From: Propionicimonas sp.
GTDB taxonomy: Bacteria; Actinomycetota; Actinomycetes; Propionibacteriales; Propionibacteriaceae
Reading direction: 5' to 3'
NCBI GenBank assembly: GCA_030158185.1
Contig: JAOATP010000213.1
Location: 1-33,651, forward strand
DNA length: 33,651 bases
Position numbers and translations under genes: made by a program. Positions 1 to 33,651 of this stretch are shown in pieces. The notes under the pieces are model-generated. The model saw nothing but the letters and a program-made list of their open reading frames with translations. It searched no databases and had not been told where the DNA came from. The first letter of the stretch is position 1, and the number at the start of each line of letters is the position of its first letter.

Positions 1-41
1 GGGGGATGCCTCCCGGGCGCTTGTCGCGCTAGCCTGCTTCA

Positions 42-869
42 ATGCCCGCTGCGCTCTTTCCCGGCATTGAAACCCACTACAAGGGTGGCCACCACGCCGT
101 TCTCGACGCCGGAGCACACGTCCTGGCCTGGACTCCTCACGACCAGGTACCTGTGCTGTGGGTGAGCCCACTGGCCACCTTCGAACCGGGCGTCCCCGTC
201 CGCGGTGGCATTCCGGTCATCTTCCCCTGGTTCGGCTCCGGGGCAGCAGGCGATCGCACGCCGGCCCACGGCTTCGCCCGCACGGCGGAGTGGGAGCGGA
301 CGGGACTTGTGGACGACCTCGTCGAGACCGGCCGGCTCGAGGTGCGCCACCGGCTGACCTCCGACGGGTTCGCCTCCGTGCCGTTCAGCGCCGAACTCGT
401 CTCGGAGTTCACGCTGCAGCACCTCCGGGTGTCGTTGACGGTCACGAACACCGGCAGCGCCGACTTCAGCTACGAGGAGGCGCTGCACACCTACCTCGCC
501 GTGAGCGACGTCGCCCGCATCGGCATCGAGGGGCTGGACGGGTGCACCTACACCGACAAGGTGGACGGCGGCGACCACGTGCAGGCGGGCCCCGTCCGCT
601 TCACGGGGGAGACCGACCGGCTGTACGGCCACACCGGTGATGTCGTGGTCGACGACCCGGACTGGAGCCGGAGGATCCGGGTGTCGAAGGAGGGCTCGGC
701 GATCACCGTCGTCTGGAATCCGGGCGCTGCACGGGGGGCATCGATGTCCGACGTCGCGCAGCACTGGGCCGGGTTCGTGTGCGTCGAAGCTGCCAATACC
801 GGGGATCGGATGGTCACCATCCCATCTGGTGGGACGCACACGCTTGCGCAGACGCTGCAATTGGTCTGA
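42..869 (+). CDS. D-hexose-6-phosphate mutarotase (aldose 1-epimerase-like, YeaD family)
   Basis: A 275-residue cytoplasmic protein of the galactose-mutarotase fold, expected to interconvert alpha and beta anomers of glucose-6-phosphate or a related hexose phosphate. Visible family marks are the GGIPVIFPWFG stretch (residues 55-65), the PAHGFAR motif with candidate catalytic His76, a second His at 149 (EALHTYLAV) and the likely general-base Glu249 in GFVCVEAAN. Length is close to the usual 270-300. The ATG has no clear Shine-Dalgarno; a TAGCCT box six bases upstream suggests a leaderless message (inference). The family is firm; substrate is inferred from the family. It stands alone before the CoA-transferase gene, 85 bases away. 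Confidence 0.85.
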   Translation: MPAALFPGIETHYKGGHHAVLDAGAHVLAWTPHDQVPVLWVSPLATFEPGVPVRGGIPVIFPWFGSGAAGDRTPAHGFARTAEWERTGLVDDLVETGRLEVRHRLTSDGFASVPFSAELVSEFTLQHLRVSLTVTNTGSADFSYEEALHTYLAVSDVARIGIEGLDGCTYTDKVDGGDHVQAGPVRFTGETDRLYGHTGDVVVDDPDWSRRIRVSKEGSAITVVWNPGAARGASMSDVAQHWAGFVCVEAANTGDRMVTIPSGGTHTLAQTLQLV

Positions 870-954
870 CCACGTCCGATCCCGGCATTCCAAATGCGGA
901 GGAGCTAAGTAAAAGATACCCTTCTCCTCGTTCACCCAGCGCTGAGGAGAGACC

Positions 955-2466
955 ATGTCGCGCATCGATAGCAAGGCCTTCCGCAAGAAGATCACCACCG
1001 CCGAGGAGGCTGCCAAGCTCATCAAGCACGGCACCAACGTCGGCTTCTCCGGATTCACCGGAGCGGGTTACCCCAAGGAGACGCCGGTCGCCCTTGCGAA
1101 GCTGATCTCCGAGGCCCACGGCCGCGGCGAGGAGTTCATGATCGGCTGCTTCACCGGCGCGTCCACGGCCCCCGAGCTGGACGGTGCGCTGGCCGAGGTC
1201 GACGGCATCAGCTTCCGGATGCCCTACCAGTCCGACCCGATCATGCGTACCAAGATCAATGCCGGCATCAGCGACTACTGCGACATCCACCTCTCCCACT
1301 CCGGCCCCCAGACCTGGGCCGGCACGCTCGGCAAGCTGGACACCGCCGTCATCGAGGTGACCGGCATCACAGCGGACGGGCAGCTCATCCCGTCCTCCTC
1401 CGTCGGCAACAACACCACCTGGATCGAGGCTGCAGACCAGGTCATCCTCGAGGTGAACTCGTGGCAGAGCATCGACCTCCACGGCATGCACGACATCTAC
1501 GAGGGCGTCGCACTGCCCCCGAACCGGGTGCCGATTCCGCTGACCCACCCCGGGGATCGCATCGGCAGCACGACGATGAGAATCGACCCGAAGAAGGTCG
1601 TCGCCGTCATCGAGACCGACGCCGAGGACCGCAACACCCCGTTCAAGCCGCTGGACGACGAGTCCCGCATGATCGCCGGCCACCTGCTCGACTTCCTCAC
1701 CAACGAGGTGAAGCAGGGCCGCCTGCCGAAGAACCTGCTGCCGCTGCAGTCGGGCGTCGGCAACATCGCCAACGCCGTGCTCGCCGGGCTCCTGGAGGGT
1801 CCCTTCGAGAACCTCACCTCCTACACCGAGGTGATCCAGGACGGCATGGTCGACCTGCTCGACAGCGGCAAGATGGAAATCGCCTCGGCCACCGCCTTCT
1901 CGCTGAGCCCCGAGTACGCCCACAAGATGAACGACAACGCGGCGGACTACCGCAACAAGATCATCCTGCGGCCCCAGGACATCTCGAACCACCCCGAGAT
2001 GATCCGCCGCCTCGGCGTCATCGCCTGCAACGGCATGATCGAGGCCGACATGTACGGCAACGTGAACTCGACCCACATCATGGGTTCCAAGATGCAGAAC
2101 GGCATCGGCGGCTCGGGCGACTTCACCCGCAACGCCTACATCTCGACCTTCGTGACCCCGTCGACGGCGAAGGGTGGCGCCATCTCGGCGATCGTCCCGA
2201 TGGTGTCGCACCACGACCACACCGAGCACGACGTCCAGGTGATCATCACCGAGCAGGGCCTCGCCGACCTGCGTGGCCTCTCGCCCCAGAAGCGGGCGAA
2301 GGTCATCATCGAGAACTGCGCGCACCCGGCGTACAAGCCGATGCTGCAGGAGTACTACGACCACTCGGTCAAGGTCGCCAACAGCCAGCACACGCCGCAC
2401 GACCTGCACCAGGCTCTCAGCTGGCACGCACGCTTCCTCGACACCGGGACGATGGCTCGCTCCTGA
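955..2466 (+). CDS. Succinyl-CoA:acetate (propionate) CoA-transferase / acetyl-CoA hydrolase family
   Basis: A 503-residue class I CoA-transferase of the Cat1/AarC/acetyl-CoA hydrolase family. These enzymes move CoA between acyl-CoA and a free acid through a glutamyl-CoA thioester. The expected catalytic glutamate is Glu292 in SYTEVIQDG. GFSGFTGAGYPK (residues 29-41) and the glycine-rich GGSGDF segment near residue 385 are typical of the family. The ATG is preceded by GAGGAGAGACC, a good ribosome binding site. In propionic-acid bacteria this family exchanges CoA between succinate and propionate (or acetate) in the Wood-Werkman cycle; that role here is inferred from the family and from the Pdu locus nearby. 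A strong hairpin follows the stop. Confidence 0.9.
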   Translation: MSRIDSKAFRKKITTAEEAAKLIKHGTNVGFSGFTGAGYPKETPVALAKLISEAHGRGEEFMIGCFTGASTAPELDGALAEVDGISFRMPYQSDPIMRTKINAGISDYCDIHLSHSGPQTWAGTLGKLDTAVIEVTGITADGQLIPSSSVGNNTTWIEAADQVILEVNSWQSIDLHGMHDIYEGVALPPNRVPIPLTHPGDRIGSTTMRIDPKKVVAVIETDAEDRNTPFKPLDDESRMIAGHLLDFLTNEVKQGRLPKNLLPLQSGVGNIANAVLAGLLEGPFENLTSYTEVIQDGMVDLLDSGKMEIASATAFSLSPEYAHKMNDNAADYRNKIILRPQDISNHPEMIRRLGVIACNGMIEADMYGNVNSTHIMGSKMQNGIGGSGDFTRNAYISTFVTPSTAKGGAISAIVPMVSHHDHTEHDVQVIITEQGLADLRGLSPQKRAKVIIENCAHPAYKPMLQEYYDHSVKVANSQHTPHDLHQALSWHARFLDTGTMARS

Positions 2467-2480
2467 TCGATCGCAGCTGA

Positions 2481-2520
2481 ATCGAACCCCGGGTCGCCTC
2501 ACGGCGGCCCGGGGTTCGAT
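2481..2520. terminator. Bidirectional-type terminator hairpin
   Basis: Perfect 13-base arms (ATCGAACCCCGGG and its complement) lie at 2481-2493 and 2508-2520. Five further inner pairs, one of them G-U, leave a TCAC loop, so the stem is about 18 base pairs. It sits between the convergent ends of the CoA-transferase and RCC1-repeat genes and could serve both. There is no long U-tract on either side, as is common in GC-rich actinobacteria. Confidence 0.75.
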
Positions 2521-2550
2521 GTCACCGCGACTGGCGATCAGCCACGATGG

Positions 2551-3714
2551 TCAGTAGCCGAACACCTTCACCGGATGCAGGGCGGTCGTCGTGGTGTTGT
2601 CGCCCACAGCGCCGTAGACGTTGTAGCCCCAGCACTTGACGGCCTTCTTCGCCGTCACGACGCAGGTGTGCAGGTAGCCGACGGTGAGCTTGGTCGACTT
2701 GTCCAGGTTGTACACGTTGACCGGCTTCAGCGAGTTCGTGGTCGAGTTGTCACCCAGTGAGCCGTAGGCGTTGTAGCCCCAGCACTTGACCTTGCCCTTG
2801 GTGGTGAGTGCGCAGCCGTGCGTGACAGCCACCTTCACGGTCTTGATGCCCGAACCGAGGCCATAGACCCCGACCGGCTTGGACGAGCTGGTGGTCGAGT
2901 TGTCCCCGAGCTGACCGTTCCCGTTGTAGCCCCAGCACAGGGCCTTGTTCTTGCCGTTGACCGCGCACGTGGAGTACTGGCCCACAGAGATCTGCTTGAC
3001 CTTCTTGGTCAGCCCGTACACCGTCACCGGCTTGTTCGAATTGGTCGTGGAGTTGTCGCCCAGCTGTCCGTAGCTGTTGTTGCCCCAGCACTTGGCAGCA
3101 CCCTTCGACGTGATCGCACACGTGCCCGTGTAGGAGGACGAGACCGCCTTGGCACCCTTGGTGATGCCGTACACCGTGACCGGGGTCAGCGAGTTCGTCG
3201 TCGAGTTGTCGCCCAGCTGACCGTTGCCGTTGTAGCCCCAGCACTTCACGGCGCCCTTGGTCGTGATCGCACAGGTGTGCAGGTAGCCGGCGTCGATCGC
3301 CTTCACCTTGCCGAGGCCGGCCACGGCGACCGGCTTGGGCGAATTGGTGGTCGTGTTGTCACCCAGTTGACCGTAGGCGTTCCAGCCCCAGCACCACACC
3401 TTGCCCTTGGTGGTCAGCGCGCAACTGTGCATGTAGCCGGAGCTGACGGTCTTCACCTTCGAACCGAGGCCGTACACCCCCACCGGCTTGAGCGAGTTGG
3501 TGACCGAGTTGTCACCGAGCTGCCCGTAGGCGTTGTAGCCCCAACATCGCGCTGCGCCCTTGGTGGTGACGTCACAGGAGTGCACATAGCCACCACTCAC
3601 CGTGATGGCCTTGGTCGGCGCCGCATCGGCTGCGGCACCCGGCATGACCAGCACCGAACCCATCGCGATCAGCAGGCCGGCGACAACGCGCGGCCAGGGT
3701 AGACGACTTGCCAT
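2551..3714 (-). CDS. Secreted RCC1-repeat (beta-propeller) protein
   Basis: A 387-residue protein built almost entirely of seven tandem RCC1-type repeats of about 50 residues, each carrying a CWGYNxxGQLGDN-like core and a second cysteine about 14 residues earlier (HSCxxTTKG). Seven repeats predict a seven-bladed propeller, perhaps with one disulphide per blade. Residues 1-32 form a signal peptide: a short basic start, a hydrophobic core around 10-27 and an A-rich cleavage region (AAADAAPT). No LPXTG anchor is present, so it is probably released or loosely wall-bound. ATG at 3714 is chosen because AAAAGGGGG lies six bases upstream; longer readings run into the HAD gene antisense. Binding partner and function are unknown. 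Confidence 0.85.
   Translation of the reverse strand: MASRLPWPRVVAGLLIAMGSVLVMPGAAADAAPTKAITVSGGYVHSCDVTTKGAARCWGYNAYGQLGDNSVTNSLKPVGVYGLGSKVKTVSSGYMHSCALTTKGKVWCWGWNAYGQLGDNTTTNSPKPVAVAGLGKVKAIDAGYLHTCAITTKGAVKCWGYNGNGQLGDNSTTNSLTPVTVYGITKGAKAVSSSYTGTCAITSKGAAKCWGNNSYGQLGDNSTTNSNKPVTVYGLTKKVKQISVGQYSTCAVNGKNKALCWGYNGNGQLGDNSTTSSSKPVGVYGLGSGIKTVKVAVTHGCALTTKGKVKCWGYNAYGSLGDNSTTNSLKPVNVYNLDKSTKLTVGYLHTCVVTAKKAVKCWGYNVYGAVGDNTTTTALHPVKVFGY
2554..3612 (-). repeat. Seven tandem ~150-bp coding repeats (RCC1 blades)
   Basis: Within the gene for the secreted propeller protein the DNA repeats about every 150 bases, with strongly conserved blocks encoding CWGYNxYGQLGDN(S/T)TTNS. Seven copies are visible; the last (2554 onward) is the most diverged (GAVGDN, TTALHP). 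High identity between copies makes the tract prone to recombination and to assembly errors. Confidence 0.8.
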
Positions 3715-3805
3715 GAGAAACCCCCTTTTGGGCCAGCCATGTGGCGGCTGGACGTTCGTGAGGTGTGAGGCGGCGGCCGACGTCCTGATACGGCGAGGGT
3801 CCTGC

Positions 3806-4477
3806 CTAGCGGGCCACGTCGGGCGCGGTCTTGTCGAAGAGCAGTGCGCGGAGCTCCGCCATCGTGTCGACGACGGCCAGCGGGCCGGCGGCCACCAGGT
3901 CGTCGCGGTCCCCCGCCCCCCAGGTGACGGCGATCGAGGCCATCCCGGCAGCCCTTGCCGCCTGCACGTCGACAACGGCGTCCCCGATGTAGACGCACTC
4001 GGCGGGCCGGACGCCGAGGCGCTGCAACGCCAGCAGCAGGGGTTCCGGATCGGGCTTGTGGGCGTCGGTGTCCTCCATGGCCACCAGCAGCGGCAGGTGC
4101 CCGTCCAGCCCTGCTGCCCGCAACGTGTTGGTCGCGGAGACGTGGCGCTTCGACGTGACCACGCCGATGACGGCCCCGGAGCCTGCCAGATCGGCAAGGA
4201 GTTCCTCGACGCCGGGGTACTCCTCGAGCAGGTCGGTGAGGTGGTCGGCGTTCCACGCGACGTAGCTGTCGACCAGTTCCTGGGCCCGTTCGGGGTGTCG
4301 CCCCGAGAAAGTTCCGTACAGCGTCTGCCCGATCCAGCCTCGCGCTTCCTCCGGCGAGGGCCTTACCCCCAAGACTGACCACATTGCGTGCTCGTATGAC
4401 GCGATAATGAGCGGGATAGTGTTGACCACGGTCCCGTCCAAGTCGAAGACGACGACGGACCATCGGGGTGTAGGCAC
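3806..4477 (-). CDS. HAD-superfamily hydrolase (phosphoglycolate phosphatase / PpaX-like)
   Basis: A 223-residue haloacid-dehalogenase family phosphatase. Motif I is FDLDGTVVNT with nucleophile Asp12 and acid/base Asp14, motif II is VVTSK (Thr108), Lys141 in HKPDPEPL is motif III, and GDAVVD (165-170) is motif IV. An alpha-helical cap lies between residues 20 and 85. This is the Gph/PpaX subgroup, so small phosphate esters such as phosphoglycolate or pyrophosphate are plausible substrates, but the sequence does not decide. The start is GTG at 4477, directly before the usual N-terminal strand; a TATCCT box seven bases upstream suggests leaderless expression. It is divergent from the tetR-type gene, with 39 bases between starts. 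Confidence 0.85.
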   Translation of the reverse strand: MPTPRWSVVVFDLDGTVVNTIPLIIASYEHAMWSVLGVRPSPEEARGWIGQTLYGTFSGRHPERAQELVDSYVAWNADHLTDLLEEYPGVEELLADLAGSGAVIGVVTSKRHVSATNTLRAAGLDGHLPLLVAMEDTDAHKPDPEPLLLALQRLGVRPAECVYIGDAVVDVQAARAAGMASIAVTWGAGDRDDLVAAGPLAVVDTMAELRALLFDKTAPDVAR

Positions 4478-4516
4478 AACGGCGAGGATACGACCCCGTA
4501 CAGGAAAGGAACTCAG

Positions 4517-5119
4517 GTGACCATCCAGGCGCACCGGCCAAGGGGCCGGCGGCCCGGCAGAACCGATACCCGTGGTGCCATCCAGAGTGCAGCGCTGACG
4601 CTGTTCTCGGAGATGGGCTACGAGAAAGTCTCGCTGCGAGCCGTGGCCCGCGCAGCAGAAGTCGATCCGGCGCTCATCCATCACTACTTCGACAACAAGG
4701 CCGACCTGTTCGCGCGGTCCGTCCTCGACCTGCCGCTGGACGCGGAAGCGATCGTCCGGCAGATCCTCGATGGCCCGACCGAGGGCATCGGCGAACGCAC
4801 CGTGATGGTCTTCCTGCAGGCCTGGGATGCCCCCGGCGCCGGTGAGCGGTTCACCGCGATGATGCGCGCAGCGATCACCGACCCGGGAGCCCGCCGTCCG
4901 CTGAGCGAGTTCATGAGCAGGGAGGTGCTGGTGAAGGTGGCGGAAGCCGTCGGCAACAGCAACGCCAAGCTTCGCGCCCAGCTCGGCGTCAGCCTGCTCC
5001 TCGGCCTGACCCTCAGCCGCGACATCCTGCAATTGCCCGCGCTGGTGAAGGCACGCAACCCGGCCCTCGCGCGCTCGCTCGGCCGGGCGATGCAGGCCCA
5101 CCTCGTCGATCCGTGGTGA
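4517..5119 (+). CDS. TetR/AcrR-family transcriptional regulator
   Basis: A 200-residue one-component regulator. The N-terminal helix-turn-helix covers about residues 20-66 (VSLRAVARAAEVDPALIHHYF and NKADLF, the standard TetR signature), followed by an all-helical ligand/dimer domain. GTG at 4517 is supported by AGGAAAGGA about six bases upstream. It shares a very short divergent region with the HAD phosphatase and lies 35 bases before a small membrane-protein gene, so either may be a target; no clear operator palindrome was found. The ligand is unknown. Confidence 0.88.
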   Translation: MTIQAHRPRGRRPGRTDTRGAIQSAALTLFSEMGYEKVSLRAVARAAEVDPALIHHYFDNKADLFARSVLDLPLDAEAIVRQILDGPTEGIGERTVMVFLQAWDAPGAGERFTAMMRAAITDPGARRPLSEFMSREVLVKVAEAVGNSNAKLRAQLGVSLLLGLTLSRDILQLPALVKARNPALARSLGRAMQAHLVDPW

Positions 5120-5154
5120 CGTAGGCTGGGGCACCAAGGACAGCGGAGGTGTGG

Positions 5155-5814
5155 ATGAGCGCGGACCAGCCGGTCGAAGCCATGGCACCCCGTCGGCTGC
5201 TCGAAGAGCCCCCACCGGCTCCGGACGCAGCCGTGGAGCCTGTCCCCCAACGGCCTGCCCCGATCGCGACGGTCGCTGCGCCGCCGCAGCTGGTCGTCGG
5301 CATGCCGATCGACCCGCGGACGGGTGAGCCGCGCCGTCCCGTCGTCATCGTCCTCGCCACCGTGCTGTGCTGGCTCGCCGTCGCCATCACCGCAGCGTCG
5401 GTCCTGTGGGTCTACTGGGACGCAATCTCCCGCTTCGCGCAGGCCTCCTGGCTGATGGGCCAGTTCGTCACGGAGCCCGGCTCGCTGGAACGTGTGCTGC
5501 TCGCCGTGGCTGTCACGGCCGTTGCCATCATCATCGGCACCGCCAACGCGATCGTCGGCTACTACGCCTTCACCGGCTACCGGTGGACGCGGATCGCCGG
5601 CCTGATCAGCGCTGCCCTCACCTGCGGCGCCCTCGTCCTCAACCAGCTCGGCTGGTACGCCATCCCCGCAGCAGTGCTCGGCGCCGCGCTGCTCTGGCTC
5701 CCGCCGGCGAAGCGGTTCTTCATCGCCTGGACGGCACGGCGCCATCCGCAGCAGGTGTTCGCCCCTCCGACCGTCGACGTTGTCTACGGGCCGCTGCCCC
5801 GCTACCAGGCCTGA
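5155..5814 (+). CDS. Hypothetical four-helix membrane protein
   Basis: A 219-residue protein of unknown function. The first 60 residues are Pro/Ala-rich and probably cytosolic. They are followed by four hydrophobic segments near residues 62-88, 113-138, 146-163 and 167-184, then a short tail. ATG 5155 is preferred over an in-frame GTG at 5149 because GGAGG (5145-5149) is correctly spaced for the ATG and overlaps the GTG. The gene lies just downstream of the TetR gene, possibly co-transcribed, and its last 13 bases overlap the 3' end of the TreYZ gene on the other strand. No enzyme motif was recognised. Confidence 0.75.
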   Translation: MSADQPVEAMAPRRLLEEPPPAPDAAVEPVPQRPAPIATVAAPPQLVVGMPIDPRTGEPRRPVVIVLATVLCWLAVAITAASVLWVYWDAISRFAQASWLMGQFVTEPGSLERVLLAVAVTAVAIIIGTANAIVGYYAFTGYRWTRIAGLISAALTCGALVLNQLGWYAIPAAVLGAALLWLPPAKRFFIAWTARRHPQQVFAPPTVDVVYGPLPRYQA

Positions 5815-8800
5815 AGCGGGAGCAGCAGCGCACCGGCATGCGGCGGCAGGACCACCGTCGTCCCCGTCACCCGCGCCCCTGCCGGTGTCGCCCAGCGCAG
5901 CTGGTGCCGTCCGTCCAGTTCGACCACGGCCTCCTTCTCGCCGAAGTTCACGACGACGGCGAGTCCGCCGCGGCGCATCAGGAACCAGCGGGCGTCCTCG
6001 TCCACCTCGCAGGTGGTGCGCGCCAGCACGGGGTTGGTCAGCTCTGCATACTGCCTGCGCAGCGTGATGAGCTCCCGGTAGGTGTCCAGCAGCACCTTGT
6101 GCCGGCCGTCTGCCACCTCGGCCCAGGCCAGCTTCGCCGAGAGGAAGGTCTCCGGGTCCTGTGGGTCGGGAACCTCGTCGGTGTCCCAGTCCATCCTCGC
6201 GAACTCGGCCAGCCGCCCATCGGTGACCGCCGCCCCGAGGTCGGGCTCCGGATGGGAGGCGAAGAACGGGAAGGGCGTGCTGCTCCCCCACTCCTCACCC
6301 TGGAAGAGCATCGGCGTGAACGGCGACGTGAAGACAACGAGCGCAGCGCAGGCCAGCTGGTCGACGTCCAGCAACTCCGTCGGGCGATCCCCCCTGGCCC
6401 GGTTGCCCACCTGGTCGTGGTCGGAGCTGTAGACAACGAGCCGCCAGCCGGGCACCTTCCCGGTATCCAGCGGACGCCCGTGCGGACGCTCCCGGAAGCT
6501 CGAGTACGTGCCGTCGTGGAAGAAGCCACGCTCGCACACCTTCGCCAGCGCTGACAGCGGGGCGAAGTCGGCGTAGTAGCCCTGGGTCTCCCCGGTCAGT
6601 GCCACGTGCAGCGCGTGGTGGAAGTCGTCGCTCCACTGCGCGTCGATGCCGTAGCCGTCGGCTTCCACCGGCGTGATCAGGCGCGGATCGTTGAGGTCGG
6701 ACTCGGCGATCAGGGTCAGGGGGCGCCGCAGGTGGGTCGAGAGGTCGGCGGCCACCTGGGCCATCTCCTCCAGGACGTGCGGACGCGACTCGTCGACAAG
6801 GGCGTGCACGGCGTCCAGCCGCAGCGCGTCCACGTGCAGGTCGACGAACCAGTGCCGCAGGTTCTCGCTGATCAGGCGACGGACCTCTTCGCTGCCCTCG
6901 CCATCGAGGTTGATCCGGCTGCCCCACCCGCTCTGCTCATCGGTCAGGTACGGGCCGAACAACGGCAGGTAGTTCCCGCTGGGTCCCAGGTGGTTGTAGA
7001 CCACGTCCTGCACAACGGCCAGCCCGAGCGAGTGTGCAGCGTCGACGAACCGGCGGTAGGCGTCCGGCCCACCGTACGGCTCGTGGACGGCGAACCACGC
7101 CACCCCGTCGTAGCCCCAGCCGTGCTCGCCGTTGAAGGCGTTCACCGGCATCAGCTCGACGAAGTCCACGCCCAGCTCCACGAGGTGCGGCAGCCGGCCG
7201 ATCGCAGCGTCGAGGGTCCCCTCTGCCGTGAACGTTCCGACGTGCAGCTCGTAGATCACGCCGCCGGCCAGCCGGCGGCCCGTCCAGCCATGGTCGTGCC
7301 ACGCGAAGCCGCCCGGCTCGAACGTGCGCGACAACCCGTGGACGCCGAACGGCAGCCACCGGCTGCGCGGGTCCGGCACGGGATCGGTGCGGTCATCGAT
7401 CAGGTAGCCGTAGTCAACCCTGCCCAGCGGCTCCGGCTCTGAAGGGGTCCACCAGCCGTCATCCGACCTCGTCATGGGCACGATCCGGTTGGCGACCTGC
7501 AGGCGCACCCGCTGCGGCAGCGGCGCCCACACGTCGAAGCGTCCGCGTTCACCGGCGCGACGCTCCTCGCGCACGAGCAGCGCGACCGGGTAGTCGCAGA
7601 GGACGTCTGCCACCAGGGCGCTGCCGGCGTCGTCCGTTGCCACCAGCCGTCCCGACACCTCGTCGCGCCAGCGTCCCTCCGGGAGCGGCAGGACGGTGTC
7701 GCCCCAGCCACCGGCGGCGGCGAGGCCGACCGGCAACCGGGTGGCGAGGGCGATCGCACCGCCGCGGTCGAAGGCGATCAGGTGGCCGGCGGAGTCACCG
7801 ACAGCAGCCAGCGGCGTGTAGCCGCCGAACAGCTCCGGGTGGTCGCGGCGCAGCGTGAGCGCCTGGTGCACGAGCAGCAGCTTCGCCTCGCCGACGTCTC
7901 CCGGCGCGCAGGCGAGGGCTGGACGCCGCCCGGTGCGCACCTCCGTGAGGAGGCGTCCACGTTCCGCGAAGTCGACCGGCCGGCGGTTGTCGGGATCGAC
8001 GAGGCTCAGCTCCCACAGCTCGCTGCCCTGGTACAGGTCGGGCACGCCGGGAATCGTCAGGTCGAGCATCTTCGCAGAGAGGGCGTTGCTCCAGCCGGGC
8101 CCGGCGACGAGGTTCGCCACCCGCTCCAGCACGGCCACAACGGCCGGGTCGTCGAAGGCTGCGTCGACGCAGGCCTGCACCGCCGACTCGTACGCAGCGT
8201 CCGGCGCGGTCCAGCCGGTGTGGTCCCCGCCCTCGCGCATGGCCTTCTCCGCGTACGCGTGCAGCCGGTCGCGCTCGGCCGGCCAGGCACCGATGACTGC
8301 CTGCCACAGCAGGTTGGCGAAGCCGGGGTCGGGCATCGGCACGAGCCGCTGCAGCTCGGCAAGGGCTTGCGCCCATGCGCCGGGCACCTCGGAGAGGACG
8401 CTGATGCGGGCACGGACGTCCTCCCCTCGCTTGGTGTCGTGGGTGGTGCCGGCGTTGAGCGCGACCGGCCACAGCTCCTGACGCAGCCCCATCAGGCGGT
8501 GGAAGTCCTCCACCCCCACGAAGAACAGGTCGGGGTCGCCGCCCACCTCGTTCAGGGAGGTCAGCCGCGACCAGCGGTAGAACGCGCCGTCCTCGACAGC
8601 CTTGGCCATCACCATGCCCGAGGTCTGCTGGAAGCGCTGCGCCGGCCCGGACGCACCGTCGGCCAGCACCGGGTAGAGCAGGTCGAGGACGGGGCCGAGG
8701 TCGGGGCGGTGCTCCCACGCGAACCCGAACGCACGGTCGAGGTACTCGTGCCCCTCCGGGAGGTAGGAGCGGTACACCTCGAAGTCGGCCAGCAGCTCGG

Positions 8801-9941
8801 CGACGGCAGCCACCACCTGCTCGAAGTCGGGCTGGTCGGTGGCGTCGGCGCCGGCCAGCACCTCACGCGCGATCCGGCGCACCTCCGAGTTCAGGATCGT
8901 GTAGGCAACGGCGAGCTTGCTCTCGTGCACCAGTTGCGACCACACCACCTCGCGTCCCCGCAGCCCGTTCTCCAGCTCGGTGAGCCCGGCCTCGCCGGCG
9001 GGGTCGACCAGTACCCGGTCGATCAGCGCAAGCGCGTCGTACCCAGTGGTGCCCGCCGTCGCCCAGACCGACGGCAGCTGTTCGAGCACCACGCCCTCCG
9101 CCTCGTTGCGCCCGATCGCGAGGATCTTCTCCACCAGCACGTAGCTGCCGCCGGTGAGGGTGGCCAGGTCCTCCAGGTACTTGCCGGGGTCCCGGAGGCC
9201 GTCGGGATGGTCGACCCGGAGGCCGTCCACCAGGCCCTCGTCGAACCACCGCTTGATCTCGGCATGCGACTTGCTGAACCACTCCGGGTCCTCCACCCGC
9301 AGCGCGACAAGGGTGTTCACGGCGAAGAACCGCCGGTAGTTCAGGTTGCTGTCCGCCTCGCGCCAGCTGATCAGCTCGTAGTGCTGCCGGGCGTGGACGG
9401 CGTTGGGATCCTCGTCGGCCCCCCGGGCGGTGTCCGGCGCCAGCGGGAAGCGCTGGTCGTGGTAGTGCAGCTCGCCGCCGAGGACGGTGAGGTTGTCGAT
9501 GCGGCCGTCGGGCAGCAGGTCGTCGTCGCCGACGACCGGGATGCGCAGCCTGCCGCCGCCGGCGGCCCAGTCGATGTCGAAGGCGCTGGCGTACGGCGAC
9601 TCCTGGCCGAGGGTGAGGACGTGCCACCACCACTCGTTCTCCTCCGGCCGGGCCACCCCGACGTGGTTGGGGACGATGTCGACGAGCACACCCATCCCGA
9701 GCCGCTTCGCCTCCGTCGCCAGCGCAGCCAGCCCGGACGCCCGTCCCCGCGAGGGATCGATCGCCCGATGGTCGGAAACGTCATAGCCGTGGTCGCTGCC
9801 GGTCTCCGAGGCCAGCAGCGGGGAAAGGTACACCCAGTCGACGCCCAGCTCGTGCAGGTACGCGACCGTCCGGGCCGCCGCAACCAGGTCGAAGTCCTCG
9901 GTGATCTGGAGGCGGTAGGTGCTGACCGGGGTGCGGGTCAT
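5802..9941 (-). CDS. treYZ: Fused maltooligosyltrehalose synthase - maltooligosyltrehalose trehalohydrolase (TreY-TreZ)
   Basis: One uninterrupted 1379-residue polypeptide carrying both trehalose-forming enzymes. Residues 1-~797 are TreY (GH13), which turns the reducing end of a maltodextrin into an alpha,alpha-1,1 linkage: STYRLQ start, GLRVDHPDGL with nucleophile Asp244, and Glu271 in VLVEKIL. Residues ~800-1379 are TreZ (GH13), which cuts off trehalose: FDVWAPLP carbohydrate-binding start, GWGYDGV, Asp1043 in LRLDAVHAL, Glu1080 in LIAESDLND and Asp1176 in SDHDQVGN. Both halves are about full length for separate enzymes. In other genomes they are usually separate genes, often beside treX/glgX, which here lies 2 kb away. 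The ATG at 9941 has a poor ribosome binding site. Confidence 0.92.
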   Translation of the reverse strand: MTRTPVSTYRLQITEDFDLVAAARTVAYLHELGVDWVYLSPLLASETGSDHGYDVSDHRAIDPSRGRASGLAALATEAKRLGMGVLVDIVPNHVGVARPEENEWWWHVLTLGQESPYASAFDIDWAAGGGRLRIPVVGDDDLLPDGRIDNLTVLGGELHYHDQRFPLAPDTARGADEDPNAVHARQHYELISWREADSNLNYRRFFAVNTLVALRVEDPEWFSKSHAEIKRWFDEGLVDGLRVDHPDGLRDPGKYLEDLATLTGGSYVLVEKILAIGRNEAEGVVLEQLPSVWATAGTTGYDALALIDRVLVDPAGEAGLTELENGLRGREVVWSQLVHESKLAVAYTILNSEVRRIAREVLAGADATDQPDFEQVVAAVAELLADFEVYRSYLPEGHEYLDRAFGFAWEHRPDLGPVLDLLYPVLADGASGPAQRFQQTSGMVMAKAVEDGAFYRWSRLTSLNEVGGDPDLFFVGVEDFHRLMGLRQELWPVALNAGTTHDTKRGEDVRARISVLSEVPGAWAQALAELQRLVPMPDPGFANLLWQAVIGAWPAERDRLHAYAEKAMREGGDHTGWTAPDAAYESAVQACVDAAFDDPAVVAVLERVANLVAGPGWSNALSAKMLDLTIPGVPDLYQGSELWELSLVDPDNRRPVDFAERGRLLTEVRTGRRPALACAPGDVGEAKLLLVHQALTLRRDHPELFGGYTPLAAVGDSAGHLIAFDRGGAIALATRLPVGLAAAGGWGDTVLPLPEGRWRDEVSGRLVATDDAGSALVADVLCDYPVALLVREERRAGERGRFDVWAPLPQRVRLQVANRIVPMTRSDDGWWTPSEPEPLGRVDYGYLIDDRTDPVPDPRSRWLPFGVHGLSRTFEPGGFAWHDHGWTGRRLAGGVIYELHVGTFTAEGTLDAAIGRLPHLVELGVDFVELMPVNAFNGEHGWGYDGVAWFAVHEPYGGPDAYRRFVDAAHSLGLAVVQDVVYNHLGPSGNYLPLFGPYLTDEQSGWGSRINLDGEGSEEVRRLISENLRHWFVDLHVDALRLDAVHALVDESRPHVLEEMAQVAADLSTHLRRPLTLIAESDLNDPRLITPVEADGYGIDAQWSDDFHHALHVALTGETQGYYADFAPLSALAKVCERGFFHDGTYSSFRERPHGRPLDTGKVPGWRLVVYSSDHDQVGNRARGDRPTELLDVDQLACAALVVFTSPFTPMLFQGEEWGSSTPFPFFASHPEPDLGAAVTDGRLAEFARMDWDTDEVPDPQDPETFLSAKLAWAEVADGRHKVLLDTYRELITLRRQYAELTNPVLARTTCEVDEDARWFLMRRGGLAVVVNFGEKEAVVELDGRHQLRWATPAGARVTGTTVVLPPHAGALLLPLQAW

Positions 9942-10019
9942 CAGGCTTCAGCCGGCCCGCTCCGCCGTGGCCACAAGTCTCCACGGGCGGATTCACGATT
10001 CTGGGCTGCCATGCTCGGC

Positions 10020-10048
10020 ATAGTACCCACGCTCCCGGGCGATACTAT
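10020..10048. promoter_or_regulatory. Divergent promoter region with inverted TACTAT boxes
   Basis: Between the treYZ start (9941, minus) and the glycosyltransferase start (10093, plus), CATAGTA (10019-10025) and TACTATG (10043-10049) form an inverted repeat with a 17-base spacer. Each arm contains TACTAT, a plausible -10 hexamer reading outward on its own strand. This could be a pair of divergent promoters or a regulator site. No clear -35 boxes were seen. Confidence 0.35.
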
Positions 10049-10092
10049 GCGTGAGCCGCATCCCGATGGCCCGAGCGCACGAGGAAAACCCC

Positions 10093-12027
10093 TTGGCCCA
10101 CCCCACGCCGAAGATCACGGTTGTCGTCGCCGCCTACTGCCCCGGCCCCGCGATCCACCGCGTCATCGACTCCCTCGACGCCCAGACCCTGCCGCAGGCC
10201 GAGTTCGAGACGATCATCGTCGACGACGGGTCGCCGGACGACACCTTCGAACAGCTGCAGGCACTGGCCTCCACCCGCCCGAACCTCACGGTGACCCGGA
10301 TCGAGAACTCAGGCTGGCCGAGCCGGCCGCGGAACATCGGCACCGGCATGGCTCGCGGCGAGTACGTGTTCTACATGGACCACGACGACTCGCTGTACCC
10401 GGACGCCCTGCGGCGGCTGAGCGAGTTCGCAGCATCCAGCGGTGCCGACTTCATCAGTCCCAAGGAGTCGAAGACGACCGACCCCTGGTGGGGGATGTCG
10501 TCGCTGGCGGCGGGGAACACAACGGACCTGAGGCCCGAGCGCGCCACCCGGCTGTTGCCGATGGTGCCGCACAAGCTCTACCGCCGCGAGTTCCTCCTTG
10601 CCAACGACATCTCCTTCCCAGAAGGCCGCCGGATGCTCTGGGAGGACGTGTTCTTCAACGTCGAGGTGTACGCCAAGGCTGAGCGGGTCGCCATCCTCAC
10701 CGACACCCCGGTGTACCTGTGGCACGACTCGGGGGCGAACAATTCGAAGACCTACGCTCCGACAGACACCGAGTACTGGGACCGGCTCGACGAACTGATG
10801 GCCTTCATCGACCGGACCCTGAGCGCCCCTGAGCTGGCTGACGCGCGGCGCCTCATCCTCATGCACCAGTATCGGGAACGGGTACTGAAGCGGCTCGAGA
10901 GGTCGCTGTTGACAGCGAGTGATGCCGGGACCGCGATCGCCATGTCCAGGGCCCTCGCGATCCAGAAGACCTACATCCCGCCCGAGTGGGACCGCTACAT
11001 CGGGGCGCTGGCCCGGCCCCGAACCCAGCTGCTGCGGGAGCAGCGTCCCGACCTGCTGCGGATACTGGCCACCACGCTCAAGCAGATCAAGGGGCGCACG
11101 CAGGCCACGGCCGTTGCCTGGGATGACGGGGCGCTACGGATCGAGGCCACCTCGCGATGGGTGCATGCCGATGGCCGTCCGTTCACCTTCCTCCGCACTG
11201 GCGATCGGGTGGTCATGCCGCTGCCGGAGGAGCTCGCGACAGCCATCCCACTCGAGGCGCGTGACCTGACCGACCTGATCGACGTGTTCAGGCTCGCCGT
11301 GGGGGTGAGGGCGGAGTCGGTCACCTGGGAGCTCCCCGGGGAGACCACCATCACCCTCGAGCCGGTGGGCGACGACCGGGTGAGCATCGTTGCGCACACG
11401 GTCGTACGGCTCGATCCGGAAACCGCGGCGCATGGTCGTCCACTGGCGCCGACCGTCTGGGAGCTCACCTCGATCAGCCGCTGGCACGGGGTCCAACCGG
11501 TGAGCCCGGTCAGGACCGGGATCACACCCCTTCCGGCCCTTGTCAATGGCGCTCCGGCGGTCGCCTTTCGCAATCGCGCCGGGACGCTGTCGGTCGACCT
11601 GGCCCAGCGGTTGCGCAGCATTGTCGGCGATGCGGGTGTCCCGTCCGGGAGGGTGACCGCCACAGCTACCGGCTTCGAGCTCCCGCTCCCGCGGGTGCAG
11701 GCGTTCGGGGCGGGCCGCTCGGAGCTGGTGGTCGTCCCGCTGGGCGTCACAGGGACGGGGCGGGCTGACCACGACGAATTGCCGGCGACACTCGTCGGGG
11801 ACGCCGCGGGTGCCCGGCTCGTTGTGTCCGGCACCCTTCCGCGTGGGTCGTCCCGGCTCAGCTTCCGGAGCGCGACAGCAACCGTCGCGAGCGACATCGT
11901 CATCACGGCACGGGCCAACGGGCGCCTGAGGCTCGAGCACCGGCCGCTGGAGTCACCGCGGCGAAGGTTGGGACTACTGTGGCGCCGCGTCCGGAGCAGG
12001 CTCTCCCGCCCCCGCCACCGCAGCTAG
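10093..12027 (+). CDS. Family 2 glycosyltransferase with long C-terminal region
   Basis: A GT-A-fold inverting glycosyltransferase of about 644 residues. The N-terminal ~230 residues hold the GT2 core: ITVVVAAY, IIVDDGSPDD (42-50), NSGWPSRPRNIG and the metal-binding MDHDDS (95-100). The rest, about 400 residues, is a mixed helical then beta-rich region I do not recognise. It has no membrane segment. TTG at 10093 is preferred because GAGGAAAA lies eight bases upstream and the reading starts directly before the GT2 core; in-frame GTG 10051 and ATG 10066 are alternatives. Similar proteins make wall or capsule polysaccharides, but donor and acceptor are unknown. Its 3' end overlaps glgX by 54 bases, convergently. 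Confidence 0.82.
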   Translation: MAHPTPKITVVVAAYCPGPAIHRVIDSLDAQTLPQAEFETIIVDDGSPDDTFEQLQALASTRPNLTVTRIENSGWPSRPRNIGTGMARGEYVFYMDHDDSLYPDALRRLSEFAASSGADFISPKESKTTDPWWGMSSLAAGNTTDLRPERATRLLPMVPHKLYRREFLLANDISFPEGRRMLWEDVFFNVEVYAKAERVAILTDTPVYLWHDSGANNSKTYAPTDTEYWDRLDELMAFIDRTLSAPELADARRLILMHQYRERVLKRLERSLLTASDAGTAIAMSRALAIQKTYIPPEWDRYIGALARPRTQLLREQRPDLLRILATTLKQIKGRTQATAVAWDDGALRIEATSRWVHADGRPFTFLRTGDRVVMPLPEELATAIPLEARDLTDLIDVFRLAVGVRAESVTWELPGETTITLEPVGDDRVSIVAHTVVRLDPETAAHGRPLAPTVWELTSISRWHGVQPVSPVRTGITPLPALVNGAPAVAFRNRAGTLSVDLAQRLRSIVGDAGVPSGRVTATATGFELPLPRVQAFGAGRSELVVVPLGVTGTGRADHDELPATLVGDAAGARLVVSGTLPRGSSRLSFRSATATVASDIVITARANGRLRLEHRPLESPRRRLGLLWRRVRSRLSRPRHRS

Positions 12028-14184
12028 CTCCGTCATGGCCTCGACGGAGGCCGCAACGGAGAGCCGGGGTTCCGGGGACGCGCCGGTGTGCTCCATCAGC
12101 ACGAGGACGCTGCGTCCGGAGAGGATGCGGGTGCTGCAGGCGTCGAGCGGGCTGGGCTCCATCCCTTCGCCCGCCGTGTCGATGGCCACCTCCCACTGTG
12201 CGGAGTACTCCTCTGGCGGCAGGACGACCTTCACCGGATCGGGACCGCCGTTGAAGTACAGCAGGGCGTGCAGGTCGACGATCGGGTTGCCGGTGGCATC
12301 CTTCCCCGCAATGCCGTGCCCGTTGAGGTACATGCCGATGGCCCTCGCGTCGTGGGTTGACCAGTCGTCGTCGGTCATGTTGTCGCCGTCGGGGCGCAGC
12401 CAGACGATGTCGTTGAGTCGCTGCTCGTCGCCCGTCCGCACGGCAGCACCGGTGAAGAACCGCTTGCGACGGAAGGTCGGGTGCTCCGCCCGCAGGCGGG
12501 CGACGGTTGAGGTGAACTCCAGCAGCGGCTGGTCGAGCTGGTCCCAGTGCATCCAGGAGATCTCGGAGTCCTGCGCGTAGGTGTTGTTGTCGCCGTCCTG
12601 GGTGCGGCCCACCTCGTCGCCGTGCAGGATCATCGGGACGCCCTGGCTGAGCAGCAGGGTCGCCAGCAGGTTGCGCTGGGCGCGCGCACGCTCGCCGATG
12701 ATCGCCGTGTCGCTGGTCGGGCCCTCGACGCCGTGGTTCCAGGAGCGGTTGAAGCTCTCCCCGTCCCTGCCGTTCTCGCCGTTGGCCTCGTTGTGCTTGT
12801 CGTTGTACGAGACGAGGTCGCGCAGCGTGAAGCCGTCGTGGGCGGTGACGAAGTTGATGCTCGCGAACGGGCGGCGTCCGGAGTGCTCGTACAGGTCGGC
12901 GGAGCCGGCGATCCGGGCGGCGAACTCGCCGAGGTTGGGCTCCTGTCGCCAGAAGTCGCGGACGGCGTCGCGGTACTTGCCGTTCCACTCGCTCCACTGG
13001 GGCGGGAAGTTGCCCACCTGGTAGCCGCCGGGGCCGACGTCCCACGGTTCAGCGATCAGCTTCACCTGGCTGATGACCGGGTCCTGCTGCACGAGTTCGA
13101 AGAAGGCCGCCAACCGGTCGACGTCGTAGAACTCGCGGGCCAGCGCGGAGGCAAGGTCGAAGCGGAAGCCGTCCACGTGCATGTCGAGCACCCAGTAGCG
13201 CAGGGAGTCCATGATCAGCTGCAGCGAGTGTGGCTGCCCGACGTTCAGGGAGTTCCCCGTGCCGGTGTAGTCCATGTAGTACTGCAGGTCCTCGTCGACC
13301 AGCCGGTAGTACGCCGGATTGTCGATGCCCTTGAAGCTCAGGGTGGGACCCATGTGGTTGCCCTCTGCCGTGTGGTTGTAGACCACGTCGAGGATCACCT
13401 CGATGCCGGCCTCGTGCAGCGTCTTCACCATGCCCTTGAACTCCTGCACCTGGCCGCCGGGGTCCTTCACGGACGCGTAGTCGGCGTGCGGGGCGAAGAA
13501 GCCGAGCGTGTTGTAGCCCCAGTAGTTGCGCAGGCCGCGCTCCAGCAGCGTCGCGTCGTGGACGAACTGGTGCACCGGCATGAGCTCGACGGCCGTGACC
13601 CCCAGCCCCTGCAGGTGCTTGATCACCGAGGGGTGGGCGATCCCGGCGTAGGTGCCGCGCTCCCCCTCCGGCACGTCGGGGTGCAGTTGCGTGAGGCCCT
13701 TCACGTGCGCCTCGTAGATGAGGCTCTCGTTGTAGGGGATGGCGAGGGTGCGGTCACCGGTCCAGTCGAAGAACGGGTTGATCACCACGCCGAGCATCAT
13801 CCGGCTGGCCGAGTCCTCGTCGTTCCGGGACCGCGCGTCGCCGAAGTTGTAGCCGAACAGCGGCTGCCCCCAGTCGATGTCACCATCGGTCGCCTTGGCG
13901 TACGGGTCGAGCAGCAGCTTGTTGGGGTTGCAGCGCATCCCGCCGTCCAGGTCGAAGGGCCCGTGGACGCGATACCCGTACCGCTGGCCCGGGTCGACCT
14001 GCGGAAGGAAGCAGTGCCACACGTGCGCGTCGACCTCGGTCACCTCGACGCGGGTCTCGTTGCGGTCGGCGTCGAAGAGGCAGAGCTCCACACGGTCGGC
14101 GATCTCGCTGAAGAGGGCGAAGTTCGTGCCCCTCCCGTCGTACGTCGCACCCAACGGATAGGGACTTCCCGGCCAGACCTGCAC
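11974..14184 (-). CDS. glgX: Glycogen debranching enzyme GlgX / TreX
   Basis: A 736-residue GH13 isoamylase-type enzyme that hydrolyses alpha-1,6 branches of glycogen. The N-terminal CBM48-like part carries PYPLGATYDGRGTNFALFS. The catalytic barrel shows Asp343 (DGFRFDLASAL), Glu379 (KLIAEPWD) and Asp450 (FVTAHDGFTL), followed by the family signature NDKHNEANGENNRDG-like stretch, here ending GRDGES. GTG 14184 is chosen because GAGGAGGACAGC precedes it and the protein then starts as the family does (VWPGSPYPLG). Together with treYZ upstream it should supply linear dextrins for trehalose formation. It ends inside the convergent glycosyltransferase gene and is separated from pduP by 92 bases. 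Confidence 0.93.
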   Translation of the reverse strand: MQVWPGSPYPLGATYDGRGTNFALFSEIADRVELCLFDADRNETRVEVTEVDAHVWHCFLPQVDPGQRYGYRVHGPFDLDGGMRCNPNKLLLDPYAKATDGDIDWGQPLFGYNFGDARSRNDEDSASRMMLGVVINPFFDWTGDRTLAIPYNESLIYEAHVKGLTQLHPDVPEGERGTYAGIAHPSVIKHLQGLGVTAVELMPVHQFVHDATLLERGLRNYWGYNTLGFFAPHADYASVKDPGGQVQEFKGMVKTLHEAGIEVILDVVYNHTAEGNHMGPTLSFKGIDNPAYYRLVDEDLQYYMDYTGTGNSLNVGQPHSLQLIMDSLRYWVLDMHVDGFRFDLASALAREFYDVDRLAAFFELVQQDPVISQVKLIAEPWDVGPGGYQVGNFPPQWSEWNGKYRDAVRDFWRQEPNLGEFAARIAGSADLYEHSGRRPFASINFVTAHDGFTLRDLVSYNDKHNEANGENGRDGESFNRSWNHGVEGPTSDTAIIGERARAQRNLLATLLLSQGVPMILHGDEVGRTQDGDNNTYAQDSEISWMHWDQLDQPLLEFTSTVARLRAEHPTFRRKRFFTGAAVRTGDEQRLNDIVWLRPDGDNMTDDDWSTHDARAIGMYLNGHGIAGKDATGNPIVDLHALLYFNGGPDPVKVVLPPEEYSAQWEVAIDTAGEGMEPSPLDACSTRILSGRSVLVLMEHTGASPEPRLSVAASVEAMTELAAVAGAGEPAPDAAPQ

Positions 14185-14264
14185 GCTGTCCTCCTCGGTC
14201 GTGTGAGGCACAGCGTAGCCAGCGACGCCGGCAGCCCCCGGAACCCTGTTACCCAGCAATGGCT

Positions 14265-14283
14265 CCGCTGATCGCGTCAGCGG
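14265..14283 (-). terminator. Possible weak terminator at the end of the pdu operon
   Basis: A 7-base-pair hairpin (CCGCTGA / TCAGCGG, five-base loop) overlaps the pduP stop codon. No U-tract follows on the minus strand, so this is a weak candidate. It is the only obvious hairpin between pduP and glgX. Confidence 0.3.
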
Positions 14284-15683
14284 ACGTTGAGTCCCCCGAC
14301 CAGCACGCAGCGACGCCGCCGGGCGAAAGTGCGGGCAGAGGTGAGGCCCTCGCCCGTCGGCCCGGCGATCGTGAACGAGCAGTAGCCCTCGCCACCGATC
14401 CCGATGCCGGCGTAGGACGGCCCGTTCTTGACGAAGATGGTGGTCTGGATGCGCTTGGCCATCCTTGTGAGGGCGTTCACGTCCGTGGAGTGCATGATCG
14501 CGGTGTGCCGGTTGCCGTGCTCGGCGATGACGGCATAATCCATGCCCTGCTCGACGTCCTTCACCCGGACGATCGGCAGCACCGGCATCATCAGCTCGAC
14601 CCGCACGAAGGGGTGCTCGAAGGGCACCTCCGCGATGATCAGCCGCGTTCCGGCCGGGGCGTCGATGCCGATGGCCTTCAGGATCGACGGTGCGGACTTG
14701 CCGATCCAGTCGGTGACGGCGTGGCGGCCGTCCACGACGAGGGCTTCGAGCTTGGCGATCAGTGCGGGGTCGCGCAGCTCGTAGGCGCCGTTCTTGAGCA
14801 TCTCGAACTTGAGCAGGTCGGCGATGGCCGCAACGGCCAGCACCTCCTTCTCCGCCGTGCACGGCAGGTTGTTGTCGAAGCTCGCGCCGTCGACGATGTC
14901 CTTCGCCGCCTTCTCGATGTTCGCCGTCGCGTCCACGAGGGCCGGCGGGTTGCCTGCGCCCGCGCCGATCGCCTTCTTGCCGCTGGACAGCACGGCCTTG
15001 ACGATGCCGGGGCCACCGGTGGCGACGAGGAGTCGCACCAGCTTGTGCTGCATCATCGCGTTGGTGTTCTCGATCGACGGTTCCATCACGGTGACGATCA
15101 GGTTCGGCGGGGCGCCCGCTGCCACCAGGGCGTGGTTGAGCTTGCGGATCAGCCAGTGGCTGACCTTCGTCGCCCGCGGGTGCGGGCTGAAGACCACGGC
15201 GTTGCCCGCTGCCAGCATGCCGATGCCGTTGTTGATGATGGTCTCTGTCGGGTTCGTGGTGGGCGTGATCGCGCCGATCACCCCGAACGGGGAGATCTCG
15301 ACCGTTGTCAGGCCGGCATCGCCCGACCAGGCTTCCGTGACCAGGTCCTCCGTGCCGGGCGTGAGCTCCGCCACCGCCCGGTTCTTGGCGATCTTGTCCG
15401 GGACATTGCCCATGCCGGTCTCCTCGACCGTCGAGCGGGCCATGAACTCGAGGTGCTCCGGGATGAGGGCAACGTCACGGATCGCCTTGACGAAGCGGGC
15501 GCGGTCCTTCATCGAGCAGTTCAGGTACGCGCGCCAGGCGGTGTCGGCGGCGACGATCGCGCTGTCCATATCGGGAAAGATGCCGTCGGTGACGGTGGCC
15601 GGGGGACAACTGCTCGCCCCGACGACCTGGCGGACGACTTCTGCTACGACCTGGCGAACGGTCTCGTCGCTGATGGTGCTCAT
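14277..15683 (-). CDS. pduP: CoA-acylating propionaldehyde dehydrogenase PduP
   Basis: A 468-residue microcompartment lumen enzyme that oxidises propionaldehyde with NAD+ and CoA to propionyl-CoA. The catalytic cysteine is Cys275 in NNLPCTAEKEV. ITPTTNPTE (139-147) and the GAGAGNPPALVD block are typical of the PduP/EutE group. Residues 1-21 form an amphipathic helix (ETVRQVVAEVVRQVV) followed by a flexible linker, the usual encapsulation peptide. It is the last gene of the minus-strand pdu operon, two bases after the pduO stop, with GCGAGA as a modest ribosome binding site. Length matches the family (about 460). Confidence 0.95.
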   Translation of the reverse strand: MSTISDETVRQVVAEVVRQVVGASSCPPATVTDGIFPDMDSAIVAADTAWRAYLNCSMKDRARFVKAIRDVALIPEHLEFMARSTVEETGMGNVPDKIAKNRAVAELTPGTEDLVTEAWSGDAGLTTVEISPFGVIGAITPTTNPTETIINNGIGMLAAGNAVVFSPHPRATKVSHWLIRKLNHALVAAGAPPNLIVTVMEPSIENTNAMMQHKLVRLLVATGGPGIVKAVLSSGKKAIGAGAGNPPALVDATANIEKAAKDIVDGASFDNNLPCTAEKEVLAVAAIADLLKFEMLKNGAYELRDPALIAKLEALVVDGRHAVTDWIGKSAPSILKAIGIDAPAGTRLIIAEVPFEHPFVRVELMMPVLPIVRVKDVEQGMDYAVIAEHGNRHTAIMHSTDVNALTRMAKRIQTTIFVKNGPSYAGIGIGGEGYCSFTIAGPTGEGLTSARTFARRRRCVLVGGLNVR

Positions 15684-15685
15684 GG

Positions 15686-16693
15686 CTATCTCGCTTCCTG
15701 AACTGCGGAAATTGCGTGCGTGACGATGCGGACGTCCTCTTCGACCGTGCCACCGGAGACACCGATGCCCCCGCAGATCCGGCCGTCGATGAAGACCGGC
15801 AACCCACCCCCGAAGACGACGACGCGGCCGTCGTTGGAGTTCTGGATGCCGTGGAGTTCCCCAGAAGGGGTGGACGCGTCCTTCAGCGCCGACGTCGGCA
15901 GCCTGAAGGCTGCGGACGTGAACGCCTTGCCGATGGCGATGTCGATGCTGCCCAGCAGGGAGTCGGTCATGCGGTGCAGCAGCATCAGGTTGCCGCCGGC
16001 ATCGACGCCGGCGAACACGATCGGCACGCCCAGCTCCGAGGCCTTGGCCTCAGCTGCCTCGGCCATCAGCTTCAGCGTGGCCAGGTCGTAGCTGGCCGGC
16101 TCGCCGGCGGCGTCGTTGACGCCGGCGAGGGCCGCGGCGACGGCTCGTCGTACGACCTGCTCGATCATGGTCATGTCGTGGTGGTGCTCGGTGAGCCGCG
16201 CGAGCGCATAGAGCGTGTCGGAGAGCCGGTTGAGGTACTTGATCAGCTCCGGACGCACCGGGATGGTCTCGCTCATCGTCAGGACCCGGCGTTCGGCCCT
16301 CCGGACAACCGTCCGCGCGCGGTGCAGGGCTGCGGAGGGGACGTCCCGTCCGGGGACGACGAACTCCCGCTGCGGGCCCGTCACCACCTGGCACATGTCA
16401 ATCAGGTCTTCGAGGTCCTTCACGTCGGCCGGACCGACGGTGTTGGCCAGGATCTCCCGGCCCTTGGCATCACTGGCCAGTTCCGCAGCGACGACGAAGA
16501 GCCGTTGCTGGATGCCGTGCAGGGTCGCCCGGACGGAGTCGTCCATGGCGACGGCCTTCGCCTCACCGATCGCCGAGTTGGCCTCGTCGACGGTGCCGTA
16601 GCCCTCGACGCCGGGATCCTGCTTGGGCACGCGCGAGCCACCGAACAGGCCGGTGAGACCGGCGTCGCCGGTGCGCGTGTAGACGTTGGGCAT
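15686..16693 (-). CDS. pduO: Two-domain cobalamin adenosyltransferase PduO
   Basis: A 335-residue protein with the same two-domain plan as Salmonella PduO. Residues 1-~190 are the PduO-type ATP:cob(I)alamin adenosyltransferase: TRTGDAG (6-12) for ATP, GTVDEANSAIG (33-43), an Arg-rich helix near 124-136, and NRLSDTLYALAR. Residues ~200-335 are a DUF336/GlcG-HbpS-like domain (GVPIVFAGVDAGGN, GGLPVFIDGRICGGIGVSGG), known in this family to bind haem or cobalamin. It makes adenosylcobalamin for PduCDE. It needs cob(I)alamin, yet no PduS reductase gene is in the window. Three bases separate it from pduN. Confidence 0.93.
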   Translation of the reverse strand: MPNVYTRTGDAGLTGLFGGSRVPKQDPGVEGYGTVDEANSAIGEAKAVAMDDSVRATLHGIQQRLFVVAAELASDAKGREILANTVGPADVKDLEDLIDMCQVVTGPQREFVVPGRDVPSAALHRARTVVRRAERRVLTMSETIPVRPELIKYLNRLSDTLYALARLTEHHHDMTMIEQVVRRAVAAALAGVNDAAGEPASYDLATLKLMAEAAEAKASELGVPIVFAGVDAGGNLMLLHRMTDSLLGSIDIAIGKAFTSAAFRLPTSALKDASTPSGELHGIQNSNDGRVVVFGGGLPVFIDGRICGGIGVSGGTVEEDVRIVTHAISAVQEAR

Positions 16694-16696
16694 CCG

Positions 16697-16966
16697 CTAC
16701 TCCTGCTCGATCTCCACCGCGTCGACGATCCCGACGATGGTCGAGTCGATCGGCGAATCGGGGCGCGAGGACACCCGTGCCGAGCTGCCGCCGGTGACGA
16801 TCACGGTCTCACCGACCCCGGCGCCGACCGTGTCGACCGCAACCTGCGGCAGGCCGATGTACTCGCCGTTGATGCCGAGCCGCATGACGACGAGCAGCTT
16901 GAACCCGACAAGGCGCTCGTCCTTGCTTGTCGAAACGACGGTTCCGCGAACCTTGGCCAGGAACAT
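16697..16966 (-). CDS. pduN: BMC vertex protein PduN (EutN/CcmL family)
   Basis: An 89-residue pentamer-forming shell protein that closes the twelve vertices of the microcompartment. The family start MFLAKVRGTVVSTSKDE, the central GFKLLVV and the glycine-rich GAGVGETVIVTGGSSAR are all present. ATG 16966 is chosen for GAGAGG six bases upstream; a longer in-frame reading would begin inside the preceding flavoprotein gene. The gene starts one base after the flavoprotein stop. Confidence 0.93.
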   Translation of the reverse strand: MFLAKVRGTVVSTSKDERLVGFKLLVVMRLGINGEYIGLPQVAVDTVGAGVGETVIVTGGSSARVSSRPDSPIDSTIVGIVDAVEIEQE

Positions 16967-16967
16967 G

Positions 16968-17828
16968 TCACACCTCTCGTGAGATCCGGATGGAACGGGC
17001 CGCAGCAAGGTCCCGCGCCATCGCGGTCACCTTCGCTGTGGCGGGGATCCGCAGTTCGACCCCGTCGGGCAACGGCTGGATCACCTGGTTGCTGATCAGG
17101 CTGCGGGTGCAGGGCACCACGCCTGGAGTGGGGGCCGGTGCCGCCTCCACTGCGACGGTGTCGGCGTCGGCACCCGAAGCTGCGGAGGCCGCGGCCCACG
17201 CTGCGACGTTCGTTGCGAACCCGGCGACAGAGGTGCCCATCGCGGCGACCACCGGCGCGCGTCGGGCCTCGTCGCGGCGCTCGAAGGCGGCGATCGCCGT
17301 GCGGTAGAGGAACCGTGCATCCGAGAGCCGCACCCCGAAGGATGCCAGCGTTGCGAGGTTCGACCGCAGCAGGTCGGCGTAGGCCGGAGGCATGTTCGGG
17401 AACCATCCGCGCTTGGGTGCTCCGTCGGGGCAGATGGCACTCCGCGACACCACGACAAGACGGTTGCTCATGATGAACTCGCTGAACAGGTTGCTGGCGA
17501 GGCAGTCGGCGACGCCGTGGGACACCTTGGCAGCGATGTTGCTGGTGAGCGTCGGGGCGAGGAGCATGTCGTGCTCCTCCACCATCTTCGTCGACACCTC
17601 CCGCATGCCGATGGAGGCGATCTTCGCCTGGTCCAGAACACGCAGGGCGCTCGGGGTCTGCAGGTAGTCCAGCTGGACGCCGGCTGCTGCCAGCAGCTTC
17701 AGCTCATCGACCGCCTGGTCGAAGCCCAGCAGCCCGCCAGTGAACAGCACGAGGGCGCGCCGGGGAGCGGGGGTCATGAGCTCGAGGATCGCTTCGAGGA
17801 TGATGGCGCGCAGTTCAGCCTCAGTCAT
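16968..17828 (-). CDS. BMC-associated flavoprotein (PF02441-like) with EutT/EutQ-like C-terminal segment
   Basis: A 286-residue protein not found in the Salmonella pdu operon. Residues ~22-185 look like the flavoprotein fold of phosphopantothenoylcysteine decarboxylase and UbiX: RRALVLFTGG at the start and PTLTSNIAAKVSHGVADCLASN (92-113), the region that contacts FMN in that fold. The catalytic His of PPC decarboxylase is not evident. Residues 1-18 (MTEAELRAIILEAILELM) resemble an encapsulation peptide. After an Ala/Pro-rich linker (~205-238), residues 241-284, including GVELRIPATAKVTAMARDL, resemble the N-terminal segments of EutT and EutQ as I recall them. Function is unknown. The position before pduN-pduO makes a role in cobalamin reduction or handling possible (inference). 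It overlaps the eutJ-like gene by eight bases. Confidence 0.8.
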   Translation of the reverse strand: MTEAELRAIILEAILELMTPAPRRALVLFTGGLLGFDQAVDELKLLAAAGVQLDYLQTPSALRVLDQAKIASIGMREVSTKMVEEHDMLLAPTLTSNIAAKVSHGVADCLASNLFSEFIMSNRLVVVSRSAICPDGAPKRGWFPNMPPAYADLLRSNLATLASFGVRLSDARFLYRTAIAAFERRDEARRAPVVAAMGTSVAGFATNVAAWAAASAASGADADTVAVEAAPAPTPGVVPCTRSLISNQVIQPLPDGVELRIPATAKVTAMARDLAAARSIRISREV

Positions 17829-18666
17829 CGCCGAGCTCCTTCATGGGAATGCCGAGTGGCGTAACGAACAGTGGCTCGATCGGCCGGACGACCGGCCGTC
17901 CGAGCCTGGAGGCGAACACGTCGGGAGCGTTGGGGAAGGAGCTGGAGCCACCGACGAGGTAGACCATCGGCACGTCGTAGCCCACAAGGGCAGCCTGCGC
18001 GATGGAGGCCATCTTCTCCAGGGTGGGGCGGATCACGCCGATCACGTCGTCGCGCCGGGCCGGGTCCTTCTTCATCACCTCTGCTGCGTCGTAGTCGATC
18101 TTGTAGGCGCCGGCGAGGACGAGGTTCATGTGGTGGCCACCGGTGGCCTCGTCGATGCTCTTGAGTACGCGGCCACCGGCGAGGATCGACACCCCGGTGG
18201 TGCCGTGGCCGACGTCGATGACGCAGCCGTCGGCGATGCCGAGCGCGCGGGCCGCTGCGACCGGCTCGTCAACGACCTCGTCGGTCTCGAGGCCCGCAGC
18301 CGTGGCGACGTTCCGGAAGACCTTGATGTCGCCTTCGCTGATGCCCGGCGGGATCGAGACCGACGCCGTCGTGAAGCGGTGGCCGAGCCTTCGCTCGACG
18401 TCCTCCTTCAGCCGGCGGACGGCCGTCGTCGCGCCGGCCCAGTCGACGACGACACCGTCGCGCACGACAGTGGAGTGCACCCAGGCACCGGCGACCGGAC
18501 GGTTGCCGCCGTCCACGACGGACACGACGATGTTCGCCGTGCCGAGGTCGATGCCGAGTCGCAGGTCCCCCCGCGGCTCCTCGACCTCTCCGGTGCGCAC
18601 CAGTTCCGCGAAGCGGCGGATCGCGGCTTCGGGTGCCATCAGGGCAGGCGCCATTGTCGTCGTCAC
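17821..18666 (-). CDS. eutJ: EutJ-like Hsp70/actin-fold chaperone
   Basis: A 281-residue ATPase-fold protein matching EutJ in length and motifs: phosphate-1 LGIDLGTANIVVSVVD (residues 37-52), phosphate-2 VIDVGHGTTGVS (149-160) and the adenosine motif VYLVGGSSSFP. It lacks the substrate-binding domain of true DnaK. EutJ belongs to ethanolamine microcompartment operons, where its role (assembly chaperone or reactivation) is unproven. Here it sits inside a pdu operon between pduL and the flavoprotein, roughly where Salmonella has pduM. The GTG start overlaps the pduL stop as GTGA, implying translational coupling. A later Met (codon 5) is an alternative start. Confidence 0.85.
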   Translation of the reverse strand: MTTTMAPALMAPEAAIRRFAELVRTGEVEEPRGDLRLGIDLGTANIVVSVVDGGNRPVAGAWVHSTVVRDGVVVDWAGATTAVRRLKEDVERRLGHRFTTASVSIPPGISEGDIKVFRNVATAAGLETDEVVDEPVAAARALGIADGCVIDVGHGTTGVSILAGGRVLKSIDEATGGHHMNLVLAGAYKIDYDAAEVMKKDPARRDDVIGVIRPTLEKMASIAQAALVGYDVPMVYLVGGSSSFPNAPDVFASRLGRPVVRPIEPLFVTPLGIPMKELGDD

Positions 18667-19304
18667 TCCTTGATCAGCTTCCCGACATCACCGTCGTGCA
18701 GGCCGAGGGCGTTGGCCTCGTCGGTGTCGAGGTGGATCTCCGGTACCCAGTCGTCCTTGATCCGGATGATGAAGTTGTCCATCACCCCGCCCCGCTCGCC
18801 ACCGAACGCCACCTTGACCAGGTCCTGGTCCTTCACGCCCCATGCCCTGGCGTGACTCGGGCCCATGTGGATGTGCCGCGCGGCAACCATGACGCCGTGC
18901 TCGACGTGGATCTTCCCCGCAGGGCCCACGATGTCGATCGGCCCGGCGTCGTCGAGGTAGCCCGACTGCGTGATCGGGGCGGTGATGCCGAGCGTCACAC
19001 AGTCGGTGAGGCTGAGTTCCACCTGCGTCTTCGCGCGGCAGGGCCCCATCAGCCGGAGCTTCGGGAACGTCCCGCGTGGTCCGGAGACGGAGACCGTCTC
19101 CTCCGCTGCGAAGTCGCTCGGCTGGCGCACCTTCCGGTACACCGTCATGGCGTCGAGACCGAACAGGGTTGCCAGGTCTGCCTTGCTGAGGTGGGCGTGC
19201 CGGTTCGACACACCAACGACAATCTGCAGTTCGAGGTCCTGCAGCCGGGTGAGCACCATCCTGGTCACCTCCTCGACGACGTGACGGGTGTCCGGAACTG
19301 CCAC
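18663..19304 (-). CDS. pduL: Phosphate propanoyltransferase PduL
   Basis: A 213-residue lumen enzyme that converts propionyl-CoA and phosphate to propionyl-phosphate, returning CoA to PduP. It is unrelated to Pta and uses two metal ions. The expected ligands are visible: His36 and His38 (SNRHAHLS), Glu96, His144 and His146 (AARHIHMGPSHA) and His191 (PEIHLDTDEAN); Arg90 in MGPCRAKTQVE matches the catalytic arginine position. The N-terminal RHVVEEVTRMVLTRL is a plausible encapsulation helix. It starts one base after the pduJ stop and ends in a four-base overlap with eutJ. Confidence 0.95.
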   Translation of the reverse strand: MAVPDTRHVVEEVTRMVLTRLQDLELQIVVGVSNRHAHLSKADLATLFGLDAMTVYRKVRQPSDFAAEETVSVSGPRGTFPKLRLMGPCRAKTQVELSLTDCVTLGITAPITQSGYLDDAGPIDIVGPAGKIHVEHGVMVAARHIHMGPSHARAWGVKDQDLVKVAFGGERGGVMDNFIIRIKDDWVPEIHLDTDEANALGLHDGDVGKLIKE

Positions 19305-19305
19305 G

Positions 19306-19584
19306 TCAGGCCTTCTTGGGCAGCAGCATCTCGACGTCGGCGTGCGGACGCGGGATCACGTGCTTGCTGATGACTTCCTCGCCCACCTGTGCCGCAGCAG
19401 CCGCACCGGCGTCGACGGCGGCCTTGACCGCACCGACGTCGCCGCGCACCATCACGGTGACGAGGCCGGCGCCGACCTTCACGTGGCCGATCAGGATGAC
19501 GTTGGCGGACTTCACCATTGCGTCGGCGGCCTCGACGGCACCGACGTAACCCTTGGTCTCGACGAGACCGAGTGCTTCATTCAT
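19306..19584 (-). CDS. pduJ: BMC-H shell protein PduJ
   Basis: A 92-residue single-domain BMC hexamer protein nearly collinear with Salmonella Pdu[13 protein letters not shown] start, [32 protein letters not shown] and [11 protein letters not shown]. The pore loop reads KVGAG, with Ala39 where PduA/PduJ normally have Ser (KIGSG). It lies second in the K-J pair, 15 bases after the pduK-type gene, with GAGAGGAAAGCC as ribosome binding site. It forms shell facets. Confidence 0.95.
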
Positions 19585-19599
19585 GGCTTTCCTCTCTCA

Positions 19600-20160
19600 C
19601 TACTTCTTGGTGGAACGAGTCCTTGTGGTGCTGCGTGGCTTGACGCTGGCCGAGCCGGCAGAAGCCTCGGTGACGGGCGCAGCGATGGTTTCTGCCGGCT
19701 CGACCAGCGGCTCCGGGGTGGGGGTTTCGACAGCCTCGGCCACCGTCTGCTCGACGGGGGCAGGGGTCTCGACAGGCTCGACCACCGTTTCCTCCACGGG
19801 CTCCGGGGCCGGGGCCGGGGTCGGCGCCGGAACAGGGGCAGGGGCAGGGGCGACAGCCTTCGGCTTCGCGAAGCCGACGGTCTCTGCGGTGTACACGACC
19901 GACTCCACCTGGTCGCTCGGGCGGGCGATGATCGAGGTGGCGAACACCTTGGAGACCCGTGCGGCGGCTGCGCTCGCTGCTGCGACGGCTGCCTGGACGG
20001 CGGACACCTGGCCTTCGATCTTCACGGCCACCATGCCCATCCCGTCTGTGGTCTCGTAGCCGATCAGCTTGACGTCAGCTGTCTTGAGTGCGACGTCCGC
20101 GGCCTCGACCGCGGCGGGCAGGCCGAGCACCTCGATGGTGCCGAGGCTCAGTTGTGGCAT
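19600..20160 (-). CDS. pduK: BMC-H shell protein with long acidic Pro/Ala-rich tail (PduK-like)
   Basis: A 186-residue shell protein. Residues 1-~92 are a BMC domain (LGTIEVLGLPAAVEAADVALKTADV, then GQVSAVQAAV). Residues ~100-170 are a low-complexity tail of Pro, Ala, Val, Glu and Thr with AP/TP dipeptides and a repeated VETPxP pattern. The last dozen residues are strongly basic (KPRSTTRTRSTKK). Salmonella PduK also has a C-terminal extension, but with a cysteine motif; no cysteine is present here. The tail may reach into lumen or cytosol and bind cargo, other compartments or nucleic acid (inference). Eleven bases separate it from pduH. The pduK name rests on operon position and domain layout. 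Confidence 0.82.
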   Translation of the reverse strand: MPQLSLGTIEVLGLPAAVEAADVALKTADVKLIGYETTDGMGMVAVKIEGQVSAVQAAVAAASAAAARVSKVFATSIIARPSDQVESVVYTAETVGFAKPKAVAPAPAPVPAPTPAPAPEPVEETVVEPVETPAPVEQTVAEAVETPTPEPLVEPAETIAAPVTEASAGSASVKPRSTTRTRSTKK

Positions 20161-20170
20161 GGCTGCTCCT

Positions 20171-20521
20171 TCATTCTGCGTTCAGGTCGGACAGTGGCAT
20201 TCGTTTGACGAGACGTGCGGCATTGGCGCCGGCCCTGCGGTCGATGGTCGGCGAGGTGTTGAGCACGGCTGCGAGGTAGGGGCGGTCGGCTGGCAGCTTC
20301 TCCGTCGTGATGACGACATGGTCGAGGCTGATCCCGATGCCGATCCCCAGCCGGGATTCCAGGCTTGCCTCGTGGGCGAGCAGCAGCGGGTTCAGCTGGT
20401 CGTGCCGCGTCACCTCGACCGGCACGCCCTCCTCCTCGATGCCGTGCAGGACCTCTGCGATGCGCGCCTCGTCGACCCGGTCGTTCAGGCGCAGGCGGAT
20501 GGTGGGGCGATCGGCGTTCAT
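20171..20521 (-). CDS. pduH: Diol dehydratase reactivase small subunit PduH
   Basis: A 116-residue partner of PduG. The alpha/beta fold resembles the dehydratase beta-subunit domain, which lets it swap onto the reactivase during exchange of damaged cobalamin. Family marks are VLHGIEEEGVPVEV near residue 25, LAHEASLESRLGIGIGISLDHVVI and the central LPADRPYL. It overlaps the pduG stop by four bases (ATGA), consistent with tight stoichiometric coupling. Length agrees with Salmonella PduH. Confidence 0.93.
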   Translation of the reverse strand: MNADRPTIRLRLNDRVDEARIAEVLHGIEEEGVPVEVTRHDQLNPLLLAHEASLESRLGIGIGISLDHVVITTEKLPADRPYLAAVLNTSPTIDRRAGANAARLVKRMPLSDLNAE

Positions 20522-22332
20522 CGCTGCTCCTCCCAGGCCAGGACCAGCCCGGTCGCGACGGCGTTCCGCGGGCCTTCTGTGCCACGGATGTTGGCCCGTC
20601 CGGCAACCACGCGGTACTCCCCCAGGGCCTTCGTGACCAGCTGCGGGATCTCGAAGTCGAGCGCCGAGCCCCCGACGAGGACGACGTGGGCGATGTCGCG
20701 GACATGATTCGTGGGGCTGACGGCGCCGAGCGCGCGCAGTGCGTTGGTGACGAACACCCGCTGCTTGGCCTTGATCCGCACCTGCCGGATCACCTCCAGC
20801 GGCTGGCGCAGCGGCAGCGGGATCATGCCCTCCGGGTGCAGCACGACGGTGCGCGCGAACACGTGGGGCGGGAGCGGGGTGTCGAAGAACTCGACGGTCC
20901 CGTCCTCGTGCCGGATGTTGAACAGGGTCTCCACCCGCGCGAGCGGGTAGCGCTTGACGTTCTCTGCGTCCTCCATGCTCTCCAGGCCGAGCTCCGACTG
21001 GATCAGCAGGGTGACCATGTTGCCGGCACCGGCGAGGTGGATCGAGCGGGCCGGCGCGTCCGCACGCAGGACGCAGGCGTCGGTGGAACCGGCGCCCATG
21101 TCGAGGATCGCTATCGGGATCGACGATCCGGGAGTGGTGAGGGCGCCGCGGACGGCCATGTCGGCCTCGACGCCGCCGACCTCGACGGGGATGCCGAACT
21201 GGGCCGTCATGTCATGGGCGATGCGCTGCATCTGCAGGCGGTCGGCCTTCACCATGGCAGCGATGCCAACAGCAGCCTCCAGGGAGAACTCGCCGGCGAG
21301 CCCGCCGGTGACCTTCTGCGGCACCTCGGTGTCCACGGCCAACAGGTCGGTGACCTCGATACCGGACGGGTCGCGGTCGGTGAGCCGGCCCATCACGACG
21401 CGGACCTTCTCCATCATGCCGCCGACGTTGGTGCCGGGTTCGCCCCGGACGTTGCGGATCGGGCCGACGGTGCCTGCGACGCGCATGATCTCCTCCGCGC
21501 CGCGATCGACGTCGACCTCGGAGGTGCGATCACCGATGAACTGCAACCAGCCGGCGGGGATGCGACGCTCGGTGACGTCGCCCTTCGGGGTCTTGATGAC
21601 GACGGCCGACCGGTTGCCGACAAGGGAACGGGCCATCGGCACGACGGAGGCGGTCTCGTCCGAGGTGAGGCTGAAGAGGGTTGCGATGCCGTAGGGGTTG
21701 GCGAGGGTCTCGATGATGCGGCCGACCTCGGCCACCTCGACGGCCGCCAGCATGCCGATCGGCACCTTCTCGACGAGGCTGACCTCGTCGACGATGGGGA
21801 TCTTGCGGGTCAGGCGGTTGTGCACCAGCACACCGTCGTCGCGCTGCAGGATCGCGCCGGTGATCTCGATCCGGCCCTGGACGGCGTTGATCCGGTCGGC
21901 CACGTCGTCGAAGGTGTGGGTCTTGTTGGCAACCACGATGTAGGCGGTGCCGCCGACGGCGCGATCGAGGTTCCCGATCTCGATGGTGATACCCACCCCG
22001 ATGCCGAGGCCTCCAGGGGTGGTGGGGTTGTGCCCGATCATCGTCGACTCGGTGATGATCGTCTCGGAAATGGTCTCCATTGCGACGTCGCCGATGACCG
22101 GTGCCGCCTCGTTGATCCTGATCAGGTCAAGCTCGGCCAGCGACCTGCCGGCCGCGTCCAGGGCGACGGTCAGTGCCTGGAACACGCCCTGGGTGTTCTG
22201 TGCTGTGCCCTTGATGCCGGTCGTCGGGACGATCGAGGACGCGACGAAGACCGGGGTTGCACCGGCGGACAACTCCGCGAGTGCCACCTCGGTGGTGGCG
22301 TTACCGATGTCGATGCCGGCGATCAAAGCCAT
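20518..22332 (-). CDS. pduG: Diol dehydratase reactivase large subunit PduG
   Basis: A 604-residue molecular chaperone that uses ATP to release inactivated cobalamin from PduCDE. It has the actin/Hsp70-type nucleotide fold: GIDIGNATTEVAL (6-18) and ILDMGAGSTDACVL (409-422), with a third VVLVGGSALDFEIPQ near residue 550. Insertions expected for the family (INEAAPVIGDVAMETISETIITES) are present. The ATG has GAGG about ten bases upstream. A 78-base gap carrying a strong hairpin separates it from pduE, the largest spacing inside the operon. Confidence 0.95.
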   Translation of the reverse strand: MALIAGIDIGNATTEVALAELSAGATPVFVASSIVPTTGIKGTAQNTQGVFQALTVALDAAGRSLAELDLIRINEAAPVIGDVAMETISETIITESTMIGHNPTTPGGLGIGVGITIEIGNLDRAVGGTAYIVVANKTHTFDDVADRINAVQGRIEITGAILQRDDGVLVHNRLTRKIPIVDEVSLVEKVPIGMLAAVEVAEVGRIIETLANPYGIATLFSLTSDETASVVPMARSLVGNRSAVVIKTPKGDVTERRIPAGWLQFIGDRTSEVDVDRGAEEIMRVAGTVGPIRNVRGEPGTNVGGMMEKVRVVMGRLTDRDPSGIEVTDLLAVDTEVPQKVTGGLAGEFSLEAAVGIAAMVKADRLQMQRIAHDMTAQFGIPVEVGGVEADMAVRGALTTPGSSIPIAILDMGAGSTDACVLRADAPARSIHLAGAGNMVTLLIQSELGLESMEDAENVKRYPLARVETLFNIRHEDGTVEFFDTPLPPHVFARTVVLHPEGMIPLPLRQPLEVIRQVRIKAKQRVFVTNALRALGAVSPTNHVRDIAHVVLVGGSALDFEIPQLVTKALGEYRVVAGRANIRGTEGPRNAVATGLVLAWEEQR

Positions 22333-22358
22333 TGTGTGCGGGTCCTCACGGTTGGGGC

Positions 22359-22395
22359 TTCGTCAGGCCCGGCCACCACGGCCGGGCCTGACGAA
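22359..22395 (-). promoter_or_regulatory. Intra-operon 16-bp hairpin between pduE and pduG
   Basis: Perfect 16-base arms (TTCGTCAGGCCCGGCC and its complement) flank an ACCAC loop, in the only sizeable gap of the operon. No U-tract follows on the minus strand, so full termination is unlikely. Partial termination or protection of the upstream pduA-E message from 3' decay would lower reactivase relative to dehydratase (inference). Confidence 0.7.
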
Positions 22396-22410
22396 ATGCT
22401 CACTGAAGCG

Positions 22411-22923
22411 TCACTCGGCCTTGAGCCGGCCGCGCTTCTCGTACACGTCTGCTGCTTCACGGATGAACGCAGCGTTGACCTTGCACTTGTACTTCGTCTC
22501 CAGCTCGTCAGCGATTCCGTAGAGCTCGGCCTTCGTCGAGCGGTACGGGCGCAGCGAGTTGTAGATGCTGAGCAGCTGGTCGTCCGGGACGGCGATGAGT
22601 TCCGCCGCCCGGCGCATGTTGCGCGCAAGGCTGTCACGGTCCACCGACTCGGCCACCTGGGCCTGCATCTCGAGGGTCTCCGGGGCAATCCGGAAGTCCT
22701 CTGCTGTCAGCTCGCCGCTCTTCAGCTTGTCGAGGCTGAAGTCGGACAGCTTCTTGCCGGTCGCGGAGAAGACCTTCTCGGGCATCTTCTCGCCGAGCGG
22801 GTACTGGTCCTTGCCGATGGCGCCGCCGGCAGCCGGCGACTTCTTCTGGAAGGCCACGCTGTCCTTGCCAAGATTGGCCATGACCTCGGCCATGATCTGC
22901 CGAATGAGTTGTTCCTGATCCAT
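22411..22923 (-). CDS. pduE: B12-dependent diol dehydratase small subunit PduE
   Basis: A 170-residue gamma subunit of propanediol dehydratase. The N-terminal helix (MDQEQLIRQIMAEVMANLG) matches the known encapsulation-peptide type and is followed by a flexible linker. The body carries YPLGEKMPEKVFSATGKKLSDF and the helical C-terminal half ending in EKRGRLKAE. ATG 22923 is chosen because AGGAGG (22932-22937) is eight bases upstream; the in-frame GTG three codons earlier would overlap that site. The pduD stop lies within this ribosome binding site. Confidence 0.94.
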   Translation of the reverse strand: MDQEQLIRQIMAEVMANLGKDSVAFQKKSPAAGGAIGKDQYPLGEKMPEKVFSATGKKLSDFSLDKLKSGELTAEDFRIAPETLEMQAQVAESVDRDSLARNMRRAAELIAVPDDQLLSIYNSLRPYRSTKAELYGIADELETKYKCKVNAAFIREAADVYEKRGRLKAE

Positions 22924-22935
22924 ATTGGTCACCTC

Positions 22936-23598
22936 CTACCGGTACTCGACCCGAAGTTCTTGGGTCTTTTTGTTGGGATCGAGCAGCTGCGTCTCCTTGA
23001 TGTGCAGCAGCGCGGCGATGGCCTGGTACTTGGGCCGGGCCATCTGGTCGTTGCGGACCGGCACGGGGCTGGGCGATTCGCCCTTGGCGTACTTGGCCGC
23101 GTTCTTGCCGATGGCCCGGAAGGTCTCCAGGTCGATCAGCGGGGACTGGCTGAACAGCTCCAGGTTCGACAGCGGCGGCAGGTCCTTCTGGTGGATCACC
23201 GTCGTGCCGCGGGACTGGATGCCGATGCCGATGCCGGAACCGGACAGCTTGGCAGCCTCGTGTGCGATGAAGCCGACGTCGGCGGTGCGGAAGAGGCGGA
23301 TGAAGCGGTAGCTCAACCCTTCTTCCTCGATGCCGGCGCAGATCTCCTTGACGACCTGGTCGTGCGGCAGCCCGATGATGGTCTGCGTCTGACGGCCACC
23401 GAAGGCGGCCGCGAGGCCGATCACGATCTCGCGCGGGTTGGTGCCCCGTGCGGCCGTGCCGGTCTCCGTGATGACCAGGGAGGTGCTGGGCGTTTCAGCC
23501 GAACGTCCCGCAGGCTTGCCGGCGGGAGCAGTTGCCCCGACGACGGCCATTTCCTTCATGACCTCTTCGATGATGTTCTTGAGCGTCTTCTCGTCCAT
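22936..23598 (-). CDS. pduD: B12-dependent diol dehydratase medium subunit PduD
   Basis: A 220-residue beta subunit that forms the lower face of the cobalamin site with PduC. The N-terminal [18 protein letters not shown] is the classic encapsulation peptide, followed by an Ala/Pro/Ser linker to residue ~40. The core includes [51 protein letters not shown] and [18 protein letters not shown] overlaps the pduC stop and gives a good ribosome binding site; the gap to pduC is ten bases. Confidence 0.95.
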
Positions 23599-23608
23599 GG
23601 TGATGACC

Positions 23609-25270
23609 TCAGATGCTCTCTGGGCTGATGGCCTGGCGGATGTCTTGCAGGATCGCCCACTTCTCGTCGGAGATCTGGTAGCCGGTCATGGGCCCGCGGT
23701 AGTCGTTGGGCTGGTTGACGGCCGAGATCACCTCGAAGTTGCGGGTGAGGATGGCGGACGTGTGCAGGTAGTCACCTGCGACGCGCTGCTTGAGCATGCC
23801 GAACACCGCATCCGCGACATCCTCGAAGCCACCCTTGATGAGTGCCTTGGCGATGTCCACGCCGGTGGTCCCACGCTTCATCATGTCCTCGGCGGACTTG
23901 AGGTCCTCCACCACGTTGCGGGCAGGCATGTCCTGCGATCCGCGGGCGTAGGTGGCAGCTTCGACCTCTGCGTCCGTGATCTCGGTCAGGCCGAGGTTCT
24001 TGAACACAGCCTGCAGCGCCCGTGCCGCCTTGTTGCGGGCAGCAACGACATCGACTTCCAGAACCGGAACCAGGCCACCGTCGATCTTGAGGTCGCGCTG
24101 GATGATCAGCCAGTCGTCGTAGTCGTCTGCGTCCCAGTTGGAGCCGGCGAACATGTTGTCGTAGTTGGGCGTTGCCGAGTAGCCGGAGCAGATGAAGTCG
24201 GTGCCGGGCACGAACTGCATCAGGGACCGGGCGACGCGGCGCAGGTCGGAGTGGGTGAACGTCTGGTCGTTCGACGACGCGCACTCCAGGTCGAGGGCCA
24301 TGGCGATCAGGTTCTCGGCGAGGATGGCGCGAATGCCACCCGGGACGGCGGCGGGAACGCCGACGCAGGAGACCGAACCGTTCTGGATGCCCTGGGAGCC
24401 TGCACCCTTGGTGATGTAGATGCAGCGAGCCTCGAGGTACAGCATGGACTTGCCTTCGGCGTAGCCCATCTGGACCTCGGAGCCGGTACCGGAGGTGAAC
24501 CGCATCTTCAACCCGCGGGACGCGTAGCAGGAGGCCAGGAAAGCCTTCGACCACGGGGTGTCGTCGCCGTCCATGAACACGGCTTCGGTGCCGTAGACGG
24601 AGACGGTTTCGGCATACGCAGTGAAGCCGCGCATGCCCAGGTTGAGTTCGGTGGCCTCTTCGACCGCGCACTGGGTGAGGATGCCGGGACGTCCGACCTG
24701 CGCGCCGACCATGATGGCCATTGCGTTGAACGGGGCGTACCGACCGATGCCGACCGTGGTCTCTTCTTCCGCGAAGCCACGCAGGGAGGCTTCGGCGGCG
24801 TCAGCGGCGATCTGTACCGGGTTGTCCTTCAGGTTGGTGACGTGGCACTGGTTGGCCGGCGTGAGCCGGGCCCGCATCTTGGCCACGGCCATCATCATTT
24901 CGAGCACCGTCATCTTGCCGACGACCTCGGTGATCTTCGCCGGCGTCATCGACGTGGTCAGCTTGACCACTTCGGAACGCGGGACGTTGATGTCGACGAG
25001 CTTGCGGGCCAGTTCGAGGGAGTCCATCTTGCAGACGGCCTCGGCGTTGTCCAGCCGGATCGCATAGTCGGCGATGAAGGAGTCGATCATGTCGAAGTCG
25101 GCGCGCTGCTTGCCGTCGAGCTCGACGACCTTGCCGCCCTCGACGCGAATCGACGGCTTGGGGTCGTTCGGGCCGTTCATGGCGATCAGCCCGACCTCTG
25201 ACCATTCGGTCACATACCCGTCCTGGTTGACGGGCCTGGCGTCAAGCGCCTCAAAACGCTTTGATCTCAC
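23609..25270 (-). CDS. pduC: B12-dependent propanediol dehydratase large subunit PduC
   Basis: A 553-residue catalytic alpha subunit that dehydrates 1,2-propanediol to propionaldehyde by an adenosylcobalamin radical mechanism. It is collinear with the enterobacterial enzyme, and the known active-site residues fall at the same numbers: Gln141, His143, Glu170, Glu221, Gln296, Asp335 and Ser362 for substrate, metal and catalysis, plus Ser301 and Gln336 at the specificity positions. This supports diol dehydratase rather than a diverged relative; glycerol may also be accepted. GTG 25270 is chosen because the product then starts [17 protein letters not shown] exactly like the family. Its ribosome binding site (GGGAAGAAGC) is weak for so abundant a subunit. 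Confidence 0.97.
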
Positions 25271-25283
25271 GCTTCTTCCCGTC

Positions 25284-26066
25284 TCAGATGTAGGGCGTGG
25301 TGACGGACTCCGGGTACGCACCCATGGCGCCCAGCAAGCCGCGGCCGACCTCGCGTGCAGCGATGATCGCCTGGCGCACAGCGCCGGAATCGCCACTGAA
25401 GAACGAAATGACCTCGTTGGAGTAGCTGGTGCCGGCAGCGGGGCTGGCGTAGCCGACGACGTCAATCGTCGATGCCTTGACGGCGGTGTCGGCGAGAACG
25501 ACGCCGATCGCTGCCGGGGCGCCGACCGTGATGCCGAAGGCCTTGCCGATCGGTGCGCCGAACGCCTTGTTCAGGGCGTAGGAGGCACGAGCGGTGTACT
25601 GGAACTCGAGGTGGCCGGCATCGTTGGCATAGACGTCGCCGAAGGTGCGGTCGAGCTCGCTGATGGTGACCTCGACGGCGCGACGGGCGTCGGAGACGTC
25701 CTCTGCACCGAAGATGATGAGGGAACCGTGTCCGGCGCCACCCTTGGTGTCGCGGGGCAGCTCGATCGTCACGATCTCGCAGTTGGTCGCCTTGACGGCT
25801 TCGTCAGCGGCGAAGATGTGCGGGCCGGCGCCGGTGCGGGCACCGACGATGCCGATCGACTTGTACTTGGGATCGATCTTCATCAGGGCGTGGACCTGGG
25901 GGTCGACGTTGGCGATGACGAGGCCGATCGTGTCGCCCAGCGCGCTGGCGCAGACGAACTCCGTGGATGCCGGACGGGCACCGGCCTGTTTCGGGGCCGC
26001 TGCGGGCCCGTCCATCTTCTTCATGACGGCTGCCATGATCTGGTTGACCAGTTCTTCAGTTGCCAT
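25284..26066 (-). CDS. pduB: Tandem-BMC trimeric shell protein PduB
   Basis: A 260-residue shell protein with two fused BMC domains that forms trimers (pseudohexamers). The N-terminal helix MATEELVNQIMAAVMKKMD resembles the encapsulation peptides and is known in Salmonella to link shell and cargo. FVCASALGDTIGLVIANVDP opens the first domain, and GDVYANDAGHLEFQYTARASYALN is the family core. The second domain ends with FFSGDSGAVRQAIIAAREVGRGLLG. No internal ATG, GTG or TTG that would give a PduB'-like short form was found at the expected place. Thirteen bases separate it from pduC. Confidence 0.94.
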   Translation of the reverse strand: MATEELVNQIMAAVMKKMDGPAAAPKQAGARPASTEFVCASALGDTIGLVIANVDPQVHALMKIDPKYKSIGIVGARTGAGPHIFAADEAVKATNCEIVTIELPRDTKGGAGHGSLIIFGAEDVSDARRAVEVTISELDRTFGDVYANDAGHLEFQYTARASYALNKAFGAPIGKAFGITVGAPAAIGVVLADTAVKASTIDVVGYASPAAGTSYSNEVISFFSGDSGAVRQAIIAAREVGRGLLGAMGAYPESVTTPYI

Positions 26067-26080
26067 AGCGGGTCAGAACC

Positions 26081-26359
26081 TCACTTCTCAAGCTGCGGGA
26101 GAATCTTCTCCACGTCGGTGTGCGGGCGCGGGATGACATGGACGGAGACGAGCTCCCCCACGTTTTGAGCGGCTACGGCGCCGGCATCGGTTGCGGCCTT
26201 GACCGCGCCGACATCACCGCGCACGAGCACGGTGACCAGACCGGAGCCAACACGCTGGCTTCCGATCAGGACGACGTTGGCCGACTTGACCATCGCGTCC
26301 GCGGCTTCAACAGCGGCGACGAAACCCTTCGTCTCCACCATTCCCAGGGCTTCTTGCAT
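26081..26359 (-). CDS. pduA: BMC-H shell protein PduA
   Basis: A 92-residue major hexameric facet protein, first gene of the long operon. It closely matches Salmonella Pdu[28 protein letters not shown], pore loop RVGSG with Ser39 kept, [15 protein letters not shown] and [18 protein letters not shown] 26359 has GGAGGAG at good spacing. An in-frame ATG 17 codons upstream lacks a ribosome binding site and would add a non-family leader, so it is not used. The central pore is known in Salmonella to favour propanediol entry and to limit aldehyde leakage. Confidence 0.95.
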
Positions 26360-26449
26360 TCCAGACTCCTCCGTTGGGTCGGTGGGCCGCGCAGAGCCGA
26401 ATTCGGGCATGGCGGCCGTTCGTCCTGAGGGTAAGTCGGAACCACCGGC

Positions 26450-26479
26450 ACTAAACGGCCACGCAACGACCACTTTCAA
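26450..26479 (-). promoter_or_regulatory. Candidate promoter of the pduA operon
   Basis: On the minus strand TTGAAA (26474-26479) and TTTAGT (26450-26455) are separated by 18 bases, a reasonable sigma-70-type pair. The start site would lie near 26443, giving an untranslated leader of about 85 bases before pduA. The -10 is imperfect, which suits an activator-dependent promoter driven by PocR (inference). Confidence 0.5.
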
Positions 26480-26545
26480 TCCGCTTGTCAGGAGCCGGTA
26501 GGACCAGAATGTGCTGCTGGCGTGACCAAAAAGTGCACCTGAGCA

Positions 26546-26568
26546 CAGGACGGGCGTCCTGATTGACA
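26546..26568 (+). promoter_or_regulatory. Palindrome and -35 box upstream of pduU
   Basis: CAGGAC-GGGC-GTCCTG (26546-26561) is a perfect six-base palindrome ending two bases before TTGACA (26563-26568), a consensus -35. The -10 expected at 26586-26591 (GAGCAT) is poor. This arrangement fits an activator site next to -35. The half-site CGTCCTGA recurs at 26421-26428, in the pduA leader, so the two divergent operons may share a regulator. Confidence 0.4.
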
Positions 26569-26644
26569 CCGGGTGCGCGAATGCCGAGCATGGGGCTGAC
26601 CGGGTGGGGTATTGCGCGCCGTCCCGGGGCCACGAAAGGTGGAA

Positions 26645-26986
26645 ATGTCGGAGAAGCAGCGCATCATCCAGGAGTTCGTTCCCGGCAAGCAGGTAACCCT
26701 TGCGCACGTCGTGGCCAACCCTGACGCGCGGCTGTACCCGAAGATCGGACTGCCGCCGGGTGGCGGCGCCATCGGCGTGATGACGATCACCCCCAGCGAG
26801 GGCACGGTCATCGCAGCGGACGTCGCGACGAAGGCAGCAGCCGTCGAGCTCGGCTTCGTCGACCGGTTCTCCGGCTCCCTTGTCGTGACGGGCAGCCTCA
26901 CCGATGTCCAGACAGCCGTCGAGGCCGTTGTTGCCGTGCTGTGCGGTGAGCTGGGCTTCGCCCGCCCGCCCCTGACGCGCACGTGA
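26645..26986 (+). CDS. pduU: Permuted BMC shell protein PduU
   Basis: A 113-residue circularly permuted BMC protein that forms a hexamer capped by a beta-barrel. It matches PduU throughout: [21 protein letters not shown], the [28 protein letters not shown] segment and LTRT at the C-terminus. ATG 26645 is supported by AAAGGTGG directly upstream. It is the first gene of a two-gene plus-strand unit, divergent from pduA, and overlaps pduV by four bases. Confidence 0.95.
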
Positions 26987-27408
26987 AGAAGCTCCTCCTC
27001 GTCGGCGGCGTCGGTTGTGGCAAGACCACCCTGCTGCAGCGCCTCGAGGGCAGGGACATCGCCTACGCCAAGACCGGCGAGATGTACACGTCCGGCGCTG
27101 TGATCGACACCCCTGGCGAATACCTCGAGCTGCCGTGGTTCAAGCACGCCCTCCGGCTGGCCTCCTTCGAGGTCGAGCTGGTGGTCCTGCTCGCGTCCGC
27201 CACCGTCCCGGAGGGCCGCTTCCAGCCCGGTTTCACCACGTTCTTCATGCCGCCGTCCATCGGGGTGGTGACCAAGGTCGACATCGCGACGCCCGAGCAG
27301 GTGCACCTGGCCGGCAGCCACCTGCGCCTCGCCGGAGCCACCGAGATCCTCGAGGTCTCCGCCCTCACCGGCAAGGGCATCAAAGCCCTGCTCGCCCGCC
27401 TCGCCTAG
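26983..27408 (+). CDS. pduV: PduV/EutP-family small GTPase-like protein
   Basis: A 141-residue P-loop protein of the EutP/PduV family. [12 protein letters not shown] (8-19) is the Walker A loop, DTPGEYLE (42-49) is the switch-II region, and TKVD (about 98-101) is the guanine-specificity motif. Salmonella PduV sits on the cytosolic face of the compartment and affects its movement; the same role is inferred. The GTG start overlaps the pduU stop (GTGA). Its stop TAG lies in a CTAG shared with the convergent pduQ stop. Confidence 0.92.
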
Positions 27409-28535
27409 GCGACCCACTCCAGGATCCGGGTGAGGTCCGCCTCGGTGGCCTTGACCGGGTTACCCTCGGCACAGAAGTCCTGGAGGGCCGTCGCGGCCAG
27501 CGCGGGGATCTTCGCGCGGAACTCCTCGGGGTCGATGCCGGCACCGGTGATCGTCGCAGGCATCTCCAGCTCACGACGGACGCGTTCCACCCAGCCCACA
27601 AGGCCAAGGACGAGGTTCCGGTCGCTGGAAGCGGAGAGGCCGAGCGAACGCGCGAGCGTGACGTAGCGGCGCGCGACCTCGGAGATCTCGCCCGGACGGA
27701 TGCCGAGCTCGCCGGCGTTGAACTCGATCACGTGCGGCAGCAGGATGCCGTTGAGGCGCCCGTGGGCCACCTTGAACGAGCCGCCGATCGCGTGGGAGAG
27801 GCTGTGCACGATACCCAGCCCGGAGTTCTGGAACGCGATCCCCGCCATCGTGGCGCCGGTGTGCTGGTGCGTGCGCGCCTTCACATCCTGATTGCTGCGG
27901 TAGCTGCGCAGAAGGTAGGTGTCGGCGATCCGCAGGGCCTTCTCCGCCAGCGCGTCGGAGAAGTCGTTGTGGCCGACGGCGACGTAGGCCTCGATGGCGT
28001 GGCTGATCGCGTCCATGCCGGAATCGGCAACGAGGAACGGCGGCACCGTGCTGACCGCGTCGGGGTCCAGGATGGCGACGTCGGGCAACATGTCGTCGGA
28101 GGTGAGGGGCAGCTTGGCGTGGGTCACCGGGTCGGTGATCACGGCGAACGATGTGACCTCTGAGCCGGTGCCGCTGGTGGTGGGGATCACGTAGAAGCCG
28201 GCCTCCGCGCGGTGCCCCAGCTCGAGTGCCAGCTTGCGCACGGCCTTGGCCGTGTCGATCGGCGAGCCGCCACCGACGGCGAGCAGCGCTTCCGGCTCGA
28301 AGGCGACGAAGGCGGCAAGTCCCGCAGCGACGGCGGCGACGTCGGGATTGGGGATGACCTTGTCGTACACCTCGATGGTGGCCTCGGCCAGTACCTCACG
28401 CACCTGGAACATCAGCTGGCTGGTGGCCATGAAGGCGTCGGTGATGATCAGGACGCGACGTCCGGACAGCGCTGACAGCGCAGAGAGCGAGTCAGGCCCG
28501 TAGTAGAGGGTGGTGGTGAGTTGGAAGCGATACAC
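27405..28535 (-). CDS. pduQ: 1-propanol dehydrogenase PduQ (iron-containing ADH)
   Basis: A 376-residue group III iron-dependent alcohol dehydrogenase that reduces propionaldehyde to 1-propanol and regenerates NAD+ for PduP. Family marks are the nucleotide-binding [27 protein letters not shown], and the metal-ligand region DAISHAIEAY, GIVHSLSHAIGG and HGRLNGILLPHV. GTG 28535 has GGGAGA seven bases upstream, and the start MYRFQLTTTLYYGP aligns with known PduQ. The gene lies apart from the main operon, directly after pocR and overlapping it by 44 bases, so both are probably on one message. Confidence 0.93.
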   Translation of the reverse strand: MYRFQLTTTLYYGPDSLSALSALSGRRVLIITDAFMATSQLMFQVREVLAEATIEVYDKVIPNPDVAAVAAGLAAFVAFEPEALLAVGGGSPIDTAKAVRKLALELGHRAEAGFYVIPTTSGTGSEVTSFAVITDPVTHAKLPLTSDDMLPDVAILDPDAVSTVPPFLVADSGMDAISHAIEAYVAVGHNDFSDALAEKALRIADTYLLRSYRSNQDVKARTHQHTGATMAGIAFQNSGLGIVHSLSHAIGGSFKVAHGRLNGILLPHVIEFNAGELGIRPGEISEVARRYVTLARSLGLSASSDRNLVLGLVGWVERVRRELEMPATITGAGIDPEEFRAKIPALAATALQDFCAEGNPVKATEADLTRILEWVA

Positions 28536-29811
28536 CGGCAGGTCTCCCGTCGCGTGACGAACACTGGCGCCGGAACTCGCTGGGGGTGACTCCGGTATGC
28601 GCCCGGAAGACCCTGGAGAAGTAGTTGACCTGGTTGAAGTCCAGTGCAGCCGCGACCTTCTGAACCGGCATCTGCGTGGAAGCTAACATCAGCTGCGCGC
28701 GGGAGATCCGCCAGGCAGTCACATACGACACGAATGTGTAGCCGGTGACGGATTTGAACAACTTCGAGAGGTGACCTGGCGACCAGTGGGTCGCAGCAGC
28801 CGCCTCGGTGAGCGAGATCGCACGATTCGGGTGCCGGGCGATGTCGTTGAGCAGGTCACGCAGGTCTGGCCGGCGCTGCGGGCGTGACCGCAGCACTTCG
28901 TCCAGTGCCATCCCGAGCAGCCGCTCGATGTGCAGCTGCGCCTGCAGGCGGTTGATCGACGCCGTCCTGCGTTCCCGCTGGCCCAGCACGAGTTGGGTGA
29001 GGTGCGGAACGAGCCGGGGTGCGCAGTCCTTCGCAGCAGCGATCACCAGGTCCTCGACGCGCGCGACGCCGTCGCGCAGGTCACCGCCCGCGTAGACCTC
29101 GTCGAGAAGGTGGCTGGCCTCCGCGACGGCGCTGGCGAGGTCCTCGGCGTCGAGGGCGTCCCGGAGGACCGACACCTCCACAGGCTGCGCGGCATCGGGT
29201 TCGATCCTCGTCTTCGGGAGCGGGACGAGGGTGAGCAGCGGCCGCTGCGGCAGGGCGGGAACCACGGCGGGAACGACCGTGCCGACGTCGGGGCCGTTCT
29301 TGCGCACGCGCATCCCGTCGAGTACGCGGCTCAGGCCGAAGAGCATCTTGGCAGCTGCTGCGACGCGGCTGAGGGTCGATATCGGGACCTCGTCGTAGAG
29401 GGCCTCAAGTCCCTCTCCCTGGCCGCGCCAGTTCGATCCGGCCGTGAGGAACCTCGGCTCGTCCGTCCGCGGGACCCGCACCTGGCCACAGAGGATGGCG
29501 CCGACATACTTGTCGCCCTCGGTGACCGGCACGGAGAAGTCCACGAGGCCCGCATGGCAGCGGTACACCTGTGGCGTGCCCTCGATCAGGGACTGCAAGC
29601 CGCCATGGGCGTCGCAGCCGTGGCAGAGCTTGCTCCGTACCGGGTCGGAGCGCATCTGCCGGCAGAAGTCGGTGAAGGCGTACGAGTTGGTGACAGGAAT
29701 TCCGCGGGCGTTGACGGCGACCGTCGCCAAACCCGTGGCCTCAGAGAAGTCTTCGAGAATCTTCTGCACCTGGGCCAGGTCGAGAACGTCAGCGATGCCG
29801 AGCTCTGTCAA
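28492..29811 (-). CDS. pocR: PocR-type AraC-family activator of the pdu genes
   Basis: A 439-residue regulator with an N-terminal PocR sensory domain (~10-175) and a C-terminal AraC double helix-turn-helix (~325-420; ISLTEAAAATHWSPGHLSKLF and ending GVTPSEFRRQC). The sensor has conserved cysteines at 50, 63, 66, 85 and 108 (CHGCDAHGG, YRCHAGLVDF, CGQV). In Salmonella PocR responds to propanediol and activates pdu and cob operons. The start is TTG at 29811, with GGAGGA six bases upstream; an ATG nearby is out of frame. Its own promoter carries a palindrome over the -35 region, suggesting autoregulation (inference). Confidence 0.92.
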   Translation of the reverse strand: MTELGIADVLDLAQVQKILEDFSEATGLATVAVNARGIPVTNSYAFTDFCRQMRSDPVRSKLCHGCDAHGGLQSLIEGTPQVYRCHAGLVDFSVPVTEGDKYVGAILCGQVRVPRTDEPRFLTAGSNWRGQGEGLEALYDEVPISTLSRVAAAAKMLFGLSRVLDGMRVRKNGPDVGTVVPAVVPALPQRPLLTLVPLPKTRIEPDAAQPVEVSVLRDALDAEDLASAVAEASHLLDEVYAGGDLRDGVARVEDLVIAAAKDCAPRLVPHLTQLVLGQRERRTASINRLQAQLHIERLLGMALDEVLRSRPQRRPDLRDLLNDIARHPNRAISLTEAAAATHWSPGHLSKLFKSVTGYTFVSYVTAWRISRAQLMLASTQMPVQKVAAALDFNQVNYFSRVFRAHTGVTPSEFRRQCSSRDGRPAGVSLPTHHHPLLRA

Positions 29812-29835
29812 CGTGTTCCTCCATTGGACAACCTG

Positions 29836-29865
29836 AGATTAGCCCAAGTGTCGAAGCCACGACAC
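29836..29865 (-). promoter_or_regulatory. pocR promoter with palindromic operator
   Basis: On the minus strand TAATCT (29836-29841) is a good -10 box, placing the start near 29829 and a leader of about 18 bases containing GGAGGA. A perfect palindrome GTGTCG-AAGCCA-CGACAC (29848-29865) covers the -35 position and part of the spacer. It is a likely binding site for PocR or another regulator. Confidence 0.5.
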
Positions 29866-29878
29866 CCTTGTTCTGCGG

Positions 29879-29893
29879 ATCACATCATGTGAT
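29879..29893. promoter_or_regulatory. Palindrome ATCACA-TCA-TGTGAT upstream of pocR
   Basis: A perfect six-base palindrome with a three-base spacer, 13 bases upstream of the pocR operator-like palindrome. It is AT-rich compared with its surroundings. It could be a second regulator site for pocR or for the divergent plus-strand gene. The regulator is unknown; the half-site order is not that of CRP. Confidence 0.4.
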
Positions 29894-29940
29894 GGGGGTT
29901 CGACGGCCGCACGCCACGCCGGGACGGTACGGTTGCCGCC

Positions 29941-30489
29941 GTGGCGGCAACCAGCGACATCATCAAGGCCATCGGCCAGGCGATCATCGATGCCTTGCGC
30001 CCGCGGAGTTCCACCCGGCGTTCCCGTCCCCGGAAGCCGTCGACACCGCGGCGCACCGGCACCGGCACGGGCACCCAATCCGGGCGTGACTACCCCGGGG
30101 ACTTCCGTGGACGTCCCGTCCTCACCTATGCGCCGCACCCCGGCTCGATGCCAGACCCGGGCGAGGTGGTGTGGACCTGGGTGCCGTACGAGGAGGACCA
30201 CAGCCAGGGCAAGGACCGCCCGGTGCTGATCATCGGACGAGACGACGACTGGCTCCTCGGGCTGCCCATGACCAGCAAGGACCACGACAGGGACGCGCGC
30301 CAGGAAGCCGCGGAGGGCCGCTACTGGGTCGAGGTCGGACGGGGCCCGTGGGACTCCTCCGACCGGATCAGCGAGGTGCGGGTGAACCGGATCGTCCGCG
30401 TGGACCCGAACGGCGTCCGGCGTGTGAGTGGCGCCCTCGACAAGGCCCGCTTCGAGCGGGTGGCTGACGGGGTCCGCCGCCACCGGTGA
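29941..30489 (+). CDS. PemK/MazF-like protein, orphan
   Basis: A 182-residue protein. Residues ~73-175 resemble the PemK/MazF toxin fold (PGEVVWTWVPYEEDHSQGKDRPVLIIGR, then WLLGLPMTSKDHD and RVNRIVRV). The first 50 residues are different: a short helix, then a low-complexity basic stretch rich in Arg, Ser, Pro, Thr and Gly (21-48). There is no antitoxin-sized gene next to it, so toxin activity is doubtful; solitary versions are frequent in actinobacteria. The GTG has no Shine-Dalgarno, but TACGGT ends seven bases before it, the layout of a leaderless gene. Confidence 0.7.
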   Translation: MAATSDIIKAIGQAIIDALRPRSSTRRSRPRKPSTPRRTGTGTGTQSGRDYPGDFRGRPVLTYAPHPGSMPDPGEVVWTWVPYEEDHSQGKDRPVLIIGRDDDWLLGLPMTSKDHDRDARQEAAEGRYWVEVGRGPWDSSDRISEVRVNRIVRVDPNGVRRVSGALDKARFERVADGVRRHR

Positions 30490-30574
30490 CGGTTTCCCCG
30501 GACGGAGTGCGGGTACCCTGATCGAGCCACGGCCCCCCACACCCCCTCGAGGGGAGCCCCAGCGACAGGACACC

Positions 30575-32218
30575 GTGCCCGCCATCACGCCTGATCACCG
30601 CCTACACCTGCGCCAGCGTCTGCTCGACCGCCTCGACGACGTCGGCGATGCCCTGCACCTGCCCGTCACCGGACGCCGCGTGCCGGGGACGATCGCCGTC
30701 GCGATCCTCGCCGGCCTTGCCTCGCTGGCCGCGTCCGCCTACTTCGTGGGGAACCACCACCTGAGCCTCGCCTACGGCGATGCGCTCGCCCACCTCACCG
30801 CTGCCCGCCAGTTGTTCGACGCCAGCGCGGGCATGAGCGCGCCACCCCTGCCGACGGTGCTGCTCGCCCCGTTCGTCCTGAGCGTGTGGCTGTGGTCCTC
30901 CGGCTGGGGCGCTGCACTGCTCGGCGCCCTCTGCCTCGCCGGGACCGCGGCAGCCGTGTACCGGGTCGGTGCCCGGTGGGGGCTGCACGGCCTTGGCAGG
31001 CTGACCGCCGTCGCGGCCGTCGTCGCCAACCCGACCATGCTGTACCTGCATTCGACAGCGCTCAGCGAACCGGTGCTGATCGCCGGAATGGCCGGCTGCC
31101 TCGCCGGGCTCGCCCACTGGGCGGCGACGGACCGCCTGGTGGGGCCCCGCGAGCTGGCCCTCTGGGCCGGCGTCCCCGGTGCCGTGGCTGCGCTGTCCGG
31201 CTACCCGGGCTGGGCACTGGTCTGCGTCGGGACGGTCTACGTGGGCATCATCTCCTGGAACGGCACGCACGACCTGCCGACGGTGGCCCGCGAGGTGGCC
31301 GGCTTCGCCGCCGTACCGGTGGTTGCTGTCGGTGCCTGGTCGGTGGTCTCGCTGAGTGTCCTCGGCAACCCGCTCGCGTACATGGCCGGGCTGTCGTCGA
31401 CGTCACCGGGCGGGCCGGCCGGCGTCAGCCTCGGCAGCACTGGTCAGGTCGCGCTCAGCCTGACAACGCTGAATGTCGCCGTGGTCAACACGGTGGGGCC
31501 CGGGCTGATCGGCCTTGCCGCCATCGGGTTGTTCGTCCTGCTGCCCTGGAACCGCGTTCCCCGGCTGCCCGGGTTCCTCGCCGTCGCCGTCAGCACCTAT
31601 GCCTTTCTCGCCGCCACCCTGATCACGGGGAGCGTCGTCGTGCTCAACGAAGCGAACTCCGGCGAGGTGTGGAACAACCGCTACGGCATGTCGATGATCG
31701 TCGCCGCCGCACTGTTCGCCGCCTGTGGTGTCGACCTCGCAGCCCGCACGCTGTCCAGCCGGAATCCCCGGTTCGTCACCGTTGCGCAGGTCCTCGTCGC
31801 CGCTGCCACCGCTGGAGCACTCGTGGCGCAGACCCTCTGGCTGGCCCCGGCACCGGACCGCCGTTCGCTGGTGCTCTACGAGGCCGTCACCCAGCTCGCG
31901 GACGGGTTCGGCCCGCGCAGGGCCGCGGCCTGGCTGGGCGCGCACTACGACGGTGGCCGGATCCTCATCGACGAGTCGCTGGGCCGCAACACCGTCCTGC
32001 CCCTTGTCGGTCTCCCGCTGCGCGAGTACTACCTTTCCTCGAACCCGGCCTCGTTCACCGCGGCCCTCGGCGACCCGGCAGGACACGTCCGCTGGCTGTG
32101 GGCCACCGAGGACCCTGACGACCGGGTCGGGAGCGCCATCGCTGCGGACCCCGGGTTCGGCTTCACCTATCGGGTGGCCTACTCCGAGGGTGGGCTGCGC
32201 GTGTACCAGCGGCGCTGA
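30575..32218 (+). CDS. Multi-pass GT-C-like membrane glycosyltransferase (putative)
   Basis: A 547-residue integral membrane protein with roughly ten hydrophobic segments between residues ~37 and ~430, then a soluble C-terminal region of about 110 residues. The first loop holds LAYGDALAHLTAARQLFD, with Asp69 in the place where GT-C glycosyltransferases keep their catalytic acid, so a lipid-linked sugar transfer at the membrane is plausible. Substrate is unknown and the family was not identified with certainty. GTG 30575 follows a modest GACAGGA site; the N-terminal ~30 residues are cytosolic. It stands alone, 85 bases after the PemK-like gene. Confidence 0.65.
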   Translation: MPAITPDHRLHLRQRLLDRLDDVGDALHLPVTGRRVPGTIAVAILAGLASLAASAYFVGNHHLSLAYGDALAHLTAARQLFDASAGMSAPPLPTVLLAPFVLSVWLWSSGWGAALLGALCLAGTAAAVYRVGARWGLHGLGRLTAVAAVVANPTMLYLHSTALSEPVLIAGMAGCLAGLAHWAATDRLVGPRELALWAGVPGAVAALSGYPGWALVCVGTVYVGIISWNGTHDLPTVAREVAGFAAVPVVAVGAWSVVSLSVLGNPLAYMAGLSSTSPGGPAGVSLGSTGQVALSLTTLNVAVVNTVGPGLIGLAAIGLFVLLPWNRVPRLPGFLAVAVSTYAFLAATLITGSVVVLNEANSGEVWNNRYGMSMIVAAALFAACGVDLAARTLSSRNPRFVTVAQVLVAAATAGALVAQTLWLAPAPDRRSLVLYEAVTQLADGFGPRRAAAWLGAHYDGGRILIDESLGRNTVLPLVGLPLREYYLSSNPASFTAALGDPAGHVRWLWATEDPDDRVGSAIAADPGFGFTYRVAYSEGGLRVYQRR

Positions 32219-32285
32219 CGGCTTCCCTGCGCACCCGTCCGATGGGCAACAACACGTATGGGGAGACGACGCAAAGTCCGTTAAC

Positions 32286-32305
32286 CTACAACCAAATGGT
32301 TGTAG
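32286..32305. promoter_or_regulatory. ArsR-type operator overlapping the arsR start codon
   Basis: CTACAACC-AAAT-GGTTGTAG is a perfect eight-base palindrome spanning 32286-32305. The ATG of the regulator gene (32296-32298) is inside it. TTAACCT just upstream can act as the -10 of a leaderless transcript. Binding here would block transcription initiation, so autorepression is likely. Confidence 0.75.
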
Positions 32306-32646
32306 ATGTGATTGCAGAAGCACAGGTCGACCGGGTGTTCCACGCACTGGCCGACCGGACACGACGTGACATCGTCGTCCGGTCGATGCAGGCGCCACGC
32401 TCGGTCACCGAGCTGTCGCGTGCCTACTCGATGAGCTTCGCAGCGGTCCAGAAGCACGTTGCGGTGCTCGAGCAGGCCGGGCTGGTCACCAAGGAACGCA
32501 GTGGCCGGACGCAGCTGGTGCGCGGCAACCCCGAGACCGTGCGGCGAGCCGCGGCGCTCCTTGAGCAGTATGAGGCGCTCTGGCTCGAACGCGCAGGGCG
32601 GATGCGGGACATCCTCACCACCGACAACAGGAAGGAACAACCGTGA
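32296..32646 (+). CDS. ArsR-family winged-helix repressor
   Basis: A 116-residue regulator with the family start VDRVFHALADRTRRDIV and the winged helix-turn-helix SVTELSRAYSMSFAAVQKHV (36-55) followed by LEQAGLVTKERSGRTQLV. It lacks the metal-binding cysteines of ArsR/SmtB, placing it in the subgroup paired with SRPBCC/AHSA1 genes. ATG 32296 is chosen over an in-frame ATG at 32242 because the shorter protein begins as the family does, and because the palindromic operator and a -10-like box leave no room for an upstream start. It overlaps the next gene by four bases. Confidence 0.85.
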   Translation: MVVDVIAEAQVDRVFHALADRTRRDIVVRSMQAPRSVTELSRAYSMSFAAVQKHVAVLEQAGLVTKERSGRTQLVRGNPETVRRAAALLEQYEALWLERAGRMRDILTTDNRKEQP

Positions 32647-33131
32647 CCCTCGTCACCACCTCGAAAGACCTCGACGCCCTCACCATGGTCGTCGTCGCGG
32701 AGTTCGACGCCGGCATCGAGCAGGTCTGGCAGCTGTGGGCCGACCCGCGCAAGCTCGAGCGCTGGTGGGGCCCGCCGGAGTGGCCGGCCACCTTCACCCG
32801 TCACGACCTGGTGACCGGCGGTGAGTCCCGGTACCACATGACGGGTCCGGACGGGGAGCAGCCCGGCGGCTACTGGCAGATCGCTGAAGTCCAGGAACCG
32901 ACCCGCTTCGTCGTGCGCGACGGGTTCACGGACGAGGCGGGAAACCCCGCTCCCGGTGACCCGGTGACGATGGAGGTCATGCTTGACGAGAAGCCCGGCG
33001 GCACCCGGATGACCCTCACCAGCACCTTCGCCTCTGCCGAACAACTCGACGAGATGGTGAAGATGGGGATGGAGGAGGGACTCGCAGGAGCGATCGAGCA
33101 GATCGACGGTGTGCTCGCCGAAGCCGCATAG
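32643..33131 (+). CDS. SRPBCC / AHSA1 (START-like) domain protein
   Basis: A 162-residue helix-grip protein of the AHSA1 family: VVVAEFDAGIEQVWQLWADPRKLERWWGPPEWPATF at the start (residues ~17-52), then GGYWQIAEVQEPTRFVVRDGF and MTLTSTFASAEQLDEM near the end. Such proteins enclose a hydrophobic cavity and bind an unknown small ligand. The GTG start overlaps the ArsR stop (GTGA), so both come from one message and the protein is probably controlled by the ArsR repressor. No enzymatic residue can be named. Confidence 0.88.
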   Translation: MTLVTTSKDLDALTMVVVAEFDAGIEQVWQLWADPRKLERWWGPPEWPATFTRHDLVTGGESRYHMTGPDGEQPGGYWQIAEVQEPTRFVVRDGFTDEAGNPAPGDPVTMEVMLDEKPGGTRMTLTSTFASAEQLDEMVKMGMEEGLAGAIEQIDGVLAEAA

Positions 33132-33232
33132 GAAAATCTCAGGCGCGCCGACGTGCGTTTCCCCCTAACGGGTGACTACACTTCCAGTAGGTGTTTTGCC
33201 AATGGCAAGTCCTTTAGGGATAGGGGACTCAG

Positions 33233-33260
33233 GCCCCGCCTCCTCAACAGGAGGCGGGGC
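33233..33260. terminator. Strong terminator hairpin
   Basis: Perfect 12-base arms GCCCCGCCTCCT / AGGAGGCGGGGC around a CAAC loop, followed on the plus strand by AAAGCCTTTTC with a short T-run. It lies between the convergent SRPBCC gene and the beta-galactosidase gene and may serve both. The rest of the 33132-33303 gap shows no gene; a small stem (TTGCCAATGGCAA) lies at 33196-33208. Confidence 0.75.
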
Positions 33261-33303
33261 AAAGCCTTTTCTGGGGCCTTTCGTGCCCACCTCCGCCGTG
33301 ACG

Positions 33304-33651
33304 TCAGCCGGCGACCTTGAGGTGCACCGAAATAGCGAACGGCCTGGGCCACAGCTGGTGCTCTGCTGTGACATCGGGCCCGCAGGAGCGGGAACCCAGG
33401 CCGTGCTGGAAGGCGTCGAGGTACAGGTGGGTTGCCCCCGGCACCGGCAACTCATGGGGATGGCGGGCCGCCGCCAGCTCCTCTGCGCTGTAGCGCGACA
33501 GCGTGAACCCGGGACGGTGCCCCGCGGCCTCGTTCGTCACGATCGTGAGCGTCGGCAGGTAGGAGCCGGTGATCGTCAGCTCGCGCAGGTCGGCACGGTG
33601 GCCGGTCTCCTGCGGGACGGCGTAGGCCACCCCCAGTTCGTCGATCGGCGC
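33304..33651 (-). CDS. lacZ: Beta-galactosidase (GH2, LacZ-type), C-terminal part only
   Basis: The last 115 residues of a gene that continues past the right edge of the window. PQETGHRADLRELTI matches the (P/Y)QExGxRxDxR strand of the LacZ C-terminal beta-sandwich (Bgal small-chain domain). HELPVPGATHLYLDAFQHGLGSRSCGPDV is the highly conserved signature near the C-terminus of large GH2 beta-galactosidases, and the protein ends shortly after it as expected. The catalytic domain is outside the window. Truncation is due only to the window edge. Confidence 0.88.
   Translation of the reverse strand, partial: APIDELGVAYAVPQETGHRADLRELTITGSYLPTLTIVTNEAAGHRPGFTLSRYSAEELAAARHPHELPVPGATHLYLDAFQHGLGSRSCGPDVTAEHQLWPRPFAISVHLKVAG

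Follow-up and report, generated by a model that had tools for sequence, protein, structure and literature searches.

The window, i.e. the whole 33,651-nucleotide stretch of DNA analysed here, contains a pdu operon on its minus strand, in which the genes are arranged in the order of pduB, pduC, pduD, pduE, pduG, microcompartment (BMC) shell genes, pduL, eutJ, a flavoprotein gene, pduN, pduO, and pduP (Table 1). The location of the flavoprotein gene inside a pdu operon, which had been proposed in the first-pass annotation of this DNA, was borne out by the family matches of the neighbouring genes. The plus-strand frame at 16968–17828 is interrupted by an early stop and is not the gene, and the start of pduN was placed at an internal Met of the ORF at 16697–17008. 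The genome bin that contains the window (G000; 2.84 Mb, 80% complete) is actinobacterial-looking, and the closest named relatives by PduB are Propionibacteriaceae. PF02441 matches once in the whole bin, at the flavoprotein gene; a CoaBC gene, which would be expected, thus did not show up in this 80% complete bin.

Several other features of the window were recognized. The gene at 19600–20160 (minus strand) encodes a PduK-like BMC shell protein (PF00936), the long tail of which is rich in Pro, Val, and Glu and terminates with basic residues. By visual inspection, a single frame of 1379 residues at 5802–9941 (minus strand) appears to be a TreY-TreZ fusion, whose first part resembles maltooligosyltrehalose synthase and whose second part resembles trehalohydrolase, and one frame at 2551–4197 (minus strand) contains approximately seven RCC1-like repeats.

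Table 1. Genes of the pdu operon considered in this study and segments of the flavoprotein encoded in it
Feature	Position in window	Strand	Basis or remark
Flavoprotein gene, pduM slot	16968..17828	-	ORF with ATG, 286 aa; PF02441 over cut-off; AlphaFold2 pLDDT 93.3
Residues 1-19, start helix, encapsulation-peptide-like	17772..17828	-	Helix 3-18 in AlphaFold2 model, pLDDT ~90
Residues 22-187, HFCD/DmrB-type flavoprotein core	17268..17765	-	PF02441; VIA-align to DmrB; flavin loops kept
Residues 188-235, linker: helical, then flexible and Ala-rich	17124..17267	-	Low pLDDT
Residues 236-286, C-terminal module common to the PduM C-terminus and EutQ/EutT N-termini	16971..17123	-	Profiles; AlphaFold2 model
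eutJ, upstream neighbour	17821..18666	-	NF011660, 337 bits, over its cut-off
pduL	18663..19304	-	PF06130
pduN (EutN/CcmL vertex protein), downstream neighbour	16697..16966	-	PF03319
pduO, two-domain	15686..16693	-	PF01923 and PF03928
pduP-type aldehyde dehydrogenase	14277..15683	-	NF011927
pduB shell protein	25284..26066	-	TIGR04501 over cut-off; bait for related-locus scan

The flavoprotein-fold core recognized in the first-pass annotation was confirmed by a PF02441 match over the cut-off, by structural matches, and by conserved flavin loops. PF02441 matched residues 25–127 of the window protein with 26.7 bits (cut-off, 22.7 bits; E 4.8e-6) and was detected in 56 of the 60 aligned flavoproteins at E 0.01. 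The AlphaFold2 model built from the 60-sequence alignment (pTM 0.74; pLDDT in Table 1) showed the highest VIA-align similarity to DmrB (4mwg; Z 18.1, rmsd 2.6, 155 residues aligned), followed by a second DmrB entry (3wis; Z 17.6); MrsD, CoaBC, UbiX-type, and decarboxylase entries were found at Z 14–16, and Foldseek ranked CoaBC and UbiX first. The linker reaches a mean pLDDT of 51 over residues 221–230 and <50 at residues 231–233. In the alignment, G31, G35, A61, and D108 are each conserved in 59 of the 60 sequences, T/S95 in all 60, K101 in 57, and N97 in 54; G165 falls within the same range (54–60 of 60), and L94 is also among the conserved core residues. We presume that these conserved loops correspond to the flavin-contacting loops of the HFCD family, and the window protein probably carries FMN. 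Because the flavin loops are kept in 90–100% of the 60 relatives, the flavin site is under selection here, and a purely structural job therefore cannot be the whole story.

An amphipathic start similar to those of PduD and PduE had also been described. The model supports a helix at residues 3–18, and by eye this helix resembles the starts of PduD, PduB, and PduP of the window, but its amphipathicity did not stand out: the hydrophobic moment was 0.59, as compared with a background 95th percentile of 0.60, in what is a weak test of this property. The median moment of the N-termini of the flavoprotein family was 0.58, and 33% of 73 exceeded the background 95th percentile. This measure fails to separate classes of proteins, because EutJ reaches 0.66 while PduE and PduB reach just 0.43. 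A helix-like hydrophobic pattern was detected in 62 of the 74 family N-termini, as compared with 15% of internal stretches. In addition, the PduM profile also matches the N-terminus (residues 5–28) of the flavoprotein of a related locus, L078.

The C-terminal block that had been delimited at residues 241–284 is indeed present in the window protein. It belongs to a module of approximately 50 residues that forms a confident β-α-β-α-β unit in the model, and the same unit was obtained when the module was folded alone (pLDDT 85). Before profiles were built, entries that were duplicates, CoaBC-like, fragmentary, or of uncertain start were left out (L001, L002, L004, L005, L015, L033, L034, and L100), and the removal of identical copies reduced the set from 83 to 74; the tail profile was then built without L037, and the full-length alignment without L030, L068, and L070. 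With the profile of 73 flavoprotein tails, 11,947 proteins and ORFs were searched. Beyond the flavoproteins themselves, it matched PduM (E 1e-10 to 0.15), EutQ (4e-8 to 2e-3), and EutT (4e-4 to 0.06); the first unrelated ORF appeared at E 0.3, and all better matches were to these four groups. In the HHalign comparison, the flavoprotein tail scored 59 to the PduM tail, 45.7 to EutQ, and 45.5 to EutT, as compared with 15.5 for the best of 250 decoy windows, which were cut from stop-to-stop frames of nine BMC families and represent a narrower null than a whole proteome. The earlier assignment of this block to the EutT and EutQ N-termini was thus upheld by profile comparison, with scores of approximately 45. 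Judged by the same profiles, however, the block is most closely related to the C-terminal end of PduM, a match that had been overlooked. The remaining pairs scored 35 (PduM tail and EutT), 28 (PduM tail and EutQ), and 31 (EutT and EutQ), and the best decoy window for the three queries scored from 14.2 to 15.9.

Curated models gave a similar but fainter picture. At E 0.01, the two PduM models run on the 60 flavoproteins matched 28 and 29 of them, the EutQ model three, and the EutT model one, and PF15953 (PduM) matched 17 of the 60; all of the curated PduM and EutT matches lie under the curated cut-offs. The best TIGR04493 (PduM) match among the flavoprotein relatives is that of L078 (41.1 bits; cut-off, 50), and one relative, L003, combines PF02441 and PF15953 in a single chain (PF15953 at E 5e-6, with 26.9 bits where the cut-off is 27). 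The window protein itself did not match the PduM models at E 0.01, and the NCBIfam EutT model touches its residues 253–282 at E 0.082. Neither a cupin nor a cobalamin adenosyltransferase domain is among its Pfam matches at E 1. A Foldseek search of the PDB with the isolated-module fold yielded nothing better than E 0.23, which is no proof of a new fold, and the best match of the module profile to PDB sequences (E 0.041) was not convincing. By sequence, none of the solved structures covers PduM or EutT, and the matches to EutQ start at residue 102.

The tail profile was then applied at E 0.01 to 29 whole genomes chosen from those of 62 flavoprotein loci. It identified 66 module places, 65 of which lie with other BMC genes, a BMC locus being defined here by an adjoining match to PduN, PduS, PduP, PduL, EutJ, or PduB; this context consists solely of a PduS fragment in L134 and solely of a PduP match in L140. 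By coordinates, 30 of the 66 places are known flavoproteins, and the other 36 were assigned from the surrounding DNA. The exception (L146; E 9e-4) is FdhD, which is not a BMC protein. Among 20 actinobacterial control genomes, one marginal match (E 0.007) was obtained. In genome G1499, the profile found PduM and two adjacent EutQ-/EutT-like genes and nothing else at E 0.05; the PduM, EutQ, and EutT of this genome read as enterobacterial. Therefore, the module is nearly restricted to BMC loci, and besides the flavoproteins it is carried by EutQ cupins, EutT, EutT-PduL fusions, an N-terminally extended PduL, a class V aminotransferase, and three tiny proteins. This range of carriers, together with the shared homology, agrees with the mobile BMC module postulated in the first-pass annotation.

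Some of these carriers deserve description. The tiny proteins (L136:6386–6667, L142:5588–5884, and L137:5871–6203) are encoded after PduS or PduN/EutN genes; they are 94–111 aa long (stop to stop), consist of the module and a helical tail, match no Pfam family, and by eye look like the N-terminal half of EutQ without the cupin. The class V aminotransferase (L138:3578–5038) carries the module at its N-terminus and is encoded directly before an EutN/PduN-type gene; it may be an unusual BMC cargo enzyme. Three frames of 434–451 aa (L131:5256–6557, L132:7321–8637, and L133:1468–2820) combine an N-terminal module with a PduL match, and Pfam identified adenosyltransferase and PduL domains in the L131 frame, which is thus an EutT-PduL fusion. 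These three frames are from the genomes of the Sporomusa loci L109 and L072.

The position of the flavoprotein gene also points to PduM. In the E. coli, Kosakonia, Enterobacter, Klebsiella, and Salmonella loci examined, pduM fills the gap between pduL and pduN, and the order in Listeria is pduL-eutJ-pduM-pduN-pduO-pduP. The same slot is occupied by the flavoprotein in the window, in Ilyobacter, in Rahnella, and in the E. coli grp locus. In a PduB-baited scan, 500 relatives were confirmed and the best 80 loci were kept (Actinomycetota, Bacillota, Alphaproteobacteria, and others); since these are the best of the 500 and the closest to the window, enteric-type loci are under-sampled. Of the 80 loci kept from the 500 relatives, 62 contain the flavoprotein, which lies directly before pduN in 54, and no ORF in these 80 has PduM as its best match. 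In 17 of the 18 flavoprotein-free loci among the best 80, matches to pduL, eutJ, pduN, and pduO are also absent. In L076, which likewise has no flavoprotein, pduO comes straight after the reactivase genes, without a match to pduL, a slot gene, or pduN. The eight flavoprotein-bearing loci that fail the distance rule comprise four in which the gene lies directly before pduO (L087, L092, L097, and L103), three that are cut near the gene (L079, L100, and L102), and one with an overlapping pduN frame (L083). The four loci of the first kind are Pelosinus loci, in which the flavoprotein gene adjoins pduO with no pduN match between them; in three of the four, a pduN-like frame is located far upstream on the opposite strand.

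The flavoprotein and PduM did not occur together in any locus examined, which suggests that each takes the place of the other. In genome surveys with PF15953, matches over the cut-off were obtained in 1 of 398 (class of G713), 1 of 398 (phylum of G709), and 2 of 197 genomes (order of G1499, a count that includes G1499 itself), and the match in a Sulfolobus control was below the cut-off. The one match in the class-of-G713 survey is in L118, where a 69-residue frame on the minus strand with a PduM-like C-terminus lies between EutJ- and PduO-like frames and may be a decayed pduM. Neither PduM nor EutQ was found in two scans of viral contigs.

We also considered the possibility that the core of PduM is a shrunken flavoprotein core. 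This idea was retained as no more than a suggestion: 21 of 134 decoys also attained the HHalign score between the PduM middle and the flavoprotein core (16.3). The PduM middle scored 19.3 against the flavin-poor set described below and 19.6 against both sets, each being reached by 2 of the 134 decoys. The colinear whole-protein alignment of PduM and the flavoprotein by HHalign (97%) had made the idea attractive, but its score stems largely from the two ends. A relationship between the PduM middle and the flavoprotein core is thus suggestive at best.

In the Listeria eut locus, where the module was found on EutT and on a TIGR02536 ('eut_hyp') protein, the latter is encoded directly before the EutN gene. 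Similar proteins are present in 11 further loci with PduN, PduS, or PduL matches, giving a set of 12. The core of this set is homologous to the flavoprotein core (HHalign, 98.8%), the C-terminal module is kept, and by eye the start is also kept. Nevertheless, G31, G35, and A61 are kept in none of the 12, N97 in one, and K101 and D108 in two each, as compared with 65–70 of 71 flavoproteins at the same flavin-site positions; T/S95, in contrast, remains in 10 of these proteins and G165 in 11. When run on two of the 12, the TIGR02536 model scored 232.8 bits for the Listeria protein and 93.3 bits for that of L136, against 152.6; it also matches 44 of the 60 flavoproteins. As these relatives keep both ends without most of the flavin residues, and as the module also exists on tiny proteins, the ends appear to matter more than the flavin.

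Building on the module homology, the pduM slot, the fold, the conservation of the flavin loops, and the near restriction to BMC loci, each of which was computed directly, we consider it rather likely that the window protein is a linker between the core and the shell of the BMC that bears a flavoprotein domain in mid-chain and acts as the counterpart of PduM in the sampled pdu and GRM loci. By analogy, the start helix would engage the enzyme core, like residues 1–23 of PduM, and the C-terminal module would bind the inner side of the shell, like the overlapping residues 9–41 of EutQ. The flavoprotein core would then be held at the shell-core boundary between the helix and the module and, probably carrying FMN, may serve in electron transfer, not decarboxylation.

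The two analogues have been characterized in Salmonella. Residues 1–23 of PduM were reported to target the core, and the loss of PduM to separate the core partly from the shell (PMC12108088, PMC9132943); the mSphere 2025 paper disputes the idea of Yang et al. that PduM and the PduB N-terminus make up the link jointly (PMC12108088). According to a Sci Adv 2025 study, deletions in Salmonella EutQ indicate that residues 9–41 go with the shell and residues 62–99 with the cargo, H1/H2 associate with the shell and H3/H4 bind cargo peptides, cargo peptides were seen by ITC and NMR to bind the N-terminal region, and the whole N-terminus is required to join shell and core (PMC12487888). The shell result in that study comes from an in vivo deletion of residues 9–41, a broader change than one that probes the module itself. 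For Enterococcus faecalis and Listeria, the same paper describes an EutQ without the first three helices and states that assembly in these organisms may differ; in the Listeria eut locus, EutT and the TIGR02536 protein carry the module instead. An earlier study reported that EutQ requires its N-terminus to bind EutM in vitro (PMC4827028).

Alternatively, the window protein may be primarily a lumenal redox enzyme, i.e. an FMN electron carrier possibly involved in cofactor recycling, with the start helix and the tail as targeting tags. We regard this as unlikely, because 12 homologues elsewhere keep both ends and lose most of the flavin residues, the slot is taken elsewhere by PduM, a protein without a flavoprotein domain according to Pfam, and the module is also present on tiny proteins without a Pfam domain. 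Such a role is nevertheless consistent with the strong conservation of the flavin loops and with the best VIA-align match being DmrB, a redox flavoprotein, ahead of MrsD, CoaBC, UbiX, and decarboxylases; moreover, 35 of the 60 flavoproteins match TIGR02700, weakly, and since the module is likewise found on the enzyme EutT, it may simply localize proteins. The presence of the module on several enzymes (EutT, a PduL, and an aminotransferase), and the fact that shell binding was tested for Salmonella EutQ alone in the literature consulted, could also be accommodated if the module were an oligomerization or partner-docking domain among lumenal proteins and not a shell anchor. This we consider improbable, because EutQ without residues 9–41 reportedly stays with polar cargo aggregates, apart from the shell assemblies (PMC12487888).

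The first-pass annotation had further inferred that the flavoprotein is a lumenal redox or cobalamin-handling enzyme and had suggested that it could replace a missing PduS reductase next to PduO. A search with E. coli PduS over 46 chosen flavoprotein-bearing genomes (E 1e-10) yielded no match in 14 of the 15 actinobacterial genomes (the exception being L070) or in any of the five Bacillaceae-type genomes, and none was found in the window's own bin, an absence that carries little weight because the bin is 80% complete. However, PduS matches were obtained in 24 of the 46, including three weak ones (G708, G709, and G721; 1e-34 to 1e-44), which we take to be probably RnfC. Frequent co-occurrence with pduS, which the first-pass annotation had named as a refuting observation, was indeed found: 16 of 29 genomes have a strong PduS match on the contig of a pdu or GRM flavoprotein, no more than 3 kb away from it. 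PduS is also present inside the flavoprotein-bearing loci L078 and L084, and the genes upstream in Ilyobacter include one annotated as a 4Fe-4S dicluster protein and one for a BMC protein, which may be PduS/PduT-like, as judged from their order. Furthermore, the flavoprotein is present in five GRM-type loci in which a glycyl radical enzyme is encoded and B12 diol dehydratase gave no match in the stretch examined. A takeover of the PduS job by the flavoprotein is thus hardly credible, and cobalamin handling finds no support; what stood of the earlier interpretation is the shared mobile BMC module and the flavoprotein fold.

Returning to the core-to-shell linker, we tentatively extend it to a broader scheme, which is possible but which we hold with less confidence than doubt. 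The shell-anchor module shared by PduM, EutQ, the tiny linkers, and the flavoprotein may have spread among BMC proteins and be a common lumen-to-shell fastener. The flavoprotein would represent the older form of the pduM-slot protein, with a redox flavin pinned to the inside of the shell, and PduM and eut_hyp would be flavin-less descendants or replacements. If true, this scheme would also explain how Gram-positive Eut compartments, in which EutQ has no shell-binding helices, are joined, i.e. through eut_hyp.

The mSphere 2025 paper describes PduM as structural and as lacking known sequence homology to proteins beyond Pdu compartments (PMC12108088), and the flavoprotein gives this poorly understood protein a relative. 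Since the module is common to EutQ, in which the overlapping region is shell-associated, the mode of action of PduM becomes directly testable. Moreover, a portable anchor of this type, functional at either terminus, would offer a practical way to tag cargo for loading. Related reports mention that a protein called PduM is more abundant on 1,2-propanediol in Propionibacterium freudenreichii (PMC8149966) and that pduM is apparently missing from the pdu cluster of Acetobacterium woodii (PMC7593272).

In the 2014 taxonomy of BMC loci, a flavoprotein is listed for GRM3 loci and proposed to be either an enzyme of the periphery or a shuttle for electrons, PF02441 is among the flavin domains frequent in BMC loci, and 'PduM' is absent from the main text (PMC4207490); a Clostridium beijerinckii paper repeats the flavoprotein listing for its GRM3 locus (PMC6384099). 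A text search of the 2021 catalog for six names gave zero occurrences (PMC8217296). In the open-access literature searched, mostly at listing level, no paper joined PduM, flavoprotein, and microcompartment, or flavoprotein, encapsulation peptide, and microcompartment, and one paper names TIGR02536. The occurrence of a flavoprotein in GRM3 loci has been known since 2014, and the link of the flavoprotein to PduM and the shared module were not met in the literature searched.

The window protein was also compared with known systems. The GRM3 flavoprotein of the 2014 taxonomy probably belongs to the same family, as judged from the GRM-type loci L012, L016, L083, and L084. With HFCD flavoproteins (DmrB, CoaBC/PPC decarboxylase, UbiX, and EpiD), the window protein shares the core fold and flavin loops, but just the core aligns (model residues 19–190 in most rows), with 10–22% identity. 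The TIGR02536 'eut_hyp' set has a homologous core and the same ends and mostly adjoins a PduN/EutN gene, whereas most of its flavin-site residues are gone. EutT carries the homologous module at its N-terminus, but its body is a cobalamin adenosyltransferase, unlike the flavoprotein. EutQ also carries it at the N-terminus, i.e. at the opposite end from that of the window flavoprotein, and has further helices (PMC12487888) and a cupin domain in place of the flavoprotein. PduM (PF15953, TIGR04493) shares with the window flavoprotein the slot, the type of start helix, and a homologous stretch of 45 C-terminal residues, but it is approximately 160 aa long as compared with 286 aa, and the similarity of its middle part to the flavoprotein core is not convincing.
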